Shown piece by piece: positions 1 to 32,071 of a DNA stretch of 32,071 bases (positions are counted from its first letter, which is position 1; every line of letters starts with the position of its first letter). This DNA comes from a virus, in IMG/VR virus record IMGVR_UViG_3300048930_000187, positions 1 through 32,071 of that record, one strand, 5' to 3'. The notes under the pieces are model-generated. The model had not been told where the DNA came from and searched no databases. It was given only the letters and a program-made list of their open reading frames with translations. The translations under genes were made by a program, and so were the position numbers.

Positions 1-127
1 ACTGGCAATCGGAGCACTGGCGATTATAGCACTGGCCATCGGAGCACTGGCGATTATAGCATTTCAAACCACTCAACAGGTCATTTCTCAACTGAGGATT
101 ATTCAGGATTCGGATGTTTTGACATGC
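1..127. repeat. Direct terminal repeat, left copy (circular joint)
   Basis: Bases 1-127 are identical to bases 31945-32071. The repeat starts inside the STGxx-coding repeats and ends in non-repetitive coding sequence. A reading frame passes through it without a break when the ends are joined. A length of exactly 127 is typical of the k-mer overlap left by an assembler on a circular contig, so it is more likely an assembly overlap than a biological terminal repeat. Confidence 0.95.
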
Positions 128-480
128 CTTGCACGCTTAAAGAATGGCAAGACTGTGAAAAGCCAAATTTCATTTATTTTGAATTGACAAAATGGATTAA
201 CTCATCATCAATGACTGAAGAAGAAAAAAAAGCAAATCCCAACCACCAAACTACAGGCGGTTATCTCAAAGTTTACGGCTATCAAGAGGCTTTTAAGATG
301 TCTTGGGATAAAGCGAGTTTTGATGATAAAAAGAAGGTTTTTAACCTGCCTAACTTTGATGCTGAAAAGTTTAAACTAATCTCAGGAATTGATGTTAGTG
401 AGCTTTATATCAAAGAATCTAAAAAACAAGAGCTTATTAAGAAGGCGCAGGAATTATTAAAACAAGCTGAAGAGTTGTAG
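1..480 (+). CDS. STGxx pentad-repeat protein, C-terminal part (continues from 31813)
   Basis: This is the 3' part of a 203-residue protein that starts at 31813 and crosses the window joint in frame. An ATG at 124 is internal (residue 86), not the start. Residues 4-78 are pentads of the form S-T-G-x-x (DY, NR, HR, DW, HF). The remaining about 120 residues form a globular domain with the segments TTGGYLKVYGYQEAF, SWDKAS and NLPNFDAEKF, then a lysine-rich helix. I recognise this combination of STGxx repeats with an LPNFDA-type C-terminal domain as recurrent in phages, but know of no proven function. The stop at 478-480 is followed by a strong ribosome binding site for the SSB-like gene at 490. 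Confidence 0.85.
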   Translation, partial: TGNRSTGDYSTGHRSTGDYSISNHSTGHFSTEDYSGFGCFDMPCTLKEWQDCEKPNFIYFELTKWINSSSMTEEEKKANPNHQTTGGYLKVYGYQEAFKMSWDKASFDDKKKVFNLPNFDAEKFKLISGIDVSELYIKESKKQELIKKAQELLKQAEEL

Positions 481-489
481 GAGAATAAA

Positions 490-738
490 ATGCCAGAAAA
501 AACATTCGCAAGAGGTCTTTGGGTAAATGTTCGGGAGAATCAACCGTCTTATGTAATATGCGGTCTGTCTATCAATGTAGATCAGTTCACGGAGTTCTGC
601 AAAGAAAACGCTGTGGATGGCAAAATCAAGCTAAACGCTCTGGTCGCCAAGTCAGGTAAACCCTATGTGGTGATTGATGACTACAAAGCTAAATCAGAGA
701 CTAACCCTTTTGATACAGACGATAACCCCCCATTTTAA
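490..738 (+). CDS. Short SSB-like protein with acidic tip
   Basis: An 82-residue protein ending in the acidic-aromatic tail FDTDDNPPF, which closely matches the tip that bacterial and phage single-stranded-DNA-binding proteins use to recruit partner enzymes. The body (residues 1-65, beta-rich, with GLWVNVRENQPSYVICGLSI) could be a small OB-fold but is shorter than a standard SSB of about 110 or more residues, so the assignment rests mainly on the tail and the context. Upstream are an ERF-type annealing protein and a PD-(D/E)XK exonuclease, which fits a recombination module. The start is set by TAGGAG at 479-484. The stop abuts a structured RNA at 745-832. Confidence 0.6.
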   Translation: MPEKTFARGLWVNVRENQPSYVICGLSINVDQFTEFCKENAVDGKIKLNALVAKSGKPYVVIDDYKAKSETNPFDTDDNPPF

Positions 739-744
739 ACACTC

Positions 745-832
745 GGGGTGGTTCGCTGAGGTGCAAGTCCTTCTTATCTGTTGTAGTTCTCCCACTGGCA
801 ACAGACAGCGACCCCCCACTTTTAAAGGACTT
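745..832 (+). promoter_or_regulatory. Branched structured RNA leader with an anti-Shine-Dalgarno loop
   Basis: The 97 bases between genes fold into a closing stem and two inner hairpins. The closing stem pairs TCGCTG 753-758 with CAGCGA 806-811, extended by GG 750-751 with CC 812-813 and GGGG 745-748 with CCCC 814-817. A 7-bp hairpin pairs TCTGTTG 777-783 with CAACAGA 799-805 and abuts the closing stem directly. A small hairpin pairs AGG 759-761 with CCT 769-771. AAGTCCTT at 765-772 is an exact 8-base complement of AAGGACTT at 825-832, the ribosome binding region of the next gene. This could be a translational switch. The family is unknown to me. GGTGCAAGTCC and CCACTG recall the cobalamin riboswitch core, but no B12 box is present. 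Confidence 0.55.
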
Positions 833-835
833 ATG

Positions 836-1276
836 ATGGAAACATTTAATGAAACGCCTACCCCTTTTGTTATGACATTTCACAGTAGTAACAAAGAAGT
901 TATCGGCGCACTAAAAGTAGTTGACGGAGTCTTTTCATTTGAAGGCAATGCTGAAGATTCTGCAAAAATGTTTTTTGATTTTGTTTGTGATAACCTTGGA
1001 AACTATATTAGCGACATTATAAAAAATAGAGCGATTGATAAAAATACACCATCTGACAGCGATTATGCAAAATTAAAGGCTGAAATTGAGACACTTAAAT
1101 ATAGGGCAATGACTATTTATGAAGGTGGCACAGATAGTAAAGAGGCTTGGGCTATCATTAGAGATTTGTCTCAACTATCATCGGACAACAAACAATGTAC
1201 GCCATTAAAAGGTTCCGACGGTGTTCATTGTTGTCGTCATTGCGGATTTTATACAAAGTGTTGTATTTCACAGTAA
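836..1276 (+). CDS. Hypothetical protein with a cysteine-rich tail
   Basis: A 146-residue protein that I do not recognise. The first half (PFVMTFHSS, VIGALKVVDGVFSFEGNAEDSAKMFFDF) looks like a small alpha/beta domain. A helical middle follows (KLKAEIETLKYRAM), then a C-terminal CCRHCGFYTKCC that could bind a metal ion. Two ATG codons lie at 833 and 836. I prefer 836 because AAAGGA at 824-829 is then six bases away rather than three. The 5' end sits directly behind the branched RNA leader, whose loop is complementary to this ribosome binding site. Confidence 0.6.
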   Translation: METFNETPTPFVMTFHSSNKEVIGALKVVDGVFSFEGNAEDSAKMFFDFVCDNLGNYISDIIKNRAIDKNTPSDSDYAKLKAEIETLKYRAMTIYEGGTDSKEAWAIIRDLSQLSSDNKQCTPLKGSDGVHCCRHCGFYTKCCISQ

Positions 1277-1283
1277 AGGACTT

Positions 1284-1499
1284 ATGAGACACTACGGAGG
1301 CAATTACTATCTAAATTACTATCTATTATCCACCGATGAGATCACGGAGGTGTTTAACTTCATAGATGTCATCCTAGGGCTTAAAACGATGGACAAATTA
1401 GCAGACAATCAACTGGCAATTAAGAGACAATACCACGAACTAAAAAAGAAGGTCTTAGGTGAACCCGAAACTATTCCCGACAATTCTAATCTGCCTTAA
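1284..1499 (+). CDS. Hypothetical small protein
   Basis: A 71-residue protein beginning MRHYGGNYYLNYYL. Its tyrosine-rich N-terminus is followed by two predicted helices and a C-terminal PETIPDNSNLP. No family is recognised. The start is set by AAAGGA at 1275-1280. The bases around this start (AAAGGACTTATGA) repeat those around the start of the preceding gene exactly, so the anti-Shine-Dalgarno loop at 765-772 could pair with either. Spacing to the ATG is only three bases, which is short. The following 106 bases to 1605 hold no supportable gene. Confidence 0.55.
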   Translation: MRHYGGNYYLNYYLLSTDEITEVFNFIDVILGLKTMDKLADNQLAIKRQYHELKKKVLGEPETIPDNSNLP

Positions 1500-1605
1500 T
1501 GTGTGCGCATCGCTAACTTATCTTTATTATGGAGATTATCGAAAGGCTATCTATTGGCTATCCGCAGGAGTTTTAACAACAACGGTGACTTATTAGGAGA
1601 ATGAA

Positions 1606-1908
1606 ATGAAAGTTAAAATTGAATTGGAAACACCTGAAGAATTTTTAATAAAATACGGAATATGCTCTGATACCACAATTGGTATTGAAGGAGATAAAAA
1701 GCTGACAGAATTGCTTGAAGATTATCACCAAGCTAAGTTAAAATTATTTGTTATAGCTGATTTACAAGCTGTTGAAAAAGCTCTGAGCATTATGTCGGAA
1801 TTAATACAATATCATTCTCATTATTGTGAAGTTGAAATGAATGAAGAAAAATCTATTATGTATAAAGCAGTTCAATCGTTGGAAAAGATTAGCCAGCATT
1901 TCAGCTAA
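1606..1908 (+). CDS. Hypothetical helical protein
   Basis: A 100-residue acidic, mainly helical protein (LTELLEDYHQAKLKL, EKALSIMSELIQYHS) with no recognised motif. An ATG at 1601 is closed at once by TGA, so the start is 1606, with TAGGAG at 1594-1599. The coding DNA is more AT-rich than the structural arm, like the Mom-like gene that follows. Its stop codon overlaps the TAAC that opens the cassette-like flank of that gene. Confidence 0.55.
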   Translation: MKVKIELETPEEFLIKYGICSDTTIGIEGDKKLTELLEDYHQAKLKLFVIADLQAVEKALSIMSELIQYHSHYCEVEMNEEKSIMYKAVQSLEKISQHFS

Positions 1909-1937
1909 CGGTTACGGCTATGTGCAGTAGCGGATTT
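1906..1937 (+). other. Upstream flank of a cassette-like unit
   Basis: The sequence opens with TAACGGTTACGG and continues CTATGTGCAGTAGCGG. It lies between the previous stop and the Mom-like gene. The words TGTGCAGTA and CGG recur at 2027-2046 inside the 5' end of that gene (GATGTTGTGTGCAGTAC, then TTTTACGG). The unit is bounded by TAAC here and GTTA at 2778-2781. This resembles the outer ends of integron-type recombination sites in general form, but the 7-base consensus ends (RYYYAAC and GTTRRRY) are not matched exactly. Confidence 0.35.
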
Positions 1938-1965
1938 GAAACAAAAAACTTTAAATAAATAACGA

Positions 1966-2727
1966 ATGATGATAGTAGAACAAATGTTAAAGAACGCACC
2001 GAACCCGCTATTGCATATAGCCGATGTTGTGTGCAGTACTTTTACGGTAAAGCCTATTGAGTACGCAAAAGCAATGGAATGGTGTTTAAAGAAACATTAT
2101 GCAAGAAGAAAGCCTATGTTTCAATTTGCCTTTGCATTAGTTGATAACAACGACAATGTACAAGGTATTGTAGTTTATGGCAGACCGCCAGTTCAAATTG
2201 AAAAGTCAGTATTTATAGAACCAATAGATACTGAATATAAGGTTTATGAATTAACAAGACTTGTGATTCAAACAAAAGAAAAAAACGCAGCTTCATTTTT
2301 AATTGGTAATAGCTTAAAAATGCTTCCCAAAAATAATATAGTAGTTAGTTATGCAGATTCAAATATGGGGCATTGTGGTATTGTTTATCAAGCGACTAAT
2401 TGGATTTATACAGGGAGTAATAAGGCACACGATTGCGAATATATTGTTGATGGTAAAAAGATGCACCCAAAAAGTATTACTGAAAGATTAGGTATTACGG
2501 CCATTGCAAAATGGGCAAAGGAAAACAATATTGAAACTATAAAACCAAAAGAAAAACATAGGTATTTTTTTATAAATGCAGATAAGAGAACAAAATCAGA
2601 AATGATTAAAAAGTTAAGATACCCAATTATTAAAAGTTACCCAAAATGTGATAAAAAAATGTATGATGCTGGAGAAATATTGTCAATGAAAATAGAAGAT
2701 GTTTCAAGACAGCAGAGTTTGTTTTAG
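1966..2727 (+). CDS. mom: Mom-like DNA adenine-modification protein (GNAT fold)
   Basis: This 253-residue protein has the signature of the phage Mu Mom family, GNAT-fold enzymes that convert DNA adenine to a methylcarbamoyl-type derivative and so block host restriction. The markers, in order, are QGIVVYGRPP (66-75), ELTRLVI (95-101), NAASFLIGNSL (107-117) and SYADSNMGHCGIVYQAT followed by NWIYTG (128-150). The C-terminal 100 residues are lysine-rich and include a GKKMHPKSITERLG segment. It is slightly longer than Mu Mom (about 230). The start is uncertain: no clear ribosome binding site precedes the tandem ATGs at 1966 and 1969, and a later start is possible. The gene is AT-rich and framed by inverted-repeat sequences, suggesting acquisition as a unit. 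The target base and activity are not shown by sequence alone. Confidence 0.8.
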   Translation: MMIVEQMLKNAPNPLLHIADVVCSTFTVKPIEYAKAMEWCLKKHYARRKPMFQFAFALVDNNDNVQGIVVYGRPPVQIEKSVFIEPIDTEYKVYELTRLVIQTKEKNAASFLIGNSLKMLPKNNIVVSYADSNMGHCGIVYQATNWIYTGSNKAHDCEYIVDGKKMHPKSITERLGITAIAKWAKENNIETIKPKEKHRYFFINADKRTKSEMIKKLRYPIIKSYPKCDKKMYDAGEILSMKIEDVSRQQSLF

Positions 2728-2731
2728 TATT

Positions 2732-2781
2732 GCACACAACATCCGTGTATGGTGCGTTTTAATGCACTATACACTTTGTTA
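2732..2781 (+). terminator. Stem-loop between convergent arms, also attC-like
   Basis: GTGTATGGTGC is followed by an 8-base loop and then GCACTATACAC, an 11-bp stem with one G-T pair. It is framed by AACA on the left and TGTT on the right, and followed by TTTGTTATT. It sits between the end of the plus-strand arm (2727) and the end of the minus-strand arm (2786), where a terminator is expected, but the T-run is weak. GCACACAACATCC just upstream is nearly the inverse of GATGTTGTGTGCAGTAC inside the Mom-like gene. Together with the TAAC and GTTA borders it could equally be a recombination-site remnant. Confidence 0.5.
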
Positions 2782-2785
2782 TTGA

Positions 2786-3214
2786 TTACAACCACTCAAT
2801 AGGAAGCATCACCCTTTTTCCGCTCTCATCTGGGACACCTTTCCAGATAGTAAGATAATCCCTCATATCAAGATGGAATGAGATATAGCCCTTAGTGTTT
2901 TTGTAGATTCCAATTCCTTTAAATCCGGCATCAATAGCTGATCTAACAAGCAAATAGATTTCGTGATTAGTCACCTTGCCGTCTCTTTCGTCTAGCACAA
3001 AGTCCACCGCTAATCCGTTGGGGTGAAATATTGATGAGTGAATACCTGTGGTCAAGCCATTTTTAAGCAGTATAATACGCCGTCTAATCTTGATTCTTAC
3101 TTGGTCAAGGCCTGACATCAACTGATATTTAACCGAGCTTAAAGAGGCTCCTGTGGCTTCAATTTCTTTTTTAGTAAAGTTGCGAATGGTCTTTAATTCT
3201 TCTTCAATCACCAC
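2786..3214 (-). CDS. Endolysin, M15-type peptidase
   Basis: A 142-residue protein of the zinc D-Ala-D-Ala carboxypeptidase-like M15 family, expected to cut cell-wall peptide bridges at lysis. It shows H64-x-x-G-x-A-x-D71 (HPNGLAVDF) and a second zinc-ligand motif SFHLDMR (H114, D116) with GIGIY just before and a W after, the pattern of the PF08291 group. There is no signal peptide, so a holin would be needed for access to the wall. It is the last gene of the minus-strand arm and overlaps the DUF1353 gene upstream by seven bases. Related capsid or plasmid M15 enzymes share these motifs, but the position next to a small membrane protein favours lysis. Confidence 0.8.
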   Translation of the reverse strand: MVIEEELKTIRNFTKKEIEATGASLSSVKYQLMSGLDQVRIKIRRRIILLKNGLTTGIHSSIFHPNGLAVDFVLDERDGKVTNHEIYLLVRSAIDAGFKGIGIYKNTKGYISFHLDMRDYLTIWKGVPDESGKRVMLPIEWL

Positions 3215-3657
3215 ATCCTCCGGTCACTAGGCTTCCACTCAATTTTAACTAGAGCCTCGTTTGCGATGTCATCATCGTCTTGCTCTTCATAGGCTTTTTT
3301 GGCAATCCTAGAATCAACTGCAAGCCTGACCGCCTTGGCTTTTTTATCTGAGTACCCCGCAACATCAACAAGCATCTTTTCCAAAATGTCATTAACGAAG
3401 GGGAGGCTGAACTCTCTATAGGCGAATAAAGCATCGTGTACTAGGTAGCAAACTTGCTCTTTTTCGCTCCCCCATCTCCTGATAAACCACCAAAAGATTG
3501 AGGGTCTTGAGCAACCATCCGATACAAAGCCTTTGAGCAGATCAATATCAAGATAGCCACCATCGCCAAGCTGTACTAGGATACTTAAAACCTTTGCCAG
3601 AGTCCTCTTATGTCGGGACTTTTTGACATAGATTATAGGTGTCCAAAGTGCTCTCAT
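3208..3657 (-). CDS. DUF1353-family phage protein
   Basis: A 149-residue protein with the hallmark order of DUF1353: GFVSDGCSRPSIFWWFIRRWG near residues 43-63, then LVHDALFAY, and a helical C-terminus. Members are common in phage late operons, frequently beside the lysin or tail genes. Their biochemical role is unknown to me. It overlaps both neighbours by a few bases (3208-3214 and 3654-3657), which shows tight translational coupling with the M15 lysin downstream and the membrane protein upstream. The tail after residue 115 is rich in D and E (EEQDDDD). Confidence 0.7.
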   Translation of the reverse strand: MRALWTPIIYVKKSRHKRTLAKVLSILVQLGDGGYLDIDLLKGFVSDGCSRPSIFWWFIRRWGSEKEQVCYLVHDALFAYREFSLPFVNDILEKMLVDVAGYSDKKAKAVRLAVDSRIAKKAYEEQDDDDIANEALVKIEWKPSDRRMW

Positions 3658-3971
3658 CCTAGCCTCTGAAAGATGTGTTCAACATCCTTTTTAAGCCCTG
3701 TCACACCTTCTTCTAAGCATCCTAACCTTTGGTCTGTCTTGGCGTTCTGCTCGTCAATTTGCGTGTAGCGAGCCTTCTGTGAGGCTCTTATGTCCTCAAC
3801 AACTTCCTTGATCTCAAGCGTTGTTTTGGTATCGAATACGGTCTGCAAAATAGAGATAATCGAGGGAGTCACTTTTACGATAAAGAGGGAGACCGCAAAG
3901 CACAAAACAATGGTTCCAACCATCCACGGGCTTTGACTTATGGTCACTGAAAATTTATCAATCAGCTCCAT
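3654..3971 (-). CDS. Small membrane protein with coiled coil, holin candidate
   Basis: A 105-residue protein with one clear membrane segment at about residues 17-37 (MVGTIVLCFAVSLFIVKV) and a charged helix from about residue 50 to the end, with heptad-like spacing. A short protein with a membrane anchor, directly upstream of DUF1353 and the lysin, is the best candidate for a holin or another lysis membrane protein. Its single span and long cytoplasmic or periplasmic coil also fit an inner-membrane spanin-like role. Sequence alone does not decide. It overlaps the preceding coiled-coil gene by 14 bases. Confidence 0.6.
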   Translation of the reverse strand: MELIDKFSVTISQSPWMVGTIVLCFAVSLFIVKVTPSIISILQTVFDTKTTLEIKEVVEDIRASQKARYTQIDEQNAKTDQRLGCLEEGVTGLKKDVEHIFQRLG

Positions 3972-4155
3972 CTTCTAGCCCTTCAATCTGCTTAGAGAGA
4001 GATTCCTCTAGTTTAGTGAGCCTCTCAATCTCTTTTTCTCTTGCGTTGAGTTCGTCAACAACCGCCTTAAGTGAAGCAGTCAAGGTTTCCCGATCTCTCA
4101 AAGAAAGAGGGTGAATGTCAATGAGGTCTTTTAAAGCTGAAATGTGATTTTGCAT
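3958..4155 (-). CDS. Small coiled-coil protein
   Basis: A 65-residue, highly charged protein, almost all helix. The second half (AVVDELNAREKEIERLTKL) has a regular heptad pattern. No family is recognised. It is co-transcribed with and overlaps the membrane protein at 3654, so the two may interact through their coiled coils. The start ATG at 4155 follows AAGGAGAC with normal spacing. Confidence 0.6.
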   Translation of the reverse strand: MQNHISALKDLIDIHPLSLRDRETLTASLKAVVDELNAREKEIERLTKLEESLSKQIEGLEDGAD

Positions 4156-4181
4156 AATGTCTCCTTACTCTAAAAATACAT

Positions 4182-4514
4182 TTATTCCGGTGCGGTCTCA
4201 ACAGGAATTAACGACAATTGATAAGCTTCCTCACGCCTCCGTTGCAATTCCTCAAAGTATGAAATTAACCATTTATTGATCATTCCGACCTTATCAGGGC
4301 CAAGGAACTCCATAGCATCCGCCACGGTCCCACGCAAAAAGACTTCTTGACCGCCTTCTGAGGTCTTTTCTTCTGCCTTGTTAATAGCAAATTGAGTCTC
4401 CCGAAAGTTGATCTCAAGAGGGTTTAATTTGCCGTCAGCGGTAAGTCCTGAGACTATCCCGACCTTTTTAGCAACTCCGGTGTAGCTGATTCCGCCTCTA
4501 TTCCAAGTAAACAT
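4182..4514 (-). CDS. Hypothetical protein of the late operon
   Basis: A 110-residue protein beginning MFTWNRGGISYTGVAKKVG. I place the start at 4514 because AAAGGAGA lies just before it. A longer reading frame upstream would run into the preceding gene. Mixed alpha/beta composition and a helical glutamate-rich C-terminus (ELQRRREEAYQL) are visible. No family is recognised. Between a fibre-associated protein and the lysis genes it may be a virion accessory or tail-fibre helper protein. Confidence 0.6.
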   Translation of the reverse strand: MFTWNRGGISYTGVAKKVGIVSGLTADGKLNPLEINFRETQFAINKAEEKTSEGGQEVFLRGTVADAMEFLGPDKVGMINKWLISYFEELQRRREEAYQLSLIPVETAPE

Positions 4515-4524
4515 AATATCTCCT

Positions 4525-4980
4525 TTATAAAAAATGTAAAGTGCAAAGCACAAGAACATCCGTCCCTGCTGTTTTGCTCTCTTGAGGGTGTCCAATCTCT
4601 TTAAAATGTTCGGCTACAACAGGGTTTGAGTTAGGTACCGCCACGTTTAAAGCCCTCCCGTCTGTATCCGCACACAAAGCTAGATAGCCACGAGTTGAGG
4701 ACTCACCATCCTTCCAGAGCACTTGAGCCGTTGAACCTGCTACCCATAGCCAACACTCCGAGCCGTTGGCAATTCCTGATTCTGCCACTACGCCAAAAGC
4801 ATCGAACTCATTCGCTTCCAAGACAAACTGTTTATCATTGGTCGTAGAACAAGCAACGACGGAACCTTTAACGGATGCAGAACCCGTGCCGTTGACCATC
4901 TTAACTAGATGTCCTCTTTCTCCGGTCTCTGAATCTTCACCTACTGCTGAATTGCCTATAGATAATAGTCTTAATGCCAT
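4525..4980 (-). CDS. Conserved virion-associated protein, beta-rich
   Basis: A 151-residue beta-rich protein. Its pattern is KMVNGTGSASVKGSVV early, then FGVVAESGIANGSECWLWVAG in the middle and EHFKEIGHPQE with a final LHFL. I recognise this pattern as a conserved phage protein found near tail-fibre genes, similar in layout to capsid-decoration or DUF2190-like folds, but I cannot give a proven role. The start at 4980 has an AGGAGG ribosome binding site sitting in the loop of a short CTGC/GCAG stem. It follows the tail-fibre gene by nine bases, so it may decorate or complete the fibre. Confidence 0.6.
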   Translation of the reverse strand: MALRLLSIGNSAVGEDSETGERGHLVKMVNGTGSASVKGSVVACSTTNDKQFVLEANEFDAFGVVAESGIANGSECWLWVAGSTAQVLWKDGESSTRGYLALCADTDGRALNVAVPNSNPVVAEHFKEIGHPQESKTAGTDVLVLCTLHFL

Positions 4981-4989
4981 AACTGCCTC

Positions 4990-6063
4990 CTAAGCAGGGA
5001 TTGTTGTTCCAACTGTCCAAGTGCCTGAAATCTTGCGCTCGGTTATGATGTTGGTACCAGATGCTGATAGTCTGATTGATCCGTCCGTGGTCTCATTGCC
5101 TGCTAGATAGAAGAATTTGCCACCCGTCATAAATAGGTTTTCGTTTAAGGTAGCATTCCCCACCACCTGAAGAGGGTTATTGACCTGAACAAAGCCTGCT
5201 CCGTTGCCCGCTAGAACTAGGTTTGCTCCTGTGGTGTAGGCTGTTACTTTGTTACCTATGAAACCGCCTGACCCTCTACACTCTATTTTAGATGTCGCAT
5301 CGGAAGTAATAAGTCCAACATCTGCTCTAACGTGCCAAGCTCTCGTAATAGAGTTATAAGCAAATCCTTCATTTACATCAAAGTTTGGTGTTCCGAGAGT
5401 GGAATTCCAAGGACATAGATTTATGAGCCAAAATGATTCAGCTCCTGTTAATCTTCCACCTGTTGCGGGTTGGTCTGGTCTTTGGATGATTAAATTTGGG
5501 ACAGTTACCGCACCCGTAGAGTTGAGATTTATTCCTAGAGTGCCTGTTGCACCCGTGGCATTTTCTATGGTGTTAGTTATCACCTTAGTGATTGTGGTAT
5601 CCGCTGTTATGCTTAACCCTGTACCTGAGAGGTCATCAATGGTGTCAACTGAGAGAATGCCAGTGACAGAGAGAGGGTCATCAACTACCACACCACCTGC
5701 ACCATTGCCCGAGAGGGTGAGGTTTGCGCCTGCGGTTAGGGCTGTGATTGCATCAACCGCTAAATTATTAATTCCTGCTGTTCCTGTAACTGTTAAATTT
5801 CCAACTGTAGCTGTTCCAGAGACTGTCAAAGCAACAGTGGACACGCTAACAGAGGCATTGACAGATTGAGCTATTAATTGACCAACTGTATAAGGTAATG
5901 CAGAACCATTCCTCTCAGTAGGTCTATAGCGCATCACATCCGCACCTACCCTCATATAAAGAGAAAGGGTGTCAGTACCTAGTCCGATCTGACCCGCATC
6001 AATTGCGCCTGCCTCAATATTTGCGCCTGTGTCTTTAATTTGTAGTAAATAAATATCTGCCAT
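4990..6063 (-). CDS. Tail fibre protein
   Basis: A 357-residue protein with low-complexity, alternating T, V, G, N and A content typical of trimeric beta-fibres. It has many short repeats such as VTGTA and LTLSGNGAGG (about 118-127), echoed as LVLAGNGAGF near the C-terminus. The N-terminus (DIYLLQIKDTGANIEAG) is of the kind that docks fibres to a baseplate. The C-terminus (GSIRLSASGTNIITERK, GTWTVG) resembles fibre tips. It lies just after a large tail protein and before a probable accessory protein. It is likely to contact the host surface, though no enzymatic domain is visible. Confidence 0.75.
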   Translation of the reverse strand: MADIYLLQIKDTGANIEAGAIDAGQIGLGTDTLSLYMRVGADVMRYRPTERNGSALPYTVGQLIAQSVNASVSVSTVALTVSGTATVGNLTVTGTAGINNLAVDAITALTAGANLTLSGNGAGGVVVDDPLSVTGILSVDTIDDLSGTGLSITADTTITKVITNTIENATGATGTLGINLNSTGAVTVPNLIIQRPDQPATGGRLTGAESFWLINLCPWNSTLGTPNFDVNEGFAYNSITRAWHVRADVGLITSDATSKIECRGSGGFIGNKVTAYTTGANLVLAGNGAGFVQVNNPLQVVGNATLNENLFMTGGKFFYLAGNETTDGSIRLSASGTNIITERKISGTWTVGTTIPA

Positions 6064-6065
6064 AA

Positions 6066-9035
6066 TTAAAACCCCGTGTTGGTGTTTTGGTAATTGTCGT
6101 TAGTATCATCATTCGTGTTTTGATAATTATCGTTAGTTTCATCGTTGGTGTTCTGCCAAGCAGGGTTAAAAACATCCGCATCTACATAACCAAGGGCTTT
6201 TATATTAACTGCCATTGAAACAGGATCATAGCTTATGCCGTGGACTAAGCACTCTAAGTCACCATCTGTATAAAAAGGATCATTTAGGTAGAATCTTGAT
6301 CCCATCATTAAGCCTAGATCATAGGATTTCTCTAGTGGAATGCTAAATTCATAGAATTGTCGTTTTTCTATCGGATAATCTCCGTTAGAATCCTTAATTG
6401 CACCTTGGTTTTCTAGCATCATAACCATTAGTTTATAAGCAGTGGCAGGCTTTCTGACCCAAGATAGTTCGGATAAATCAGCAGGCACTTTGTTAATGAC
6501 CTTATACTCAAGGTATAATGCCCTGCAACGCTCCCAAATATCTAGCTTCTGCGAGTTGGTAAGCTTACCAAATACCTGTGCTATCTTATCGGCATCTGTG
6601 GATTGGGCTTGAGTGATGTCCCTGACCCCCATAGTACCATTCCATTTGTCTAGTCCATAGTCACGATCATAAAAAAATGTAGGTTGGCAGTAAATCTCAT
6701 TTGATTTCCGGTCACTTACGTCTATCTCCCCGATAATATCAGATCTTAGAATCTGCCTTGTAATGCTTGCCTTTGTTTGTCTGCTTATCTGACAGATTGA
6801 CTCATAACCCTCATTATTTATCCATCCCATTAATGAGTATTGCCTCATAATAGATCGCTTCATTTCAATGGTTTCTGAGTCTCTCAGTTCTAATATTTGC
6901 CTTGAGCAATCTAAACCGCTATAACCGAATGAGTTTAAATCAGGGTTTGCCTTGCCACCTTCACCTGTGGTAGTATCTATCAATTCACCCGATGCAACCG
7001 CCTCAAGTCCCCAACCGCCTGTAGGCACAGCCAAGCCTGCATCAGTCCAGTTCTGAAGCCTGTTAATGGTGGTCAGGGTGTTTAAAACATTTATCCAAGG
7101 TGTTTGCGTGGTGGAGTTTTGAGATCGTCCTGAAGATGCCCCAAAGACCTCAGAACCTATTTCGTCAGTTATCTGATAGGCTACAGAGCAACCTATAAAA
7201 AGGTCGTTTAAATTCAATGCCTGCCCTACAGAAATGTTTCCAAATGAAAGACCCTCTTTTCTTTTTATGACAAAGGCAATCTCATCTAATGCTAAATATT
7301 CTTCAAAGGTCTCTGCAAGTTCATAAAATTGACCAACAAACACGGAGTTAATCCCAAAAGCATTGATTACATCTAGCTCCGGTTTTCTCCAAAACTGATC
7401 ATCGTCAATGCTTTTCCAATCAGGGAAGATTCTATATTCAACTCGTTCACCTAGACCTTGCTTCCCAACGCTCACAGCGGTTGAGGTGGTTCCGATTTGG
7501 ACTAAATTATCCAAAAAATCCTTTTTAAACAGCTTAAATTCAATGTCTAAAAACCTAAACGGATCAGGCATAATAGAGTCAATATTTCCATAAAGGCAAA
7601 GAAGCACTTTTGAAATATCTGCTTTTGATTCTATCTTCGGTAATTTGATTTTATAAACGGTATAAAAAGCATTATCAAAAGTACCAGTGTCATTAGTGAC
7701 AATCAACCCGTTATTTAAAAGCCCATCGCCAGTGTCAAAGCCTGTGATTGAAGTGGAATAATTAGGGCTTGATGGTATCCACTCATCCGCTGTGTTGACA
7801 TCCTCTATATAATTACAATCCGCAATATCTGTTAAGATTCCTGTCGAATCATCTATCCAAGTATGATCCTGCACCGCCTCAAAAGAATCAACTGCTATAG
7901 AGTTCCACCCTTGAATCTGATCAGGGTCATCTAATGGGTTTCTAGGGTAGAATTTAATAGCATTGGAGTCATCTTGCTCAAATTGACCTGAAGATTCTGC
8001 CACAGGTCTATAAAATCCATTGTCAATAACCTGAGGGAACACATTTAGAGTAGGTTGAAGTAACCAATCATCTGATAAATAACCCCACCTAATATCCACA
8101 AAGCTACCCCAAGAGGCTTCCGGATTTCCGTAAGTCTCAGTCTCTGAAAAAGGCTCCTCAATATCAATCCTCAATCTGTGTAGAGGTGGAATAAAAGTGC
8201 TCGTTATCGTCTTGCCTACAACCCTGCGAAGTTCACCACTGCCTTTGCCCTCGATGATTCTAAAATACAATGCTTTAGCGGTTATAAGATCATTTAAATA
8301 GCTCTCTAGCCCTGCCTGATCGCTGAATCCGTTCCCTATACCAACATCTATCCGGTTGTAATCACTTGAATTAACCACCACTGGTAAACGAGTGCTTGTA
8401 GGTAGAACATAATCACTAAAGTCTAAGATTTTGTTGTTTCTGCCAGTAACCTTTCGATATAAAGCCCTTTCGTGTGTTCCAAAAGTTATTGGAATCATTT
8501 TGCCTATTGAATCCTCATCAACTAGGCTAATTCCTTCCTCATCAACTGCATAATCAGCATCAATGATTTTTCCACAAATGGCATTTCTCTTGGTGTAAAT
8601 TGAGTTTACTTCTATTTCAAAGCTATCAACTGAATAGGAGACCTGAGCACATTCGCCACGACCTATGCTAAATTCATTTTCATAATTGTCATTGTCATCA
8701 ATCTCATTGTCAATCAGATAAACAATACACCTAGCACCCTGAAAGTTTATTCCTTTAGTTTCGATAGTATCCCATATCTTGCTTGTGTTATCTAATGAGA
8801 TTCTGAAGCTCTGAACCTGTGCTAAATTCCCACCTGTGCGGATGTCAGCATTATATCCAATCGGTGTTAAGAACTGCTGATTTAAGATTCCAACCTTATA
8901 GGCATCCGTTGTTAATGCAGTGTCATTTGACCACCTGAAAACTGATCTTACCCCTTTAGGATAAAGCCCTATCACCTCACTATTAACCGCTGATTTTGAC
9001 AGCTCAATTCTTATGCCAAATATTAACTTAGCCAC
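6066..9035 (-). CDS. Large tail-tip / baseplate protein
   Basis: A 989-residue protein, the largest here. It lies between the distal tail-like protein and the fibre, the usual place of the tail-associated hub. The N-terminal 170 residues are beta-rich (FGIRIELSKSAVN, QSFRISLDNTSKIWDT). The C-terminal region has LGLMMGSRFYLND, DLECLVHGISYDPVSMAVNIKALGY, like hub-type domains. It ends in an asparagine/threonine-rich repeat QNTNDxTNDNY present about two and a half times. The start is GTG at 9035 with a weak GGG upstream, and it overlaps the previous gene by 13 bases. No lysozyme or peptidase motif is evident. Confidence 0.7.
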   Translation of the reverse strand: MAKLIFGIRIELSKSAVNSEVIGLYPKGVRSVFRWSNDTALTTDAYKVGILNQQFLTPIGYNADIRTGGNLAQVQSFRISLDNTSKIWDTIETKGINFQGARCIVYLIDNEIDDNDNYENEFSIGRGECAQVSYSVDSFEIEVNSIYTKRNAICGKIIDADYAVDEEGISLVDEDSIGKMIPITFGTHERALYRKVTGRNNKILDFSDYVLPTSTRLPVVVNSSDYNRIDVGIGNGFSDQAGLESYLNDLITAKALYFRIIEGKGSGELRRVVGKTITSTFIPPLHRLRIDIEEPFSETETYGNPEASWGSFVDIRWGYLSDDWLLQPTLNVFPQVIDNGFYRPVAESSGQFEQDDSNAIKFYPRNPLDDPDQIQGWNSIAVDSFEAVQDHTWIDDSTGILTDIADCNYIEDVNTADEWIPSSPNYSTSITGFDTGDGLLNNGLIVTNDTGTFDNAFYTVYKIKLPKIESKADISKVLLCLYGNIDSIMPDPFRFLDIEFKLFKKDFLDNLVQIGTTSTAVSVGKQGLGERVEYRIFPDWKSIDDDQFWRKPELDVINAFGINSVFVGQFYELAETFEEYLALDEIAFVIKRKEGLSFGNISVGQALNLNDLFIGCSVAYQITDEIGSEVFGASSGRSQNSTTQTPWINVLNTLTTINRLQNWTDAGLAVPTGGWGLEAVASGELIDTTTGEGGKANPDLNSFGYSGLDCSRQILELRDSETIEMKRSIMRQYSLMGWINNEGYESICQISRQTKASITRQILRSDIIGEIDVSDRKSNEIYCQPTFFYDRDYGLDKWNGTMGVRDITQAQSTDADKIAQVFGKLTNSQKLDIWERCRALYLEYKVINKVPADLSELSWVRKPATAYKLMVMMLENQGAIKDSNGDYPIEKRQFYEFSIPLEKSYDLGLMMGSRFYLNDPFYTDGDLECLVHGISYDPVSMAVNIKALGYVDADVFNPAWQNTNDETNDNYQNTNDDTNDNYQNTNTGF

Positions 9036-10651
9036 TTATACCCTGCAGTCGTTAAAAACTTGTTGTGTGAAGCGTGAACTATCTTTATCTCAGGTGAAAT
9101 TCTCTTTGTTGTATAGCTTCCATCGCCTTTCTCATAACCAAAAATATAGTGATTTGTTCCGGCTGTGATGGTGGTATTTCCGGTGCGTTTAGTTAATAAT
9201 TCACTTACGAGCGAGGCGCATTTGCCAGTGTTCAGATCTAGTGAAATGTCTGTTTCAAAAGAATCCGTGGTATTGGAATTAACAAAGACCTGATTCGCCA
9301 ATATTTGCTCTGTGAGGTTATATTCAATCTTTGGGGAATAGTTATTCTTAGGATATGGAAGTCCTGTTGCGGTTCCTATCGCTAAGATGCCCTGTGCTAC
9401 CCCTGCGGATGGCGTGTAAGCAGGGAATGCTCCAACATTAACCAAAGTAAGAGTTATCGGATAACGGTCTGATAAACGCCTCCCACCCTGTTGTAAATCA
9501 ACTATTCTAACTGTGAACTCACCATCTCCACGAAATGGCGAGAAAGGGAAGAAGCCATCCGAACAAGTCAAAACAACCTCTTCCCCTCTTGCGGAGGAAG
9601 CATATAGAGTCAGAAGTTTATCGACCTCTGACTCAGGTAGGAGAAAAGAGACTCTGCATTGATAAATGTCATAAGTAGCACCCGCATCATAAATTCCTTT
9701 TGAAAGGTCTGATCTGGTGACTACTGTCCAATCGTGTTTTATAGTGGATTCATAGCCATATAAGGGAGGCGTGAACTCGTATTCTGTTGAATCATAGGTA
9801 AAAACTAACTTAGGCTTTGCGGATGACTCAACCAAAAAGCTATCTGACCCCTCACGATTATAAACATAGACTGTGTTTCCTGCCGTTGGTTCGCTCGCAA
9901 GCGTTGCCTCAGTGCCTGAGTTAATGGTAGAGAGGGTAAAAGTATCCTCAATATAAAAAGCAGGGGCATTATAAATCAGGTTTCTTTGTGTGGCGTTTGG
10001 AATCTCAAGAAATGTTGATGGAGTGGCACTTGAATAAAATCTTAGTCGGTCTACTTCGGCGAGCAGAAACTGCCCCGATCCGCTAAAGGTTCCAAAATTC
10101 AATGTACCCATATTCACATCACCAATATTGAAGGCTACAGACTGCGTCTGATCTGTCCCTCTATTGATACAAATGCCGTATGTGATGTCGGGGGCATTAT
10201 CTCTATACCAAAATTCAATATAATTCCAACCAGTGTTCATTGAAACATTAGAGTTAAAAAATGAAAAGTTTAAAGGGCTCGCTCTGTCTTGAACAAGCAT
10301 TTGAATAAGACCATCATTGTTTATAAATAAATACCATCCGTTCCCAAGTAAATTATTATTGAAAATAAATTTATTCCCGAATCCAGATACAGGTATTTTT
10401 AACCAAAACGAAGCAAAAAGAGATTTGTTAGACCAAGCTTGATTATTTGAAGCAGTTGCTTTTGAGCTAGTTCCATTAAAACTCCAAGCCTTATTGTACA
10501 GCCCTGTCTCAAATGTAATGTTTGTTTCTGTAAAATCTAATTCATCACCATCTAAAAGGTATTCTTTTTGCAAATTTGTGCGATAGTCATCAGCAAAGCC
10601 AGTCCCTGTTACGACCGCACCTGTTACTCCTGTTATGGTAGGGCTTGCCAT
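9023..10651 (-). CDS. Distal tail-like protein with an N-terminal LamG-type domain
   Basis: A 542-residue protein directly after the tape measure, where distal tail proteins sit. Residues of about 45-215 look like a concanavalin/LamG jelly-roll: NKAWSFNGTSSKATASN, SLFASFWLKI, GWYLFINNDGLIQMLVQ, GWNYIEFWYRD and LAEVDRLRFYSS are the standard succession of strands. Such domains usually bind carbohydrate or mediate adhesion. The C-terminal half (YESTIKHDWTVVTRSDLSKGIYDAG, then RYPITLTLVNVG) fits a tail structural domain. The start overlaps the stop of the tape measure (TAATG). Confidence 0.65.
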   Translation of the reverse strand: MASPTITGVTGAVVTGTGFADDYRTNLQKEYLLDGDELDFTETNITFETGLYNKAWSFNGTSSKATASNNQAWSNKSLFASFWLKIPVSGFGNKFIFNNNLLGNGWYLFINNDGLIQMLVQDRASPLNFSFFNSNVSMNTGWNYIEFWYRDNAPDITYGICINRGTDQTQSVAFNIGDVNMGTLNFGTFSGSGQFLLAEVDRLRFYSSATPSTFLEIPNATQRNLIYNAPAFYIEDTFTLSTINSGTEATLASEPTAGNTVYVYNREGSDSFLVESSAKPKLVFTYDSTEYEFTPPLYGYESTIKHDWTVVTRSDLSKGIYDAGATYDIYQCRVSFLLPESEVDKLLTLYASSARGEEVVLTCSDGFFPFSPFRGDGEFTVRIVDLQQGGRRLSDRYPITLTLVNVGAFPAYTPSAGVAQGILAIGTATGLPYPKNNYSPKIEYNLTEQILANQVFVNSNTTDSFETDISLDLNTGKCASLVSELLTKRTGNTTITAGTNHYIFGYEKGDGSYTTKRISPEIKIVHASHNKFLTTAGYKWLS

Positions 10652-12507
10652 TATGCCAACATCCCTTTATTTAAATAACCATAATTAATCATATCTTTAA
10701 ATCGATCAGCTAGTTTCTGAAGGTCATTAACTGTATTTTTGTCTGCATTACCTTGAATATTGATGGTAACGCTACCACCACCACCACCGCCTGAGTTTAG
10801 TTTGTCAAATAGCTTTGCCTGAGTGGAGCGGTTTAGCACCATTTCGCCGGAGTTGATCATAACTTGACGACTATCTCCGTTGAATGAATTGCCCTCAATG
10901 ATACCACCATCTTTATAAGATGCTTTGGAGATTGTGTTGATCTGTGATGCGGTCTGTTCGCCTGCTAAAACTGCCATTGATAAGCCTAGAGGTAGAAAAG
11001 GCTTTGTCTCAAGTGCATTCATCACCGCAACCCCTCCGGCTATAGTCGCATTTGCTATGGCTAGAGGCTTGTTTTTCTTAAAAAATCCTTGTTGCAATGC
11101 TATGGAGGCACTTAAATAATTCTGCTGTGCTTTTTTCTGTGCGTCATAGTTTTCTTTTGTTGCTTGAGCATTCCTTTTTCCTTGCTCTGCATCTCTTTTA
11201 GTTTGTTCTTCACCTTGCTGAAATATCAAGCGTTGTGCTTCTATTGATTCATCACGGATTGCCTTTTCAACTGCTAATTGCTCTTTAAGGGCGTTGGTTT
11301 TAAACTCGTTCTGTCTTTCAATCCGTGCTTTTTCTGATTCATCTTCAGTCTCACGCATCAGCCTAAGCTCTTCACTGACTTGCTTTTCAATAGCTAACCA
11401 TTCGTTTTCATTTGATTTTGCAGAGTCACCACTTGTTTTATTTAGCTTAGATTTTTTTTCTTCAACATCCTCAAGAGTAACACCCAATAATCTGTATTCT
11501 GAGGTTAGTTCATTCGTTGCTTGACCTAGTTTTATTAATTCTCTTTGGTTTTTTATCCAAGCGTCTCTTGATTCTTCTTGTTTCTGTGTATAACTATTTA
11601 AAGTGTCCTCAGATACATTAAGTTTTCCATCATAAAATTCAAGCTGAAGTGCCATATCTTGATGCGTTTTAAGTAACTGCATCTGACTATCATTCAATTG
11701 TTTTATTTTTGCGTTTCTTTCCTCAATGCCACCTAATGAAATTGCTTCATTGATTAGATTAAGTGATGTAATTAAACTATCTACAGCAGATTTCATCCCA
11801 ATGAATGAATCTGAAGTAACCATATTGCGCAGAAATTCATCCCAATTATCAGAGAGTGTTGAGAGTTTACCCTCAAAGGTCTGTGATAGGTTCTCCATCC
11901 CTCCGGATGCTTTCGCCAGTTCACCTTGTAAGACTTCCCAAGCCTCTTTGCCTTTCATTTGAGTTTGCAGTCTCTCTATTTCGTTTCTAGCATCACCTGT
12001 AAGGATTCCAAGCTCTTGCATTCTAGCGAGTGATTCACCTGCACCTCTGTTTGAACTGAGAGCACTATAAGCCCGACCAACTGTCACAGCTAGTTCCTCA
12101 ATCTGCACACCTGATTGTGCTGAAGCATCACCAACTAAACGCAAACCCTCGCCTGTAGATAGAGCACCTTTTGTAAGTGTCTCTAGCACTCTTGAAGCAT
12201 TAGCTAGCTCAGGGAGTTGAAATGGTGTTTTAGATGCAAAATCTGAAAGGTCTGCTAATCTTTTTTTAGCCTGATCAATACCGCCAAGCAAGGGAACAAA
12301 TTGAGTTGTTAGCCTCTCCATCTCCCCCTTTAGTTTTATTGCATCCTTTGCGAATTTAGCAACTGCAATTCCAACAAAGCCAGTGGCAACAAGTTTTAGA
12401 GAGGTTGCCATCTTTTGAGAGGATTGATCTATAGTTCTTTCAGTGCCCTTGATTCCGCTTTGTACCTGTGAGTCATCATATAAGACTTTTACTTTAATAT
12501 CACTCAT
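10651..12507 (-). CDS. Tail tape measure protein
   Basis: A 618-residue, largely helical protein. The N-terminus carries the conserved tape-measure pattern (MERLTTQFVPLLGG, LSDFASKTPFQLPELANAS, ALSTGEGLRLVGDASAQSG, ALSSNRGAGESLARMQELG). A long charged coil from about 340 to 470 follows, then a hydrophobic stretch, NGGxI-type motifs (YKDGGIIEGNSF), VMINSGEMVLNRSTQAKLF and a run of six glycines. Tape length scales with the tail, so this short version predicts a short siphovirus tail. The start overlaps the chaperone gene by four bases (ATGA). Confidence 0.88.
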   Translation of the reverse strand: MSDIKVKVLYDDSQVQSGIKGTERTIDQSSQKMATSLKLVATGFVGIAVAKFAKDAIKLKGEMERLTTQFVPLLGGIDQAKKRLADLSDFASKTPFQLPELANASRVLETLTKGALSTGEGLRLVGDASAQSGVQIEELAVTVGRAYSALSSNRGAGESLARMQELGILTGDARNEIERLQTQMKGKEAWEVLQGELAKASGGMENLSQTFEGKLSTLSDNWDEFLRNMVTSDSFIGMKSAVDSLITSLNLINEAISLGGIEERNAKIKQLNDSQMQLLKTHQDMALQLEFYDGKLNVSEDTLNSYTQKQEESRDAWIKNQRELIKLGQATNELTSEYRLLGVTLEDVEEKKSKLNKTSGDSAKSNENEWLAIEKQVSEELRLMRETEDESEKARIERQNEFKTNALKEQLAVEKAIRDESIEAQRLIFQQGEEQTKRDAEQGKRNAQATKENYDAQKKAQQNYLSASIALQQGFFKKNKPLAIANATIAGGVAVMNALETKPFLPLGLSMAVLAGEQTASQINTISKASYKDGGIIEGNSFNGDSRQVMINSGEMVLNRSTQAKLFDKLNSGGGGGGSVTINIQGNADKNTVNDLQKLADRFKDMINYGYLNKGMLA

Positions 12508-12764
12508 AAGGTACTCACTTTAGGCTTTTGAAGGTCACTTAAACACCACTCAAAGTATTCAACAGCTTCAACATAGCGAGAGGACTGGCTCCAATAATCG
12601 CCTTTCTGATTCCATTTATAAGCTGATATGAAGTCCACACATTCCTCTTTTATGTACCATTGAGGTGAGATATAATAAACATCTACCTCTAGTTCTTTAT
12701 CATCTACCCACACCGGAACCGCCAACGGGTTATTAGCGACATATTCTATCTCATCTTGGTGCAT
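12504..12764 (-). CDS. Tail assembly chaperone, downstream frame
   Basis: An 86-residue acidic, aromatic protein in the position of the second (T-type) tail assembly chaperone, between the first chaperone and the tape measure. The ATG at 12764 has no good ribosome binding site. The frame is open upstream to 12825, overlapping the end of the first chaperone by about 25 bases in the -1 register. That would allow a fused product by a -1 frameshift, as in many tailed phages. I see no canonical X-XXY-YYZ slippery heptamer; the overlap contains only AAAAGG and CTTTTAG. Confidence 0.6.
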   Translation of the reverse strand: MHQDEIEYVANNPLAVPVWVDDKELEVDVYYISPQWYIKEECVDFISAYKWNQKGDYWSQSSRYVEAVEYFEWCLSDLQKPKVSTL

Positions 12765-12796
12765 CTTTGGCAGAAGACCAAGATAGGCTCCGGCAG

Positions 12797-13201
12797 TTAG
12801 TCTAAAAGCCTTTTATCTATTCCATTCAAACCGCTTATAGTTGTAATCCGGTCACTGATCTCCATTTTTGCCCAATCAGGTAATAAGTCCCAACCATCTT
12901 CGTTAAATGGAACATCTTTTCCTGACTGAGTCTGAAGCCCTTCCCATCCTAGGACGCATTTAAAATGCAATTCCCATTTTTTAAAAAGAAGATCAGTGTA
13001 AATTTCAAGCTTACTTATTGCCAAGGTCATCTCAGTAGCAACCCTTCGAGCATCTCGTTTTTCGCCTTTGGTCAATGGTCTGATTTTCACAGTCATTCCA
13101 AGGGCTTTGATTTTAAACTCATCTACATAATCAGAATCATAAGGGAGGACAGAGGTTTTGTCTAAGTCCTGCCCTTTAAATTCAGTTACTTTCTTTTCCA
13201 T
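12797..13201 (-). CDS. Tail assembly chaperone, upstream frame
   Basis: A 134-residue, mostly helical acidic protein (IKALGMTVKIRPLTKGEKRDARR near residue 40, DLLPDWAKMEISDRITTISGL at the end). It lies between the major tail protein and the tape measure, the fixed place of the G-type chaperone that coats the tape measure during assembly. The family is assigned by position and composition. The start is the ATG at 13201 behind GGAGG at 13208-13212. A TTG at 13207 inside that leader is not needed. The downstream frame overlaps its end. Confidence 0.65.
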   Translation of the reverse strand: MEKKVTEFKGQDLDKTSVLPYDSDYVDEFKIKALGMTVKIRPLTKGEKRDARRVATEMTLAISKLEIYTDLLFKKWELHFKCVLGWEGLQTQSGKDVPFNEDGWDLLPDWAKMEISDRITTISGLNGIDKRLLD

Positions 13202-13222
13202 TATCAACCTCCGCAGGTTTAA

Positions 13223-14215
13223 TTATGCTCTTGCGCCTTGTAAGATTTCTAGAGATGCACTTGGTGCAATGCCTGTATCTGTAGTGCCATTTCTAAGCAG
13301 TTTAAAGGTGATGTCGTAATCAATAGTGCCTGATCCGTCCACTTTTGCAAAGTTAATGATCTGCGCCCTTGGAAAAGCGAAAGTATAAGCACCTACCACA
13401 ATTGAAATAGTCGCTACAGTCTCAGCCTTCCACTTCGCTAGAGCACCATAAGCAGACACCGCAGGCAATGCCATTTTGATGTTAAGGCGTGGTGCCCTTG
13501 AATCAATCTTATTGTATAAAATTGCTGTGGCTTGAGATGCGCATAGTTCATTGCTCCGACCATTACCAAGATCAACAGAGAAAGACCTGATGCAGAAGGT
13601 AGATGTTCCGCCGACTGTACAAGTAATATTCTTGAAGGTCTCTGCAATAGTGGTGTCGGGTGATGTTAGGGCGAGCAAATCACCGTTTGCCAAATCAACC
13701 TCACCTGCATATTTTCCACTAAAATCAAAGTTTGCCTGAAGGACTGCACCTGCTGATTCGGCACTGATAACGCAATTTCCCATACATCCAGAAAAGGTAT
13801 CAGCAACACCAACCGGAGCCGCTCCACGTTCAATATCAATCCCGATAAATGTCATTGTCCTGACATCGCTTACAGATGAATCCTGAAGGGCCACACCTTT
13901 TGTAGTGTATGCTTTTTCAGTCATTCCGCAGGCTTTTAAAAACTTCCACCACTTAGGCTCAACCGTTGCAGGTGTTCCTGAAGGTGCCACTTTGCACATA
14001 AAGGATAGGTTTGCACCTTCTGTAGTTCCCACCGATTCATCTTCCATAAAGTCACCAGTGGCATACTTAGAAGCCTCATCATCTAGTCCTAGTTCAGGAG
14101 TTGTTGCAATCCCTCTGACTCTTGCGTCAAAATCAGCCGATGCAATAGCAATAGCTGTTCCCATAGTTGTTTCTAGTTTTCCAACTAGCACTCGTTTACT
14201 TGTTGCTTTTGACAT
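13223..14215 (-). CDS. Major tail protein (tail tube)
   Basis: A 330-residue protein whose order of genes (neck proteins before, chaperones after) and beta-rich content mark it as the tail tube subunit. Recognisable stretches are RVLVGKLETTMGTA at the N-terminus, ASKYATGDFMEDESVGTTEGA, then PKWWKFLKACGM, and a C-terminal KVDGSGTIDYDITFKLLRNG that ends a tube-type domain. The start overlaps the tiny gene upstream by 20 bases. A ribosome binding site AAAGGAGTG lies just ahead of ATG 14215. Long plus-strand open frames opposite this gene are shadows. Confidence 0.82.
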   Translation of the reverse strand: MSKATSKRVLVGKLETTMGTAIAIASADFDARVRGIATTPELGLDDEASKYATGDFMEDESVGTTEGANLSFMCKVAPSGTPATVEPKWWKFLKACGMTEKAYTTKGVALQDSSVSDVRTMTFIGIDIERGAAPVGVADTFSGCMGNCVISAESAGAVLQANFDFSGKYAGEVDLANGDLLALTSPDTTIAETFKNITCTVGGTSTFCIRSFSVDLGNGRSNELCASQATAILYNKIDSRAPRLNIKMALPAVSAYGALAKWKAETVATISIVVGAYTFAFPRAQIINFAKVDGSGTIDYDITFKLLRNGTTDTGIAPSASLEILQGARA

Positions 14216-14327
14216 TCTTCACTCCTTTTAATTCGTTCTCAGGTCTGTAACCTTTTTTAATAAATTCTTCAACATCCTTATCCTTAACAGATAGGGTTTC
14301 ATATCCGTTCGTCATTCTTGTAACCAT
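14196..14327 (-). CDS. Small protein, 43 residues
   Basis: A very short gene filling the gap between the tail terminator and tail tube genes. It starts at ATG 14327, overlapping the stop of the previous gene (TGATG), and ends 20 bases inside the tail tube gene. The product has a core VEEFIKKGYRPENELKG. That tail resembles the end of the 51-residue gene at 15575 (LEKWIKAGWSLQK), suggesting two small related modules in the neck region. An ATG at 14333 in the same frame is an alternative start. The role is unknown. Confidence 0.6.
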   Translation of the reverse strand: MVTRMTNGYETLSVKDKDVEEFIKKGYRPENELKGVKNVKSNK

Positions 14328-14815
14328 CAGCATACCGCCTGAGAAGGGTTCAGCCTATCTTGAAAATAGACCATTCTAAATTTGACATCCATATACTTTG
14401 GGGTAAAATAATCTTTGCCGTCTGTCTCAACAAAATCATAACCGACATAATCAAAATGCTGTACACCTAAATCATTAAGCGTGGTGTCTTTGCCAAAGAG
14501 CTTTTTAAGGTCTTCTAAACAAGAATAAAAAGCCGTTCTAATATCTCTTATAGGGTCTTCTTTTATTCCTTGATCTTCTCGTACACGAATGATTATTTCA
14601 GCCTCACAAGCATACGCATTGGCAAAATTCTCATCATCTAATGAGGTCTCACTATTAACGATTGCCTGACCACAAGGCAAAGTCTGTAAATTCTTATCAT
14701 TCACCTGACCTTTTGAGGGCAAGGCATACCAAGTGGAATTATAACCGCCTGCTGTGGTCATCTGTGAAACAAGCAATTCAATCCTTGTTATAAATGTGTC
14801 TAAAAGTACACTCAC
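14327..14815 (-). CDS. Probable tail terminator / tail completion protein
   Basis: A 162-residue alpha/beta protein immediately before the tail tube gene, the usual position of the tail-terminator (gpU-like). It has an N-terminal helix (LLDTFITRIELLVSQM), a long beta section with CEAEIIIRVRE, a helix (DIRTAFYSCLEDLKKLFG), and C-terminal strands DVKFRMVYFQDRLNPS. It overlaps the upstream gene by four bases. The assignment is by position and general fold, with no direct motif. Confidence 0.55.
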   Translation of the reverse strand: MSVLLDTFITRIELLVSQMTTAGGYNSTWYALPSKGQVNDKNLQTLPCGQAIVNSETSLDDENFANAYACEAEIIIRVREDQGIKEDPIRDIRTAFYSCLEDLKKLFGKDTTLNDLGVQHFDYVGYDFVETDGKDYFTPKYMDVKFRMVYFQDRLNPSQAVC

Positions 14816-15219
14816 ATTCTAAACCTTGTTATAGTTCTAACTACTCTGTCCTCTGCACCATAAACAGTGCCTGTTATCATCTGTGCAGTGATAGACTTTC
14901 TTAAATCTTCTTTAATTGCATACATCATTTTTAGTTTGCGTTCATACTTATCTTCAATTCCACCCTCAAGATCATTATTAAGCATCTTTTCTTGCAAGAC
15001 CGTGCAAACGAAATAAGCAACTAGATAATTTTGTATAGTGTTATGTACCGGAGTTGAAATACTTGCCTCCAATATCCCGAATTTCTGCGCCATATCCACC
15101 ATTTCAGCATCGGTTTCTTCTAGCACAGAATCCCAATAAGTAGCAGAAGCAGTTTTAAATGGAACAACTATGGCATCTCTAATCTGAGCATCTACGATGT
15201 ATTTTGTTGTGTAGGGCAT
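14812..15219 (-). CDS. Probable head-tail connector protein
   Basis: A 135-residue mainly helical protein. It has N-terminal YTTKYIVDAQIRDAI, a helical middle and a charged KYERKLKMMYAIKEDLRKS, all compatible with a gp6/gp15-like adaptor that extends the portal ring. It lies between an HK97 gp10-like protein and the tail terminator. The first base overlaps the stop of the preceding gene. No decisive motif is seen, so the assignment rests on gene order. Confidence 0.5.
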   Translation of the reverse strand: MPYTTKYIVDAQIRDAIVVPFKTASATYWDSVLEETDAEMVDMAQKFGILEASISTPVHNTIQNYLVAYFVCTVLQEKMLNNDLEGGIEDKYERKLKMMYAIKEDLRKSITAQMITGTVYGAEDRVVRTITRFRM

Positions 15220-15593
15220 TATAAGCCTGCCTTTTTGATCTCTTGGTCTATAGCCTGTTCAATGCTTTTTCCGATAGATGGAGCTTTTTTATCAACTGCC
15301 TCAAACATAAAAGGATCAGGTTGCCAACTCTTGAAACCTTGGTGAATGTACTTTGCATAGGGCAGTGAATTGCTAGGATCTAGGGTCATTGTTAAAACAC
15401 CACCTGAAACAGAGCCTTTGACACTGCCTTCTAACAATGCTGATCTTGCTGTGTGTCTGTGGTTCTCTTTAGCCTCTTTGGAGATTGAAGCGCCTCCGTT
15501 AATCAAAGCTCTATCAATGGCATCGCCTATGCTAGCCCTGAATTTCTCAAGCCCTTTAAGGACTGAGGAAGCATCTACTTTTGCAGAGACCAT
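15219..15593 (-). CDS. HK97 gp10-like neck protein
   Basis: A 124-residue protein with features of the HK97 gp10 group: an N-terminal helix (LKGLEKFRASIGDAI), helical KEAKENHRHTARSALLEGS, the strand-turn SNSLPYAKYIHQGF and C-terminal DPFMFEAVDKKAPS with a final amphipathic helix. These proteins act in head-to-tail joining. It overlaps the end of the small gene upstream (15575-15730) by 19 bases. Confidence 0.7.
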   Translation of the reverse strand: MVSAKVDASSVLKGLEKFRASIGDAIDRALINGGASISKEAKENHRHTARSALLEGSVKGSVSGGVLTMTLDPSNSLPYAKYIHQGFKSWQPDPFMFEAVDKKAPSIGKSIEQAIDQEIKKAGL

Positions 15594-15730
15594 CCGGCTT
15601 TAATCCATTTTTCTAATTGTGATTTATCAATTTCTGTGATGGTGATTCCATCAGTAACTTTAACCGCTGTAACCAAAACCTTTTCGGGTTGTTCTTCAGC
15701 CTTAAGAGTGTCTTTGTTGATCTTTTTCAT
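15575..15730 (-). CDS. Small protein after the coat gene
   Basis: A 51-residue protein starting at ATG 15730 behind GAGG (TAACGAGGCTAAG). A GTG at 15772 in the same frame lies inside a terminator hairpin and is an unlikely start. The C-terminal DKSQLEKWIKAGWSLQK resembles the tail of the 43-residue protein at 14196. It is similar in place to small head-fibre or FI-like proteins in other phages, but I cannot assign a role. It lies downstream of a terminator, so it should be expressed at a lower level than the coat protein. Confidence 0.55.
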   Translation of the reverse strand: MKKINKDTLKAEEQPEKVLVTAVKVTDGITITEIDKSQLEKWIKAGWSLQK

Positions 15731-15744
15731 CTTAGCCTCGTTAT

Positions 15745-15773
15745 AAAAAGGTGGCAGGATTTCTCCCACCACC
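15745..15773 (-). terminator. Intrinsic terminator after the coat gene
   Basis: Read on the minus strand, a 9-bp stem (GGTGGTGGG at 15773-15765 with CCTGCCACC at 15758-15750, including two G-T pairs) with a 6-base loop is followed by TTTTT (15749-15745). It starts eight bases after the coat protein stop. It probably caps most coat-protein transcripts while some polymerase reads on to the neck and tail genes. Confidence 0.7.
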
Positions 15774-15780
15774 TAATCAT

Positions 15781-16929
15781 TTAGTTACAGATAATGCCGT
15801 GCTTTGGTTCAATTACAGCTAATGCCATAAAAGCATCAAAGATAAAGCTTTTGTAAAGAGTGCTACCTGAAATTTCGGTTTCGATCACACGGATTCCGAA
15901 GCCTGCATCATTACCGCCAAGGTCACGAGCACGTACGATCATTGCGTTAGAACCTGCCATGCCTGGAAGAATCGCAATGGCCACTGAAGCCGGATTAAAG
16001 ATAACATTCTCTTTAACAGCAGTCTCAGCGGTCTCTGCCTTGCCATCTGCCCAAGAAGCAGGAGCTTTAACGATGATTGTGACTTCACCAGTATCAACAA
16101 CAGCATCTTCTAACGCTGTGAAAATACCAACTGTGTCAGCAATTTGGAAACGATAGCCGGTTGGGACTAAGGTTCCATCAGCATTAGAAATACCATCTAA
16201 AGTAATGCTAACACGATTGCCTGCAACGCCTGTACCTTTGGTAATCACAGTACCTGCAAGAGCAACAGTAGGAGCATCGCCTGCATAGCGTGAACGAATC
16301 AGACGCTTGATGTTGGCAACTGGCCCAACCATATTACCCTGTAGATTAGCAGGGCCTTCAGGAGTGTTTAATAGGCTGATGTTGGTGGCAACTTGTGCGA
16401 GAGATGAGAATGAAGTGGGAGTCAACAAAGCATTTAAGTTCTGTGTGTTACCCTTGTTTTGAAAAATGGTTTTTTCAGCAAGGAACAATTGCGCAGTTGT
16501 TGATACTTCAGTACCTGCGGTTCCGGTCACACCTGCAGGGGCAAAACCACCAACAAGTCTGCGTGTTCCATAGTCTTCACAAGCATCAATGATTGATTGC
16601 ATACCGGGTAACATTACATTTGCCATAAAGTTATCTTCATTAAGCAAATCTTCTTTTGAGTTGATGTCAATGCGAGTAACAAAATGCTTGGCGATCTGAA
16701 TGGGAACTTGGGTTTGTGTCACATTGCTTGCACTGGTTGTTGAAGTGCCGTCAATGAACTCAACTGCTGTGTGCGTGCCGGGTAAACGAGCATAAACAGT
16801 GTCGCCAACTTTTGAGGCGAACTCCTGTTCTACATTGCGTGAACCAAGCTGAGTGATGATTGAGGAATCGTACAAAGCAAGATCAGAACGATCCTGTACG
16901 ATTGTTGAATTTAGAAATGTGTTAGCCAT
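15781..16929 (-). CDS. Major capsid protein, P22 coat-like
   Basis: A 382-residue HK97-fold coat protein. The N-terminus (MANTFLNSTIVQDRSDLALYD, then SRNVEQEFASKVGDTVYARLPG) matches P22 gp5-type coat proteins, as do NEDNFMANVMLPGMQSIIDACEDYGTRR (split by variation in other members) and SFSSLAQVATNISLLN. Residues of about 230-300 form a beta-rich insertion (VSITLDGISNADGTLVPTGYRF), in the place of the P22 I-domain. It is flanked by scaffold and neck genes. It has two hairpins in its leader and a terminator behind it, suggesting separate high expression. AGGAG precedes ATG 16929. Confidence 0.87.
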   Translation of the reverse strand: MANTFLNSTIVQDRSDLALYDSSIITQLGSRNVEQEFASKVGDTVYARLPGTHTAVEFIDGTSTTSASNVTQTQVPIQIAKHFVTRIDINSKEDLLNEDNFMANVMLPGMQSIIDACEDYGTRRLVGGFAPAGVTGTAGTEVSTTAQLFLAEKTIFQNKGNTQNLNALLTPTSFSSLAQVATNISLLNTPEGPANLQGNMVGPVANIKRLIRSRYAGDAPTVALAGTVITKGTGVAGNRVSITLDGISNADGTLVPTGYRFQIADTVGIFTALEDAVVDTGEVTIIVKAPASWADGKAETAETAVKENVIFNPASVAIAILPGMAGSNAMIVRARDLGGNDAGFGIRVIETEISGSTLYKSFIFDAFMALAVIEPKHGIICN

Positions 16930-16947
16930 AATAATCTCCTTGATGTG

Positions 16948-17024
16948 TGGCTTAAAGTTTTACTTCTAAGCCAAACCTTCCAGAGACTTGGCGATCCTCA
17001 CAGACATTCCAGATGTCTATGAGG
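16948..17024 (-). promoter_or_regulatory. Two stable hairpins in the coat-gene leader
   Basis: The 101 bases between scaffold and coat genes hold two strong stem-loops. One pairs 16996-17007 with 17013-17024 (12 bp with one G-T pair, 5-base loop). The other pairs TGGCTTA 16948-16954 with TAAGCCA 16967-16973, continued inside by AAGT and ACTT after one bulged base. The second ends eight bases before the coat ribosome binding site. No long T-run follows either, so processing or mRNA protection is more likely than termination. Confidence 0.6.
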
Positions 17025-17030
17025 CTATAT

Positions 17031-17732
17031 TTAAAAACCCCTTGAGGCTTTGAGATTCGCATCTCGCATTGCTTGGCGATCATTCGTGGTTTTTCCACCT
17101 GTACCGCCACCGCCTGACCCTGTCTTGACATTCGTTTTAACAAGGTCTTTGCGTTCTTCAAGAAAGGCTTTTATTCCTTCCTCTAAAGATACACTATTTT
17201 CACCTTTTTTCCAAATCAGTTTTTCTGATTCATCCAAATCCACCAATCCCTCATAAATGAGATTCTTAACAACCTCTTCTTTTCCAAAGATTTTAGAGTT
17301 GCCTGAATCATCGTTGAAAGCCTTTGAGAGCTCAGACTCAAGTGTCTTTTTTTTGACTTTCTCGGTTGTTTCTTCGTATTTCTGCTTAAAAACAGAGAAT
17401 TCTTTTAACTGATTTCTCAGGTTCTGTATCTCGTTTTCATTCTGTGGATTCTTTTCTTTTGCCTTGATTGACTCTTTGAGGACACTTGAAAGGCTCTCAT
17501 AATCAAACATCTTTTTACCGTCTTTCTCGATCTCAGGGATAACAATACCTGCGTCAATGATTGAAGATTCAAGGGTTTTAAACCGCTTTCTAAGTCCTTC
17601 AGCTTCTGAATTGACTTTGCGTTTTTCTTCAATCCCTTTATTCTTTTCAGCCTCCACCAAAGAATAAACAGACTCTTTGATAAGGTTTACTTTTTCTTCT
17701 GGTATCCCTTCAAGGATTTTTTCATCTAACAT
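17031..17732 (-). CDS. Scaffolding protein
   Basis: A 233-residue, highly charged helical protein between the MuF-like protein and coat gene, the expected place and make-up of a scaffold. It begins MLDEKILEGIPEEKVNLI, has long coils (KEFSVFKQKYEETTEKVKKK), then a flexible linker GSGGGGTGGKT and a short basic C-terminus (RQAMRDANLKASRGF) that would bind coat subunits, as in P22-like systems. The start is ATG 17732 with GGAGG a few bases before. Confidence 0.75.
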   Translation of the reverse strand: MLDEKILEGIPEEKVNLIKESVYSLVEAEKNKGIEEKRKVNSEAEGLRKRFKTLESSIIDAGIVIPEIEKDGKKMFDYESLSSVLKESIKAKEKNPQNENEIQNLRNQLKEFSVFKQKYEETTEKVKKKTLESELSKAFNDDSGNSKIFGKEEVVKNLIYEGLVDLDESEKLIWKKGENSVSLEEGIKAFLEERKDLVKTNVKTGSGGGGTGGKTTNDRQAMRDANLKASRGF

Positions 17733-17746
17733 AATAGCCTCCGCTG

Positions 17747-18877
17747 TTATTGTGGTGTTAAAATTCGTCTCTCTGATAAGCTAAAACCAAGCAAGTCTTT
17801 CCATTGATCAGGGTTCTTTTTAAATGCACTTGCACCGCCCACGCCTAGAATCTTCTCTTTAGCAGGTGATTTCTTCAGGTATTGAATAGCTTTCTTTTCG
17901 TTTATCGGCTCTGCCTGTTTTCCTGCGAATGGCACTGAGCTAGACCTTCCGTTAGGGTGGATTGGCAGATAGGGGAAGTGTTCTTTTGCCCAAATACCCC
18001 GCCCTAGACCGAATAAATCAGCCTCTGCGTAGAAGTCACACTCATCCGGCTTATGCCCTGAGCTTAAGACAAACTCAAGCCCTGTGATTAGATCATTTTG
18101 CAAAGCCTCATCTACACTTGCTTGATCGTACATTGCTTGAGATTCAGTTCTGACAATTCGTTCAGCTTCGTATCGGGTTTTGTTTTTGATTGCTGATTCC
18201 GTGGCTTTCTTGATGGCTTCTTGAGAGCCTTCTTCAACTGCTTTAACGACTCTTTCATAACTCTTCTTTAGGTATTGGGTCTGTGCCCCTGTGTTGTTTA
18301 GTTTTTCAATCTGTATTTTCGCTTCCCTGATCACCTTAGAAAGCTCTTTTTTTTGGTCTAGGGTTAGATTCTGCTTTCTGCCAAGGTCTAGCACATTTTT
18401 TAAATGCTGTGGGAGTTGACCATTATCTTTTAATACCGAGTCTCTTACCCCTCTTGAAACAGAAACCCAATCTTTTGAAGAAATGATCTGATCTCTAACT
18501 GAAGTAACAACCGTCTCTGAAAAATCAGTATTCTTTAAGGTCTTTATTAGTGGTGATTTAGATTTATCAATGGTTGTTTTTAGGACAAATTCACGCATTT
18601 TAGGAACATCTTTGATAACAGGGCTTGAGATAATAACACCATCCCAAGTGACCTCATTCATATCACCGCCACGGCCAACAACGACACCAAGCATAGATGA
18701 CTCTATAATCTCGGTTTTGATCCGCTCATTAAACTTGATTTCTTTTAAGATTGCTTTTGCCCTAAGCGGTTCTTTTGTGACTAATTCCTGAGCCTCTGAT
18801 AAGATAGGGCTTATCCGTCTTAAAAAATTGGCTTCCAGAGCGTCCATTTTTTTTGCGTCAGCGGTTTGTCTTTTCAT
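17747..18877 (-). CDS. MuF-like minor head protein
   Basis: A 376-residue protein between portal and scaffold. It has a long helical N-terminal part and the MuF-type C-terminal region: RYEAERIVRTESQAMYDQAS, then SSGHKPDECDFYAEADL and HFPYLPIHPNGRSSSVPF, which in this family forms the cysteine/histidine-containing core. MuF proteins are injected or act in head morphogenesis. The start codon overlaps the portal stop (ATGA). No toxin domain is fused at its C-terminus, unlike in some prophages. Confidence 0.78.
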   Translation of the reverse strand: MKRQTADAKKMDALEANFLRRISPILSEAQELVTKEPLRAKAILKEIKFNERIKTEIIESSMLGVVVGRGGDMNEVTWDGVIISSPVIKDVPKMREFVLKTTIDKSKSPLIKTLKNTDFSETVVTSVRDQIISSKDWVSVSRGVRDSVLKDNGQLPQHLKNVLDLGRKQNLTLDQKKELSKVIREAKIQIEKLNNTGAQTQYLKKSYERVVKAVEEGSQEAIKKATESAIKNKTRYEAERIVRTESQAMYDQASVDEALQNDLITGLEFVLSSGHKPDECDFYAEADLFGLGRGIWAKEHFPYLPIHPNGRSSSVPFAGKQAEPINEKKAIQYLKKSPAKEKILGVGGASAFKKNPDQWKDLLGFSLSERRILTPQ

Positions 18878-20253
18878 TCAGGTGGCAATGTGTCCGGTTC
18901 GTTTTCTATTGCTTCAAGCACTTTATTGATTTTGTCGGGGTCTTCGCCAGTCATATCTTGCTGGGCGATCTTTGATAGGTAATAGTTTTTAAGCTCTTTA
19001 GGGATGCCAACTAGATCAAGCTCAGTGAGTCGCTTGGTAAATTGTTCTGATTCATTAGGCGTAAATGTTTGTGGATAATCTGCTGTATATTCATAAGAAT
19101 CAATGCTCAAATAGTCTGCTACCTGCTTAATGATCCAGTACTCAAGGTGTTTGGCTTTGCGTGAAATCTCTTTCTTAATAGTTGCTGAAGCGTAAAAGTC
19201 ATAAGCCTTTGAAGCTCCAGATGTGGACTTTTCAACGGCTGAAACTCCTGATTGTTCAGCAAGTTGCAAGAGACTAGACTCTAATTCTTCTTTTGCTTTT
19301 ATCCCTGCATCAAAAATCCCAGCATCTGGGCTGATAAATGTTGGTAGCGCAGTGCCTTCAGGTACATCGATGAGACCCTTAGAACCGATCTGAATAGATG
19401 TTATACCCCTGAAGCCTGATCCGACCAAGATCGGGAACATTGAGGCTAAGATGTTATCTCTACACTCAGAATCTAGATTATAGAGAGCAAAGTTTAGAAT
19501 TGCGATTGATAAGAACCGAGGCGATGGAATCAACTCATCGGGAGTTTGCTTTTTGCCCATAGTCAGCGGATATACAGGAAATTGTTTTAGTCCGTGATTA
19601 CCCTCATCTATCGTGTATTCTTGATTACCCTTACGCCAGAACTCTCTCCAAACGAAATAATCCCAATACTTAAAAGTTTCTACCTCTTTTCCATTGATGG
19701 TCTTTTTGCCCTCTGAAAAAGTAATGGACTCAAGAAGCCCGAATTTATCAAGGCTGAATTTATTTACTGAATCAGCCTTGCGGAAGTACACATAAGGAAG
19801 CAGACCGCTATCTATTAAAGATGATTCGGTTGTTTCGGGTAAATCCTTAAAATTATCAACTATGGCAAAGACCACACCGCCATTCATAGCGTACAATATA
19901 GAATCTGAAATAGTGTCACTCATTGAATAGCCGTTCTGCATAGGGTTTTCAACAAATGCATCTAACAAGGCTGAATCTGTTGTTCTGCCAATATCTTCAG
20001 AGAACACCCCACCAATAGAGGCATCTTGAATCTTTGCTAAAAAGTTTCTTAAGTAAGCGTGTTCTTTGCGCTTTTCGTAAAAGGCTTCACGGTCAAAAGG
20101 GATAAGATAGGAACCGTCGTAGAAACCGCCTGAGTGGTAATAGAGGTCTTCGCAGAATTTCTGTAAACTGACTGCCGTGCGTCTTGTATAAGCGTGATCG
20201 CCAGACATCTCATTAGATGACCCTTCAAGCGTGATTGCATCAATTTGGCTCAT
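18874..20253 (-). CDS. Portal protein
   Basis: A 459-residue protein directly downstream of the large terminase. It has typical portal features: a helical N-terminus, the clip/stem region FRGITSIQIGSKGLIDVPEGTA (interrupted by family variation), a helical stem followed by SSLLQLAEQSGVSAVEKSTSGASKAYD and a glutamate-rich C-terminus (IENEPDTLPPE). It forms the DNA channel at one vertex. The order TerS, TerL, portal, MuF-like, scaffold, coat supports the call strongly. It overlaps the MuF gene by four bases. Confidence 0.85.
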   Translation of the reverse strand: MSQIDAITLEGSSNEMSGDHAYTRRTAVSLQKFCEDLYYHSGGFYDGSYLIPFDREAFYEKRKEHAYLRNFLAKIQDASIGGVFSEDIGRTTDSALLDAFVENPMQNGYSMSDTISDSILYAMNGGVVFAIVDNFKDLPETTESSLIDSGLLPYVYFRKADSVNKFSLDKFGLLESITFSEGKKTINGKEVETFKYWDYFVWREFWRKGNQEYTIDEGNHGLKQFPVYPLTMGKKQTPDELIPSPRFLSIAILNFALYNLDSECRDNILASMFPILVGSGFRGITSIQIGSKGLIDVPEGTALPTFISPDAGIFDAGIKAKEELESSLLQLAEQSGVSAVEKSTSGASKAYDFYASATIKKEISRKAKHLEYWIIKQVADYLSIDSYEYTADYPQTFTPNESEQFTKRLTELDLVGIPKELKNYYLSKIAQQDMTGEDPDKINKVLEAIENEPDTLPPE

Positions 20254-20271
20254 ATCTGAAATATAACCTTT

Positions 20272-21576
20272 TTAGGAGAGTTTAGCAACTCTGTAAATTT
20301 CAAAATACATTCTCATTTTAATCATATCCAAAAAGTCTGGTGAATGCCCCAAAGTGAGCTTGATTTTGTCCTTTGATTGTGTGGTCAATTTTCCATCATT
20401 ATCAACTTTATCTCTTTTGAGGGCTTCTAGTTCCTCAATTATCTGTGTTCTGTAGGTCTGGTCCACGATATAGATTTGGGCTGATTGCACCAATTCAGCG
20501 AGTTTATACTCACACTGCGCTTTTAGATGTTGGTAATTTTCCTTGTATAATGCCCTGCCGTTATTCTTAAAAGGAATTGCATTTGCTATCCATCCGCTCA
20601 GAAACCCACCTGCTCCATCATTATCGAAGATTATGTTTGATTGTGGAACCCGATGTTTTAAAGCCAATTCTTTGATTCCGTCTAAAACTTCTTTGCCAGT
20701 TGATTTAGCCATTGTTTTGATTTCAACAAGTCTAAGACCATCCCAAGCACCAACGACAAAGAGGTCTGATCCCATAAAAGCAATGTCCGCAGATATAAAC
20801 TTCTCCCCTTTCGGAACAAAGTCATTAGTAAATAAGTCTAGTATTTTCTCATAATCGCATAGCTTTGAAGGGTCGTCATCATACTCAAAGTTTCCCTCTA
20901 ACAACCTCTCACGTGTGACTTTGTCCGCTTTTCGCAGGTTATCAATGTAATCCTTGCTTGCGTAGGGGTTATCTGTGGCGAGTGATTTGATAAAAACTCG
21001 ATCTGGTCTTATCTCATTATCCCTTGATGGCTTGTAAAAGTCAGTGTAAATCCAGTTTTTAGCAGGGTTGCAAGTATACAAACATTTAGGTATTGTCTGC
21101 CACCCGTTGCCACTCAAAACCGAGAATCTACCCTTTAGAACATCGATTGCCTTTGCGTGGATCTGCTGTGACTCATCTAAAAAGCATCCTGTGAGGTCAT
21201 AAGATCCGAGGCGGTCAAACTCAGGGTCAGAGGGAAAGTATTTGATTTCTCTAAAAAAAATGATTGATCCAGTATAAAATTGAACCGTTTTAGTCTGGTC
21301 GTTAAAATAATAATGTTCATCTTTCTTTAGTCCGTATTCTTTAAGAACCTTGAAAAAGGTTAGTAGAGTGGTGTCCTTGAGCTTTGTTAATTCCTCCCTA
21401 GCTATGAGCCAATTGGACATCGGTTTGCTGATTGCCTCTAAAATCACCCACAGGCAACCTAGCCAAGATTTGCCACCACGAGCACCACCTCCATAAAGAA
21501 TTTCGTTATGTGTGGAGTCCTGAAGGCATTTAAAGGCTTCCAGTTGGCGTTTAGTCAGGCTGATTTGAAGATTCAT
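20272..21576 (-). CDS. terL: Terminase large subunit
   Basis: A 434-residue packaging motor. From the ATG at 21576 it shows Walker A GGARGGKS (30-37), Walker B CFLDES (131-136), a coupling motif TCNPA (168-172) and RNase H-like nuclease residues ADIAF (D264), DNDGAGG (318-324) and HSPDFLD (411-417). I prefer ATG 21576 to a TTG at 21585. It has GAGG in front and lies within the end of the small-subunit gene (26-base overlap). The type of DNA end cannot be told from sequence alone; a headful mode would agree with the circular map. Confidence 0.95.
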   Translation of the reverse strand: MNLQISLTKRQLEAFKCLQDSTHNEILYGGGARGGKSWLGCLWVILEAISKPMSNWLIAREELTKLKDTTLLTFFKVLKEYGLKKDEHYYFNDQTKTVQFYTGSIIFFREIKYFPSDPEFDRLGSYDLTGCFLDESQQIHAKAIDVLKGRFSVLSGNGWQTIPKCLYTCNPAKNWIYTDFYKPSRDNEIRPDRVFIKSLATDNPYASKDYIDNLRKADKVTRERLLEGNFEYDDDPSKLCDYEKILDLFTNDFVPKGEKFISADIAFMGSDLFVVGAWDGLRLVEIKTMAKSTGKEVLDGIKELALKHRVPQSNIIFDNDGAGGFLSGWIANAIPFKNNGRALYKENYQHLKAQCEYKLAELVQSAQIYIVDQTYRTQIIEELEALKRDKVDNDGKLTTQSKDKIKLTLGHSPDFLDMIKMRMYFEIYRVAKLS

Positions 21577-21958
21577 CGCCCTCAATCACTTTTATTGATA
21601 TGCCTTCAATTAGACTTACCTTTGCGTTTAAATCTTGTTTGTTCGAGTCTGTGTACCCTTGGTGACTTGTTGCAATTAACTTGACCAGAGAGGCGTTATA
21701 ATCGCCTAATAAGCCCATTTCCATCAATTCAGTAAAGATTCTAGTTTTTGCTCTCTCTATGATGTAAGAAAACTCAGGCCTGAGACCATAATCATAGATA
21801 CTTTGTCGTGATGAAAAGCCTAAAAAAACAGCTAAACCCTCAATAGTTGGGGGTCTGCCTAGATCCTTTCGGTCTTCAAAGTAAAGGTCTATTTGTTCCT
21901 GAAGTTCATCAGGGCTTGAGAAATATTGGGGTGCTCCACCGCTCACTGTGACCTCCAA
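21551..21958 (-). CDS. terS: Terminase small subunit
   Basis: A 135-residue protein directly upstream of TerL. Residues of about 15-75 form a helix-turn-helix type domain (DELQEQIDLYFEDRK, PPTIEGLAVFLGFSSRQSIYDYG, RAKTRI), typical of small terminase subunits that bind pac or cos DNA. A tail that is acidic in its last 20 residues (VIEGDESSNQPD) would contact the large subunit. Its start lies four bases from the exported protein gene upstream. Confidence 0.82.
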   Translation of the reverse strand: MEVTVSGGAPQYFSSPDELQEQIDLYFEDRKDLGRPPTIEGLAVFLGFSSRQSIYDYGLRPEFSYIIERAKTRIFTELMEMGLLGDYNASLVKLIATSHQGYTDSNKQDLNAKVSLIEGISIKVIEGDESSNQPD

Positions 21959-21961
21959 GGG

Positions 21962-22690
21962 TTACCAAGTGCTTAATTCTATGTCCATCTCGCAATTTAA
22001 AAGAGTCTCAGCCCCTACTTTCGCTCTAATCTCAATGTCTGTCTTTGGGGGGATTCTGTAGGGTATTTTGTAGTCTTTTGAGTAGATTCTTTTTTCAACA
22101 CCCTCTGAAGTCCACAACTGCCAATCTGCTGTGCTTGTTAAATCACTTTGCCAAATATAGGCACCAGTGAGTTTAGGAGTTGTGAACCTGCACTTTTCGG
22201 ATTTTAGCTTGCCAATGTTAATCACTTCTTTTATTGCTGTTGAGTCGTCCGGTACACCTGCCGTTGAGGCTATTGACTGCCAAGCCATAATTTTACCGCT
22301 AGGCTCAGAGAAAGTGGCTAGAGAAAGCACACGCCAGACATCACCAGTGGTTATCTCTCTATCAAAGCCCTTTACCTCTATTGTCTCAGATTTTCGCACA
22401 TAGTCAGCATCTAGGTAGTCAATCGTGACATTCATCGTGTCAGTGGAGTCTGTTGAGCTGATTACCAAAACCTGTGCTGTGTCAAGGTATGAATAAGGAT
22501 AGGTTTCTCCCCACACCAAAGCAAACGAGCCTGAAGAATCCAGAGTCTGTTGACCTTGTAGGTTTTCCAGTGCCGAGTAGCTTAGCCGACCTTTTGACAA
22601 AGTCAGGAAGTAATCGTACTGGGGAGGGTTTGGGATAATCTGAGCCATTGAAAGGGCTGTAAACGCCAATAAGAAAAGTAAGTGTTTCAT
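21962..22690 (-). CDS. Exported protein of unknown function
   Basis: A 242-residue protein with a clear N-terminal signal peptide (KHLLFLLAFTALSMAQ, cleavage about residue 17). The rest is beta-rich, with serine/threonine/aspartate-rich loops (VISSTDSTDTMNVTIDYLDADY) and a GAYIWQSDLTSTADWQLW segment. A virion or surface protein with a signal peptide is unusual within a packaging operon. The neighbour at 22724 is a lipoprotein, so the two may form a surface pair, possibly for superinfection exclusion. That is inference. GAGG precedes ATG 22690. Confidence 0.65.
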   Translation of the reverse strand: MKHLLFLLAFTALSMAQIIPNPPQYDYFLTLSKGRLSYSALENLQGQQTLDSSGSFALVWGETYPYSYLDTAQVLVISSTDSTDTMNVTIDYLDADYVRKSETIEVKGFDREITTGDVWRVLSLATFSEPSGKIMAWQSIASTAGVPDDSTAIKEVINIGKLKSEKCRFTTPKLTGAYIWQSDLTSTADWQLWTSEGVEKRIYSKDYKIPYRIPPKTDIEIRAKVGAETLLNCEMDIELSTW

Positions 22691-22723
22691 AAAAACCTCG
22701 TGTTATTATTCAAATATAATCTT

Positions 22724-23050
22724 TTATTGTGCGCAGTCCAAATAATAGTCTTTTACAAGCTCAAATTCTGCTTTATCCTCTGTCAGCTCAAACCTCAGAA
22801 TCCTTAGTTTTTCAGTGCAAGGTACAAGATTTGAGATGAATTTGAAGTGAAAATGATTTAACGTGTCAACCTGAGCATCAAACATTTTATTGTAAAGCTC
22901 AGGGAATCCGTGAATGGCTTGATATGGTTCAGTCGGCTCACCTATCCACATCTCCATTGTTGCTTGTGGCGGTTCATAACCGATTATCGGGTTCGCTTCT
23001 TTGTTGCAGGATATGAGAATAAGTCCTAGTATTAGTATTAAGTATTTCAT
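22724..23050 (-). CDS. Small lipoprotein
   Basis: A 108-residue protein with a type II signal peptide (KYLILILGLILISC, lipidated cysteine about residue 15) and then a soluble acidic domain (ATMEMWIGEPTEPYQAIHG, VKDYYLDCAQ). Phage lipoproteins often block superinfection or modify the envelope, but no family motif is visible to support that here. It follows the zinc-type protein by no gap and has AGAGGA ahead of its ATG. Confidence 0.65.
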   Translation of the reverse strand: MKYLILILGLILISCNKEANPIIGYEPPQATMEMWIGEPTEPYQAIHGFPELYNKMFDAQVDTLNHFHFKFISNLVPCTEKLRILRFELTEDKAEFELVKDYYLDCAQ

Positions 23051-23323
23051 TTATTCCTCTTTTTTCTTGAAATTTACACATCCATAAAGCGGACCTGTGT
23101 ACATTGTTGCAAAGTAGTCTGAGCCATCCTGAAGGCTTACCCCTTTTGGGTTTGGGTTTCTTTCAAACAAGGTGATATTTCCTGATTTACACTCTCTGAC
23201 CTCAAATGGCATTTTCATTGACTCAAAGGTGTCTGGGTCTATTGGGTTATAAATTGAATCACTTACGTAACCATTACAACCCTCTGGAATTTGCCAATAT
23301 TTGCAGTTTCTACACCTATTCAT
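23051..23323 (-). CDS. Small cysteine-motif protein
   Basis: A 90-residue protein beginning MNRCRNCKYWQIPEGC with a final GPLYGCVNFKKKEE. The C-x-x-C pair, a third cysteine about nine residues later and a fourth near the end suggest a small zinc-binding fold of the kind often seen in phage accessory regions (CxxCxYW start, GCxxF end). Start ATG 23323 overlaps the stop of the upstream gene (ATGA). A TTG at 23335 is not preferred. The role is unknown. Confidence 0.65.
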   Translation of the reverse strand: MNRCRNCKYWQIPEGCNGYVSDSIYNPIDPDTFESMKMPFEVRECKSGNITLFERNPNPKGVSLQDGSDYFATMYTGPLYGCVNFKKKEE

Positions 23324-23517
23324 TTTTCCATCCAATACCTTGCGTATCGCTTGCCGTTTTTCTTTTCCATCTTTCGCTCAATAACATACCCTTCTTTTTC
23401 AATTTCGCCAATTCTGGACGCTAACCGCATACACCCGAAAAGGTTCAGGGCTTGCAGTGGAGTTATAGACCACCCTCTGAGTAGGTGCTTTTTGATTTGC
23501 TCTCTTTGTGATTTCAT
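23320..23517 (-). CDS. Small helix-turn-helix protein
   Basis: A 65-residue protein with a winged-helix-like pattern: REQIKKHLLRG, then WSITPLQALNLFGCMRLASRIGELE-type helices (here IGEIEKEGY) and a basic strand KKNGKRYARYWMEK. This looks like the phage HTH_39 group. It could regulate the leftward arm. It overlaps both neighbours by four bases. Confidence 0.65.
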   Translation of the reverse strand: MKSQREQIKKHLLRGWSITPLQALNLFGCMRLASRIGEIEKEGYVIERKMEKKNGKRYARYWMEK

Positions 23518-23792
23518 TTCTCAGTCTCCTCTATATCCACCATTATCGGTGTTTTTGTGTTTCCGTAAAAATATTTGCTCCCCTCATATTCCTGAATTTC
23601 ACCCAAAAAGCTCTTTAACTCATCGCCTCGGTCAATGAAGCAAACCGCTTTGTTTTGGTCGTTGGCAAGAATTGTGATTTTTTCAGTCTTCTTTAGCTCA
23701 ATCGGGTATTCTTTGTCAAAGCTCTGAATCTCCCTTTCTTTAGCCTCTTCTGTGGCCCAAAAGCGTTCTGATTCTTCGTCATAAGTTTTCAT
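23514..23792 (-). CDS. Hypothetical acidic protein
   Basis: A 92-residue protein beginning [12 protein letters not shown], acidic, with [21 protein letters not shown] in the middle. I set the start at ATG 23792, which has ATAGGAG in front and overlaps the stop of the pentapeptide gene (ATGA). An upstream in-frame start would lie inside that gene. No family is recognised. Confidence 0.6.
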
Positions 23793-24346
23793 TTTGACAC
23801 TCCTATTGCTTGGGTGCAGGCATAAACTGCTTTTTTTATCCGATTCCACTCATCAACTAGGTTAAATTCAACTGCTTTTTCGTCTAGGTCTTCACCCCAC
23901 TCCCACCGCTGACATCCAATGATGATGTGTGATTGCGTGCCGATTATTTGGTATTTTGAGATGTTGAGGCAAAAGCACTTGGCAGAGCGGAGATCGGCAG
24001 AGCGGAGATCGGCAGAGCTGAGATCGGCAGAGCTGAGATCGGCAGAGCGGAGATTGGCAGAGCGGAGATTGGCAAAGCTGAGATCGGCAGAGCGGAGATC
24101 GGCAGAGCTGAGATTGGCAGAGCGGAGATTGGCAGAGCTGAGATCGGCAGAGCGGAGATTGGCAGAGCGGAGATTGGCAGAGCGGAGATTGGCAGAGCTG
24201 AGATCGGCAGAGCGGAGATCGGCTCGCACTCCCCAAGGCCTGTTATTCAGCCATCCCCAATGTCGGATCAGCACTTTGCGGATATCGCCGTTGTAGTAGG
24301 GGGCTGTTACGTGGGATATGGATCGTATGTAGTCTTTAAGCTTCAT
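23789..24346 (-). CDS. Pentapeptide-repeat protein (ADLxx type)
   Basis: A 185-residue protein. Residues 42-121 are 16 uninterrupted pentads of the form A-(D/N)-L-(R/S)-S, which in this fold build a right-handed beta helix. The N-terminal 41 residues include [19 protein letters not shown]. The C-terminal 64 residues ([21 protein letters not shown], and a helical end with [12 protein letters not shown]) form a separate domain also seen beside such repeats in phages. Some members mimic DNA and bind gyrase (Qnr, MfpA), but other functions exist. The gene has its own promoter at 24374-24402 and a CAAGGAGAAC leader. Confidence 0.82.
23984..24223 (-). repeat. 15-bp tandem repeats coding for pentapeptides
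   Basis: Sixteen 15-bp units with few variants (plus-strand form GGCAGAGCGGAGATC, with GCTGAG and GATTGG alternatives) match the 16 pentads of the gene above exactly. The near-identity of units suggests recent expansion by slippage or recombination. The long open frames on the opposite strand here are by-products of the repeat. Confidence 0.9.
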
Positions 24347-24373
24347 TTTTGTTCTCCTTGTTTGCTTATTAAT

Positions 24374-24402
24374 AAATTATGTTATGATTCACCCATTGTC
24401 AA
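24374..24402 (-). promoter_or_regulatory. Sigma-70-type promoter of the pentapeptide gene
   Basis: On the minus strand TTGACA (24402-24397), a 17-base spacer, then TAATTT (24379-24374), about 30 bases upstream of ATG 24346. The spacer begins ATGGGTGAAT and the leader ends CAAGGAGAAC, matching the units at 26526 and 29241. Confidence 0.75.
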
Positions 24403-24436
24403 CAATTATTTTCAGTTTTTTCCATCATTCAATCCT

Positions 24437-24955
24437 TTAGTCGGTTGCACCAAGTTTTTTAGCCTTAAAAAAGCTCCTAGACTGAGCAATTTCAGTATGA
24501 TATTTCCCAGTGCTTAGAAAATAGTTCAAATATCCCTCATATTTTTCCTTTAAGACACCGCTTGAGCCTTGGATAAGACTCTGACAGGCTGAAATAAACT
24601 CTCTGCGCTCTTCTGCGGTCACTTCGCCACTTACCCGTCCACAATACCGCTCATAAAATAAAGACCTCTGAGCCTCTTGTGAGGGCTTAAAAGGGATATA
24701 GGCTTGAGTCTTGGGCTTAAGTGATGATCTTAACTGAACCTCTTTTATGATGTTTGACACCGCTGGAGCTGATTTAAACTTAAACCGATGGTCTTTAAAA
24801 GCCTGTAAAAGCTCCTCTTTGGTTATTCCCTTTGGAATATCTTCAGCCAGAGCAGTTGAGTATTCTTTGATATTCTCTGGTACACTTTCGCCTATTGCTG
24901 TAAAGTGTATTCCTAGTTGTTCAAAAACTATCTGTTGTCTTTCGGTGTCAGTCAT
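24437..24955 (-). CDS. Replication-region protein, unknown
   Basis: A 172-residue, largely helical protein (MTDTERQQIVFEQLGIHF, then ITKEELLQAFKDHRF and FKPSQEAQRSLFYERYCG). It overlaps the replication initiator-like gene by four bases. Two-gene pairs of an initiator and a helicase-loading partner are common in phages lacking polymerase and helicase, so this may be a loader or partner. It lacks Walker motifs, so a DnaC-like ATPase is excluded. Confidence 0.55.
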   Translation of the reverse strand: MTDTERQQIVFEQLGIHFTAIGESVPENIKEYSTALAEDIPKGITKEELLQAFKDHRFKFKSAPAVSNIIKEVQLRSSLKPKTQAYIPFKPSQEAQRSLFYERYCGRVSGEVTAEERREFISACQSLIQGSSGVLKEKYEGYLNYFLSTGKYHTEIAQSRSFFKAKKLGATD

Positions 24956-25704
24956 TCTGTTATTTCCTTTTGTCCAAAAAGTTCTTCATGCATCTTCAGG
25001 TACTCAGCAGTTGAGATGGTGCCCGCTTTCTGATTCGGTGATCTGTACGGTATGATTGCATCCTCCCAAGCCTCTTGGTTCAGGTATGTGGAGCCGTGCT
25101 TTCTAAACTTCACATCTGGAGTTGACCGCACATAATCAACAACAACTGATAGGCATTTCTCTCTTTGATCTTCAGATAGCTTTTGCCAAAGCTTGAGAGC
25201 TGTTTTTTTATTCCCTATTCTACCATAAGCAGACCACCAATTTTCAAAATTTTCAATTTGCAAATTATCCTTAACCTTATCCATATCCAAATCCTTAACC
25301 TTATCTTTATCCTTTTCCTTATCCTGTGCCCCTGAACAGGGGCTGTTTAGGGGCTGTTTAGGGGCTAATAAATTATACTTTTTGAGTTGAGAAATAACTC
25401 CTTTATGAGCGTTGTTCTCTGGATTTAATTCTGCATAATCAGAAACCTTGTATTGAAAATGAATAAAAGATGGAATAAATATTTTATCCTTGCTAATTGT
25501 TTCAAATTGTTCGGATAAATCATTTAAATCTGATTCGGTTATTTCGTCACCTATCATAAATGACATTAGTCCATAATCAATATCTAAAATCCCTGCGTGG
25601 TCACAATTGTCCACTAAAAAGCGAAATAAACATTTGATTTTAGGTTTTGCAGTTCTGAACCAAGATTTTTTCCAAAGTTCTGTATCTGTGAATCTTTTAG
25701 CCAT
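24952..25704 (-). CDS. Replication initiator / replisome organiser-like protein
   Basis: A 250-residue protein. The N-terminus (MAKRFTDTELWKKSWFR, then KCLFRFLVDNCDHAGILDIDYG) has a winged-helix pattern typical of phage replication-organiser proteins. A charged linker (KEKDKDKVKDLDMDKVKD) follows at about 128-147. The C-terminus (FENWWSAYGRIGNKKTALKLW) resembles a DnaD/DnaB2-like or related helical domain, followed by TYLNQEAWEDAI. The gene contains candidate iterons at 25339-25366. It overlaps the HNH gene by eight bases and the next gene by four. Confidence 0.72.
   Translation of the reverse strand: MAKRFTDTELWKKSWFRTAKPKIKCLFRFLVDNCDHAGILDIDYGLMSFMIGDEITESDLNDLSEQFETISKDKIFIPSFIHFQYKVSDYAELNPENNAHKGVISQLKKYNLLAPKQPLNSPCSGAQDKEKDKDKVKDLDMDKVKDNLQIENFENWWSAYGRIGNKKTALKLWQKLSEDQREKCLSVVVDYVRSTPDVKFRKHGSTYLNQEAWEDAIIPYRSPNQKAGTISTAEYLKMHEELFGQKEITE
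25329..25380 (-). other. Candidate replication origin (iterons inside the initiator gene)
   Basis: On the plus strand GGGGCTGTTTA occurs twice in tandem (25339-25349, 25350-25360), followed by a third partial copy GGGGCT at 25361-25366. A palindrome CCCCTG-AA-CAGGGG (25329-25342) precedes them and an AT-rich stretch (25367-25380) follows. The 11-bp unit is not a multiple of three, so the repeat is not conserved in the protein. This resembles lambda, where the origin repeats lie in gene O. Confidence 0.5.
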
Positions 25705-26287
25705 TGTATCCCTTCCCTTTTATCATATTCCAACAAACTCCACAAAAGTATTTGAATGAAATTCTCTCAAAATTAATGTCATCTCTACTAATTGTAATAT
25801 CAATGCATTCTTTTATTTGCTCTGGTGTTAAATATTTTAGAAACGTTTTAATACTAGCTTCAGACTTACCGCCTATTGAAAAAATCATAGTTCCAGATTT
25901 TTCCCCATCTTCTAGCCAATTATTCCACCAATAAATCCCAATCTCTTCTAATGCTTTTTTTTGATCTTCTTTCAACTTTCTAAGTTGTTTATCAAACATT
26001 TTTATTTGCTTTTGACGTTCTATCCTTAACTCAATCTCTTCTTTTAACCTTTCTTGAATTGGTTGAGAAATATTATCTAAGGTCTCATTTGATTTTCCCC
26101 TATTACAATCATAACAAGCCGTAATAAGATTGTCAGAAGAATTGTCACCGCCTTTAGATACAGGCAAAATGTGGTCAACTTCCAAAACTACATTTGGTGT
26201 TGATCTCATACAATATTGACAAGTAAAGTGATCTCTCTTAAAAACCCTAAACCGATTCCTAAGACTCATTGATTTTCTTTTAGCCAT
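25697..26287 (-). CDS. HNH endonuclease-like protein
   Basis: A 196-residue protein. Residues of about 12-70 are an HNH domain with its zinc knuckle: C23-x-x-C26, VDH (37-39) as the first histidine, N53, then C58-x-x-C61 with NRGKS. The helical middle (KQIKMFDKQLRKLKEDQKKAL) and a C-terminal domain (IKTFLKYLTPEQIKECIDI, FKYFCGVCWNMIKGKG) form a second module I know only as a recurrent phage type. It is the first gene of the leftward arm and might act in replication, recombination or as a selfish nuclease. A complex leader RNA precedes it (26294-26385), and its ribosome binding site AAGG lies within that structure. Confidence 0.8.
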   Translation of the reverse strand: MAKRKSMSLRNRFRVFKRDHFTCQYCMRSTPNVVLEVDHILPVSKGGDNSSDNLITACYDCNRGKSNETLDNISQPIQERLKEEIELRIERQKQIKMFDKQLRKLKEDQKKALEEIGIYWWNNWLEDGEKSGTMIFSIGGKSEASIKTFLKYLTPEQIKECIDITISRDDINFERISFKYFCGVCWNMIKGKGYNG

Positions 26288-26293
26288 ATTTTA

Positions 26294-26385
26294 CCAGCCT
26301 TAAAAAGAGAAACCCCTAAGGGCTGGAATCTCAGGGGTCTCTCTATAGTGTCATTGCTGACATAAATTTTCAGGTTTCCAGCCTT
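26294..26385 (-). promoter_or_regulatory. HNH-gene leader: alternative pairing with terminator hairpin
   Basis: Read on the minus strand, segment A (26385-26376, AAGGCTGGAA) comes first. A TGTCA-GCAA-TGACA hairpin (26362-26349) follows. A stem then pairs GAGA and CCCCT strands (around 26341-26333 with 26317-26307) with the loop TTCCAGCCCTT (D, 26328-26318), followed by TTTTT (26306-26302). Last is F (26301-26294, AAGGCTGG), which contains the HNH ribosome binding site. D can pair with A (8 bp contiguous) or with F (6 bp plus two after a bulge). This is the layout of an attenuator or switch with mutually exclusive pairings, possibly a pseudoknot. Confidence 0.6.
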
Positions 26386-26408
26386 CCCTAAATATACATT
26401 ATTTTTTG

Positions 26409-26474
26409 CTAAGTGGAGAAAAATAATCTATCTTTAGAATCAGAGTTATCTGATTGATTATATGCTTTGGTCAT
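26409..26474 (-). CDS. Candidate 21-residue leader peptide
   Basis: A short frame from ATG 26474 to TAG 26409 with an excellent ribosome binding site (AAAGGAG at 26486-26480). The product starts MTKAYNQSD and ends RLFFST. Inside it is a perfect hairpin (AATCAGA-TAAC-TCTGATT). It ends 23 bases before the paired segment A of the HNH leader, so ribosome position could influence folding. It is short and could be chance. Confidence 0.4.
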   Translation of the reverse strand: MTKAYNQSDNSDSKDRLFFST

Positions 26475-26495
26475 AATGACTCCTTTTATTAAAAG

Positions 26496-26524
26496 ACACT
26501 CTTTTGCCGAAGGGTGTTTTTTTT
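26496..26524 (+). terminator. Intrinsic terminator just upstream of a promoter
   Basis: On the plus strand ACACTCTT (26496-26503) pairs with AAGGGTGT (26510-26517) with a 6-base loop, followed by a run of T to 26524. TTGACA of the next promoter begins two bases later. It would stop rightward transcripts from 26290-26495, or may shield the promoter. It is less convincing on the minus strand, which lacks a long T-run. Confidence 0.65.
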
Positions 26525-26525
26525 G

Positions 26526-26554
26526 TTGACAAACGGTTACTAATAACATATTTT
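26526..26554 (+). promoter_or_regulatory. Promoter of the rightward arm
   Basis: TTGACA (26526-26531), 17-base spacer, TATTTT (26549-26554), then TCACTAACAAGGAGAACG just before the ATG at 26582. GTTACTAATAAC inside the spacer is an inverted repeat and a possible operator. This unit is closely alike to 29241 and 24402. Confidence 0.75.
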
Positions 26555-26581
26555 ATTATTATCACTAACAAGGAGAACGAA

Positions 26582-26665
26582 ATGATCAAAACAACCTCAC
26601 TAAAGCATTACAAGAGCTTGAGGGCTCAGGGCATTAACTGCGAGCTAGTAGGGAGAACAAAATGA
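26582..26665 (+). CDS. Small protein, 27 residues
   Basis: The first frame behind the rightward promoter, with AAGGAG and a start at ATG 26582. It ends TGA at 26665, overlapping the ATG of the helix-turn-helix gene (ATGA), so translation is coupled. The product starts MIKTTSLKHYKSLRAQG. Either a functional small protein or a leader for the next gene. Confidence 0.55.
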   Translation: MIKTTSLKHYKSLRAQGINCELVGRTK

Positions 26666-26970
26666 AGCTTACCACTAAAGAAGTAATAAAAAAGTACAAA
26701 ATTGCCCGCAATACGATATTTGCAAAATTAACCGCAGGAATTTTAAAAGGCGAGCTTCGTTCTACAAAGTCAAAAAATGGCGGGCTTACTTGGTGGATAG
26801 AGGAACAATCTATCATAGACTTTTTATCATCAAATAACATAAAGGTCTCACCATTAAAAAGAATTAAGCCAAAGAGAATTGTTTACACGCCTGAAGAATA
26901 CAACCGGATACTAAGGGCTGAACTTGGGATACCTTACAAGCCCTTAACCTATAGACATCAAGAATTATGA
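26662..26970 (+). CDS. Helix-turn-helix DNA-binding protein
   Basis: A 102-residue protein. Residues 1-55 look like a MerR/excisionase-type winged helix (TTKEVIKKYKIARNTIFAKL, then GGLTWWIEEQSIIDFL). The C-terminal tail is basic (KRIKPKRIVYTPEEYNRIL). It is the first substantial gene of the rightward arm and a plausible regulator of the divergent promoters in 26.4-26.6 kb. The end overlaps the ATG of the damaged methyltransferase. Confidence 0.65.
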   Translation: MKLTTKEVIKKYKIARNTIFAKLTAGILKGELRSTKSKNGGLTWWIEEQSIIDFLSSNNIKVSPLKRIKPKRIVYTPEEYNRILRAELGIPYKPLTYRHQEL

Positions 26971-27467
26971 GTTATAAAATATTGAACCTATAAGCGTGTC
27001 TCGGTGGCAACAGATACAAGTGGGATGAGTTGAGAGATGATCTAGAAGTAACTGCGGTAGAATTAGACCCAGAACTTGCAAGAATGTACCAGGAGCGATT
27101 TCCAAATGATATTGTAATTGTGGCAGATGCACACCAATATTTATTAGACCATTACAAAGAATTTGATTTTATTTGGAGTTCACCTCCTTTTCCTACGCAC
27201 AGCAGGATACAAACAAGTTTTAAAAACAGAGAAACCTGGAAGCCTAAATATCCAGATATGAAACTATATGAAGAAATAATATTTTTGCGTCATTTTTTTG
27301 AAGGCAAATACTGTATTGAAAACGTAATTCCGTATAATGTTGGCGGATATAGAGATGTATTAAGAAATCTAGTAGACTATGAAGCTGGCAAAACCATTCT
27401 TCAAACTGCTTTAGGAATGGTTCCCGACTCCGCACAAGCTGATTTGTTTTCAGATGACCTATACTAA
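26967..27467 (+). pseudogene. Decayed DNA (cytosine-5) methyltransferase
   Basis: Read from ATG 26967 the frame gives MSYKILNL, then TAA (26991-26993), then ACLGGNRYKW and onward to 27467. The family has Y-A-C/G at this place, so TAT became TAA. Downstream are VTAVELDPELARMYQERFPND, DAHQYLLDHYKEFDFIW and SSPPFPTHSR. Functional members have PPCP here, the catalytic cysteine. F75 is encoded TTT, one base from TGT. After CIENVIPY the frame jumps to GGYRDVLRNLVDYEAGKT, missing a stretch I would expect between, an internal deletion. Length is 166 codons against about 200-250 in the family. A later start (27030) would omit the SAM-binding N-terminus. Confidence 0.8.
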
Positions 27468-27558
27468 GAACTGCATCAAGTGTGGTAAGGTCAAAGAGAG
27501 TGACCATCCTAGGCCTGAGAGGTGCAGTTGCGGATATGCTCTGGAATGGCGAAAATAA
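27454..27558 (+). CDS. Small zinc-ribbon-like protein, 34 residues
   Basis: A short frame overlapping the end of the methyltransferase remnant. The product has CIKCGK and later CSCGY, so C-x-x-C and C-x-C, compatible with a one-zinc knuckle. Such tiny ribbons are common in phages. It has no strong ribosome binding site, so it may depend on coupling. Confidence 0.55.
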   Translation: MTYTKNCIKCGKVKESDHPRPERCSCGYALEWRK

Positions 27559-27561
27559 GTG

Positions 27562-27589
27562 TTGACATTGTGTGATAATAATTTATATT
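27562..27589 (+). promoter_or_regulatory. Promoter of the 27.6-29.2 kb operon
   Basis: TTGACA (27562-27567), 16-base spacer, TATATT (27584-27589), then AAGGAGATC before ATG 27613. The -35 is like the other three, but the spacer and leader differ from them. Confidence 0.65.
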
Positions 27590-27612
27590 AAGAGAAACAA
27601 AGGAGATCAAAA

Positions 27613-28170
27613 ATGAAACTAATTAAATGCGAAGGCGAAATTACCACAATCAACGGACGGAGCTTCCGAAAGCCCTGTGTGGGTGAGAGGATACCGAAAG
27701 GTCATCTTAGAAGATCTCCGAACGGGGCTTATTGGCTACCATCAGTTGATGCAGTTTGCATAGATAACTTTGACCTCGTTGAAGTTCCAACCCCTATAGG
27801 TGAGCCTTTTGAAGCTCACGGCGAATGGTGGCAAGAGATAGAATCATGTGATCTTGAGCGCAGTACAACTGTATTGTTGTGGGGTGATCATTGTACAAAA
27901 AAAGTGTCTTATGTCAATCGGTATCATGGAGCTCTTTTTAACCACATAGCCATCCCCTGCGACGCTCCAGCGGTTCAGACACGCCCTATGACTTGGGGGG
28001 AGGCTTGGGATAGGGATTTGTGGATAAAGGATCATTTAGGCCAAATCGTAAGTTCAAAATCATACTCTCGCTTGATTCACAATGACGTATATGATGACCT
28101 CTTTGTCTCCCAGTCCCATCGTGGTCCTTGGTATCCGGCAGTGATGCCGTGGGAGGGAGATAAATGTTAG
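27613..28170 (+). CDS. Hypothetical protein
   Basis: A 185-residue protein with many tryptophans (HGEWWQEIE, MTWGEAWDRDLWIKDH, GPWYPAVMPWEGDKC). The first part may be a beta-barrel (VGERIPKGHLRRSPNGAYWLP). No family is recognised. It starts the operon at the promoter above with AAAGGAGATC. Confidence 0.6.
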   Translation: MKLIKCEGEITTINGRSFRKPCVGERIPKGHLRRSPNGAYWLPSVDAVCIDNFDLVEVPTPIGEPFEAHGEWWQEIESCDLERSTTVLLWGDHCTKKVSYVNRYHGALFNHIAIPCDAPAVQTRPMTWGEAWDRDLWIKDHLGQIVSSKSYSRLIHNDVYDDLFVSQSHRGPWYPAVMPWEGDKC

Positions 28171-28364
28171 ATGGAATTTTTAAAGCTTTTTTCGTATTTG
28201 TTTTTATTTCTGGTACATTAGCTATAGCACTTGGTGTGACGCTGAAATTACATTTAGCAGAAAAAACAATTGAATCGACGCACCGCATTGATCCTGAGAA
28301 AAGGCTTGTTATTATTGATAATAATGTGGACACAATATTTATCTATAGGGAGGGGGAGAAATGA
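28164..28364 (+). CDS. Small single-span membrane protein
   Basis: A 66-residue protein with one membrane segment at about residues 7-30 (KAFFVFVFISGTLAIALGV) and a short charged C-terminus (HRIDPEKRLVII, IFIYREGEK). Overlaps both neighbours. The function is unknown. Confidence 0.6.
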   Translation: MLDGIFKAFFVFVFISGTLAIALGVTLKLHLAEKTIESTHRIDPEKRLVIIDNNVDTIFIYREGEK

Positions 28365-28552
28365 CTATTGAAGAGCTAAAAGAGACGCTTGTTAAACTTG
28401 AGGGCAAGGATTATTACTCACCCTCCATTGAGTTGTTTAGCGATGGAAGCGGACTTATCCGTTCTATAAAGTTTCATAAGAGCAATATTATTTCGGTTTT
28501 CAACAACCTTGATGAACTCAAATTATGGATTAAAAAGGAGATTGAAGGATGA
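28361..28552 (+). CDS. Hypothetical protein, 63 residues
   Basis: A short alpha/beta protein (MTIEELKETLVKLEGKDYY, NNLDELKLWIKKEIEG) with no recognised motif. It overlaps the previous stop (ATGA) with GGGGAGAA as its ribosome binding site, and the next start lies on its end. Confidence 0.55.
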   Translation: MTIEELKETLVKLEGKDYYSPSIELFSDGSGLIRSIKFHKSNIISVFNNLDELKLWIKKEIEG

Positions 28553-28635
28553 TTGAACTAGCAACTATCGGATTAATTTTAAGCACCATCGCTCTAGTGG
28601 TGGCAATTAAACTTTGCGAACAAAAGGAGAATTAA
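28549..28635 (+). CDS. Membrane micro-protein, 28 residues
   Basis: Nearly the whole product is one hydrophobic helix (ELATIGLILSTIALVVAIKL) with a charged end CEQKEN. It starts at ATG 28549, on the end of the previous gene, behind AAAAGGAGATTGA. Coupling supports that it is real; the function is unknown. Confidence 0.6.
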   Translation: MIELATIGLILSTIALVVAIKLCEQKEN

Positions 28636-28636
28636 G

Positions 28637-28837
28637 ATGACTATAGGCAGACCGAAAGGTTCAGGTAAAAAAAGTGCGACCTTCACCTCGTGGGCGGTGT
28701 CACTGATCCCATCAGAAATCAAGGCGGTAAATGATGTGATCAAGCGAGCGAACAAGCAGAGCGAAGACCACATCTCTAATCGTGAAGCTCTTAAGCTCTC
28801 TCTGGAAGCGTGGGAGAGGGCAGGGTTTCCGTGCTGA
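28637..28837 (+). CDS. Hypothetical basic protein
   Basis: A 66-residue protein. Its N-terminus GRPKGSGKK resembles an AT-hook, and a helical part follows (VIKRANKQSEDHISNREALKLSLEAWE, split by family variation). It might bind DNA, but it is not assigned. Its stop overlaps the ATG of the VRR-NUC-like gene (TGATG). Confidence 0.55.
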   Translation: MTIGRPKGSGKKSATFTSWAVSLIPSEIKAVNDVIKRANKQSEDHISNREALKLSLEAWERAGFPC

Positions 28838-29214
28838 TGTTCCCTAAGCCGAAAGCTAGGAAGCCGACCAAAGCCCTGACCCCTGAAAAGATGATACAGG
28901 CCGAAATAGAGTGTTTGTGCCACCTTAAAGGGTTTAGATTCATTCACATCCCAGATGGAGTGTTAGGCTATCTAGCACGTGCAAATCCACAGGTTAGAGC
29001 CTTGATCTCAAAGTATTTTTGCGGTATCCCTGACCTCTTGATCTTTGCTCCTGCGGATAAATACAACCACTGCCTTATGCTAGAACTGAAAACCGAGGCA
29101 GGGAAGCTGAGTCAAGGGCAAAAAAACTGGCACAAAGGGCAAAATGTTGTTACTGCTTATGGCTTAAATGAAGCTAAAACGGCACTTTTGGAATTTGAGG
29201 AATTTATTTCATAA
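28837..29214 (+). CDS. VRR-NUC-like nuclease
   Basis: A 125-residue protein with the compact pattern of VRR-NUC/PD-(D/E)XK nucleases: an early glutamate (QAEIECLCHLKGFRF), then CGIPDLLIFAP with the aspartate, CLMLELKTEAGKLSQGQKNWH with the E-x-K and a Q. Such phage nucleases act on branched DNA or at replication. The start is ambiguous between ATG 28837, GTG 28831 and GTG 28810. I chose 28837. Confidence 0.75.
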   Translation: MFPKPKARKPTKALTPEKMIQAEIECLCHLKGFRFIHIPDGVLGYLARANPQVRALISKYFCGIPDLLIFAPADKYNHCLMLELKTEAGKLSQGQKNWHKGQNVVTAYGLNEAKTALLEFEEFIS

Positions 29215-29240
29215 TAATTGAACTTTTTTTATTGAAAGTA

Positions 29241-29269
29241 TTGACAATAGGTGAATATTAATATAATTT
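29241..29269 (+). promoter_or_regulatory. Promoter of the late part of the rightward arm
   Basis: TTGACA (29241-29246), then ATAGGTGAATATTAATA and TAATTT (29264-29269). TATAAT at 29262 is an alternative -10 with a 15-base spacer. The leader TATCACTAACAAGG, then AGAACGAAA, is identical to that at 26560-26582. It lies in the 83-base gap between 29214 and 29298. Confidence 0.75.
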
Positions 29270-29297
29270 AATAATATCACTAACAAGGAGAACGAAA

Positions 29298-29462
29298 ATG
29301 AAAACGGTATATCTAAGCAACTTCTTAACACCTGCCATAGCTTTAGCTATGGCTAATGCTATGGCACCAGTCACAATTATTTGTGACGCAGATGGAATTA
29401 ATTATTTGATATCTAACGCTAATCAAAAGCTTATCAAGATCGTTGATGAGATGGAGGACTAA
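29298..29462 (+). CDS. Small protein, 54 residues
   Basis: Starts MKTVYLSNFLTPAIALAMA and ends QKLIKIVDEMED, a possible mixed helix/strand fold with an alanine/methionine-rich segment. The start is set by AAGGAG in the leader of the promoter at 29241. No family is recognised. Confidence 0.55.
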   Translation: MKTVYLSNFLTPAIALAMANAMAPVTIICDADGINYLISNANQKLIKIVDEMED

Positions 29463-29463
29463 A

Positions 29464-29604
29464 ATGAAAAAGCAATATAAAATCATCAACAAAATCACAG
29501 GCGAAAAAATCAGCTACCACAACAATCACGAACTTGCTATCAAGAAATTGAGAAAGCTTGACAATGATAATGGCCGTGTTGTTTTTGAAATTCAAAGCCT
29601 CTAA
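29464..29604 (+). CDS. Small basic protein, 46 residues
   Basis: Starts MKKQYKIINKITGEKISYH. It is basic, with probable beta and helix elements (ELAIKKLRKLDND) and a final strand VVFEIQSL. It follows the previous stop by one base and may rely on coupling. Unknown role. Confidence 0.55.
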   Translation: MKKQYKIINKITGEKISYHNNHELAIKKLRKLDNDNGRVVFEIQSL

Positions 29605-29675
29605 ACTCAACCCAAACCCTGCTCCCTTGCGAGGTGGCAGGAGTGTGGGCTGAACCACTAAACAAGGAGAACAAA
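29605..29675 (+). other. Hairpin-rich gap before the 74-residue gene
   Basis: CCTGC 29618-29622 pairs with GCAGG 29637-29641, with CCT-TGCG-AGG inside and CCC 29611-29613 with GGG 29647-29649 outside. No T-run follows, so it is not a clear terminator. The end AACAAGGAGAAC is the ribosome binding site for 29676. Confidence 0.4.
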
Positions 29676-29900
29676 ATGAACTTTCAAGAAAAAGTATTTC
29701 AATCATTGCTCAGGTTTCACGAAGATTGCGACATAGCATTTAAGATCATCAACGGTGTTTTGGTTTCAAAGGCAATTGATAGCCAAGGCGGTGTGTGGGT
29801 AGATGCTGAGATCAGCTTGAATGAGCACGAGACATTCCAAGACAACTTCCTAGACACAATGGACGATACATTTGAACAATTGGTGGAGCGTAGAAGATGA
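29676..29900 (+). CDS. Hypothetical acidic protein
   Basis: A 74-residue acidic protein (FHEDCDIAFKIINGVL, ISLNEHETFQDNFLDTMDD). The ATG at 29676 follows AACAAGGAGAAC; an in-frame upstream start at 29634 has no such site. The end overlaps the next start. Confidence 0.55.
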   Translation: MNFQEKVFQSLLRFHEDCDIAFKIINGVLVSKAIDSQGGVWVDAEISLNEHETFQDNFLDTMDDTFEQLVERRR

Positions 29901-30109
29901 ATCCTATATTAGAATTAATTGATCTGCTTAAAAAAGCACCTGTAAAGCATTTCTCACTAAGCGTGTCCAATTACGGGTTTAGCCTTGTGATTTGGGAAGC
30001 TGAGATAGACATAGATGACATCATCTATTGTGAGAACCATTCAAAGGATTTAACCAAGGCAATTGAGTTTGTCAAAGCCTACAACCTAGAGCACGGCATA
30101 TGCGAGTGA
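29897..30109 (+). CDS. Hypothetical protein, 70 residues
   Basis: Starts MNPILELIDLLKKAP; a mixed fold with strands SNYGFSLVIWEAEID and a helical end. No family. Its start overlaps the previous gene, and its end overlaps the small frame at 30100. Confidence 0.55.
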   Translation: MNPILELIDLLKKAPVKHFSLSVSNYGFSLVIWEAEIDIDDIIYCENHSKDLTKAIEFVKAYNLEHGICE

Positions 30110-30255
30110 CAAATCTTGTCAGCTTAAACGATGTATCTTTAGATTGGCCAGTGTTCCAAGAGAGTAATGAGAAAGTTCAGAGAGATTTTTTAAAATATTT
30201 AAAAGAGGTAAATAATGATAAGCATCGCAACAAAAATCGCAAAAATCAGCTATGA
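30100..30255 (+). CDS. Candidate small protein overlapping erf
   Basis: A 51-residue frame from ATG 30100 to TGA 30255 (MRVTNLVSLNDVSLDWPVFQ at its start, basic end NRKNQL). It overlaps the annealing-protein gene by 41 bases, more than is usual, and its ribosome binding site is weak. It fills the 105-base gap before erf. Doubtful. Confidence 0.4.
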   Translation: MRVTNLVSLNDVSLDWPVFQESNEKVQRDFLKYLKEVNNDKHRNKNRKNQL

Positions 30256-30820
30256 AATAGGAGCCTTGAAAAAGGATAAAGGGGATAAAGTCAATTATGA
30301 TTTTCACGGCTATGAATCAGTAAACGCAAAGCTAAAAGCACTTTTGCATCATCACAATTTAGCTCTTATCCCTGAGATAACAGAGGTGATAGAAAAGGAA
30401 TTTTTCATCAAGTCTTATGATCAATATAAGAAGATTGAAGTGGAAAAAATGCTAATCAGAACAACTGTAAAAGGTTTTATCAATGTGGTCTGCGGTGACA
30501 CCGGAGATATTTTTAAGGCTTCTTTTTGTGGAGCAGATCAGGACTATGGGGGCAAATCATTTGGTCAGGCAGTCACTGAAATGGTCAAAAGATTTGAGCT
30601 TAAACTATTCCACATATCCACAAAACAAGATGTTGACCCTGATTCCAGATCTGATGCTTATGAGCAAGAATCGCCAAAAGAACAAATCACAGGAGACCGC
30701 TACAACAAGGCTTTGCTATCAATCATTAACGGCAATTACACCAAAGAGGCATTTATCAAGAAATTCGATGTTGATTCTGAGAAAGTGGAACAAGATTTAA
30801 CAAACCTAAAAGGAGAATAA
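30215..30820 (+). CDS. erf: ERF-family single-strand annealing protein
   Basis: A 201-residue protein of the ERF recombinase superfamily, which anneals complementary strands in phage recombination. It has an early helix and YDFHGYESVNAKLKALLHHHNL (split by variation), strands LIRTTVKGFINVVCGD, then GDIFKASFCGADQDYGGKSF and GQAVTEMVKRFELKLFHI (the ERF core, about 98-134). A flexible acidic linker precedes the C-terminal helix (VEQDLTNLKGE). AAAAGAGG precedes ATG 30215. An exonuclease and an SSB-like gene follow in the same operon, as expected of an annealing module. Confidence 0.75.
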   Translation: MISIATKIAKISYEIGALKKDKGDKVNYDFHGYESVNAKLKALLHHHNLALIPEITEVIEKEFFIKSYDQYKKIEVEKMLIRTTVKGFINVVCGDTGDIFKASFCGADQDYGGKSFGQAVTEMVKRFELKLFHISTKQDVDPDSRSDAYEQESPKEQITGDRYNKALLSIINGNYTKEAFIKKFDVDSEKVEQDLTNLKGE

Positions 30821-30823
30821 AAA

Positions 30824-31129
30824 ATGAAAAAGTATCTAATCACAATACAATTTGTTTTAATTATCGCAATACTATTAGTTAGCTGTGCTGATAATAAAAC
30901 TCTTGAAATAAATGGAAAAAATCAAGTCATTGAGCCTTATGGGTGGTTTGATTTGGAGGCTGAAAATCAGTGCGTGAAATACAAGGTTGTAACGGGCAAT
31001 GTTGTATGGAGTGTGCTTTTAATGGAGACAGTTTTTGCTCCTATACTAATAACTGGCAATAGTTTATTTGAGCCTGTAAGCGTGAAAGAGCATTGCAAAC
31101 AAAACCTAAAAGGAGAATCAAATGTTTAA
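30824..31129 (+). CDS. Small lipoprotein
   Basis: A 101-residue protein with a type II signal peptide (LITIQFVLIIAILLVSC; lipidated cysteine 21). The mature part has GWFDLEAENQCVKYKVV, NVVWSVLLMETVFAPILITG and FEPVSVKEHC. I recognise the pattern (WSxLLxET, final xEPV) as a small phage lipoprotein found in phages of Gram-negative bacteria. It might affect superinfection or the envelope. The end overlaps the exonuclease start. Confidence 0.65.
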   Translation: MKKYLITIQFVLIIAILLVSCADNKTLEINGKNQVIEPYGWFDLEAENQCVKYKVVTGNVVWSVLLMETVFAPILITGNSLFEPVSVKEHCKQNLKGESNV

Positions 31130-31811
31130 ATGCAGATGCTCAAAGATTGGCGATATTAACACAAATCCACAAAACAAAAAGGATGCTCTTTCAAAAACTG
31201 CAATAAATTATTTGATGGAATGGGCAAATGAAAATTGGTCTGGACGCAAAGAAGAGATAATCTCAAAATACCTAACCAAAGGCATTGTTTGCGAAGATGA
31301 TTCGATAAAGTTAGCCAGTGATGTTTTGTTTATGAACTTTCAGAAAAATGAGAAAAGTTTTGAAAACAACTATTTAACAGGAACGCCTGATCTTATTGGT
31401 AATGATTTTGTTTATGACATAAAAACAAGTTGGCATCCTAAAACATTTCCAAAATTCTATGCTGAACTACCAGAAAAATCTTATTATGGTCAGGTTCAAG
31501 GATATTTGGCGTTGACAGGAAAACAAAAGGGAGGTGTAATTTATTGCTTAGTTAGTGCTCCTGATCATTTAATCTATGATGAACTAAATAGGCTTAAATA
31601 TAAATTAGGCTTACCAGAAATAACCGATGAAATTGAGGAAGTGGTTAGACATAATATGACTTTTGATGATATACCAGAAGTTGAGAGAGTCAAGATCTAT
31701 GCCTTTGATCGTGATGAAGATTATATAAAGGCCACCTATAGCAAGGTTGAAGAATGCAGAAAGTATTTGCAATCCATTGGCATAGAACCTATATTTGAGA
31801 AAGGAGAATAA
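31122..31811 (+). CDS. PD-(D/E)XK recombination exonuclease (YqaJ-like)
   Basis: A 229-residue protein with the nuclease core GTPDLI (87-92; D90), then FVYDIKTSWHP (D99-x-K101), and YYGQVQGYLALTG, the motif seen in lambda exonuclease/YqaJ-type enzymes. Such exonucleases resect double-strand ends to make a 3' strand for the annealing protein. ERF (30215) and an SSB-like gene (490, past the joint) support this. AAAAGGAGAATC precedes ATG 31122. The stop is followed by AGGAGAATAAA for the pentad-repeat gene. Confidence 0.75.
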   Translation: MFKCRCSKIGDINTNPQNKKDALSKTAINYLMEWANENWSGRKEEIISKYLTKGIVCEDDSIKLASDVLFMNFQKNEKSFENNYLTGTPDLIGNDFVYDIKTSWHPKTFPKFYAELPEKSYYGQVQGYLALTGKQKGGVIYCLVSAPDHLIYDELNRLKYKLGLPEITDEIEEVVRHNMTFDDIPEVERVKIYAFDRDEDYIKATYSKVEECRKYLQSIGIEPIFEKGE

Positions 31812-31812
31812 A

Positions 31813-32071
31813 ATGAAAACATCTACTGGCAATCGGAGCACTGGCGATTATAGCACTGGCCATCGGAGCACTGGCGATTGGAGCACTGGCGATTATAGCA
31901 CTGGCGATTATAGCACTGGCGATTGGAGCACTGGCCATTTTAGCACTGGCAATCGGAGCACTGGCGATTATAGCACTGGCCATCGGAGCACTGGCGATTA
32001 TAGCATTTCAAACCACTCAACAGGTCATTTCTCAACTGAGGATTATTCAGGATTCGGATGTTTTGACATGC
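31813..32071 (+). CDS. STGxx pentad-repeat protein, N-terminal part (continues at 1)
   Basis: ATG 31813 behind AAGGAGAATAAA opens a frame that runs off the window end. Because bases 31945-32071 equal 1-127, it continues at base 1 to the stop at 480, giving a 203-residue protein. Residues 4-78 are 15 pentads, 12 of them perfect STGxx (x-x = NR, DY, HR, DW, DY, DY, DW, HF, NR, DY, HR, DY), then degenerate ones. The repeats resemble Pentapeptide_2-type (N-x-G-x-x) rather than A(D/N)Lxx pentapeptides. The opposite-strand frame here is a shadow. Confidence 0.85.
   Translation, partial: MKTSTGNRSTGDYSTGHRSTGDWSTGDYSTGDYSTGDWSTGHFSTGNRSTGDYSTGHRSTGDYSISNHSTGHFSTEDYSGFGCFDM
31945..32071. repeat. Direct terminal repeat, right copy
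   Basis: Identical to bases 1-127. Joining the ends removes one copy and leaves a 31,944-bp circle in which the STGxx-coding gene is intact. Confidence 0.95.

Follow-up and report, generated by a model that had tools for sequence, protein, structure and literature searches.

Type III toxin-antitoxin loci such as ToxIN comprise a promoter, a pseudoknot RNA, a terminator, and a nuclease gene. In phages T4 and RB69, the 5' leader of gene 32 contains a pseudoknot that serves as an autogenous translational operator and is bound by the gene's own product (PMC535899). In satellite phage P4, the CI RNA pairs with upstream and downstream sites in the leader of the replication operon, which results in termination (PMC4825925). 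For the candidate FTHFS motif, a pseudoknot between the loop of a terminator hairpin and the RNA preceding it was proposed, which would prevent termination (PMC11109978), and the HMP-PP (thiS) riboswitch harbors a terminator with an embedded pseudoknot (PMC6478431). No pseudoknot leader associated with an HNH gene was found in the open-access literature.

The locus described here lies on the minus strand of the window, i.e. the whole 32,071-nt stretch of viral DNA that was analyzed, an IMG/VR record. Its positions 26390-26288 read TAGGGAAGGCTGGAAACCTGAAAATTTATGTCAGCAATGACACTATAGAGAGACCCCTGAGATTCCAGCCCTTAGGGGTTTCTCTTTTTAAGGCTGGTAAAAT and are followed by the ATG of an HNH gene. On balance, this leader probably is a promoter-proximal pseudoknot over an intrinsic terminator that would attenuate a phage HNH-replication-initiator operon. 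The elements of the locus are as follows.

26409-26474, minus strand: 21-codon frame MTKAYNQSDNSDSKDRLFFST with AAAAGGAG, read from the sequence; a role is unsupported
26391-26420, minus strand: weak candidate promoter TTCTCC-18-TATATT (p 0.48 in the window alone; significant for the family)
26376-26383, minus strand: 5' strand of helix P1, GGCTGGAA, inside AAGGCTGGAA (26385-26376); 8 perfect bp with the terminator loop
26345-26375, minus strand: linker L1, 31 nt, read from the sequence
26362-26349, minus strand: TGTCA-GCAA-TGACA hairpin within L1, present in the predicted fold
26330-26344, minus strand: 5' arm of the terminator stem P2, AGAGAGACCCCTGAG, from hairpin scoring
26321-26328, minus strand: P1', TTCCAGCC, within the 9-nt terminator loop and adjoining the 3' arm of P2, from pairing and shuffle tests
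26306-26320, minus strand: 3' arm of P2, CTTAGGGGTTTCTCT (hairpin -24.6 kcal/mol, z -5.8)
26302-26305, minus strand: remaining U-tract TTTT 3' of the stem, read from the sequence
26294-26301, minus strand: third copy, AAGGCTGG, with the likely HNH Shine-Dalgarno sequence AAGG, in the position of P4 seqC (6 bp with the loop, p 0.008)
25697-26287, minus strand: HNH endonuclease, 196 aa, of a family ending ..YFCGxCWxxIK (PF01844, 1.6e-13; PHROG 14314; alignment)
24952-25704, minus strand: replication initiation protein, overlapping the HNH stop codon (PHROG 270, 4.3e-11)

An earlier sequence-only reading had named two copies of one octamer, a loop complementary to both, a GCAA hairpin, and a 21-codon frame, and all of these were found at the places given. 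The octamer AAGGCTGG has exactly two copies in the whole window (26385-26378 and 26301-26294), and TTCCAGCCCTT (26328-26318) lies in the loop and the top of the terminator hairpin. The hairpin itself was confirmed, but not with the short GAGA/CCCCT stem assigned to it: the stem comprises 15 bp (AGAGAGACCCCTGAG/CTTAGGGGTTTCTCT, 26344-26306) and is followed by TTTTTA. At -24.6 kcal/mol (z -5.8 relative to shuffled sequences), the hairpin is stronger than any other T-tailed one in the 32 kb. As in an attenuator, a GC-containing hairpin and a U-tract are thus present before the first gene. The loop was also confirmed to be complementary to either copy, to different extents. Upstream, P1 (GGCTGGAA/TTCCAGCC) has 8 perfect bp with a stacking energy of -17.4 kcal/mol, whereas the downstream copy, at the HNH start and ribosome-binding site, offers GGCTGG for 6 bp. 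By chance, the window P1 was equaled in about 1% of dinucleotide and 0.3% of mononucleotide shuffles of the upstream stretch, and the pairing of loop and downstream copy in 0.8% of shuffles of the downstream spacer.

Both pairings lie clear of the terminator arms, and P1' lies in the loop directly beside the 3' arm of P2. As no bases of the terminator stem are used, the fold of the window is a crossing (pseudoknot) arrangement. The classical switch by alternative pairing that had been proposed was not upheld, because nothing in the sequence makes the pairings and the stem mutually exclusive; any competition must therefore be kinetic or steric. The stop codon of the 21-codon frame is 25 nt upstream of P1, and no single codon is repeated in a run. 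The frame proposed as a leader peptide exists, but it is not part of the conserved layout, as judged by eye in the homologues. On the opposite strand, a terminator (AAAAGACACTCTTT/GAAGGGTGTTTTTT, 26491-26522, plus strand) stands directly before a promoter TTGACA-17-TATTTT (26526-26554) and would terminate transcription running antisense to the leader; RsaH was matched weakly at this terminator (E 0.14), below threshold.

Searches for known families or relatives gave no assignment. In Rfam, the window and 20 homologous loci had no match at the gathering score, and sub-threshold matches at relaxed thresholds occurred at chance level only. A single-sequence covariance model run over 95 sources retrieved itself and weak matches only, one of which (27227-27314) lies inside an open reading frame. 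An exact scan of viral contigs for the triple motif gave eight matches, none of them leader-like, and no relatives of the leader region at the DNA level were detected among phage records. RNA families are searched for by conserved sequence or by covariation among sequences that can be aligned. The leader keeps only topology and gene context, which is why it was missed by Rfam and by single-sequence covariance models.

Among 37 elements, no 6- to 8-mers were shared beyond the level of shuffles, and it was deduced that an aptamer-like core is lacking. This result bears on the idea of a metabolite riboswitch with a terminator-embedded aptamer; a riboswitch had also been named in the sequence-only reading. 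The layout does resemble the thiS/HMP-PP riboswitch (PMC6478431), but aptamers are conserved in sequence, a conserved core is missing here, and no metabolic gene is present. A riboswitch is thus extremely improbable.

The leader sequence of the window was found in only one other contig, identical in that region, and no diverged close relative exists in which covariation of this sequence could show. HNH homologues were therefore taken as evidence. The sample comprised 207 non-identical HNH loci forming 162 clusters at 70% protein identity; homologues were the best 80 per query, so that the sample is smaller than the whole family, and their start codons were assigned by homology. In the first set, inspected by eye, unrelated upstream sequences displayed the same layout: a hairpin beside the HNH start has a loop whose 3' part can pair with an upstream strand. 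Examples are TAGGTATGAATTATGTT/GACATAATTCATACCTA and TGCTTATGATGAATACA/TGTATTTATCATAAGCA, found before two different HNH genes.

For a test specific to P1, T-tailed hairpins no more than 45 nt from the HNH start were ranked by energy, blind to P1; the strongest one of each locus was taken, and the pairing of its loop with the preceding 110 nt was scored against dinucleotide shuffles of that stretch. A hairpin was available in 43 loci; p was about 0.01 or less in 11 of them and below 0.05 in 15 (Fisher 8e-14). After clustering at 70%, 36 loci remained (Fisher 1.6e-14). As a control, 290 other terminators of the same loci were scored, and no loop-to-upstream enrichment was seen (Fisher 0.18). 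P1' was displaced toward the 3' side of the loop, with a median of 7 nt to the P2 arm versus 13 nt on the other side (p 0.0007).

The window could, alternatively, contain an ordinary intrinsic terminator with fortuitous complementarity to its flanks. Its P1 has just 8 bp, it is one sequence, and 32 kb were searched for oddities. Even so, the window alone reaches p of about 0.01, and many diverged homologues share topology and place whereas other terminators do not, which renders coincidence quite improbable.

A crossing fold, defined by z < -2 without a T-tail being required, was then counted in full-length HNH loci with enough upstream DNA. It occurred in 36 of 45 clusters with a gap of 100-300 nt before HNH versus 6 of 73 in which the gap was smaller (p 9e-16). 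Ten phage genomes including the window were scanned over most of their length; z < -4 was reached by five of the eight scored HNH leaders versus 1 of 296 other intergenic strands. The helix search was ungapped and used stacking energies only, so that its values are approximate. P2 strength also enters the z-scores, and the evidence therefore comes mainly from the P1-specific test. As base-pairing potential, two crossing helices of an H-type pseudoknot were thus found, recurring in homologues. Whether homologues lose the complementarity without compensation had been named as the point on which the proposal would fall, and this came out in favor of structure; the suggested pseudoknot or attenuator gained support from homologous loci keeping the crossing topology in unrelated sequences. 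From the sequences compared, the leader is best read as a structure-conserved, sequence-free element. The knot looks like a widespread, apparently undescribed phage leader RNA, present in about 80% of the related loci with room for it.

A U-rich tail (5 of 7) followed P2 in at least 19 of 50 parsed elements. This is an underestimate, as some parses take another crossing pair and differ from the pair of the P1 test; the parse of the window consists of stem and third copy. With the tail absent from many parsed elements, termination is not universal and not the whole story, and where it is missing the knot may act on translation or stability. Five loci (L097, L104, L090, L031, and L037) have very long P2 stems (21-31 bp) near the HNH start and no clear U-tract; their leaders may act on translation rather than termination. 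In L269 and L040, the P1 strand GAGCAAG, located about 100 nt upstream of HNH, lies in a hairpin loop of its own (AACATCGAT...ATCGATGTT), so that it would meet the terminator loop in a loop-loop kiss. The sole non-HNH intergenic region with z < -4 in the scanned genomes was L356 1780-2411 (-5.7).

A two-box promoter of the sigma-70 or Bacteroidota type was searched for before P1. Such a promoter was present at p < 0.05 in 10 of 30 loci (Fisher 9e-6) and in 0 of 30 controls (Fisher 1.0), and in the family the -10 box often lies a few bases upstream of P1. From the candidate promoter of the window, transcription would begin at P1 or shortly before it. For transcripts ending just after P1', the minimum-energy fold contained P1 in 24 of 26 cases, window included; when the 3' arm of P2 was added, the best nested fold went over to P2 in most. 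From these truncated transcripts we deduced that helix P1 should form before P2.

Non-Watson-Crick positions in the helices were 50 G-U and 5 A-C, counted with a search that credits G-U, and the excess suggests RNA. It is relevant to the possibility that the element acts as DNA, its inverted repeats being binding or nicking sites for HNH or the initiator at an origin. The element does head a replication module and has inverted and direct repeats. Against this stand the predominance of G-U among non-Watson-Crick positions, suggestive only because the search favors it, and a T-tail and promoter orientation that fit RNA, and we regard a DNA-level element as very improbable.

The HNH family consists of proteins of about 175-196 residues that carry the HNH domain at the N terminus and end with a conserved YFCGICW motif; they are encoded in viral contigs and genomes. 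Within the family, residues 76-196 (25697-26062, minus strand) form a long helix and a conserved F..S.K.FL...YFCGICW.KIK domain. A fold search with the HNH model matched only the HNH nuclease part; nothing was retrieved for the C-terminal half, and no RNA-binding fold was seen. HNH was followed by a replication initiator or initiator-like gene in most cases examined, the calls at metagenomic loci being made by reading translations and not by family search. Neither a gap before HNH nor the RNA is present in lambda-type phages and phage-plasmids that have a cII-HNH-initiator operon; this distribution fits an operon leader rather than an obligatory cofactor. Elsewhere in the window, a Mom-like DNA modification protein is encoded at 1966-2727 on the plus strand (Pfam Mom, 4.8e-37; PHROG 1384), and a short methyltransferase-like frame at 27030-27467 on the plus strand is about 75% identical at the DNA level to Flavobacterium phage methyltransferase genes.

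The RNA might also be a stable partner of the HNH protein in a ribonucleoprotein, with the terminator setting the ratio of RNA to protein as in type III toxin-antitoxin systems. This would agree with its own promoter tendency, with knotted 5' and 3' ends, and with a nuclease gene directly downstream that has no evident second promoter. HNH genes inside operons, however, mostly lack the RNA (crossing fold in 6 of 73), the RNA sequence is not conserved, the terminator tail is often missing, and the HNH model has no recognized RNA-binding fold. A partner RNA is therefore considered unlikely.

The reading of an attenuating operon leader is based on helices observed as base-pairing potential, on their recurrence in homologues and their location, on the promoter tendency, and on the gene context. 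Transcription would start at or just before P1. Once the polymerase has passed the loop, P1 is predicted to pair with P1' first; the 3' arm of P2 would then emerge, and the terminator stem would form inside the P1 fold, after which both helices may coexist as a pseudoknot or P1 may give way. P1 appears placed to influence terminator formation, and the sharing of RNA between P1 and P2 may set the frequency of read-through into HNH and the initiator. Given its terminator, HNH of the window needs read-through unless another promoter exists. The same loop of the window could also cover the HNH ribosome-binding site. A regulator, if any, would most simply be a phage replication protein acting on its own leader, and because only topology is conserved, it should recognize structure and not a sequence core. 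The short P1 of the window (8 bp), its weak promoter, the lack of a diverged close relative displaying covariation, and the many family elements with no U-rich tail count against attenuation.

More tentatively, a topology-defined class of phage leaders can be envisaged in which the first nucleotides of the transcript are tied into the terminator loop. The change from P1 to P2 during transcription, either by itself or under the influence of an accumulating short RNA or a replication protein, might possibly serve as an intrinsic timer or dose sensor by which the HNH-initiator operon is turned off. In phage replication operons outside the lambda-type repressor layout, the leader would be a general site of control at the RNA level; it would also allow study of how a terminator functions with its loop already engaged.

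The third copy raises the alternative of an antisense mechanism of the P4 CI or P1 c4 kind. The loop of the terminated RNA (seqB) would act in trans by pairing with seqA, the P1 strand of new transcripts, and with seqC, the third copy beside the HNH start, and the operon would be turned off as copies accumulate. The window repeats the seqA-seqB-seqC order of satellite phage P4 (PMC4825925), and the family has an excess of third copies at the HNH start (Fisher 3e-4), with clear cases in the window, L278 (two copies), L244, L285, and L204 and a weaker one in L302. A third copy is absent from most loci, though, and the short RNA carries its own P1, so that, in contrast to processed CI RNA, its loop is already taken up. 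For most of these phages lysogenic immunity is improbable, as a tyrosine integrase was present in only 1 of 26 records, many of which are fragments. Antisense control in trans is thus rather unlikely. In L278, both GAATGGGT copies lie between terminator and HNH start (no more than 40 nt before the start) and are complementary to the terminator loop.

Compared with the described systems, the locus shows both likenesses and differences. Membership among type III toxin-antitoxin loci was rejected: ToxIN has tandem RNA repeats and a ToxN-fold endoribonuclease, whereas no tandem repeat of the leader element was found and the gene is an HNH gene. The HMP-PP riboswitch differs in being ligand-binding, in its sequence-conserved loop, and in a competing stem that disrupts the terminator. 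The FTHFS motif, unlike the HNH leader, precedes a bacterial one-carbon gene and is proposed to respond to a metabolite. As in P4, the loop of the window, and that of about five other loci, is complementary to one upstream and one downstream site; unlike in P4, the third copy is missing in most homologues, the terminator is the hairpin itself, and the phages mostly lack an integrase. The gene 32 leader likewise belongs to a phage replication gene, has a 5' pseudoknot before the ribosome-binding site, and has diverged in sequence across phages (PMC535899). The HNH leader differs from it in controlling, by our reading, HNH plus initiator, in its longer helices, which often lie over an intrinsic terminator, and in having no known binding protein. 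By analogy, the gene 32 pseudoknot is the best precedent for a phage leader that has diverged in sequence and kept its structure.
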